Shown here: piece after piece, positions 1 through 39,445 of the stretch
How positions within the stretch are numbered: position 1 is the stretch's first letter
How the letters are laid out: every line of letters starts with the position of its first letter
Origin: Candidatus Avimicrobium faecavium
Lineage (GTDB): Bacteria > Bacillota > Clostridia > Oscillospirales > Ruminococcaceae
Assembly: GCA_904419105.1 (NCBI GenBank)
Contig: CAJFQR010000002.1
Span: 1,198-40,642 of the forward strand
Length of the DNA stretch: 39,445 nt
Direction: 5' to 3'
The notes under the pieces: model-generated
Database searches by the model: none
What the model saw: the letters and a program-made list of their open reading frames with translations, nothing else
Told to the model about the DNA's origin: nothing
Position numbers and translations under genes: made by a program

Positions 1-452
1 AAGCTCTCCCACAGATGGAAGGTGAGCCCCGGGGCGAATTCGCTGTCGCTGCCGCCTTCCCAGACACCGTCCCGCTCCCGGTAGAGCGCCGGGGTGAACT
101 TCCGGCTGGGCACCAGAGCCTCATAGGCCGTCACCGGGAAATCGGCGGCGGTAACCGACTGTCCCGCCCCTTCCGGCAGCTCATAGGAGGTGAGCCGGAT
201 CCCCTCCGCCTCCTCGGTGAAGAGGAACAGATGGCAGCTGGGCCGCCGGGCGCCGCCGGTGGTGTAGGTGCTCTCCTCCAGCAGAAAGGCACCGGAAAAG
301 CCCTCCGGCAGCCCGGTGATCCGCTCATTGACAAGGGTATTCCGGTGTTCGGCAAAGGGATACTCCTTCCCTGCCGCCTGCATGGCGTCAAACTGCTCCC
401 GGTTGTCAAATTCCCCGGTGAGCAGCGCCAGAAATTCCTGCAATTTTTCCAT
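1..452 (-). CDS. CpcT/CpeT-like (chromophore-lyase fold) protein, truncated by the window edge
   Basis: Minus-strand frame from ATG at 452 reads MEKLQEFLALLTGEFDNREQF...LLEESTYTTGG...TFHLWES and stays open to base 3; GEFDNREQ resembles the CpcT/CpeT N-terminus; SD-like ggagg upstream. Confidence 0.5.
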   Translation of the reverse strand, partial: MEKLQEFLALLTGEFDNREQFDAMQAAGKEYPFAEHRNTLVNERITGLPEGFSGAFLLEESTYTTGGARRPSCHLFLFTEEAEGIRLTSYELPEGAGQSVTAADFPVTAYEALVPSRKFTPALYRERDGVWEGGSDSEFAPGLTFHLWES

Positions 453-467
453 ATCAATTCCTCCCTG

Positions 468-1349
468 TTACAGTTCCGGTTCGTGATCCAGACCGCACAT
501 CTGCTTGAGCAGCGCCTCCAGATCCTCCTTCGAGTAGAAGTCGATTACAATTCGGCCGGTTCCGTCCTTTTTCGCTTTAATCTGTGCCTTGCGGCCAAAG
601 TACTCCGAGAGATAGAGCACCGTCTGCTTGAGGCGGCTGTCCTCTCCCCAGTTCTTCACGGCGGGCTGGGGCTTTTTCTCCGGGGATACCTTTCGGTCGG
701 CCACCAGCCGCTCGGTCTCCCGGACCGAGAGCCCCTCTGCCAGCACCCGTTCAGCCAGCGGGTCGATCTCCGCCGGATCCGGCAGGCCCAGCAGCGCCCG
801 TGCATGGCCGGCGGTGAGTTTCCCCTCCCGCACCAGCTTGGCGGTGGCCTCCGGCAGCGCAAGCATCCGCAGAGCGTTGGCCACTGCCGGACGGGACTTG
901 CCCACCCGTTTGGCCACTACCTCCTGGGTCATGCCGTAGCGTTCCATCAGCTCCCGGTAACCGGCAGCTTCCTCCATGATGTTCAGATCGGTGCGCTGGA
1001 GGTTTTCAATCAGCGCCAGCTCCATTGCCGCCTGGTCGTCCAGGTCCCTGACAATCACCGGCACCTCGGTAAGCCCCGCCATCCGGCTGGCCCGCCACCG
1101 GCGTTCTCCGGCGATGAGCTGATAGCGGCCGTTCTTCAGCGGACGCACCAGCAGCGGCTGGAGCACCCCATGTTCCCGGATCGAATCCGCCAGCTCGGAG
1201 AGGGCCTTTTCATCAAAATCCTTCCGGGGCTGCTCCCGATTGGGTTCGATCTCGGTGAGTTTCAGCGTGGAAGGGGTGATCTCCTCCGTCTCATTGTCTA
1301 CAAACAGCGCCTCAAGGCCCTTGCCCAGGCCGCCTTTTCGTGTTGCCAT
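468..1349 (-). CDS. parB: Chromosome partitioning protein ParB/Spo0J
   Basis: MATRKGGLGKGLEALF start; ParB motifs NREQPRKDF, LIAGERRWRA, ALIENLQRTDLN; next to parA. ORF-track start at 1397 is probably too long. Confidence 0.95.
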   Translation of the reverse strand: MATRKGGLGKGLEALFVDNETEEITPSTLKLTEIEPNREQPRKDFDEKALSELADSIREHGVLQPLLVRPLKNGRYQLIAGERRWRASRMAGLTEVPVIVRDLDDQAAMELALIENLQRTDLNIMEEAAGYRELMERYGMTQEVVAKRVGKSRPAVANALRMLALPEATAKLVREGKLTAGHARALLGLPDPAEIDPLAERVLAEGLSVRETERLVADRKVSPEKKPQPAVKNWGEDSRLKQTVLYLSEYFGRKAQIKAKKDGTGRIVIDFYSKEDLEALLKQMCGLDHEPEL

Positions 1350-1408
1350 TGAAAAAATTCCACCTCTTCTTTGCATCGCCGGATTACCGGCTGTCACCGT
1401 ATACGGTT

Positions 1409-2161
1409 CTAGCTCAAAAGTTCCCCGGCCAGCGCCTCATAGGCCTGAGACCCCCGTGACCCCCGGTCGAAATAGATCACCGGCTGACCAAAGCTCGGCG
1501 CCTCGGACAGACGCACATTTCGGGGGACAACATTTTTGAACACCTTGTCCGGGAAGTATTTTTTCACCTCATCCACCACCTGAAGGGTCAGATTGAGCCG
1601 GCCGTCATACATCGTCAGCAGCACCCCTTCGATCTCGATGCCCGGATTGTACAGCCGCTTGACCTGCCGGACGGTGGTGATGAGCTGGCTGAGCCCTTCC
1701 AACGCATAGTATTCACACTGGATCGGTATGATGAGCGAATCACAGGCGGACAGGGCGTTGAGGGTGACCATACCCAGTGACGGCGGGCAGTCGATGAACA
1801 GGAAGTCATACTCCTCCTTGACCCGGACCAGCTCCTCCTTGAGCCGCATCACCCGGTCCCGCATCTCCGCCAGTTCCAGTTCTGCCGCCGCCAGTGACAT
1901 ACTGGACGGGATCAGATCCACCTGATACGGGGTGTGGACAATGGCCTCCCGGGCGCCGCACTGGCCAAGCAGCACCTCATAGGTGCTCTTCTCCACCGCG
2001 CGTTTCTGAATTCCAAAGCCGCTGGTGGCATTTCCCTGCGGGTCGGCATCCACCAGCAGGACCCGATAGCCATAGTAGCCGATGGCCGCCGCCAGGTTCA
2101 CCGCCGTGGTTGTCTTGCCCACCCCTCCTTTTTGGTTGGCGATCGCAATGATTTTCCCCAT
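1409..2161 (-). CDS. parA: Chromosome partitioning ATPase ParA/Soj
   Basis: Deviant Walker [40 protein letters not shown]. Confidence 0.96.
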
Positions 2162-2217
2162 ACTGCTTGTTCTCCCAAAGTTTCGATAGCTCGTCTTTTT
2201 TCATTCCCCGACACAAA

Positions 2218-2234
2218 GGACTCCTGTTGAGTCC
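2218..2234 (-). promoter_or_regulatory. Leader hairpin in the parA 5' UTR
   Basis: GGACTC-ctgtt-GAGTCC perfect 6-bp stem between promoter and parA ATG. Confidence 0.4.
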
Positions 2235-2246
2235 ACATCTAATCCT

Positions 2247-2275
2247 ATTGTATCATAGTCCCTCCCCCATTTCAA
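2247..2275 (-). promoter_or_regulatory. Sigma-A-type promoter of parA
   Basis: Minus strand TTGAAA (2275-2270), 17 bp spacer, TACAAT (2252-2247). Confidence 0.75.
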
Positions 2276-2287
2276 CAACAGCAGGAG

Positions 2288-2303
2288 TGTTTCATGTGAA
2301 ACA
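2288..2303. promoter_or_regulatory. parS centromere site
   Basis: TGTTTCATGTGAAACA, 15/16 match to canonical TGTTTCACGTGAAACA; between noc and parA. Confidence 0.9.
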
Positions 2304-2346
2304 AAACCCCGCGCCGCCCTGGGAGAAGGGCAAAGCGCAGGGGATT

Positions 2347-3177
2347 CTATCTTGTATAAGGCCGGGCACAGGGGACCCGTATTGTATAGACGATGCTGTC
2401 GCCGTCCTCCTCTTCCTTCGTCTCCACCGGAATCCCGGCAGAGGCCATGGCGGAGACGGCTTTTTCGATGGTATTTCGGAGAATCCGGTAATCCCGGAGC
2501 AGGAGTTTCCGTTTGGGCCGGCATTTTTTGGGGGCGAGCAGCCGGGCGACAAGGGCCTCGGTCTCACTGACGGTGCATTTCTTCTCCCGGAGGATCCCGA
2601 GCACCCGGCGAAACTGCTCGTCCTCGCTGAGGGGAAGCAGCGCCCTGGCATGGCGTTCGGTGAGGCCGAGCACCTCCACCTCCTCCCGGACCCAGCCGGG
2701 GAGCTTCAGAAGGCGGAGCTTGTTGGCAATGGCGGACTGGCTCTTTCCAAGCCGCCGGGCCGTCTCCTGCTGGCTGAGCCCGGTGGAGCGGATCAGCGCA
2801 TCGATGGCCTCCGCCTCCTCCATCGGACCCAGATCGGCCCGCTGAAGGTTCTCCACCAGCGCGAGGACGGCAGCCTCGGTCTGGGTACGGCTGCATACAA
2901 GGGCCGGCACCTCGGTCTCACCCAGCAGCCGCACCGCCAGCCAGCGCCGGTGCCCGGCAATGAGGGTATAGGGCCGGCCGGCGCCGGGGTCGCTCTCCCG
3001 GACGGTGATGGGCTGGAGGAGGCCGTTTTCCCGGATGCTGGCGGCGAGGGCTTCCAGCTCCTCCTTTGCATACCGTTTCCGGGGCTGATCCGGATTTGGC
3101 ATAATGGCATCCACCGGGAGGGCAAGGACCCGGCCGGCCGGGGATTCGGTTTTTTGCGGACGGTTCCAGAACGCCAT
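2347..3177 (-). CDS. noc: ParB-family nucleoid occlusion protein Noc
   Basis: Second ParB-like protein (LPVDAIMPNPDQPRKRY, LIAGHRRWLAVR, ALVENLQRADL) between parA and rsmG, the usual noc position. Confidence 0.85.
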   Translation of the reverse strand: MAFWNRPQKTESPAGRVLALPVDAIMPNPDQPRKRYAKEELEALAASIRENGLLQPITVRESDPGAGRPYTLIAGHRRWLAVRLLGETEVPALVCSRTQTEAAVLALVENLQRADLGPMEEAEAIDALIRSTGLSQQETARRLGKSQSAIANKLRLLKLPGWVREEVEVLGLTERHARALLPLSEDEQFRRVLGILREKKCTVSETEALVARLLAPKKCRPKRKLLLRDYRILRNTIEKAVSAMASAGIPVETKEEEDGDSIVYTIRVPCARPYTR

Positions 3178-3290
3178 CGTCTCACCTCCTACTGCCTGCT
3201 GCTTTTATCATAGCAGGGTCCCATTGCTTTTTTCTGTCCGAATTGGTCGAGAAACAAAAGACCTGTAAACAATTCATATGAAAGAATTCG

Positions 3291-3326
3291 AAAAAAATGT
3301 CCCCGGGTGCTCCGAGGACATTTCAC
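3291..3326 (-). terminator. Intrinsic terminator downstream of rsmG
   Basis: Minus strand AAATGTCC...GGGGACATTTTTTT stem with U-tract. Confidence 0.65.
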
Positions 3327-3401
3327 ATCTCTTGTATCGCATCTTGAGAGAACCTCTCTGCTCCCCCTTTCCGCTGCACGGCTCCCTTTTCATTCTACCC
3401 G

Positions 3402-4109
3402 TTACAGCGGCTGCTTCTGTATCTTTCCGCCATGCCGGGGGTATTTGGCCGGTGTGGCCTTTACCTTCCGCACCACTACAATCTCTCTTCGGCTGCCGTC
3501 CGGCAGGCTGTATTCCCGGATCGCCTCCACCCTGCCGCCGAGCAGTTCAATCCCCTTCCCGGCGGCCCTGGCCTCGTCCTTTCCGGTCGGGCCCTTCAAC
3601 GCCGCAAACACGCCGCCGATCTTCACCAGCGGCAGGCAATATTCACTCAGCACCCGCAGGTCAGCTACCGCCCGGGCGGTGGCGCAGTCGTATACCTCCC
3701 GCAGTTCCCCGCGCCCGGCCTCCTCAGCTCTGGCGTGGATGGTCCGGTTTTCCTGCCCGAGCTTTGCCGAGAGCTGTTCCAGAAAGACGATCCGCTTGTT
3801 CAGTCCGTCCAGCAGTGTGACGGCAAGGTCCGGCCGGACGATCTTCACCGGCACCGCCGGAAATCCCGCCCCGGTGCCGACGTCCACCAGGCTCCCGCCC
3901 TTTGGCAGGTCGACGGCCTTCAGCAGCAGCAGGCTGTCCAGAAAGTGCTTTTCACAGATCTCTGTCGGGTCGGTGATGGCAGTCAGGTTCACCTTTTCGT
4001 TGTATTCCACCAGAAACTGCGCATAGCTGTCAAAGGCCGCCAGCTGTCCGGCATCGAGGTCGATCCCAACGCCAGCGGCCAGCATCTGCATCTGTTCTCT
4101 GTCAATCAT
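3402..4109 (-). CDS. rsmG: 16S rRNA (guanine527-N7)-methyltransferase RsmG/GidB
   Basis: FDSYAQFLVEYNEKVNLTAITDPTEI, HFLDSLLLL, LVDVGTGAGFPAVPVKI; 4-bp overlap with mnmG. Confidence 0.95.
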   Translation of the reverse strand: MIDREQMQMLAAGVGIDLDAGQLAAFDSYAQFLVEYNEKVNLTAITDPTEICEKHFLDSLLLLKAVDLPKGGSLVDVGTGAGFPAVPVKIVRPDLAVTLLDGLNKRIVFLEQLSAKLGQENRTIHARAEEAGRGELREVYDCATARAVADLRVLSEYCLPLVKIGGVFAALKGPTGKDEARAAGKGIELLGGRVEAIREYSLPDGSRREIVVVRKVKATPAKYPRHGGKIQKQPL

Positions 4110-5992
4110 CGTTCGCCCCTCCCCTGTTGTTCCAGCCAGATCAGCAGCACCGAGATATCCGCCGGGCTCACCCCGGAGATCCGGCTCGCCTGTCCAAGGC
4201 TCCGCGGCCGGATACGGCAGAGCTTTTCCACCGCCTCCAGCCGCAGCCCACGGATCGCCGTGTAGTCGGTGTCCTCCGGCAGCCGGGTGTTCTCCAGCCG
4301 CTCCATCCGGGCCACCTGATCCAGCTGTTTTTTGATGTACCCCTCGTATTTGATGGCCACTTCCACTTCCTCCCGGACTGCTGCCGGCAGATCCGGCCGG
4401 CCCGGGTCAAAGGGAGCCAACATCTCATAGCCCAGCTGCGGCCGGCGGATCAGGTCGGCCAGCTTTGCCCCGGTGGTAAGCGGCGCTGTTTCATGTGAAA
4501 CAAGCAGACGGTTCAGTTCCTCCCCCGGCGCCACACTGACGCCCTTCACCCGGCGAAGTTCCCCGTCGATGAGCCGCTGTTTCTCCAGAAACCGCTGATA
4601 CCGCTCGTCACTGATCAGGCCGATCTCATGGCCCAGAGGGGTAAGCCGGGCGTCGGCATTGTCCTGCCGGAGCAGCAGCCGGTATTCGCTCCGGCTGGTC
4701 ATCATCCGGTAGGGGTCACTGCAGCCCTTTGTCACCAGATCGTCGATCAGCGTGCCGATATAGGCCTGATCCCGCCGGAGGACGATGCCCTCCTTCCCCT
4801 GCACCTGCCGGGCTGCATTGATGCCGGCGATAAGCCCCTGGGCGGCGGCTTCTTCATAGCCGGAGGTGCCGTTGAACTGCCCGGCGCCGTAGAGATGGGG
4901 CACCGAACGGAATTCAAGGGTCGGCTTCAGATCGGTCGGGTCGATGCAGTCGTATTCGATGGCATAGGCATTGCGCATAAACTCGGCCTTTTCCAACCCC
5001 TTTACCGTGTGATAGAGGGCCAGCTGCACCTGTTCCGGCAGGGAGGAGCTCATCCCCTGGATATACATCTCCTCGGTATCCTCTCCCATCGGCTCGATGA
5101 AGATCTGATGCCGGTCCTTGTCGGGGAATTTAACCACCTTGTCCTCGATGCTCGGGCAGTACCGGGGGCCGACCCCCTCGATCTTACCGCTGTACAGCGG
5201 AGAGTACTGCAAATTCTCCCGGATAACCCGATGGGTCTCCTCGTTGGTATAGGTCACATGGCAGACGGTCCGGTTAAAGAGCCCCGCCGGATCGGTCTCG
5301 AAGGAGAAGGGGGTCACCGGTTCGTCCCCCGGCTGGACTTCCAGCCCGGTGAAGTCGATGGACCCCCGCTTAACCCGGGCCGGGGTACCGGTCTTAAACC
5401 GCCGCAGGGCAAGGCCTGCCTGCCGCAGCGATCCACTGAGCTGTTCGGCGGGGCGCTGGTTGTCCGGGCCGGCGGCATAGGTCACATCGCCGACATAGAT
5501 CTTCCCCTTGAGATAGGTCCCGGTGGCAAGGATCACCGCCTTCGCATGATAGACGGCGCCGAGGGCGGTCACCACCCCGCAGGCCTGCCCGTCCGCATCG
5601 GTGAGCAGCTCGACGATCTCCGCCTGTTTGAGGGTCAGATGGGGGGTGAGCTCCAGCTTGTGCTTCATATACCGGGTGTAGGCCGGCCGGTCGATCTGCG
5701 CCCGGAGAGAGTGCACCGCCGGACCCTTGCCCCGGTTGAGCATCCGGCTCTGGAGAAAATTGGCATCAGCCGCCCGGCCCATCTCCCCGCCGAGGGCATC
5801 GATCTCCCGCACCAGATGGCCCTTTGCGGTACCGCCGATGGAGGGATTGCAGGGCATATTGGCGACGGCGTCCAGGGACAGGGTGAAGAGGATGGTCTCA
5901 CAGCCGAGCCGGGCGGCAGCAAGGGCCGCCTCAACCCCGGCGTGCCCTGCGCCGACGATGGCAATATCAATGGAACCGGCATCATACCGCAT
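4106..5992 (-). CDS. mnmG: tRNA uridine-5-carboxymethylaminomethyl modification enzyme MnmG/GidA
   Basis: IAIVGAGHAGVEAALAAARLG, NPSIGG.AKGHLVREIDALGGEMG, RYCPSIEDKVVKF. Confidence 0.97.
   Translation of the reverse strand: MRYDAGSIDIAIVGAGHAGVEAALAAARLGCETILFTLSLDAVANMPCNPSIGGTAKGHLVREIDALGGEMGRAADANFLQSRMLNRGKGPAVHSLRAQIDRPAYTRYMKHKLELTPHLTLKQAEIVELLTDADGQACGVVTALGAVYHAKAVILATGTYLKGKIYVGDVTYAAGPDNQRPAEQLSGSLRQAGLALRRFKTGTPARVKRGSIDFTGLEVQPGDEPVTPFSFETDPAGLFNRTVCHVTYTNEETHRVIRENLQYSPLYSGKIEGVGPRYCPSIEDKVVKFPDKDRHQIFIEPMGEDTEEMYIQGMSSSLPEQVQLALYHTVKGLEKAEFMRNAYAIEYDCIDPTDLKPTLEFRSVPHLYGAGQFNGTSGYEEAAAQGLIAGINAARQVQGKEGIVLRRDQAYIGTLIDDLVTKGCSDPYRMMTSRSEYRLLLRQDNADARLTPLGHEIGLISDERYQRFLEKQRLIDGELRRVKGVSVAPGEELNRLLVSHETAPLTTGAKLADLIRRPQLGYEMLAPFDPGRPDLPAAVREEVEVAIKYEGYIKKQLDQVARMERLENTRLPEDTDYTAIRGLRLEAVEKLCRIRPRSLGQASRISGVSPADISVLLIWLEQQGRGER
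4487..4502. promoter_or_regulatory. parS centromere site inside mnmG
   Basis: TGTTTCATGTGAAACA, identical to the 2288-2303 site. Confidence 0.88.
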
Positions 5993-6189
5993 AACAGAAA
6001 CCCCTTTCCAGGAAAAATAACAAACTCCAACAGCTTATTATACTATAAATAGAAAGAGAAGAAAAGAGCGTGCGCACAGTCCGGACAAAGCAAAAACCTT
6101 TCCCGCCATTCCCACATTCTTCCGACACAAAAAGTTCAGACTCTCTTTACCAGATCCGACATTCTTTTTCCCTCCCCTTCTGCTATACT

Positions 6190-6367
6190 TAATCTTGCAA
6201 TCCTTTCTTTTTTTCTGTTTGCCGGCGCCGGTTCCTTCTCAGACCGCCGCCGTCTCCCGGAGTTCCGATCCTTTCATCAGAACCCGGGAGTACCAAAATC
6301 TCTCTTTTTTCTGTGTGCACAGGCAGCCGCTTTCCCCCTTCCGGACAGCGGCTGCCTGTGTTTTTTC
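6190..6367 (+). ncRNA. Candidate structured non-coding transcript or attenuated leader upstream of the MATE gene
   Basis: TATACT -10-like hexamer at 6184-6189; stem-loop CTCCCGG-a-GTTC/GAAC-CCGGGAG (6254-6290); perfect 14-bp terminator stem plus U6 (6318-6366); no convincing ORF inside. Confidence 0.4.
6318..6366 (+). terminator. Strong intrinsic terminator without an upstream CDS
   Basis: CACAGGCAGCCGCT...AGCGGCTGCCTGTG (14/14 bp) followed by TTTTTT. Confidence 0.8.
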
Positions 6368-6491
6368 GCTTTTCAACAACCTTCATATTTATATAAGTTG
6401 GAGCCTTGCCGTTTCTGTTGTGAATTCCCACAAAATCACTCGGATTTTTTTGTCCGATTGTTAGGAAAAGAAAGCACATCCTGCGATTTGA

Positions 6492-6520
6492 TTGAAAAGA
6501 ATTCACGCCTGTGTTACAAT
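6492..6520 (+). promoter_or_regulatory. Sigma-A-type promoter of the MATE gene
   Basis: TTGAAA (6492-6497), 17 bp, TACAAT (6515-6520). Confidence 0.65.
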
Positions 6521-6602
6521 TTTTGATAGAACGCCGGTTTTCCAGCCGGTATTTTTTCGGGAGGAGGGAAGCATCCGGCACCCGGGCCACAACCCGGACC
6601 GG

Positions 6603-8069
6603 ATGGCATACATGGCAGAAAAGACAAAAGTATATATGAAATCCCTGGCGCTGGACCTGGTGGAACCGGGTACCGATGAACAAAACCGCCAGGCGGATCT
6701 GCGGGTCAGCAAGACCCTGCCCGAGGGCATCACCAGCAAGATGCTCTATGGGGATATTGTCCACATCGCCTGGCCGTCGCTGGTGGAGCTCACCCTCACC
6801 CAGCTGGCGTCGATGGTGGACCTGATGATGGTCGGCCAGCTCGGCCCCTGGGCCCTCACCGCTGTCGGCCTCACCACCCAGCCCAAGTTCCTGCTGATGA
6901 CGATGATCCAGGCCCTCAATGTCGGCGCCACCGCCATGGTTGCCCGGTATAAGGGTGCCGACCGCCAGGAAAAAGCCAACGAGATCCTGCGTCAGGCCCT
7001 GCTGCTCACCTTCCTCATCGGTATGTTCTTCAGTGTGATCGGCTTTATCGCCGCCCCCTGGCTCATCTCCTTTATGGGCGCCGAGGAAGGCCAGGTTATG
7101 CAGGGAGCCATTGACTACCTGCGCATTCAGATGATCGGTATGCCCGGCCTGGCTCTGACAGCCACCATCACCGCCTGTCTGCGCGGTGTCGGCAACTCCC
7201 GGACGGCAATGATCTACAATGCCATGGCCAACCTGATCAATGTGTTCTTCAACTACATGCTCATCTACGGCAACTTCGGCGCGCCCAAGCTGGAGGTGGC
7301 CGGTGCCTCGCTGGCAACCATTATCGGCCAGTACTGCGCCATGGTCATGGCCTTTGTTGCCGTGATGAACGGCCGCCAGTACATCACCCTGCGCCTGCGG
7401 GACGGCTTTAAGCCCAACCTGGAGGAGATCAGCATGATTGCCAATATCGGCCTGCCGGCTGCGGTGGAACAGGTGGTCATGCGCATCGGTCTGATTATCT
7501 ACTCCAAAACCGTCGCCTCGCTGGGCACCCTGGCCTATGCGGTCCATCAGGTCTGCCTCAACATCCAGGCCCTGTCCTTTATGAACGGCCAGGCCTTCTC
7601 GGTTTCCGCCACCTCGCTGATGGGCCAGTCCCTCGGCAAAAAACGCCACGATATGGCCCAGGCCTATACGATGCACACCCGCCGGCTGGGTATGTGCGTC
7701 TCGATTATCCTCGGCGTCATCTTCTTCTTCTTCGGCGGGCAGATTGTCGGCCTCTATTCCGGCGGCGATACCTCCCTGGTGGAGATGGGCTCGGTCATTA
7801 TGATGTTCGTCGCGGTAGTCCAGCCCTTCCAGTCCAGCCAGCTGATCCTGGCGGGCTCGCTGCGCGGCGCCGGCGATACCAAGGTCACCGCCATCATCAC
7901 CTTTATCACCGTGCTGCTGGTGCGTCCCGGCCTGGCGATCCTGTTTATCAACTACTTCCACATGGGCCTCGAGGGCGCCTGGTATGCCCTGGTCACCGAC
8001 CAGATCCTCCGCTCGCTGCTGGTCCTGCTCCGGTACAACTCCGGCGCCTGGAAAAAACACACGATGTAA
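6603..8069 (+). CDS. MATE family efflux transporter
   Basis: IAWPSLVELTLTQLASMVDLMMVGQLGPWALTAVGLTTQPKF; two MATE halves. Start moved from 6492 because the promoter overlaps that ATG; exact start uncertain. Confidence 0.9.
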   Translation: MAYMAEKTKVYMKSLALDLVEPGTDEQNRQADLRVSKTLPEGITSKMLYGDIVHIAWPSLVELTLTQLASMVDLMMVGQLGPWALTAVGLTTQPKFLLMTMIQALNVGATAMVARYKGADRQEKANEILRQALLLTFLIGMFFSVIGFIAAPWLISFMGAEEGQVMQGAIDYLRIQMIGMPGLALTATITACLRGVGNSRTAMIYNAMANLINVFFNYMLIYGNFGAPKLEVAGASLATIIGQYCAMVMAFVAVMNGRQYITLRLRDGFKPNLEEISMIANIGLPAAVEQVVMRIGLIIYSKTVASLGTLAYAVHQVCLNIQALSFMNGQAFSVSATSLMGQSLGKKRHDMAQAYTMHTRRLGMCVSIILGVIFFFFGGQIVGLYSGGDTSLVEMGSVIMMFVAVVQPFQSSQLILAGSLRGAGDTKVTAIITFITVLLVRPGLAILFINYFHMGLEGAWYALVTDQILRSLLVLLRYNSGAWKKHTM

Positions 8070-8105
8070 ACCCCTGTACATGCGGATCCCCCAAATCCGC
8101 ACACA

Positions 8106-8135
8106 AAAAAGCCCCGGGCAGGCCCGGGGCTTTTT
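8106..8135 (+). terminator. Intrinsic terminator of the MATE gene
   Basis: AAAAAGCCCCGGGC-ag-GCCCGGGGCTTTTT. Confidence 0.85.
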
Positions 8136-8150
8136 GTTTCATGTGGAACG
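8135..8150. promoter_or_regulatory. Degenerate parS-like site
   Basis: TGTTTCATGTGGAACG; 13/16 to canonical parS; intergenic between convergent MATE and gyrA. Confidence 0.4.
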
Positions 8151-8192
8151 GCAGCTCCTGTCAAATTTTCCTCTCCGCCTCTTATCCAAAGC

Positions 8193-8222
8193 AAAAGACC
8201 CCGGAACCCCGGGGCCTTTTTT
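8193..8222 (-). terminator. Intrinsic terminator of gyrA
   Basis: Minus strand AAAAAAGGCCCCGGGGTTCCGGGGTCTTTT. Confidence 0.7.
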
Positions 8223-8237
8223 ATCGCGGTTTAAGGC

Positions 8238-10808
8238 TTATTCCTCCGCCTCATCGGCAAAGCCCGCTTCGGTGAGCTCTTCCACAAGCTCCTCGTCGGT
8301 CTCTTCACCGGCAGCCGGGTCGATGTTCCCTTCGGCAGCGGCTTCGGCTTCCGCGGCGGCCTCCTCCTCCCGGGGAGCCCGGCAGAGGCTCACCAGGCGG
8401 CTGCCTTCGTCCATGCGCATCACACGCACACCGCCGCCGTACCGGCTCTGGGTGGAGATCTCCTCGGCCCGGATGCGGATGATAACCCCGTCGTTGGAGA
8501 TCAGGATCACATCGTCCTCGCCGGTGATCCCGACAATCCCCGCTACCGGCCCGTTCTTCTCGGTGTCGTAGTTCTTGACGCCGGAGCCGCCGCGGCTCTG
8601 CATCCGGTACTGATCGGACGGGGTACGGCGGCCCTGGCCGTTCTCCGAGACGGTGAGGATGTCAATGCCCTCTCCCGCCGGGGCCATGCCCACCACCAGG
8701 TCGCCGTCGGCGAGCTTGATGGCCCGCACGCCCCGGGCGGAACGGCCCATCGAGCGCACATCGCCTTCGCTGAAGCGGATGGCCATGCCCTCCCGGGTGG
8801 CGACGATGAGCTCCTCCTCCCCGCTGGTGAGGCGCACCCAGGCCAGCCGGTCCCCGTCGTCCAGGCTTACGGCGATGAGCCCGCCCTTGCGCAGGTTCTT
8901 GTAGGCAGCCAGCTCGGTGCGCTTGATCACGCCCTGTTCGGTGACCATGCACAGGTACTTGCCCTCGTCCTCCGGGCGCACCCGGATCATTGCCGTCACC
9001 TGTTCGCCGCTCTCCAGCTGGAGCAGGTTTACAATGTTGGTGCCCACGCTCGAGCGCCCGCTCTCCCCGATCTCATACCCCTTGAGCCGGAAGGCCCGGC
9101 CCCGGTCGGTGAAGAAGAGGATGTAGTCGTGGCTCGAGCAGAAGAACAGCTCCTCCACAAAGTCCTCCTCCCGCCGGTTCATGCCGGAGATGCCCCGGCC
9201 GCCCCGGCGCTGGGTGCGGTAGGTGTCGGCGGGCTGACGCTTGATGTAGCCCATGTGGGTCAGGGTGATGACACAGTCCTCCACCGGGATCAGATCCTCG
9301 ATGTCCACCTCGCCGGTGACGGTCTGGATCTCGGTGCGGCGGGGGTCGGCATACTTCTGCCGGATCTCGAGGATCTCCCCCTTGAGGATGCTCCGCAGGC
9401 GCTCCGGCCGCTGGAGAATGTCCTCCAGGTCGGCCACCTTCTCGAGGATCTGAGCCAGTTCCTCCTCGATCTTGATCCGCTCCATGCCGGAGAGCTGGCC
9501 GAGACGCATCGCAACGATGGCCGCCGCCTGTTCATCGGTGACGCCGAACCGCTCGGACAGATTCTTCTTGGCGTCGTTCTGGTCCTCGGAGTGGCGGATG
9601 ATGTGGATGACCTCATCGGTGTGGTCCACCACCAGCTTCATGCCCTCGAGGATGTGCTCCCGCTCCTTTGCCTTGCGCAGGTCATACCGGGTGCGCCGGG
9701 TGAGCACCTCCTCCTGGAAGTCGATGTAATACCGCAGGATCTGGGGCAGGGTCATCACCTGGGGGCGGCCGTCGTGCAGCGCCAGCATGATCACGCCAAC
9801 GGTGTCCTGCAGCTGGGTGTAGTTGTACAGCTGGTTGAGCACCACCTGGGCGTTGGCGTCCCGCTTGAGCTCGACGACGATGCGCATGCCCTCCCGGTCG
9901 CTCTCGTCCCGGATATCGCTGATGTCGGTGATGCGCTTGTCCTTCACCAGATCGGCGATGTTCTCGATCAGCCGGGCCTTGTTGACCATATAGGGGATCT
10001 CGGTGATGACGATCTTCTCCCGGCCGTTTTTGTGCTCCTGAATCTCCGCCCGGCCCCGGAGGGTGATCTTGCCCCGGCCGGTGCCGTAGGCGGCCCGGAT
10101 GCCGCTGCGCCCCATGATGATGCCCCCGGTCGGAAAGTCCGGCCCGGGAATATAGGCCATGATGTCCTCCAGCGTGGCGTCCGGCTTGTCCAGCAGCATC
10201 ACCACCGCGTCGATGACCTCCCCGAGGTTGTGCGGCGGGATGTTGGTGGCCATACCGACGGCAATGCCGGTGGAGCCGTTTACCAGGATATTCGGGAAGC
10301 GGCTGGGCAGCACCAGCGGCTCCTTGAGGCGGTCATCGTAGTTGGAGCCGTAGTCGATGGTGTCCTTGTCGATGTCGGTGAGCATCACGGTGGAGATCCG
10401 GCTCATCTTGGCCTCGGTATAGCGGTAGGCCGCCGGCGGGTCGCCGTCCACCGAGCCGAAGTTCCCGTGGCCGTCCACCAGCGGATACCGCATCGAGAAG
10501 TCCTGAGCCAGACGCACCAGGGCATCGTATACCGAAGCGTCGCCGTGGGGATGGTACCGGCCCAGCACGGCGCCGACGGTATCGGCGCACTTGCGGTAGG
10601 CCTTCTCCGGCGAGAGGCCGTTTTCATACATGGTGTAGAGAATCCGGCGGTGGACCGGCTTCAAGCCGTCCCGGACATCGGGCAGCGCCCGGCTGACGAT
10701 GACCGACATGGAATAGTCGAGGAAGCTGCGCTTCATCTCCGATTCAATGTCCACCGTGATGATTTTATTGTGGGTCTCCCCAAACTGATGGTTCATTTCC
10801 TGTTCCAT
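8238..10808 (-). CDS. gyrA: DNA gyrase subunit A
   Basis: [68 protein letters not shown]-terminal beta-pinwheel repeats. Confidence 0.98.
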
Positions 10809-10827
10809 GGGATTGCGTCAAACCTCC

Positions 10828-11526
10828 TCAGTGGACCTTCTTTTCGATAAAGTGTTCCTTCAGTTCGCTCTTCAGCCGGTCCCGCAGCGCCCGGTAGGAG
10901 GCGCTCCCCTCGTCCCGGCGGATGTAGAGCGAATAGTTCTTCGCGGAGACCAGCGCCAGCCAGTCCTCGGTCTCATACACTTTGGCAAAGAAGGTATAGG
11001 GCATCAGCGAGCTCTGGTTGACGCCGTCGCTGATGTGTACGCCGTGCTTTTTCGGCTCGGCGGCGAACTTGATGCCCCGATAGGGCAGCCTTTTTACCGC
11101 ACCCCGGGCGTCCCGGTCCACCTTGCCGTGGAAGAAGATGCCCAGCCCCAGCGCGGCAAAGGCGGCGATGAGGGGAAACGCCCTCCGCGTCAGCACAAAG
11201 TCCGCCGCCGGCAGCAGCGCGAACACGATCATCGCATAGGCCAGGATGCGGTAGCGCTTCCACACGCCGGTGGCCTTGGAGATGCTCACCACCGCATCCC
11301 GCATATCGTCCGCCTTCATCGTCCAGCGGTATTTGCCCGGGCGCCTGCGGCTCTCGGCGATCTCCGCCTCCAGCGCCGCCAGCTCCGCCTCGTCGGTGGG
11401 CCGGCCGTCCGCCTTCTGCTCCCCGGTCCCGGCGCCCTCGGCAGCTCCGGTGGTCTCCACGGCGTCGGCGGCCTCGGTGACCTCCGGCTCCAGCACCTCC
11501 GGCTGCTGTGTCTTTTTATCCTCCAT
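10828..11526 (-). CDS. YcxB-like membrane protein with an acidic N-terminal extension
   Basis: Two hydrophobic segments (YRILAYAMIVFALLPAADFVL, LIAAFAALGLGIFF), C-terminal PH-like/YcxB-type region; between gyrB and gyrA. Confidence 0.6.
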   Translation of the reverse strand: MEDKKTQQPEVLEPEVTEAADAVETTGAAEGAGTGEQKADGRPTDEAELAALEAEIAESRRRPGKYRWTMKADDMRDAVVSISKATGVWKRYRILAYAMIVFALLPAADFVLTRRAFPLIAAFAALGLGIFFHGKVDRDARGAVKRLPYRGIKFAAEPKKHGVHISDGVNQSSLMPYTFFAKVYETEDWLALVSAKNYSLYIRRDEGSASYRALRDRLKSELKEHFIEKKVH

Positions 11527-11616
11527 CTGGTTTCTCCTTCCCTCGCCCTTGTCCCAAAGGGCACAATATTTTCCTTTTATTCTACGATTTGTAGAAAAAT
11601 CCCGCCGCAGGCCCGC

Positions 11617-12207
11617 TCACTGCTTTTCCATTCCGATTCCAAACTTCTCCGCAGCGCCCTCCAGCACCTCGTCCAGCAGGTATTTCTCCTCGCCGATGCT
11701 GTGCCGGGGGATCAGCAGCGTCCTCCCGGCCTCCCGCAGGTGCAGCTGGTATACCTCGTCCTCGAGGGTGATCTGCTTCACCTCGTCCCAGCGGTAGCGG
11801 ATCGCCTTGCCCTCGCTCGTCTCGGTAAAGCCCCCGGCGGTGAACTCCAGCTTCACCGGGTTTTGCAGGTAGCTGGAGCTCTCATACCCCTCTCTGGCAT
11901 TTCGCTTCACCAGCCAGGGGAAGAGGTATCTGTAGTAACAAAAGCTGTACGCCCCGTACACCAGCAGCGCCGCAGCGAAGAGAATCGCCGGTGTGTTCCC
12001 CCGTTCCCGGGAGATGACCCCGACGCTCACCGCCCAGCCCACATAGACGGCGGCGATAAGACCCACCGCCAGCTTGACGGTGCCGGACCGGTTGGCCCGC
12101 CTGGCCCGGAGGGCATACTGCCGCTCCATGCTCCTGGTGGAATAGGCGGTAAAGTCCTCCCGGCTGATGCGGTATTCCAGCGAGAGGATCGGCGTCGTCC
12201 CTGCCAT
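11617..12207 (-). CDS. YcxB-like membrane protein
   Basis: MAGTTPILSLEYRISREDFTAYS..., two TM segments, C-terminal YRWDEVKQITLEDEVYQLHL...LLIPRHSI typical of YcxB; start chosen downstream of the ORF-track ATG at 12225. Confidence 0.65.
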   Translation of the reverse strand: MAGTTPILSLEYRISREDFTAYSTRSMERQYALRARRANRSGTVKLAVGLIAAVYVGWAVSVGVISRERGNTPAILFAAALLVYGAYSFCYYRYLFPWLVKRNAREGYESSSYLQNPVKLEFTAGGFTETSEGKAIRYRWDEVKQITLEDEVYQLHLREAGRTLLIPRHSIGEEKYLLDEVLEGAAEKFGIGMEKQ

Positions 12208-12217
12208 CGGTTCCTCC

Positions 12218-14248
<2,031 letters not shown>

Positions 14249-14375
14249 TCAACCGCGCGTCCGGCCGAAAAAGCTCCCGTTTTTCCGCGCACGGCCCCGT
14301 CCCGCCGCGCTGCGGCAGGAGGGCCCGGCCTGTATCAACCACCCGGACGGGGGACCGGATCCCCCGCCGGTCCCG

Positions 14376-14654
14376 CTATTTCTTTCCCATCATGCGGAAC
14401 GGATTTGCCGCCCGCCTGCGCAGCGTGCCCGTCGCCAGCTGGGACAGGTATACCACCGTCCCGCCGTCGCTCCCGCGGCACAGCAGGGCGCTCTTCGGCA
14501 GCTCGTCCCCGGACAGAGTCACCACCTCGCCCCTCTTTTCCGCCGCGGCAAAGAAGGCCCTGCCGCTCTTGGAGATGGTACAGGTCTCCAGATCGAAGAT
14601 CCCGACAATATCCCGGGTGCGTACCACCGTATCGGTGCTCAGATGAAGATACAT
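14376..14654 (-). CDS. remB: DUF370 / RemB-like extracellular matrix regulator
   Basis: MYLHLSTDTVVRTRDIVGIFDLETCTISKSGRAFF; position between recF and gyrB as in Bacillus. Confidence 0.8.
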   Translation of the reverse strand: MYLHLSTDTVVRTRDIVGIFDLETCTISKSGRAFFAAAEKRGEVVTLSGDELPKSALLCRGSDGGTVVYLSQLATGTLRRRAANPFRMMGKK

Positions 14655-14657
14655 CGG

Positions 14658-15800
14658 CTATCCACCTTTCTTTTCCACCGGGGTCAGCGCCCCGGCGGAT
14701 ACCTGATACACCCCGCCGGCGCCGGTCTCGGCCAGGATGCCGTCGTCGCAGCCGGTGATGAACACCTGCCGGCCGCCCATCTTCCCGAGGAGATACCCCC
14801 GCCGGGAGCGGTCCAGCTCGCTCATCACATCGTCCAGCAGCACCACCGGCTGGCTGCCCATCGTCTCGGCGATCATCTCGCACTCGGCCAGCTTCATCGA
14901 GAGCACGGCGCTGCGCTGCTGCCCCTGTGAGGCAAAGCTCCGCGCCGCCGCCCCGTTGATAAGCACCTCCAGGTCGTCCCGATGGGGCCCGGCCCCGGTG
15001 GAGCCGCTTTTCAGGTCCTCCTCCCGGCTTTGGCGCAGCGCCTCGCCGAGGGCTTTTTCCAGCTCCTCCCGGCCCTGCCAGCTCTCCGGAATGAGGCCGG
15101 CTCCGGCGCCGCCGGGGCGGTAGCGGAGCTCCAGCTCCTCCTTCCCCGAGGAGATTCCCCGATGAAACCGCGCCGCATGGGGCTCCAGCTTATCAAGGTA
15201 GCTCAGCCGGGCGGAGAGGATCAGTCCGCCGAGCCGGATCAGGTGGCTGTCCCAGATGTCCAGCAAATCCAGAAGCTGGGGATTTCGCGGCGCATCCCGG
15301 AGCAGGCTCCCCCGCTGGGCAAGCGCCCGGTCATAGTCCCGGAGGATCTTGCCGTATTGAGGCCGCAGCTGGCCGATGGCCCCGTCCAGAAAGGCCCGCC
15401 TCTCTGCCGGGCCGGCCTGGACCAGCGCCAGATGCCCCGGGGAGAACACCACACAGCACAGCTTGCCGGAGAGGGCCCCTCTCCCGGACTGAGGGATGCC
15501 GTTGAGCCGTACCTGGCGCCTGGGCCAGAACAGCAGTTCCAGTTCCTGTTCCCGGCCCTCGGTGTACACCAGCGCCGCCACACGGCTCCGGCCGGTCTCC
15601 CGGTCCATCTGCAGCCGGGGCAGGTCGCTTTCCTTCCCATACCGGAAGCTCCGCTCCCCGCTGAGCAGCCAGATGCCCTCCACCAGATTGGTCTTGCCCT
15701 GGGCGTTGTCCCCGTAGATCAGGTTCACCCCGGGTTCCGGCCGCAGGTGGACCTGTTCCAGGTTCCGGAAGTTTTCAAACCACAGCTCATTGATCTCCAC
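14658..15800 (-). CDS. recF: DNA replication and repair protein RecF
   Basis: [39 protein letters not shown]-type motifs; next to dnaN. Confidence 0.96.
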
Positions 15801-16023
15801 CGGCGGCTACCTCAAAGGCCATATCCGGAATATCCGGCGTGGTGACAATGTCCCCCGGGCGCAGCTTTTTGCCCCGCTGGGTACACACCTCGCCGTTGAC
15901 CAGCACCGCCCCGGCCTGAATGGCGTCCTTGGCCTGGCCGCCGGTCTCCGCCAGCCCGGCATATTTCAGAAAACTGTCCAGCTTGATAAATTCCGTCCGG
16001 ATTGCAATCTTCTCTGTCTCCAT
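15787..16023 (-). CDS. S4-domain RNA-binding protein, YaaA/RlbA type
   Basis: [46 protein letters not shown]; between dnaN and recF. Confidence 0.9.
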
Positions 16024-16127
16024 ACACCCTCCCTGCCTTTTTGAAAAAAGGCCTGGTCAAAAAATCGGTCCCTCCTGCCGGGAAAGCGCCCCTGCTTCTC
16101 CCGGCCCCTGCCGCGCTCTTCTCTGTC

Positions 16128-17240
16128 TTACTCGTTTTTCAGCCGCACCGGAAGCACCAGGAACAGGAAGCTGTCCCCCTCCGGCGGCACCACCTTCATC
16201 GGGGAGAGCGGCCCGGAGATCTGCAGTTTCAGCGTATCGCAGTCCGCCGCCCGCAGGGCGTCCAGCACATAGCGGTTGTTAAAGCCCATCTCCAGCTCCT
16301 TGCCGGTGAGGGCGCAGGGCACATCGTCCACCACGCGCCCAAGCGCCGTGGTGCAGGAGATGTGGATCTGTTCCGGCTCAAACCGGATCTTCATCGGCGA
16401 GCGCAGCCGGTCGGAGATCAGCAGCGATACCCGGTCCACCGCATTCATCAGCTCCCGGGTGCTCACGATCACCTCGGTGGTCTGTCCCTTCGGGATCGCC
16501 GTCTGGTAGTCGAGAAACTCCCCGTCCAGCAGCCGGGTAATCAGGCTGTATTCCCCAATGGTGGTGCGCATATACTGGCGGCTCACCCGCAGCTCCACCT
16601 GGGCGTCGCTGCCGTCGTCCGGGTCCAGCAGCCGGGCAATCTCCGCCAGCGTCTTGCCCGGCACGACAAACCGGGTCTCCAGCCCGGTTTTGGCTGGTTC
16701 CCGGCGCACCGCCATGCGGTAGCCGTCCACTGAGACCAGCGTCACCGAATCCTCCTCCACATCGAACAGCGAGCCCATGTGCACCGGCTTGGCATCGTTC
16801 TGCGCAATGGCAAACTGGGTCTGTTCAATCATCGACCGCAGCGCCGCCTGGGGCAGGACCAGGCTGTCATTGTCCTTGAGCTCCGGCAGTTCGGGGTAGT
16901 CCGCCGGGTCCATACCCAGCACGGTGTACTCCGCTCCGCCGCCCCGGATGACGGTCAGCAGCTTCTCATCGGTTTCAAAGAGCACCTCTTCGCACTCAAG
17001 CCGGCGCAGCATATCGCCAAACAGCTTGGCGCCGATGACGGCGGCGCCCTCCTCGCTGATCTGAGCCGGCAGGCTGGTGGTGATGCCCAGCTCGATATCA
17101 TAGCCGGTCAGGGTCAGCATTCCGTCATAGGCCTTGATCTGGATGCCCTCCAGCACCGGCATGGCACTGCGCCCGGATACCGCCCGGCTTACATTGGATA
17201 CCGCCGTCAGCAGCTCCGCCTTGTCGCATCGAAATTTCAT
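16128..17240 (-). CDS. dnaN: DNA polymerase III subunit beta (sliding clamp)
   Basis: MKFRCDKAELLTAVSNVSRAVSGRSAMPVLEGI...LVLPVRLKNE. Confidence 0.97.
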   Translation of the reverse strand: MKFRCDKAELLTAVSNVSRAVSGRSAMPVLEGIQIKAYDGMLTLTGYDIELGITTSLPAQISEEGAAVIGAKLFGDMLRRLECEEVLFETDEKLLTVIRGGGAEYTVLGMDPADYPELPELKDNDSLVLPQAALRSMIEQTQFAIAQNDAKPVHMGSLFDVEEDSVTLVSVDGYRMAVRREPAKTGLETRFVVPGKTLAEIARLLDPDDGSDAQVELRVSRQYMRTTIGEYSLITRLLDGEFLDYQTAIPKGQTTEVIVSTRELMNAVDRVSLLISDRLRSPMKIRFEPEQIHISCTTALGRVVDDVPCALTGKELEMGFNNRYVLDALRAADCDTLKLQISGPLSPMKVVPPEGDSFLFLVLPVRLKNE

Positions 17241-17380
17241 TGTCGATCCTCATCCTTTCCGCATACGCTGTCCGTCCATAGCGCACAGGACTGTCCGCCG
17301 TGGGCAGCCGCTTTCTCTTCGCCTTCGGGGCCCTTTTTACCGTAGCGGGAAGTTTTCCCCGGCAGGGCCTGCCGGCCGTC

Positions 17381-17407
17381 CTCTTTTGTTTTGGAAAAAC
17401 AAAAGAG
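17381..17407. repeat. Perfect inverted repeat flanking the predicted unwinding element
   Basis: CTCTTTTGTTT-tggaa-AAACAAAAGAG, 11-bp arms. Confidence 0.75.
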
Positions 17408-17410
17408 AAG

Positions 17411-17784
17411 GTATCTCTGTATGAATATAAAATTAGTAGTAGGAGTAGGGGGCCGCAAGATGTGGAAAACCCTGTTTTTCCGCGCAGGCAAGCCGTTTTT
17501 CCGGCCTTCCCCGCTGTGGACACCTCTGTGGAAGATCTGTGGAACCGGCCCCTCTTCCGCCGCCGGCTGTTGAGAGCGGTGGAGAGCTGTGGAAGACTGC
17601 CTCCCGGTTTCCGGAAAACCCGGTGGAAAACCCCGCCAGCCTGCCGGGCAGTTTTCCACAGCCCGGAAAAGTGGAGAAGGGGAAAACTTCCGCTCCACCT
17701 CTTCCCGGTGGAAAACTCCGGAAAACCACCGTCCGGGAGAAGGTTCTCCCGGGGACGGCGCTGTTTTCAACGGCGATTTCCACA
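17411..17784. other. oriC: Replication origin, dnaA-dnaN part: AT-rich DUE, DnaA-trio, GC cluster, DnaA-box cluster
   Basis: AT-rich 17411-17433; TAGTAGTAGGAGTAG 17434-17448; GC cluster 17448-17456; TGTGGAAAA 17461; further TGTGGA-core boxes at 17515, 17527, 17538, 17588; TTTTCCACA 17652; ATTTCCACA 17776. Confidence 0.85.
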
Positions 17785-17848
17785 ATACGGGGCGTATACC
17801 CGTGCCCTAAGCTCCCGCTTATTTCAAAGGCCGCAGGTTCGGCTGCTC

Positions 17849-19204
17849 TCAGCTGTCCTGTATATTCTTGATAATATCCTCGACGGTCTCCTTGAAGCGT
17901 GTGTCGGTCTTCATGCGCTTCTCAACCTGGGAGATGGCGTAGACAATCGTCGAGTGGTCCCGGTTGCCCAGCTCGTCCCCGATGGTCTGCATCGAGCTCT
18001 GGGTCACCTCCCGGATCACATAGGCGGAGACCTGTCTGGCCAGCGAGATGTTCGCCGCCCGCTTGCTGGAGCGGATCTCCTCCGGGGAGATGCCATAGGT
18101 CCGTGCCACCTCGGTGAGGATGCGCTCCACCGTCACCTGCAGCGGCTGCGAGTCGTTGAAGATGTCCCGGATGGCGTTCTGGGCGATGAGAATCGAGGTC
18201 GGGCTCCCGACCAGGAGCTTGTAGGCCTTGAGCTTCTTCACCACCCCTTCCAGCTGCCGGATGTTGGATTTCAGCTTGTTGGCGATGTACTCGCTCACCT
18301 CCGGCGGCATATCCAGGTCCATCAGCTCCGCCTTCCGGCGGACGATGGCCACCCGGGTCTCGAAGTCCGGCGGCTGGATATCCGCCAGCAGGCCCCATTC
18401 AAACCGGGTCTTCAGCCGGTCCTCCAGCGTCTTGATCTCCTTCGGGGGCCGGTCGGAGGTCAGGACGATCTGCTTGCCGTTCTGATGCAGCGCCTCAAAG
18501 GTGTGGAAGAACTCCTCCTGTGTGCGCTCTTTGCCGCCGATAAACTGGATATCGTCCACCAGCAGCACATCTGCCGACCGGTACTTGTTGTGGAACTGGT
18601 CGGTGGTGTCGTTGCGGATCGCCTCGACGATCTGATTGGTGAACTCCTCCCCTTTGATGTAGATGCAGTTGTAATCCGGGTGGTTTTTCTTGATCTCGTT
18701 CATGATGGCCAGCATCAGATGGGTTTTGCCCAGCCCGGACCCGCCGTAGATGAACAGCGGGTTGTACGCCTTGGCGGGGTTGGCCGCCACCGCCTGAGCC
18801 GCCGCATGGGCAAACTTGTTGGAGTTGCCCACGATAAAGGTGGCAAAGGTGTACTCATAGTCGCCGCCCTGGCTGCTCTTTTCGATCTCCTCCGGGCTGT
18901 ACCGGTTGAAGGCGGCGCTCTGCTCATCGGCGGCGAGGATGGGGTTCTCACTCGGGCGCTCGATGCACAGGATCTCCACCTCTGCCGGGAAGCCCATCAC
19001 CTCGCTGAACCCCCGGGAGAGCACATCGAGGTATTTTTTGGACACCACATCCTGCATAAAGCTGGAGTTCACCGAGAGCCTGGCCTTGCCGTCCTCAAAC
19101 CCCACCGGCTGGATCGGCGTGATCCACAGGTCATAGGGCACCGGGCTGACCTCTTTTCGCACATACTCTTTGACCAGGTTAAATACTTCCGCAAAGGAAT
19201 CCAT
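17849..19204 (-). CDS. dnaA: Chromosomal replication initiator protein DnaA
   Basis: NPLFIYGGSGLGKTHLMLAI, LLVDDIQFIGGKERTQEEFFHTF, domain IV GNRDHSTIVYAISQVEKRM. Confidence 0.98.
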   Translation of the reverse strand: MDSFAEVFNLVKEYVRKEVSPVPYDLWITPIQPVGFEDGKARLSVNSSFMQDVVSKKYLDVLSRGFSEVMGFPAEVEILCIERPSENPILAADEQSAAFNRYSPEEIEKSSQGGDYEYTFATFIVGNSNKFAHAAAQAVAANPAKAYNPLFIYGGSGLGKTHLMLAIMNEIKKNHPDYNCIYIKGEEFTNQIVEAIRNDTTDQFHNKYRSADVLLVDDIQFIGGKERTQEEFFHTFEALHQNGKQIVLTSDRPPKEIKTLEDRLKTRFEWGLLADIQPPDFETRVAIVRRKAELMDLDMPPEVSEYIANKLKSNIRQLEGVVKKLKAYKLLVGSPTSILIAQNAIRDIFNDSQPLQVTVERILTEVARTYGISPEEIRSSKRAANISLARQVSAYVIREVTQSSMQTIGDELGNRDHSTIVYAISQVEKRMKTDTRFKETVEDIIKNIQDS

Positions 19205-19259
19205 AGCTCAACTCTTTCCTTCCGTGTCGATTCACATTCGAACATTTCCCCAGCCCGGC

Positions 19260-19346
19260 TGTGGAAAGAGGAGAAAAAGAATGTGGAAAAGTCGGTGGAA
19301 AGTGTGGAAAACCTGTTTTTCCACTCTTTCTCCCGGCCTTCCCACA
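19260..19346. other. DnaA-box cluster in the dnaA leader (second origin subregion / autoregulatory)
   Basis: TGTGGAAAG 19260, TGTGGAAAA 19282, GGTGGAAAG 19294, TGTGGAAAA 19303, TTTTCCACT 19317, CTTCCCACA 19338. Confidence 0.85.
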
Positions 19347-19373
19347 GCCGGAATGTTCAAAATTTACGCCTCT

Positions 19374-19402
19374 ATTTTATCATAAAACCCCCTCTGTTTC
19401 AA
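19374..19402 (-). promoter_or_regulatory. Sigma-A-type promoter of dnaA
   Basis: Minus strand TTGAAA (19402-19397), 17 bp, TAAAAT (19379-19374); upstream of the DnaA-box cluster. Confidence 0.75.
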
Positions 19403-19680
19403 TCTTTTCAACAGCATTTTGAGCCCCCTTATATAAATAGTATAGCCGCAGGGCATACAGTCCATCGAAAGACCGCCGCAAAACCGCGCCCGGCTCCGGA
19501 GATCGGGGAGGGGCTTTCCCCGCCGGCCTCCTGCCGGTAAAGAGGAGACCCCCTCACCAATCCCTCCAAATGGGGCTTCTCGTTGCAAAAAAATGCAACA
19601 AAACCGCCCCTTTTCAAAAAAAGTCCCGCCAGATCTCCATTCTGCACAAAGCCGCACCAAAAAATCACCCCCTGCCCGTC

Positions 19681-19996
19681 AGCTTTTACGGCGCAGAATG
19701 GGGAGCTCTCCCGGCAGGGCCCGGGAGAGCCCCGGAGCAGGGACAACCGCACGAGCAGAGCAGAAAACGAAACCGCGGCAGAGCCCCCCGCCTTTGCAGG
19801 ATCCGGGCAAGAGACGCTATAAAGTTTTTTGGCAAACCTTTTTTCAGAAGCGATAGCTTTTCCGGCGCAGAACGGAGAGGCCCGGAGCAGGGACACCCGC
19901 ACGAGCAGGGCAGGAAAACGAAACCGCGGCAGAGCCCCCGCCTTCGCAGGATCCGGGCAAGAGACGCTATAAAGTTTTTTGGCAAACCTTTTTTTC
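19681..19996. repeat. Two tandem copies of a ~140-165 bp non-coding repeat
   Basis: Copy 1 19681-19845 and copy 2 19855-19996 share CCCGGAGCAGGGACA..CGCACGAGCAG..GAAACCGCGGCAGAGCCCC..GCAGGATCCGGGCAAGAGACGCTATAAAGTTTTTTGGCAAACCTTTTTT. Confidence 0.85.
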
Positions 19997-20077
19997 AAAA
20001 AAGGTTTGTGGTACAATAGGGGCCGGTGGAATGCCGTTTTTTACTACAATATCAAGGAACCGAGGTCAGTATAGCAG

Positions 20078-21349
20078 ATGAACCAGTCGTTTTTCCCGGT
20101 GGACCCGAAGATCGAGTCCCTGATCGCCAGAGCCGAGGCCAAGGCCTCCCGGCAGTTTGCCGCCATTGATGAGACGGCCGACTACAACGCCCAGAAGGTG
20201 CTTGCCGCCTTTATCAAGCACCGGGTGAGTGAGCCGATGTTTGCCGGGACCACCGGCTATGGCTACAACGATATGGGCCGGGAGACGCTGGACGCCGTCC
20301 TGGCAGAGGTGTTCGGCTGTGAGGACGCCCTGATCCGGCACAACTTCGTCTCCGGTACCCATGCCCTCACCGTGGCGCTGTTCGGCGTGCTGCGCCCCGG
20401 GGACCGGATCCTGTCCATCACCGGCCGTCCCTATGACACCCTGGAAGAGGTGGTGGGCCTGCGTGGGGAAGGCCATGGCAGCCTGAAGGAGTGGGGCGTC
20501 TCCTTTGAGATGCTCGACCTGGCGGAGGACGGCCATATCGACTGGGCGCGCCTCCCCGACGCGGTAAAGGGCGCCCGGGTGGTGTATATCCAGCGGTCGA
20601 GGGGCTATTCGCTGCGGCCGTCGGTGACGGTGGCGGAGATCGAACGGGCAGCGGCCCTCGTCAAGGCGGTGGACCCGTCCATCATTTTGATGGTGGACAA
20701 CTGCTACGGCGAGTTCGTCGAGCAAAGGGAACCCACCGAGGCCGGCGCCGACCTCATCGTCGGCTCTCTCATCAAAAACCCCGGCGGCGGCATCGCCCGT
20801 ACCGGCGGGTACATCGCCGGACGGCAGGACCTGGTGGAGCTCTGTGCCCACCGGCTCACCGCCCCCGGCGTCGGCAAGGAGGTGGGCTGCACCCTTGGGG
20901 AGAGCCGCAATATGTTCCTCGGCCTGTTTCTGGCCCCGACGGTGGTGGCCGCCGCGCTGAAGACCGCCGTCCTCGCCGCTGCCGCCTGTGAGGAGCTGGG
21001 CTATGCCGTCACCCCCCGCTGGGACGAACCCCGCACCGACATCATCCAGGCCGTCACCCTCGGGGACGAGGCCGCCCTGGTGGCCTTCTGCCAGGGTATG
21101 CAGAAGGGCGCGCCGATCGACGCCTATGTCACCCCGGAGCCCTGGGATATGCCCGGCTACGAGAGCCCGGTCATCATGGCCGCCGGCGCCTTTACAATGG
21201 GGGCGAGCATCGAGCTCTCCGCCGACGCCCCGATCCGCCCCCCCTATGCCGCCTGGATGCAGGGCGGGCTCACCTACCCGTCCGGCAAGGTCGGCGTCAA
21301 GCTGGCGCTCCAGTCGATGCTGGAGAAGAAGGTGTTTGAGCTGGAGTAA
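20078..21349 (+). CDS. PLP-dependent methionine gamma-lyase / 'aluminum resistance' family protein
   Basis: PEPMFAGTTGYGYNDMGRETLD-like motif, RHNFVSGTHALTVALFGVLRPGD, SLIKNPGGGIARTGGYIAGR (PLP lysine). Confidence 0.9.
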   Translation: MNQSFFPVDPKIESLIARAEAKASRQFAAIDETADYNAQKVLAAFIKHRVSEPMFAGTTGYGYNDMGRETLDAVLAEVFGCEDALIRHNFVSGTHALTVALFGVLRPGDRILSITGRPYDTLEEVVGLRGEGHGSLKEWGVSFEMLDLAEDGHIDWARLPDAVKGARVVYIQRSRGYSLRPSVTVAEIERAAALVKAVDPSIILMVDNCYGEFVEQREPTEAGADLIVGSLIKNPGGGIARTGGYIAGRQDLVELCAHRLTAPGVGKEVGCTLGESRNMFLGLFLAPTVVAAALKTAVLAAAACEELGYAVTPRWDEPRTDIIQAVTLGDEAALVAFCQGMQKGAPIDAYVTPEPWDMPGYESPVIMAAGAFTMGASIELSADAPIRPPYAAWMQGGLTYPSGKVGVKLALQSMLEKKVFELE

Positions 21350-21415
21350 AAGCGAAAGCGCGGCGGAGATGCAGCCGGACCAACACCGGCCGGGAAACGC
21401 TCCCCGCAGTATAAC

Positions 21416-21446
21416 AAAACACCCCCGGGTATCCCGGGGGTGTTTT
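21416..21446. terminator. Intrinsic terminator
   Basis: AAAACACCCCCGGGTATCCCGGGGGTGTTTT. Confidence 0.85.
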
Positions 21447-21524
21447 TTGTGCGGTGGCCCGGATCCCCTTTTCAAGGGGGCAGGGCCGGAAAATGTTTAC
21501 TTTGCTTTGCGCAGAATTGCCTGC

Positions 21525-21866
21525 TTATTCGTCCAAGCCGCTTTCCTCCGCATGGAAGGTGTACAGCTCCTCCGGCTGCCACTGGCCAAAGCTCACCGCC
21601 ACCTCGCTGCAGCCCGCCGCATCCTGCAGCAGCACCCGCAGCCGTTCGGCCAGCTCCAGCATCTCCTGCGGCCGGGTGCGCCAGCGCAGTTCCACCAGCA
21701 CCATATTCCGCCGCGGCGCCCCGTCCTCATAGAAGACCGCCGCGTCCCGGCTCACCAGCACCGGTTCCCCCGGCGCCCGGATCAGCTCGGATACCGTCTT
21801 GGCGATCTCCGGCGCCAGCCGGGAAAAGACCTTTTTGCGCAGGCCTTTGATATGGACAGACAACAT
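21525..21866 (-). CDS. DUF1904 (tautomerase-like) protein, copy A
   Basis: MLSVHIKGLRKKVFSRLAPEIAKTVSELI...VLVELRWRTRPQEMLELAERL; start chosen with SD ggagg upstream. Confidence 0.7.
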   Translation of the reverse strand: MLSVHIKGLRKKVFSRLAPEIAKTVSELIRAPGEPVLVSRDAAVFYEDGAPRRNMVLVELRWRTRPQEMLELAERLRVLLQDAAGCSEVAVSFGQWQPEELYTFHAEESGLDE

Positions 21867-21940
21867 ACATACCCCTCCTTTGGCATCGGCTTCGTGTCGG
21901 TCCCTTCTACCCACTATCCTATCGGATCGAAGGGGGTTTG

Positions 21941-22472
21941 TCAATGAGAAAGCACCGGGCTCAGCAGATAGCGCATTTCCTCCCCGCTGTCCGCCGTGCA
22001 GACGGCCCCGAGGCGTTCCAGCAGCCGCCGGGAGGGGAGATTTTCCGGGTGGACCGTGGCGGTGACAGCCATAAGCCCCAGCCGGTCCCGGCCTTCGGCC
22101 AGCAGCTGCCGGACGGCGGCGGTCATCAGGCCCTGCCCGGCGGCGGACCGTGCCAGCTTATAGCCCAGTTCGGCGGTGGGGCCCGGCGGGCCCTGTTCCA
22201 CCCCGGTGAGGTGCAGATAGCCGAGGATCTTCCTCCTCCCCTGGCCGGCAGAGATACCGGTAGAGGGCCGTCCCGGCGGCGTTTTCGGCGGCCTCTTCGA
22301 GGAGATACCGCCGCTGCCGCTCCGGCGTGTAGAACACCGGCGGCCGGGGCGGGTCCCACCGGGCGAAGAAGTCCCGGTTCTCCCGGAAGAAGGCCAGAGA
22401 CCGCTCCGGGGTCACCGCCTCCGGCCCGACCAAACGGAAGGGGACGCTATTCGTTGGCGGCTTTGTACTCAT
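21941..22472 (-). pseudogene. GNAT N-acetyltransferase interrupted by a frameshift
   Basis: N-terminal half in frame 22472..22158 (MSTKPPTNSVPFRLVGPEAVT..ALYRYLC), C-terminal half in another frame ending 21941 (ILGYLHLTGVEQGPPGPTAELGYKLARSAAGQGLMTAAV..); break near 22220-22250 in a G-rich run. Confidence 0.7.
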
Positions 22473-22779
22473 GGAAGTCGCTCATATCCAGGTTGTCGTA
22501 GAGCACCTCGACGCTGGTACAGCCGGTTTCGGCAAAGAACAGGGCGGCCAGCCGCTCGCTTACCAGCTTCTGCAGCTCGGGAGTGCGGCGTTTCCACTGG
22601 ATCAGCACAAAGACGCTCCCGGGATCGGCCTTCCCTCCGCGGAAAAAGGCTACTTTATTGTGTTCGACCACGATCCACTCCTGCGGTACCGAGATGGATT
22701 CCGCCACCTCCCGGGCAATGGCCGGTGCCAGTCTGGCGGTCTCCTTCTTTTTCAAACCTTTGATAATAACCTGTGGCAT
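22447..22779 (-). CDS. DUF1904 (tautomerase-like) protein, copy B
   Basis: MPQVIIKGLKKKETARLAPAIAREVAESISVPQEWIVVEHNKVAFF; paralogous to 21525-21866. Confidence 0.75.
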   Translation of the reverse strand: MPQVIIKGLKKKETARLAPAIAREVAESISVPQEWIVVEHNKVAFFRGGKADPGSVFVLIQWKRRTPELQKLVSERLAALFFAETGCTSVEVLYDNLDMSDFHEYKAANE

Positions 22780-22861
22780 TTGTGTTTTCTCCAAATCGAA
22801 CGGTTTGCCGGACCGTGAACGCCGGCACACACAGCCGGCCAGGTCCTGCGGGTTTTTCCGC

Positions 22862-24277
22862 TTAGAACTCCAGCTCCATCAGGCCGGCCATCGCCCGGAT
22901 GTAGATCTTCAGGGCGTTCAGCATGAACGCCAGCTCCACACCCTCGTTGGCCCCGTGCATCGAGCCGACCCAGTCGGGCTTTGCGGCGTCCGGGTCGTCC
23001 GGGCCGAAGCTCACCGCGTTCCTGAAGTGCCGGGCATAGGTGCCCCCGCCCATCGTGAACGGCTTTTTCTCCAGGCCGGTGACCGTCCTGTAGGCGTCCA
23101 TCAGCACCGCCACTTCGGCGGAATCCGGGCTGATGTAGAAGGGCTCGCTGCACCGCCCGGGGATAAACTTCGCCCCGCCGGTCTCGGCCAGCAGCTTGCA
23201 GGCGGCGGTGAGCTCCTCGCCGCTGATGGCGGTGGGATAGCGCACATCGATGGTCTGCCGCAGCACCCCGTCCTCCATCGTGATGGTTCCGCCGATGCAG
23301 GTCAGCGCGTCAAACATCTCGTCCCGGCAGGCAATCCCCACCGAGCGCCCGTCGGTGGTGGCCAGCAGCGTCTGGAGCATCGCCAGATAGTGCTCCTCCT
23401 CCGGGGTGCAGAGCTTGTTCTCCATCAGATAGTCCACCACAAGGGCGATGGCATTCACCGTCCCCGCCGGGGTGGAGGCGTGCCCGCCGATGCCGTAGCC
23501 GGTCACCCGGATCAGCCCGTCCCCTTCGGCGGCGACCTTCACATGGGCGGTGTCCCTGAGGCCGTCCAGGCTCCCCCTGACAAGGGCCGAGGCCCGGTCC
23601 GGCACCACATTCCCGGCCACGCCGCCGGTGAAGTCCACCAGATTCCCGGACAGGCGCGCGCTCTCAAAGGTGCCGCCAAAGCCGCCCTTTTCGCCATAGC
23701 CCACCGGGAAGTTGGCGTCCGGCGTGAAGAGGAACGCCGGCATCGGCTCCCGGTCCAGATAGTAGTCCACATCGGTCATGCCGGTCTCCTCGCTGCAGCC
23801 CATCAGCACCCGGAGGGTATAGGGCAGGGTCCTGCCGGTGGCGTCGCAGTACTCCTTGAAGAACTTGGCCATGTACAGCGTCAGGATCAGCGGGCCCTTG
23901 TCATCGCTGGTGCCCCGCCCGATCAGCCAGCCGTCCTTTTCCACCATGCCAAAGGGGTCGCTGTCCCAGCCGTTGCCGGCGGGCACCACATCCAGATGGG
24001 CGATGGTGGCCAGCTGCTTGTCGCTGTCGCCGGGGATCTCCGCCCAGCCCATAAAGCCGTCGCACTCGTCCACCGCCAGGCCCATGCCGGCGGCGATGGC
24101 CTTGGCGGTATCCAGCGCCTTACGCACCCCGGCTCCGTAGGGGGCGCCGGTATCCGGTTCCCCGCGCACCGAGTCGATGTCGATCACCGCCTTCATATCC
24201 CGGACGATGGCCTCCCGGTTTTCTTCCACAAAGGCATCGAGGCGGGACAGGATCCACTCTCTGTCCAGTTTGTTCAT
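22862..24277 (-). CDS. PepV/Sapep-family M20 dipeptidase
   Basis: IAHLDVVPAGNGWDSDPFG, IGRGTSDDKGPLILTLYMAKFFKE, GCSEETGMTDVDYY. Confidence 0.93.
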   Translation of the reverse strand: MNKLDREWILSRLDAFVEENREAIVRDMKAVIDIDSVRGEPDTGAPYGAGVRKALDTAKAIAAGMGLAVDECDGFMGWAEIPGDSDKQLATIAHLDVVPAGNGWDSDPFGMVEKDGWLIGRGTSDDKGPLILTLYMAKFFKEYCDATGRTLPYTLRVLMGCSEETGMTDVDYYLDREPMPAFLFTPDANFPVGYGEKGGFGGTFESARLSGNLVDFTGGVAGNVVPDRASALVRGSLDGLRDTAHVKVAAEGDGLIRVTGYGIGGHASTPAGTVNAIALVVDYLMENKLCTPEEEHYLAMLQTLLATTDGRSVGIACRDEMFDALTCIGGTITMEDGVLRQTIDVRYPTAISGEELTAACKLLAETGGAKFIPGRCSEPFYISPDSAEVAVLMDAYRTVTGLEKKPFTMGGGTYARHFRNAVSFGPDDPDAAKPDWVGSMHGANEGVELAFMLNALKIYIRAMAGLMELEF

Positions 24278-24552
24278 ACTTGTTCCTCCTTATGGTTTTC
24301 CCCGGAAAAACTCCCGGGTCTTGATACTTCTATTATAGCCGCATCGGGAGAAGGATTCAAGAAAGGAAGGCCAGAAAGGCAGCGGCACACGAAGCGAAAG
24401 TTTCCCTGTCCGGGCCTTTTTCAGAAGGCGGACCGCCCTGTACGAAGGCCCGGGAGCGGCCCCGGCTTTTGCGTCCCCCTCTGCCGGGCGCGCCTCTGCG
24501 CACAAAGCGGGCCAAAAACCCGCTCCCCTGCGCAAAAAGCAAGCTATTTCAC

Positions 24553-24582
24553 TTGACAGCGGCCCACCCGGTACGGTATACT
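24553..24582 (+). promoter_or_regulatory. Promoter of rpmH operon
   Basis: TTGACA (24553-24558), 18 bp, TATACT (24577-24582). Confidence 0.85.
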
Positions 24583-24630
24583 ATTAACTTGCAAGGTTTC
24601 GCTTTTTAGCCTGGAAAGGAGGGAAAGAGG

Positions 24631-24765
24631 ATGCTTCGTACCTATCAGCCCAAGAAGCTCCAGCGCAAGAAGGAGCACGGCTTCCGCAAGAGAATGAAGA
24701 CCAGAAACGGTCGCAAGGTGCTCGCGCGCAGAAGAGCCAAGGGCAGAGCAAGACTGTCCCACTGA
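24631..24765 (+). CDS. rpmH: 50S ribosomal protein L34
   Basis: [44 protein letters not shown] (44 aa, below ORF-track cutoff). Confidence 0.98.
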
Positions 24766-24835
24766 TGAACCAGGGCCGCAAACCAACGCGTTGTGGTCCT
24801 GTTTTGTTATGGGAAGGGGAAACGGGGGACTCGGT

Positions 24836-25240
24836 ATGCAGTCGGTCACACTCAATCAGAATCGGGATTTCCGGCGGGTTTACGCCCGGGGCAGGAACCG
24901 GGTCGGCCGCCTGCTGGTCACCTATATGATGAAAAACCGGCTCGGCGTCAACCGGGTGGGCTTCACCGCCACCAAAAAGGTCGGCAAGGCCTGCGCCCGC
25001 AACCGGGCCCGCCGTGTGATGCGGGAGGCCTACCGCCAGCTGGAGCCGGGGCTTGGCACCGGGTATGACATCGTCTTTGTCGCCCGCAGCGCCACCGCCG
25101 CCGTCAAGATGCAGGAGGTCCTCGCCGTCATGCGCCAGCAGCTCCCCGCCCTCGAGCGGGAGCTCAAGGCCCCCCGCCGCCCCGATAAGTCCGCCCACAA
25201 GGCCGCCCCCGCCGGCGGCAGACCGGGAGGGGACCGCTGA
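24836..25240 (+). CDS. rnpA: Ribonuclease P protein component
   Basis: [20 protein letters not shown]...[29 protein letters not shown]. Confidence 0.95.
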
Positions 25241-25521
25241 TGTCCCTTCCCAACCCCCTCAAGCAGATCTGCCTCAAACTGATCCGCTTCTATCAGACCG
25301 CCATCAGCCCCTATACCCCGCCCCATTGCCGGTTCTACCCCACCTGCAGCGCCTATGCGTTCCAGGCCATCAGCCGGTTCGGGGTGCTGCGGGGCGGGTT
25401 CCTTGCGGCAAAGCGCATCCTGCGCTGCAACCCGCTGTTCCCCGGCGGCTATGACCCGGTGCCGGAGGAGTTTTCCCTCTTTCGGAAAAAGCCCTCCTCC
25501 CCGCCCGGGAAAACCGAATAG
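25240..25521 (+). CDS. yidD: Membrane protein insertion efficiency factor YidD
   Basis: [35 protein letters not shown]...[14 protein letters not shown]. Confidence 0.96.
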
Positions 25522-25726
25522 CCACCGGCGCCCTGTTCCCCGCAGCGGGGACCGGGCTCCACCAGGGACCGGCCGCGTTTTTCCCCAGATCTTCGTATGA
25601 AAAACCCCGCCAGCGTCCCTTTTTTCATTTTTCAGGCACACCGTCCGATCAGGCCACCCCTCCTTCTCCTCCCGGCCGGCGGATCCGGCGCCCATCTCAC
25701 ACCCACCCAAAGGAGAACACGCAACC

Positions 25727-26878
25727 ATGAGAATTCTCGGTATCCCGCTTGGCTGGGTCCTCTATTTCTTCTATTCCCTTGTGCAGAACTACGGCCTGGC
25801 GCTGGTGCTCTTCACCGTGCTGACCCGGCTCATCCTTCTGCCGCTGGCTGTCAACCAGCAAAAGGGCATGGTCAAAATGGCCATGTTCCGCCCGAAGATG
25901 GAGGAGATCCAGAAAAAGTACGCCAAAAACCCCCAGAAAATGAACGAGGAGATGACCGCCCTCTACGCCAGGGAGGGGTATAACCCTCTGAGCGGCTGTC
26001 TGCCGATGCTGATCCAGCTGCCGATCCTCTTCGGCCTGATCGATGTCATCTACAATCCCCTCACCCACCTGCTGCGGATGGACGCCTCGGTGATCGACAG
26101 CGCCACCACCATTGCCCAGCAGGTCCTCGGCCAGGCCGGCATGAGCCGGTACAGCGCCGAAATGAGCATCATCCACGCCGTGGCGGAAAATGCCTCCGCC
26201 TTCTCCACCCTTGGGGAGGGCTTTGTCTCCGCCATCCAGAACTTTGACTTTACCTTCTTCGGGCTGGACCTCGGCGTCACCCCGAGCTTTGCCCTGAATG
26301 TCTATCTGCTGATTCCGGTGCTCAGCTGCCTTACCTCCTTCCTGATGATGCGCCTGACGATGAAGAACTCCGTCGCCGCCAGCGACCCGTCCACCGCCAA
26401 GATGAACAAGTCGATGAGCTTCATCACCCCTCTGCTCTCGCTGTGGATCGGCTTTGAGGTACCGGCCGGCGTGGGCATCTACTGGCTCATGTCCAATATC
26501 CTGGCCATCTTCCAGTCGCTGGTGCTCAACAAGTTCTTCAACCCGGCGGAAACCGCCGCCAAGGTCAAGGCCGAGCTGGAAGCCCAGCGGGAGGCCGAAC
26601 GCCAGGAGAAGATCGAGGCCCGCAAGGCCGCCAAGGAAAAGCAGGCCGCCCAGAACCGGGCCGCCGCCGCTGCCGCCCTGTCCGGCAAGAAGGGCAGAAA
26701 GCACGCCGCCCCCGTCCGGGAGCAGACCCTTGTGGAGATGGCCGAGGACGAGGAGATCGACGAGAAGGCCCTCTCCCAGAAGGAGATCAACCGGATGAAG
26801 CTGGCCGCCGCCCGCCGCCGCGATGCGGAAAAGTACGGCGAGGAGTATGTAGATGTCACCGACCACGATCTCGAGTGA
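25727..26878 (+). CDS. yidC: Membrane protein insertase YidC/OxaI
   Basis: NYGLALVLFTVLTRLILLPLAVNQQKGMVKMAMFRPKMEEIQKKY; charged C-terminal tail. Confidence 0.95.
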   Translation: MRILGIPLGWVLYFFYSLVQNYGLALVLFTVLTRLILLPLAVNQQKGMVKMAMFRPKMEEIQKKYAKNPQKMNEEMTALYAREGYNPLSGCLPMLIQLPILFGLIDVIYNPLTHLLRMDASVIDSATTIAQQVLGQAGMSRYSAEMSIIHAVAENASAFSTLGEGFVSAIQNFDFTFFGLDLGVTPSFALNVYLLIPVLSCLTSFLMMRLTMKNSVAASDPSTAKMNKSMSFITPLLSLWIGFEVPAGVGIYWLMSNILAIFQSLVLNKFFNPAETAAKVKAELEAQREAERQEKIEARKAAKEKQAAQNRAAAAAALSGKKGRKHAAPVREQTLVEMAEDEEIDEKALSQKEINRMKLAAARRRDAEKYGEEYVDVTDHDLE

Positions 26879-26912
26879 CACCGGTGCCTGCCTAAGATGA
26901 GGAGGAACCTGT

Positions 26913-28118
26913 ATGATCAGAACCACAGTCGGCAGCGGCCGCACGGTGGAGGAGGCCATCGAGGCCGCCTGTACCGAACTCGGCTGCAGCCGTGACCAAA
27001 TCGAATTTGAGATCCTCACGCTGGCGAAAAAGAGCTTTTTCGGCCTGCGTGTTACCCCGGCCCAGGTGCGGGTGAGCTATGACGACGGCGTCCCGGAGCC
27101 CAAGGCCCAGCGTCCGCAGGACCAGCGGCGTCCGAAGGACCAGAGGCGCCCTGAGGGCCAGCGGCGCCCGAAGGACCAGAGGCGCCCTGAGGACCAGCCC
27201 CGCCCGGAGGACCAGCGGCGCCCGGAGGACCAGCAGCGCCCGGAGGGCCAGCAGCGTCCGCAGGACCAGCCCCGCCCGGCCGAACAGCGCCCTTCTGCGG
27301 CCGAAGTCCCGGCCCCGAAAGCCGCCGAACCGGCTCCGGCCGCCCCGGCAGTGCCCACGGCACAGGAGAACGGAACCTTCCTGGAGGAGATCGTCTCGCT
27401 GCCCCCCCTCACCGATGAGATCCCCGACGCCGTCCGCCCGAAGGCGGAGGCTGCGGTGGACTACCTCACCGGCGTGATCCGGGCGATGGGTGTGGAGAAC
27501 TTCACCGTCACCCCGAAGATGCGGGAGGACACCCTGGTGCTGATGATCGAGGGCAGAAACATCGGCGTCGTCATCGGCCGCCGGGGCGAGACCCTCAACG
27601 CCCTGCAGACCCTCACCGGCCTGGCCGCAAACCAGGGCGAGCGCCGGGAGGACGGCGCCTATGTCCGGGTCAACCTGGACAGCGGCCACTACCGGGAAAA
27701 GCGCAACCGCACACTGGAGGAGCTGGCCACCAAGGTCGCCCTCAACGCGGTGCGCACCGGCCGCAGCACCACCCTGGAGCCGATGAACCCCTTTGACCGC
27801 CGCATCATCCACGCGGCAGTGGCCCGGGTGGATGGCGCCGTCTCCACCTCGGTCGGAAACGAGCCCACCCGCCGGGTGGTCATCAGCTCCGCCAATCCCC
27901 GCCGCAGCACCGACCGGGACAGCCGTTCCGGTGACCGCCGCAGCCGCTCCGGCTCCCGCGGCAGCTCCCGTGGGGACCGCCGGTATGGCGACCGCCGCCG
28001 GGACAGCCGCCCCCGTGACGGCCGTCCGGCCCAGCAGCCGGAGGAGAACACCGCCCCGGCCAAACAGCCGCTGAAGGAGGCCGCCGACCAGCCGCTCTAC
28101 GGCAAGATCGAGCTGTAA
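26913..28118 (+). CDS. jag: RNA-binding protein Jag/KhpB (Jag-N, KH, R3H) with repeat-expanded linker and basic tail
   Basis: Jag-N RTTVGSGRTVEEAIEAACTELGCSRDQIEFEIL; KH IGVVIGRRGETLNALQTL; R3H LEPMNPFDRRIIHAAVARV. Confidence 0.93.
   Translation: MIRTTVGSGRTVEEAIEAACTELGCSRDQIEFEILTLAKKSFFGLRVTPAQVRVSYDDGVPEPKAQRPQDQRRPKDQRRPEGQRRPKDQRRPEDQPRPEDQRRPEDQQRPEGQQRPQDQPRPAEQRPSAAEVPAPKAAEPAPAAPAVPTAQENGTFLEEIVSLPPLTDEIPDAVRPKAEAAVDYLTGVIRAMGVENFTVTPKMREDTLVLMIEGRNIGVVIGRRGETLNALQTLTGLAANQGERREDGAYVRVNLDSGHYREKRNRTLEELATKVALNAVRTGRSTTLEPMNPFDRRIIHAAVARVDGAVSTSVGNEPTRRVVISSANPRRSTDRDSRSGDRRSRSGSRGSSRGDRRYGDRRRDSRPRDGRPAQQPEENTAPAKQPLKEAADQPLYGKIEL
27106..27297 (+). repeat. In-frame ~18-bp tandem repeats coding RRP(K/E)(D/G)Q hexapeptides in Jag
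   Basis: QRPQDQRRPKDQRRPEGQRRPKDQRRPEDQPRPEDQRRPEDQQRPEGQQRPQDQPRP. Confidence 0.9.
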
Positions 28119-28173
28119 GGAGAACAGGGCAGATATGCGCAGCGCAAGGGTTTCTCCCCAAAGCCGCTGCACG

Positions 28174-28206
28174 AAACACACCCCCGGGATACCCCGGGGG
28201 TGTTTT
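28174..28206 (+). terminator. Intrinsic terminator downstream of jag
   Basis: AACACACCCCCGGGATACCCCGGGGGTGTTTT. Confidence 0.85.
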
Positions 28207-28345
28207 GTTATCCGCTGCGCGTTTACGGGCAGCCAGGGCCCGGCGTCCCCCGCCCGGCTTTTTCCCGCTGCACTTTTCTGCTCTCCCTTCCCTTTTCCCC
28301 TCCCCGTCTGCTATAATAGAAAAAACGGCAAAAGGATGTGTTTGT

Positions 28346-28819
28346 ATGCAGCACCGTATGCGCGAATTTCAGATGACCGAACCCGCCGTGCAGAGCCTCC
28401 TGGACCGCTGCCCGGTGATGATCCTCTCCACCACCGGCGCCGACGGCTTCCCCTACGGCGTGCCGGTGCATACCCTCTGGCTGGACGGGAAGCTCTACTT
28501 CCACGGCCTGCCTCAGGGGGAAAAGCTCGCCAACATCGCCCGGGATCCCCGGGTCTGCCTCACCGGAGCGGACTTCCGGGGGATCCTCTCGGAGGGGGTC
28601 TCCAGCCCCTGCGATGCCGATGCCGCCTATGAGTGCGTGGTCGTCCGGGGCCGTGCGGCGCTGGTGAGCGGCCTGGCGGAAAAGCGCCGGATCCTGGCGG
28701 CGATCGTCCATAAACTGGCGCCGGAGCTGGACGCCCTGCCGCTGGCCGAAGCCCGTGTGGCGGGCACCGCCGTGGTGGAGGTGACCCCGGTGAGCGTGAC
28801 GGGGAAGTACCACGACTAA
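28346..28819 (+). CDS. Pyridoxamine 5'-phosphate oxidase (PPOX)-family FMN-binding protein, NimA-like
   Basis: CPVMILSTTGADGFPYGVPVHTLWLDGKLYFHGLPQGEKLANIARDPRVCLTG. Confidence 0.85.
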   Translation: MQHRMREFQMTEPAVQSLLDRCPVMILSTTGADGFPYGVPVHTLWLDGKLYFHGLPQGEKLANIARDPRVCLTGADFRGILSEGVSSPCDADAAYECVVVRGRAALVSGLAEKRRILAAIVHKLAPELDALPLAEARVAGTAVVEVTPVSVTGKYHD

Positions 28820-28834
28820 CAGAGAGCACAAACC

Positions 28835-28878
28835 GAAAGCGCGGCAGGGGCCGGTTCCCGCCGCGCTTTCCGCTTTTC
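28835..28878 (+). terminator. Likely intrinsic terminator of the PPOX gene
   Basis: GAAAGCGCGGC...GCCGCGCTTTC followed by a T-rich stretch. Confidence 0.55.
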
Positions 28879-29021
28879 AAAAAATTTTTCCCCGCACCTG
28901 CAACAAAACGCCCCTCCCTGCGCATATATAGGGCAGAACACCCCGCACACGGGGTCCTGATACAGCCACACCACCCGCCGCAGAGCCTGCGCCGGGGGTT
29001 CCAGACAAGGAGGAGCACACT

Positions 29022-30038
29022 ATGAAACAGTCCACCATCATCGCCATCGCCGGTGCAGCCGCCATCGCCGTTCTCGGCGCCGTGGCCCTGCCCCTGACTC
29101 AGACCGCCTCTGCCGACATCACCGAGGACCGCGCCAGGGAAATCGCCCTTGCGGACGCCGGCCTCGCCGAGGCGGATACCCAGTACCTCCGCACCAAGGC
29201 CGACTATGACGACGGCCGCTCGGTCTACGAGGTGGAGTTCTACGCCGATGGCACCGAGTACGACTACGAGATTGCCGCCGCCGACGGCACGATCCTCTCG
29301 AAGGACTATGACGCCGAGGGCTACGCCCCGTCCGCCGCTCAGCCGGCCGGCTCCGCCGGTGGCATCACCGAGGACCGCGCCAGGGAGATCGCCCTTGCGG
29401 ACGCCGGCCTCGCCGAGGCGGACACCCAGTACCTCCGCACTAAGGCCGACTATGACGACGGCCGTTCGGTCTACGAGGTGGAGTTCTACGCCGATGGCAC
29501 CGAGTATGACTACGAGATTGCTGCCGCCGACGGCACCATCCTCTCGAAGGACTATGACGCCGAGGGCTATGCCCCGTCCGCCGCTCAGTCGGCTGGTTCC
29601 GCCGGGGACATCGGCGCCGACCGCGCTAAGGAGATTGCCCTTGCGGACGCCGGCCTCACCGAGGCGGATGCCCAGTACCTCCGCACCAGGGCCGACTATG
29701 ACGACGGCCGTTCGGTCTACGAGGTGGAGTTCTACGCCGATGGCACCGAGTACGACTACGAGATTGCCGCCGCCGACGGCGCCATCCTCTCGAAGGACTA
29801 TGACGCCGAGGGCCTTTCCTGCCAGAGCGGCAGCAGCACCGAAGCGGCGCTCACCGAGGCGGAGGCCAGGGCCATCGTCGCCGGGCGTGCGGGGGTGGAG
29901 GGCACCTTCCGGGAGCTGAAGCTGGACCGGGACGACGGCCGGCTGGTGTACGAGGGGGAGATGCGGTCCGGCCGTACCGAGTACGAGTTTGAGATCGACG
30001 CCGTCACCGGCGCGGTGCTCAGCTGGGAAGTGGAGTAA
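29022..30038 (+). CDS. Secreted protein with four PepSY-type repeats
   Basis: Signal peptide MKQSTIIAIAGAAAIAVLGAVALPLTQTASA; three near-identical 82-aa repeats (DRAREIALADAGLAEADTQYLRTKADYDDGRSVYEVEFYADGTEYDYEIAAADGTILSKDYDAEG) plus a divergent fourth. Confidence 0.92.
   Translation: MKQSTIIAIAGAAAIAVLGAVALPLTQTASADITEDRAREIALADAGLAEADTQYLRTKADYDDGRSVYEVEFYADGTEYDYEIAAADGTILSKDYDAEGYAPSAAQPAGSAGGITEDRAREIALADAGLAEADTQYLRTKADYDDGRSVYEVEFYADGTEYDYEIAAADGTILSKDYDAEGYAPSAAQSAGSAGDIGADRAKEIALADAGLTEADAQYLRTRADYDDGRSVYEVEFYADGTEYDYEIAAADGAILSKDYDAEGLSCQSGSSTEAALTEAEARAIVAGRAGVEGTFRELKLDRDDGRLVYEGEMRSGRTEYEFEIDAVTGAVLSWEVE
29116..29812 (+). repeat. 246-bp tandem repeat, 3 copies, coding PepSY domains
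   Basis: Exact 246-bp period between (A/G)CATC landmarks at 29120, 29366, 29612; nearly identical nucleotides. Confidence 0.9.
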
Positions 30039-30159
30039 AGCGCAGACCATACGCTCACGGCAGAGACCGGCAGAATAAGGGCCGGGCAGGGGCGCAGAAC
30101 CGTCCCTGCCCGGCCTTTGCCTTTCGCAGGCCCTGCCGTGGGTTTTTGTTTTCGGCCTT

Positions 30160-31026
30160 TTATTTCTCCTCCAGCAGCTGCGCCCTTGCCCTCGCCATCT
30201 CGGCCAGCGCCTCCTCCCCGGGCTCCGGGTAGCGGGGCTCACAGGCCTCCAGCGTCTCGGCCACCAGCTCCGCCATCAGGTACCGGGTGTACCACTTCTG
30301 GTCCGCCGGCAGCACATACCACGGGCTGTGCCCGGTGCTCGTCTCCTCCAGCACCTCTTCATACAGCGCCTGATACTCCTCAAACAGCGCCCGGTCCCGC
30401 AGGTCGGACGGGGCAAACTTCCACCGCTTGTCCGGCTCCTCCAGCCGCTCGAGGAACCGCTCCCGCTGCTCCTCCTTCGACAGGTGCAGGAACACCTTGA
30501 CCATCCGGTAGCCGTTTTCGTACAGGTACTCCTCAAAGTCCCGGATCTGCCGGTACCGTTTTTGGAAGAAGTCCTTCTCCCCGTCCTCCAGCACCCGCTC
30601 CGGCAGCCGGTAGGTTTTCCAGATGCCCCGCAGCCGCACCGCCAGCACATCTTCGTACTGGCTCCGGTTGAAGATCCCGATCTTCCCCCGCTCCGGCAGC
30701 TCCCGGACGATCCGCCACAGGTAGTCGTGGGCCAGCTCCTCCCCGGTCGGCGCCTTGAAGCTGTGGACCTGCACCCCCTGGGGGTTCAAACCGGCCATCA
30801 CATGCTTGACCAGGCTGTCCTTCCCCGAGGCGTCCATGCCCTGCAAAAGAAAGACGAGCCCCTCCCGCCCGTCGGCGTAAAAGGCGTCCTGAAGCCGCCG
30901 GATGCGCTCCAGCTGCTCCGGCAGCTGTCCCTCGATCTCCGCCCGGTCGGCGTCCCCGGCGTCGGTGGGCCTCTCCCGGAGGGAGAGCTTCTCCCCCTCC
31001 TTTACCCGGAATTTTGCAAGATCCAT
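30160..31026 (-). CDS. ppk2: PPK2-family polyphosphate kinase
   Basis: VFLLQGMDASGKDSLVKHVMAGLNPQGVQVHSFKAPT, GIFNRSQYEDVLAVRL, WYVLPADQKWYTRYL. Confidence 0.93.
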   Translation of the reverse strand: MDLAKFRVKEGEKLSLRERPTDAGDADRAEIEGQLPEQLERIRRLQDAFYADGREGLVFLLQGMDASGKDSLVKHVMAGLNPQGVQVHSFKAPTGEELAHDYLWRIVRELPERGKIGIFNRSQYEDVLAVRLRGIWKTYRLPERVLEDGEKDFFQKRYRQIRDFEEYLYENGYRMVKVFLHLSKEEQRERFLERLEEPDKRWKFAPSDLRDRALFEEYQALYEEVLEETSTGHSPWYVLPADQKWYTRYLMAELVAETLEACEPRYPEPGEEALAEMARARAQLLEEK

Positions 31027-31293
31027 ACCGATCCCTCCCTTTTCTCCCAGCATAGCAGACCCGATGGCGGATTCTGTGAACAAACCGTATCCCGGGAAAA
31101 AATTCCCGCCTTCTGCCAGCCTGGCCTCCATCGTACCACAGCCCCGGGCCTCCATCAACCGGCAAACTTCGCCAAATTTTTGCTGCAATTTTTTACATCT
31201 TCGGCTGCACGAAAAGTCCAAACTGTGCTATACTGTATGAATGACAGCATGACGCTATGCGGCCCGCCGCCGCGGAAAGGCAGGAGAAGATCG

Positions 31294-31809
31294 TTGTTCC
31301 CCATCTGTATGACAGCAGCCCGTCCGGAGTTTGACACCCTCCCGGTGATGAAGGTCACCCACTATCCCCTGGAGCCCCGGGACTACAAGCCCTTTGCCCA
31401 GGGCATCGTGGCGGTGGATCCCCAGCGGCTCTATCTGCGCCTCTGGGCCTTTGAGACCCCGCCGGAGCCGGAGAGCCGCATCCTGCTGGTGCTCCGGCAC
31501 GCCGGCCGCACGCTCACCGCCGCCGCCGGACCGGAGGGGGTCTCCGCCGCGCTGGACGGCGCCCCCTGTGCCCCGCTGGCCTGCCACCCGTTCACCGGGG
31601 ACGACCTCCAGGGCCGCTATTGGGGCTGGCTGGCGGAATACCCGGCGGACCTCCTCGGAGAGCTCGCCCCGGGGGACTCCCTCACCGGCAACCTCTACAA
31701 GTGCTCCGACGGCCGCCGCCCCCACCTCGGCAGCTTCTTCCCGATGGCCGATCCGTCCCGTCCCCTGTCCCCGGAAAACGACGGCGCCTTTGTGCTCCGT
31801 CCCTTCTGA
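31294..31809 (+). CDS. CBM9-like (carbohydrate-binding family 9-like) domain protein
   Basis: LQGRYWGWLAEYPADLLGELAPGDSLTGNLYKCSDGRRPHLGSFFPM; TTG start at 31294 has SD (aggag), alternative ATG 31309. Confidence 0.5.
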   Translation: MFPICMTAARPEFDTLPVMKVTHYPLEPRDYKPFAQGIVAVDPQRLYLRLWAFETPPEPESRILLVLRHAGRTLTAAAGPEGVSAALDGAPCAPLACHPFTGDDLQGRYWGWLAEYPADLLGELAPGDSLTGNLYKCSDGRRPHLGSFFPMADPSRPLSPENDGAFVLRPF

Positions 31810-31843
31810 CCCACCGTTTTCAGTTAAAAGGAGAGGTTTTGCG

Positions 31844-31954
31844 ATGAAACTGTTTGCCAAGCTCCTGTCCGCCGCCGGCGTCCTGGCCGGCCTTGCCTAT
31901 CTGGCCTGCCGCGCCGTCGGCTCCCGCCTGCACACCGCCCGCAAGGAGGACTGA
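31844..31954 (+). CDS. 36-aa single-TM small protein
   Basis: MKLFAKLLSAAGVLAGLAYLACRAVGSRLHTARKED; SD aaaaggagag 5'; between two same-strand CDS. Confidence 0.6.
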   Translation: MKLFAKLLSAAGVLAGLAYLACRAVGSRLHTARKED

Positions 31955-31959
31955 TCCCC

Positions 31960-32457
31960 ATGCCCCGGACATACGACTTCACCATCCGCCCCTGGCAGGA
32001 GGCGGACCTGCCCGCCCTGGTCACCATCTGGAACCAGGTGGTGGAGGACGGCGTCGCCTTCCCCCAGGAGGACCTCCTCACCGAGGAGGCCGGCCAGGCC
32101 TTCTTTGCCGCCCAGAGCCGCACCGCCGTGGCCGTCACCCCCGCCGGGGAGGTGCTCGGCCTCTACATCCTCCACCCGAACAACATCGGCCGCTGCGGCC
32201 ACATCGGCAACGCCAGCTATGCGGTGCGCCGGGACGCCCGGGGCCGCCATGTCGGCGAGGCGCTGGTCCGGGACAGCCTGGCCGCTGCCCCGGCCTGCGG
32301 CTTTTGTGTGATGCAGTTCAACGCCGTCGTCGCCTCAAACCCGGCCCGCAAGCTCTACGAGCGCCTCGGCTTCGTCCCGCTGGGCACCGTCCCCGGCGGC
32401 TTCCGCCTGCCGGACGGCAGCTACTCGGACATCTGCCTCTACTACCACACCCTCTGA
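31960..32457 (+). CDS. GNAT family N-acetyltransferase
   Basis: IRPWQEADLPALVTIWNQVVEDGVAFPQ...HIGNASYAVRRDARGRHVGEALVRDSL...NPARKLYERLGFVPLGTVPGGF. Confidence 0.88.
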   Translation: MPRTYDFTIRPWQEADLPALVTIWNQVVEDGVAFPQEDLLTEEAGQAFFAAQSRTAVAVTPAGEVLGLYILHPNNIGRCGHIGNASYAVRRDARGRHVGEALVRDSLAAAPACGFCVMQFNAVVASNPARKLYERLGFVPLGTVPGGFRLPDGSYSDICLYYHTL

Positions 32458-32458
32458 G

Positions 32459-32486
32459 AAAAGCAGGCCCTGCGCCTGCTTTTTTC
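32459..32486 (+). terminator. Intrinsic terminator
   Basis: AAAAGCAGGC-cctgc-GCCTGCTTTTTT. Confidence 0.8.
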
Positions 32487-32558
32487 CTGCCCCGGCGCCG
32501 TCCATATTCCCCTCTGTAATCCCATCCCGGCCCCGTTCCCCGGGAAAAAGGCCGCCCC

Positions 32559-32740
32559 GCCGGGCAGTTTTCCACAGCTCCCGGCGCCGCTGCGGCGGGT
32601 TTTCCCCGGCAGATGCTGCCATCTTTTCCGGAAAACCCCGATGCCGCAGGGAAATTCCGGCGGTTTTCCCCGGTAAACCGCTGCTTTTCCCCGTCCTTCC
32701 CCACCGCCCGGTGGAAAAGTCTGTGGAAAGTGTGGAAAAC
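32559..32740. other. Intergenic DnaA-box array (third cluster)
   Basis: TTTTCCACA 32568-32576; GGTGGAAAA 32710; TGTGGAAAG 32722; TGTGGAAAA 32731; 32711-32740 matches the dnaA-leader array 19283-19312 at 29/30 positions; 32559-32578 shares a 20-mer (GCCGGGCAGTTTTCCACAGC) with 17643-17662. Confidence 0.8.
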
Positions 32741-32767
32741 TCAACAGAGCGTATACCCCGCCGCAAA

Positions 32768-32797
32768 AAACGCCCCGGGCCGCCGGCCCGGAGCGTT
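32768..32797 (-). terminator. Intrinsic terminator for the minus-strand GNAT
   Basis: Minus strand AAACGCTCCGGGCCGGCGGCCCGGGGCGTTTTTT. Confidence 0.7.
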
Positions 32798-32805
32798 TGT
32801 CTGGT

Positions 32806-33243
32806 TCAGAGGGATTTTTCCATCAGGATATGGGGCACCGGCGCGTAGGAGAGGGTGAACACCTCCCCGGCGGTGTGATAGCCCATGTTCTCATAGAAGG
32901 CCTGGGCGGATACCCGGGCGTCCAGCTGGACGGTTTCGGCGCCGGCGTCTTTGGCGAGGGCCTCCAGCCGGGCCAGCAGCCTGCGTCCGATGCCCTCCCC
33001 CTGGAAGTCGGGGTCGACGCAGAGGTATTCGATCCGGCGCACCGGCCCGGCGTTCGTCATCGAGCCGAAGCCGGTCAGGCTGCCGTCCTCATCAAAGGCG
33101 GCCAGCAGGACGCAGTCCTTTTCAAAGGAGAAGTCCTCGTCGTAGATGGAGAGCCCGAGCGGCTGGCGCATGACCCGGTCCCGGAGGGCGAGCCCGGCCC
33201 GGTAGGCGGGGCTGTCATAGCCGATGCGCTGGATGGTAGTCAT
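32806..33243 (-). CDS. GNAT family N-acetyltransferase
   Basis: RIEYLCVDPDFQGEGIGRRLLARLEALAKDAGAETVQLDARVSAQAFYENMGY. Confidence 0.92.
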   Translation of the reverse strand: MTTIQRIGYDSPAYRAGLALRDRVMRQPLGLSIYDEDFSFEKDCVLLAAFDEDGSLTGFGSMTNAGPVRRIEYLCVDPDFQGEGIGRRLLARLEALAKDAGAETVQLDARVSAQAFYENMGYHTAGEVFTLSYAPVPHILMEKSL

Positions 33244-33325
33244 TGTGGATCGACTCCTTTGCGTGGAATTTGGGACCATTATAGCACAAACCGCCGGAAA
33301 ACGAAAGCGCCCCGCCCCGCAGGCA

Positions 33326-33357
33326 AAAAAACACCCCCGGCTCCCGGGGGTGTTTTT
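33326..33357. terminator. Bidirectional intrinsic terminator
   Basis: AAAAACACCCCCGG-ct-CCCGGGGGTGTTTTT. Confidence 0.8.
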
Positions 33358-33411
33358 ATACAGGGACTTGGAGCAGGCCCTTCGCCCTGCCCGGCCGCAC
33401 GCCGCGGCTGT

Positions 33412-34935
33412 TCAGTCCACCAGCTTCTCCAGCTCCTTGATGTGCTCGGTCTCGTTGGAGGTCTTGTGCTTGGCCTGCTTGGCATACAGGTGTACCGCCG
33501 CCTGGCTCTTCTTGATCGACTGCATCGTACCGGCGCCGGCCACGCAGCCGCCCGGACAGGCCATGCCCTCCAGCAGATAGCCGTTGTACTTGCCGGCCAC
33601 CGCGTCCTTGAGCATCTTGTAGCAGTCCCGCAGGCCCTCGGCGTTCATCACCTTCACCTCGCGGTCGGGATACCGCTCCTTGATCACATTCACCACGCTC
33701 CGGGCCACGCCGCCGGCCACCGCAAAGTCGCGGCCGTCGGTGGAGGCGTCGTTGACGCCGTCCGGATCCTCCTCCATCGCAGCCAGATCCAGCTCCCGCG
33801 CCGCAAAGATGCCCGCCATCTCCTCAAAGGTCAGTACAAAGTCCACCTCGCTGCGCACGCTCTTGCGCATCGCCTCGAGCTTCTTCGCCGCGCACGGCCC
33901 GATGAAGACCACCCGGCCTCCCGGGCGCTCCTTTTTGATCAGCCGCGCGGTGAGCACCATCGGGGTCAGCGCCATCGAGATGCAGTTGGCGTATTCGGGG
34001 AAGCGCTTCTTCGCCATCACCGACCATGCCGGGCAGCAGGAGGTGCCCATGAACGGGATCTTCTCCGGCACCTCGGCGATGAAGTCCTCCGCCTCCTGGG
34101 TGGCGCACAGGTCGGCGCCGATGGCCACTTCAAACACATCGGCAAAGCCCAGCTTCTTCATTGCGGCACGCAGCTTGCCGGGGGTCACCTTCGGCCCAAA
34201 CTGCCCGACAAAGCTCGGCGCAACGGCGGCGTATACCCGCTCGCCCGACTGGATCGCCCGGATCACCTGGAAAATCTGGCTCTTGTCCGCAATGGCGCCA
34301 AAGGGGCAGTTTACCAGGCACTGCCCGCAGGAGACGCACTTTTCGTAGTCGATCTCCGCCTTGCCGTTTTCATCGGTGTGGATGGCGTCCATGCCGCAGG
34401 CCGCCGCACAGGGCCGCTCCTGGGTGATGATGGCATGGTAGCCGCACACCTCGGCGCAGCGGCCGCACTTGATGCACTTCTCCTGGTCGATGCGACTGCG
34501 GCCGTTGTACCGGTCCAGCGTAATGGCCCCCTTCGGGCACACCTCCACACACGGGTGGGCCAGGCACCCCTGACAGCCCTCGGTCACCAGCAGCCGCTTT
34601 TCGGCACAGCCGTTGCAGGCAAACTTGATGATGTTGATCAGCGGCGGGGTGTAATAGGTCTCGTCCCGGTCGGCAGCCTCAATGTTGTCCGAGATCGGCG
34701 CGTGTTCACCGGCGCCGCGGTAGGGCAGGCCCATTGCCAGCCGCAGCCGCTCCCCTACGATCGCCCGCTCCAGAAAGACATCGTTGCGGAAGTTCCCGAC
34801 CTCGCCGGGGATGATCTTGTACGGCAGCTCCTCGATGCGCTTGGCCACCGGCCACTCGGTGTGATAGGCCATCCGCGCCACTTCGGTGAAGATCATGTGG
34901 CGGATCTCCTGGATTCGCGTCTCAACGCCTCGCAT
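33412..34935 (-). CDS. [FeFe] hydrogenase, group B-like, with N-terminal 4Fe-4S ferredoxin clusters
   Basis: CIKCGRCAEVCGYHAI, CVSCGQCLVNCPFGAI; H-cluster motifs FMGTSCCPAWS, VFIGPCAAKKLEA, EGMACPGGCVAGAGT; start MRGVETRIQEIRHMIF (ORF-track 36144 start is over-extended). Confidence 0.92.
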   Translation of the reverse strand: MRGVETRIQEIRHMIFTEVARMAYHTEWPVAKRIEELPYKIIPGEVGNFRNDVFLERAIVGERLRLAMGLPYRGAGEHAPISDNIEAADRDETYYTPPLINIIKFACNGCAEKRLLVTEGCQGCLAHPCVEVCPKGAITLDRYNGRSRIDQEKCIKCGRCAEVCGYHAIITQERPCAAACGMDAIHTDENGKAEIDYEKCVSCGQCLVNCPFGAIADKSQIFQVIRAIQSGERVYAAVAPSFVGQFGPKVTPGKLRAAMKKLGFADVFEVAIGADLCATQEAEDFIAEVPEKIPFMGTSCCPAWSVMAKKRFPEYANCISMALTPMVLTARLIKKERPGGRVVFIGPCAAKKLEAMRKSVRSEVDFVLTFEEMAGIFAARELDLAAMEEDPDGVNDASTDGRDFAVAGGVARSVVNVIKERYPDREVKVMNAEGLRDCYKMLKDAVAGKYNGYLLEGMACPGGCVAGAGTMQSIKKSQAAVHLYAKQAKHKTSNETEHIKELEKLVD

Positions 34936-35214
34936 AGTATTCCCTCTCTTTATACAACTGAAAAATTTCAAACGGTTTTTTCTCCGGGCCCCGCCAAAAG
35001 GCGAAAGCCCGCTTCTACCATCATACCGGAAATCCCGCCGTCTGTAAAGTGTCAAAAACTTAACAAATTTTCCGGCAGCCGCCCCCGGTTTTGGGCACTT
35101 CGCCAAACCGCCCGCCTCCGCAAACGGGCAGCCGGTTTGCCCCCGGCCCTGTTCCCGTGGTATACTGATAATTGACGAGTTATGGAAACCCCGAGACCGA
35201 AAGGAGGGCTCCCG

Positions 35215-36114
35215 ATGAGTGAAAAAAACCGCAGCCTGCTCCGGGCCGTTCTGCTGTGTGTGGTGCTGGTTATCCTGGCGTTTCCGGTCCCGGCCAGCGC
35301 CGATGCCGGACCAAAGCCGTCGGTGCGGATCCGGTTTGAAAATATGGGCGAGGCGCTCTGCTATGGCACCCTGCTCTCCGAAAGCGATTCCACCGGCCCG
35401 TACAGCGCATGGGATGGAACGGAGGAAGATATCCGGACCCGGGAAGAGTATCCCCATTCCGATTATCCGCCCCGTGCGGTATGGGAGGCCTTTGCCGCCT
35501 ATCAGGACCCGGACGGCTGCTTCTTTTTGCAGAAGAGCTGGACGGTGAGCGAGACCGGGGAGATCGCGTGGACCTACTATCCGCCGGACCGCTTCAAGAT
35601 CCTCCTCTACTATCCGGAGACCGGGACCTTCGTCTCCAGCGGGATCTGTGAGAGCTATGCCTTCGACTCCTATTATACGGTGGATATGGCCGGCGTGGAC
35701 CCGGCCGCAGGGCTCACAGCCCGCCGTTCCTATGACTACCGGCAGGAGGTGACGGCGCTGGCCGCCCGCTTCGTCCTCACCATCGCCGCCGAAACGGCGG
35801 TCGCGCTGCTCTTCGGCTTCCGGGAAAAAAGGCAGTTCCGGGTCCTTCTGGCGGTCAACCTCGCCACACAGCTCGCCCTGAACCTGCTGCTCGGCCTGAG
35901 CGGCTATCGCTCTGGGCCCTGGGCCTTCGCCCTGGCCTACCTGCTGCTGGAGCTCGCCGTCATCGCCGCCGAGGCCGCCCTCTACCGCCGGTTCCTGCCG
36001 CCGCCCGCCCCGCCGCAGAAGGTCCGGTCCTACGGCGTCTATTCCCTTGTGGCAAACGGGGTCTCCTTTGGGGCCGGATGGCTCCTCTCCGGCTTCCTTC
36101 CGGACCTCTTCTGA
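35215..36114 (+). CDS. Membrane protein with signal peptide, extracytoplasmic domain and C-terminal TM helices; function unknown
   Basis: MSEKNRSLLRAVLLCVVLVILAFPVPASADA; SD aaggagg; extended -10 TGgTATACT at 35158-35166. Confidence 0.7.
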   Translation: MSEKNRSLLRAVLLCVVLVILAFPVPASADAGPKPSVRIRFENMGEALCYGTLLSESDSTGPYSAWDGTEEDIRTREEYPHSDYPPRAVWEAFAAYQDPDGCFFLQKSWTVSETGEIAWTYYPPDRFKILLYYPETGTFVSSGICESYAFDSYYTVDMAGVDPAAGLTARRSYDYRQEVTALAARFVLTIAAETAVALLFGFREKRQFRVLLAVNLATQLALNLLLGLSGYRSGPWAFALAYLLLELAVIAAEAALYRRFLPPPAPPQKVRSYGVYSLVANGVSFGAGWLLSGFLPDLF

Positions 36115-36520
36115 AAAACCGGTCTCTCCGCCGGACGGCGGCAACCCCCGCTATTTATGAATAAATCGTAAATTTTCGGTATTCTTTCTGTGAAACACCC
36201 GGATGTGTTGCATTTTTCTGCAACAAACCCCCGGATTCTGCCGGTTGGGTGAAGGGGATCTTTTCTCCCCACACCCGCACCTTGAAAACGGACCTGTCCT
36301 TCCGCCGCCGGGGGCGCCCCTTTGCCTGTATGGCAAAAGCTGCGGTTCCCCACCGGGAAGGCAACGCGCGGACGCCCCGCCCACCCCGACCGGCTCCCCG
36401 GAGCCCTCGGCCGCAATGGCCGTACCGGACGGCCCCGCCCGCCGCCGCGGCGCCGCTCTTTCTGCGCCCACCCGCCGGCTGTCTGCACAGGGACACCATA
36501 TTGCCAGCTCCCCTGCCTCC

Positions 36521-36940
36521 GCCAGACAAAAGCCGCTGCCCGAGGGCCCGCAAGCCCCCCCGCCAGCTCCCTGCCGGAGCCGCCCCGCCCCTGCCGAAGC
36601 CGCTTCCCAGCCGAAAGCCCTCCGCCAGACAAAAGCCGCCGCCCGAGGGCCCGCAAACCCGCCGTCAGCTCCCCGCCGGGCCGCTTCCCGACCGAAAGCC
36701 CCTGCCAGACAAAAGCCGCCGCCCGAGAGCTCGCAAGCCCCCCGCCAGCTCTCTGTCGGGCCGCTTCCCGGCCGAAAGCCTTCCGCCAGCCAAAAGCCGC
36801 CGCCGAGGGCTCGCAAACCCACCGCCAGCTCTCTGCCGGGCCGCACCGCCCTCGCCGGGCTGCTTCCCGGCCGCAAGCCCCCGCCAGGCGAAGGCCGCCG
36901 CCCCACGGCCCTCAAGCCCATCACCCGGGCGGCGCTCCCG
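36521..36940. repeat. GC-rich minisatellite, five imperfect copies, basic period ~81 bp
   Basis: Landmark GCCAG(A/C/G)(C/G)(A/G)AA at 36521, 36624, 36704, 36785, 36883 (spacings 103, 80, 81, 98); two copies carry ~20-bp insertions. Confidence 0.85.
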
Positions 36941-36944
36941 CTTT

Positions 36945-38021
36945 TTACTTCTTCTCCCTCTTGTTCACCAGCTCGATGGCCTCCTTGCCGCTCAGGTGTT
37001 CGATCTCCATCTCGATCACCGCCACTGCCGCAAATTCCTTTTCGATCTCTGCAGCCAGTTCCACCGGGTGTCCCGGCCGGTACCGTTCGCCGAGGAGCTC
37101 CAGCCCCTTTCGCATCTCCGCCGGGTCGGTGAGCACCCTGGCCTTTCCAAAGGCGATGGCGCTGCGGAAATAGGTGGTATACTCCTCCGGCACCACCCCG
37201 TCGGCGTCCACCACGCAGAAGCTTGCCTTGGCGCTCCGGGTCAGCGAGTCGATCTTGTGCCCGGCCCGGGCCGAGTGGAAGTAGAGCTTCCCGTCCCGAT
37301 AGGCATAGCTCATCGGGACCGCATAGGGGTAGCCGCCGTCCCCGGCAAGGGCCAGCACCCCATGGGTATGCCGGGAGAGAATCGCCGCCGCCTCCTCCCG
37401 GGAGAGAGCCTGGCGGCTCCGGCGCAGCGGCCGGAACTGGAATTCCGCCTCCGGCAGCCCAAAGCAGGCATCGTCCTCTTCCAGGGCGGTGTACCCGTGC
37501 CCCACCGCCGGCAGGATCTTCTCCAGGAAGTCGGCGGTGCGCACCCGCAGCAGGGCGCCGTCGGCATTCGGCGGAAAGCGCAGGTACTCCCAGCCGAGCA
37601 GCTCCCGGTCGAGGAACAGCTCCAGTTTCCCCTCCATATCGTACATCAGCTCCATTACCCCCACCGCTCCGGTATGGGTGTGCAGCAGTTCCTCCAGTGC
37701 GGCGGCGTTCACCATCGAAAGCCGGGTGATCTCCCGCGCCTTGGCAAAGGCCTTGGCGTCAAACCGCCTATCCCGCGGCAGCACAAAGAACAGCGTCCGG
37801 GACTTGTTCCGGTTCTGGAATACCAGGTTTTTCATACCTGGCACCCCGATGGCGGCGTCCAGCTCCTCGGCTTCGGCGGTGGTCTCCGGCTGCCGGTTAA
37901 ACTCCACCCGCTCATACGCCACCCCGAGCCGGTCCAGCAGGTCATAGCACTCCCGTTCCCGGGGCTCCAGCTCCCGGTCCGGCCGCCCGGCCGTCCGGGC
38001 GGATACGGTAAAATCACTCAT
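36945..38021 (-). CDS. Fusion protein: PrdX/YbaK-like aminoacyl-tRNA deacylase domain plus C-terminal PPOX flavoprotein domain
   Basis: N-term ECYDLLDRLGVAYERVEF...GVPGMKNLVFQNRNKSRTLFFVLPRDRRFDAKAFAK...RLSM; C-term LSREEAAAILSRHTHGVLALAGDGGYPYAVPMSYAYRDGKLYFHSARAGHKIDSL. Confidence 0.87.
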   Translation of the reverse strand: MSDFTVSARTAGRPDRELEPRERECYDLLDRLGVAYERVEFNRQPETTAEAEELDAAIGVPGMKNLVFQNRNKSRTLFFVLPRDRRFDAKAFAKAREITRLSMVNAAALEELLHTHTGAVGVMELMYDMEGKLELFLDRELLGWEYLRFPPNADGALLRVRTADFLEKILPAVGHGYTALEEDDACFGLPEAEFQFRPLRRSRQALSREEAAAILSRHTHGVLALAGDGGYPYAVPMSYAYRDGKLYFHSARAGHKIDSLTRSAKASFCVVDADGVVPEEYTTYFRSAIAFGKARVLTDPAEMRKGLELLGERYRPGHPVELAAEIEKEFAAVAVIEMEIEHLSGKEAIELVNKREKK

Positions 38022-38614
38022 GTTAAGCTCTCCTTTCTCTCCTCCATCGGCGCCCAGGCCGGGTCCTCCGGCTCCAATACCTCATAGCCATGGCCGGTAG
38101 CGGGCAGCAGCTTGTCCACCACATCCCCGGCGGAAAGCCCTACCAGCGTCAGGTCTACATTGGGCAGCATCGAGATCTGCCCCAGGTCCAGCAGCTCCCG
38201 GTCCAGGAACACCCGGATCCGGTGGCCGGTGTCATACTGCAGCTCGGACAGGCTCACCAGCCCGGCTGAGGTGTGCAGCAGCTCCCGCAGGGCATCCGGG
38301 CTGGCCATGTTGAGCCGCGGCAGGCCCCGGCTCCTGGCAAAGGCCTTGGCGTTGAGCCGTTTTTCCCGGGGCAGCAGCACATAGAGCAGGATGCTCCCCT
38401 TCCGGTCGGAGAAGAGCAGGTTCTTCATGCCCGGCACCCCAAGGGGGGTGTCAATCCGGGCAAATTCCTCCGGGGTCTCCGGCGCCCGGGAGAAGTCGAT
38501 CCACCGGTAGGGGATCCCCAGCCGGTCCAGCAGGTCATAGCAGTCCTGCTCCGCCGGCTGGACCGGCCGCCCCGGCCGCCCGACGCCAACCGGGGAAACA
38601 ATCAGTTCCGTCAT
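38018..38614 (-). CDS. PrdX/YbaK-like prolyl-tRNA editing domain protein
   Basis: DCYDLLDRLGIPYRWIDF...GVPGMKNLLFSDRKGSILLYVLLPREKRLNAKAFARS..GLPRLNM; 4-bp overlap (ATGA) with the fusion gene. Confidence 0.87.
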   Translation of the reverse strand: MTELIVSPVGVGRPGRPVQPAEQDCYDLLDRLGIPYRWIDFSRAPETPEEFARIDTPLGVPGMKNLLFSDRKGSILLYVLLPREKRLNAKAFARSRGLPRLNMASPDALRELLHTSAGLVSLSELQYDTGHRIRVFLDRELLDLGQISMLPNVDLTLVGLSAGDVVDKLLPATGHGYEVLEPEDPAWAPMEERKESLT

Positions 38615-38694
38615 ACAAAATGCCTCCTTTGTTCAGGCTACCCCTATTGTAGCACAGCCCCGCAAAAGAAAAAAGGAACGCCTCCCCCAAAGTA

Positions 38695-38724
38695 AAAAAG
38701 TCCCCCGCCCGGGGGACTTTTTTA
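38695..38724. terminator. Intrinsic terminator-like hairpin
   Basis: AAAAAGTCCCCC-gccc-GGGGGACTTTTTT. Confidence 0.65.
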
Positions 38725-39084
38725 CTGCCGGTATCCTGACGGTTTTCCCGGACCGGGCCGCCCTGCACGCCATAGAGCCGGAACCGGTCCGCCCGTTCAG
38801 GTTCCGGCGCAAAGGCCGGATAGGCCCCAAACGCCTCTCCGTACCCCGTTCCGCCGGGGCGGCAGCCCTCGGAGCGCCCGCCAGACGCCCCGTTTGGAGA
38901 GGTCCCTGGTACAGTGCGGGACACAAAAGGGGAAACGGCAGGCTCCTTCTAAAAAAGAGTGCGGCCAAAGCGCAGAGAAAGACGGAGACCTGGCGGCAGC
39001 CCGGCAGGGTTTTCCCGTATGGCTCGGGGTTTGCTCCAAATGGAACGAAATTGAGCCCGTATGGAAATTCGTACAGCGGCACAG

Positions 39085-39113
39085 TTGACAAATCCGGCGG
39101 CAGGGAGTAGAGT
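39085..39113 (+). promoter_or_regulatory. Promoter of the HMA gene
   Basis: TTGACA (39085-39090), 17 bp, TAGAGT (39108-39113). Confidence 0.6.
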
Positions 39114-39117
39114 AGAG

Positions 39118-39153
39118 ATATGAAAGGTTAAAAAGATGTTTAATCCTTCATAT
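39118..39153. promoter_or_regulatory. Operator-like inverted repeat upstream of HMA gene
   Basis: ATATGAAAGGTTAAA-aagatg-TTTAATCCTTCATAT, 13/15 paired, immediately downstream of the -10. Confidence 0.6.
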
Positions 39154-39209
39154 TTTACCTGCGCGCAAAATTTTTCCAACGATAGACCGACCGAAAGGAG
39201 CCACCCGCT

Positions 39210-39428
39210 ATGAAAAAGACCTACAAGATCGATGTCGACTGCGCCAACTGCGCCAACAAGATGGAAGTCGCCGCGAAGAACACCCCCGGCGTCAAGGACG
39301 CCACCGTCAACTTTATGACGCTGAAGATGGCCGTTGAGTTTGAGGACGGCTCCGACCACAAGGCGGTCATGGACGAGGTGCTCAAGAACTGCAAGAAGGT
39401 TGAGAGCGACTGCGAGATCTTCCTGTAA
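39210..39428 (+). CDS. Heavy-metal-associated (HMA) domain protein / CopZ-like cation chaperone
   Basis: MKKTYKIDVDCANCANKMEVAAKNTPGVKDATVNFMTLKMAVEF; CxxC metal-binding motif. Confidence 0.9.
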   Translation: MKKTYKIDVDCANCANKMEVAAKNTPGVKDATVNFMTLKMAVEFEDGSDHKAVMDEVLKNCKKVESDCEIFL

Positions 39429-39445
39429 GCTGCCCCCTTGTTTTT

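What the first reader, a model, noticed from the sequence alone, without database searches (positions are those of the whole stretch)
32559..32745. Third DnaA-box array ~13 kb from dnaA that copies the dnaA-leader array
Seen directly: 32711-32740 (gtggaaaagtctgtggaaagtgtggaaaac) matches 19283-19312 in the dnaA leader at 29 of 30 positions, in the same orientation. The 20-mer gccgggcagttttccacagc at 32559-32578 also occurs exactly at 17643-17662 in the dnaA-dnaN origin part. So this intergenic region between a terminated GNAT and a convergent GNAT combines pieces of both origin halves. Inference: a duplicated or displaced origin fragment, a DnaA-titration site (analogous to datA / DnaA-box clusters in Bacillus), or a remnant of the ancestral origin.
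Basis: partly seen in the sequence, partly recalled or inferred. Interest (0 to 1): 0.8.

Follow-up and report, generated by a model that had tools for sequence, protein, structure and literature searches.

The report
Conserved DnaA-box cluster near replication origin
About 13 kb from this Clostridia-type bacterium's replication origin, a short stretch between two genes carries the same three-part docking site for the replication starter protein DnaA as the origin itself; it is kept in the same place in all sampled sister species and most likely helps control when the chromosome is copied, as similar sites do in Bacillus.

Summary
In detail: 32711-32740 matches the dnaA leader at 29 of 30 bases, and a 20-mer at 32559 is identical to one in the dnaA-dnaN gap. 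It is well above chance. The shared piece is a stereotyped unit of three same-strand DnaA boxes whose starts lie 12 and 9 bp apart. This genome has four copies: the dnaA leader, this site, and two elsewhere. All four are kept in both sister species. Here the core is 26/30 identical across three species while the flanks are near-random, and neighbouring genes differ. The site lies between terminated, convergent genes and lacks the DnaA-trio and AT-rich unwinding element found in the real origin, so it is neither an operator nor a second origin. In the family, 219 of 298 genomes carry the unit; the reversed-pattern control scores zero. I read it as an oriC-proximal DnaA-box cluster of the Bacillus subtilis DBC kind, binding DnaA and restraining initiation. 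The binding and titration steps are inferred. The 'displaced or ancestral origin copy' reading is not supported.

The parts
32710..32739 (+). Core unit: three same-strand DnaA boxes, GGTGGAAAA (32710-32718), TGTGGAAAG (32722-32730), TGTGGAAAA (32731-32739); starts 12 and 9 bp apart
   Evidence: conserved in G001 and G002 at the same locus
32568..32576 (-). Single inverted strong DnaA box TTTTCCACA (+ strand reading), inside the 20-mer shared with dnaA-dnaN
   Evidence: not clearly conserved in sisters
32600..32692 (.). Stretch with four TTTTCC motifs, possibly weak or degenerate boxes (inference)
   Evidence: motif list; poorly conserved
32740..32756 (+). Partly conserved tail ACTYAACnnnnnGTATA after the unit; role unknown
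   Evidence: 9 of 20 columns identical in three species, GTATA invariant
32456..32486 (+). Terminator of the left GNAT gene
   Evidence: -19.6 kcal/mol, z -4.8, ends in a T run
32764..32803 (-). Terminator of the right, convergent GNAT gene
   Evidence: -29.2 kcal/mol, z -4.0, ends in a T run
31960..32457 (+). GNAT acetyltransferase (left neighbour; not seen at this place in the sister species)
32806..33279 (-). GNAT acetyltransferase (right neighbour; present in G001, not found in G002)
33412..34935 (-). Monomeric [FeFe] hydrogenase group B1, the conserved right-hand anchor gene in all three species
19282..19311 (+). The same three-box unit in the dnaA leader (oriC1)
17412..17448 (+). AT-rich stretch plus DnaA-trio-like TAGTAGTAGGAGTAG in the dnaA-dnaN gap (oriC2): the origin feature that the third array lacks
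17643..17662 (-). oriC2 copy of the shared 20-mer with TTTTCCACA
17849..19204 (-). dnaA
   Evidence: 91% and 86% identical orthologues in the two sister genomes

Best explanation
The site is an extra-oriC DnaA-box cluster of the Bacillus subtilis 'DBC' kind. DnaA binds cooperatively to a head-to-tail three-box platform with a fixed 12+9 bp register (boxes 1 and 3 are 21 bp, about two helical turns, apart), plus an inverted box about 140 bp away. Because it lies close to oriC, it is duplicated soon after initiation. It therefore adds DnaA-binding capacity just when re-initiation must be prevented, lowering free DnaA. SHOWN here: the box unit, its register, its identity with the unit in oriC, its syntenic conservation, its position between terminated convergent genes, and the lack of unwinding features. 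INFERRED: DnaA occupancy, and the delay of initiation by titration.
For: (1) The unit is the same as in the dnaA leader, and same-strand box spacings in oriC flanks of 18 genomes, measured without this pattern, peak at exactly 21, 12 and 9 bp. (2) In other families of the class the same register occurs with canonical GTGGATAA boxes, so the register persists while the box sequence drifts, as expected for a DnaA platform. (3) Same place in all three held genus members, between a small ORF and the hydrogenase, core 26/30 identical against 45/200 for the left flank, same orientation relative to dnaA each time. (4) 3' ends of genes face the array on both sides in all three species, and both G000 neighbours have strong terminators; no sigma-70-like promoter found. 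(5) No DnaA-trio and no AT-rich element like that of oriC2. (6) In the family, 10 of 83 non-oriC units lie within 50 kb of dnaA against at most 3.65 expected, P about 0.004. (7) Precedent: six DBCs outside oriC in B. subtilis, whose joint removal causes early initiation (PMC5295017, PMC13220808), and a strong DnaA region downstream of both gcp and ydiF (PMC4447404); in E. coli, DnaA boxes accumulate near oriC and titrate DnaA (PMC12371093).
Against: No binding or replication data. The genus-level sample is three genomes, one of them a fragmented MAG. The distance is about 13, 23 and 49 kb in the three species, so exact position is not kept. The same unit also sits far from oriC (site A about 0.8 Mb away in G006) and in probable promoters, so it is not a dedicated oriC-proximal device. 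In B. subtilis the clusters are individually weak: a strong phenotype appeared only when all six were removed.
Confidence: 0.68

Rival explanations
1. DnaA binds here, but the cluster does more than soak up DnaA: it nucleates a DnaA filament that loops to oriC, or promotes nucleotide turnover on DnaA (works like datA or DARS without IHF).
For: Same unit and register as in oriC1; fixed orientation relative to dnaA in three species; a conserved non-box tail with GTATA that could be a partner-protein site.
Against: No partner site identified. B. subtilis lacks datA, DARS and IHF (PMC13220808). The distance from oriC varies from about 13 to 49 kb.
Confidence: 0.14
2. Operator: DnaA, or another regulator with this site, controls a neighbouring gene.
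For: Sites A and D lie in likely promoter regions (divergent ogg/small membrane protein; upstream of darA-holB-ricT). B. subtilis DnaA regulates several genes.
Against: At this site, gene 3' ends face the array on both sides in all three species; G000 has strong terminators on both sides; no promoter-like match; the GNAT neighbours differ between species while the unit stays.
Confidence: 0.07
3. Second, displaced or ancestral replication origin, or a recently duplicated origin fragment.
For: Pieces of both origin halves occur together; the exact 20-mer is unique among distant repeats in the window, so local conversion or duplication of that half in this lineage is possible.
Against: Homology to the leader stops at the 30-bp unit. 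No trio or unwinding element. The site predates the genus split and is not especially similar to each species' own leader. The dnaA-dnaN gap has the full origin set.
Confidence: 0.04
4. The unit is recognised by a protein other than DnaA.
For: TGTNGAA also resembles the Spo0A box (from memory), and overlap with Spo0A sites is possible.
Against: The unit is found in the dnaA leader and dnaA-dnaN gap of many genomes, boxes fit TTWTNCACA, and in other families the register is kept with GTGGATAA boxes.
Confidence: 0.05

Closest known systems
Bacillus subtilis DnaA-box clusters outside oriC (DBCs; Okumura et al. 2012, cited in PMC5295017 and PMC13220808; DnaA binding mapped in PMC4447404)
   Same: Cluster of several DnaA boxes outside oriC, some near oriC, present at a handful of sites per genome; one strong B. 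subtilis DnaA region (gcp/ydiF) is likewise downstream of both neighbours.
   Different: Different loci and neighbours. Here the core is a stereotyped three-box unit with a 12+9 bp register, the same as the dnaA-leader unit; boxes are mostly TGTKGAAAA rather than TGTGGATAA. No binding or deletion data.
E. coli datA
   Same: Non-coding DnaA-box cluster away from oriC.
   Different: datA is about 1 kb, has five boxes and needs IHF (PMC5295017); no IHF-type site was sought or identified here.
E. coli oriC-proximal high-density region of DnaA boxes (PMC12371093)
   Same: Enrichment of boxes near oriC, read as favourable for titration.
   Different: There it is a statistical density over a broad region; here it is a discrete, conserved 30-bp unit.
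Bipartite clostridial origin, oriC1/oriC2 (PMC7561715)
   Same: Same box type, and the same unit as oriC1 of this genome.
   Different: Lacks the DnaA-trio and unwinding element that mark oriC2 in Clostridia.

Membership tests
Extra-oriC DnaA-box cluster (DBC) | Several DnaA boxes clustered well above background outside dnaA/dnaN | tested here: met
   Three same-strand boxes plus one inverted in about 170 bp; 95 TGTGGAAA in 1.535 Mb genome-wide; reversed unit pattern 0
Extra-oriC DnaA-box cluster (DBC) | Evolutionary maintenance of the cluster | tested here: met
   Same locus in 3 of 3 genus members; core 26/30 against flank 45/200 identical
Extra-oriC DnaA-box cluster (DBC) | DnaA occupancy in vivo or in vitro | not testable with these tools
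   Needs ChIP-seq or IDAP-seq
Extra-oriC DnaA-box cluster (DBC) | Loss of the clusters changes initiation timing | not testable with these tools
   Needs a cultured relative and deletion strains
Replication origin (oriC) | DnaA-trio and AT-rich unwinding element beside the boxes | tested here: not met
   Present at 17412-17448; no trio in 32458-32805 nor in the G001 or G002 third sites, and the most AT-rich 30 bp here (63% AT) is the box unit itself
Replication origin (oriC) | Initiator or replisome genes beside it | tested here: not met
   Neighbours are GNAT genes and an FeFe hydrogenase
datA | IHF-dependent DnaA-ATP hydrolysis | not testable with these tools
   No biochemical data; no IHF site search was made
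DnaA-regulated promoter | Boxes overlap a promoter of an adjacent gene | tested here: not met
   Convergent gene ends on both sides in three species, terminators in G000, no promoter-like match

The most novel reading that the evidence does not exclude
A whole bacterial family uses one stereotyped three-box DnaA platform (12+9 bp register) both in the dnaA region and at a small set of dispersed, conserved chromosomal stations, which together act as a distributed switch on DnaA (filament nucleation or nucleotide turnover), not merely as passive sinks.
Probability: 0.14. Interest if true: 0.7.

Novelty: new member of a known kind. Interest (0 to 1): 0.42.

Why it matters
Control of initiation in Clostridia is little studied, and whether titration clusters are a general device outside Bacillus and E. 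coli is open. A sequence-defined unit found in 219 of 298 genomes of one family, absent from sampled genomes elsewhere in the phylum in this exact box form but present in the class with canonical boxes, turns this into a listable set of sites that can be tested together in a culturable relative.

Tried and rejected
Recent duplication of an origin fragment: rejected, because the match to the leader ends at the unit and sister-species sites are not leader copies. Site travelling with the hydrogenase gene: rejected, because 20 hydrogenase loci outside the genus, including an 85%-identical one in another family, lack the unit, as do 80 named hydrogenase loci in 1.34 Mb. Promoter or operator: see rivals. 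GC skew as an origin marker: uninformative, negative in nearly the whole window without a turn at dnaA. Shared ancestral neighbourhood for all oriC-proximal units: not so; four other genera share a different site (site D, beside holB), others have unrelated neighbours. Okumura et al. 2012 is not held; I used reviews that cite it.

Full report
WHAT IS THERE. The window lies on contig C2 of a 1.53-Mb, 158-contig, 88%-complete MAG. dnaA is at 17849-19204 (-), with its leader on the right and the dnaA-dnaN gap on the left. At 32710-32739 there are three same-strand DnaA boxes, GGTGGAAAA-gtc-TGTGGAAAG-TGTGGAAAA, whose starts lie 12 and 9 bp apart. The dnaA leader has the same unit at 19282-19311. 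About 140 bp to the left is one inverted TTTTCCACA inside the 20-mer that also occurs in the dnaA-dnaN gap. All nine TGTGGAAA octamers of the window are in these three non-coding arrays.

CHANCE. TGTGGAAA occurs 95 times in the genome (35 for the reversed word). The 29-bp unit with up to 3 mismatches occurs four times in G000 and in 28 of 61 genomes searched, while the reversed control occurs in none. The 20-mer is the only direct 20-mer repeat in the window whose copies lie more than 1 kb apart, so it is unusual too. It is not conserved in the sisters, and part of it is an extended box (AGTTTTCCACAG also occurs at site B).

CONSERVATION AT THIS LOCUS. Only three genomes of the genus are held. 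In all three the unit lies between a short ORF and the B1-type FeFe hydrogenase (94% and 85% identical proteins), in the same orientation relative to dnaA, at about 13, 23 and 49 kb from it. The GNAT genes differ: the left one is seen only in G000, and the right one occurs in G000 and G001 (59% identity) but not in G002. The three-way alignment keeps 26 of 30 core columns against 45 of 200 to the left and 14 of 79 further right; a 20-bp tail keeps 9, including GTATA. The unit is therefore held by selection (inference) while its surroundings turn over. Hydrogenase loci of other genera do not have it, so this placement is genus-specific as far as sampled.

OTHER COPIES. G000 has two more units. 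Site A (C11) lies in a divergent gap between an ogg-family glycosylase gene and a small gene for an unassigned, about 90-aa protein with a hydrophobic C-terminus. Site B (C49) lies upstream of serS. Both have counterparts in G001 and G002, and arrays near relatives of the site A genes occur in other genera (L112, L116, L117, L120). In the family, 219 of 298 genomes (108 of 126 genera) have at least one unit with at most one mismatch, and the reversed control is zero in every genome. In 298 other genomes drawn from the phylum there is none in that exact form. With a box-tolerant pattern the same register appears in 25 of 291 genomes of the class, often with canonical GTGGATAA boxes, control zero. 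Measured without this pattern, same-strand box spacings in the oriC flanks of 18 genomes peak at 21, 12 and 9 bp. These last two results are the best sequence evidence that the unit is a DnaA platform.

PROXIMITY TO ORIC. Among 48 genomes with a located dnaA, 10 of 83 non-oriC units lie within 50 kb of dnaA; at most 3.65 are expected under uniform placement (Poisson P 0.004). Caveats: genomes were taken from a truncated list of hits, some proximity had been seen before the test, related genomes are not independent, and contig breaks hide distances. Several of these are one orthologous site, beside holB (with darA and ricT in most), in four other genera.

WHAT IT IS NOT. Neighbouring genes converge on the array, and in G000 each ends in a strong terminator; no promoter-like match lies there. 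The dnaA-dnaN gap has a TAGTAGTAGGAGTAG trio beside an 80% AT stretch; the third site has no trio here or in the sisters, and its most AT-rich 30 bp is the box unit itself. In Clostridia the trio and unwinding element mark oriC2 (PMC7561715). So it is most likely neither an operator nor an origin.

MECHANISM. The closest precedent is the B. subtilis set of six DnaA-box clusters outside oriC, whose joint deletion advances initiation (PMC5295017, PMC13220808). One of the strong in-vitro DnaA regions lies downstream of both gcp and ydiF (PMC4447404), the same convergent situation. In E. coli, accumulation of boxes near oriC has been tied to titration (PMC12371093). By analogy, this site binds DnaA cooperatively, is doubled early in the cycle, and lowers free DnaA. 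Binding and effect were not tested. An active datA/DARS-like or looping role cannot be excluded; the invariant GTATA tail is unexplained.

NOVELTY. The kind is known. The locus, the family-wide distribution, and the fixed 12+9 register shared by the dnaA leader and the extra-oriC sites were not found in the papers searched, but that library is partial.

Noticed in passing
G000 C11, L055:894-1172 (-), array at about 1346-1423, L055:1560-2507 (+): A DnaA-box array fills the divergent gap between an ogg-family DNA glycosylase gene and a conserved ~90-aa protein (MLRGVNRKIIEV..., hydrophobic C-terminus, no Pfam or NCBIfam match). Relatives recur near arrays in other genera (L112, L116, L117, L120): a candidate DnaA-regulated small membrane protein.
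   Followed up: partly
L262, L263, L272 (g9), L118 (g13), L267 (g21), L264 (g105): In four other genera a DnaA-box array lies beside a conserved neighbourhood with holB (and ricT/darA in most), 16-39 kb from dnaA where both are on one contig: a second oriC-proximal cluster at a different place.
   Followed up: partly
window 32740-32756 and the same place in L102 and L108: Conserved tail ACTYAAC-n5-GTATA downstream of the three-box unit; not a DnaA-trio and not at sigma-70 spacing from a -35-like box.
   Followed up: partly
window 19763-19995: Direct repeat with about 150-bp offset (exact stretches of 27 and 49 bp) right of the dnaA leader.
   Followed up: no
window 29022-30038: Protein with three near-identical ~82-aa repeats (ITEDRAREIALADAGL...); looks PepSY-like from memory, no NCBIfam match.
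   Followed up: no
window, whole: GC skew is negative in nearly all of the window and does not change sign at dnaA, although the dnaA-dnaN gap carries the trio and AT-rich element.
   Followed up: no
G000 C28 (L057) about 5579-5725 and C154 (L058) about 3170-3188: Further box groups: C28 has two TTTTCCACA plus GGTGGAAAA just after a terminator-like hairpin; C154 has the perfect inverted pair TTTTCCACA-g-TGTGGAAAA.
   Followed up: partly
window 33412-34935; G049 C48:136235-137755: The B1 FeFe hydrogenase is 85% identical to one in a different family of the order, but only about 51-72% identical to those of other genera in its own family, suggesting horizontal transfer.
   Followed up: no
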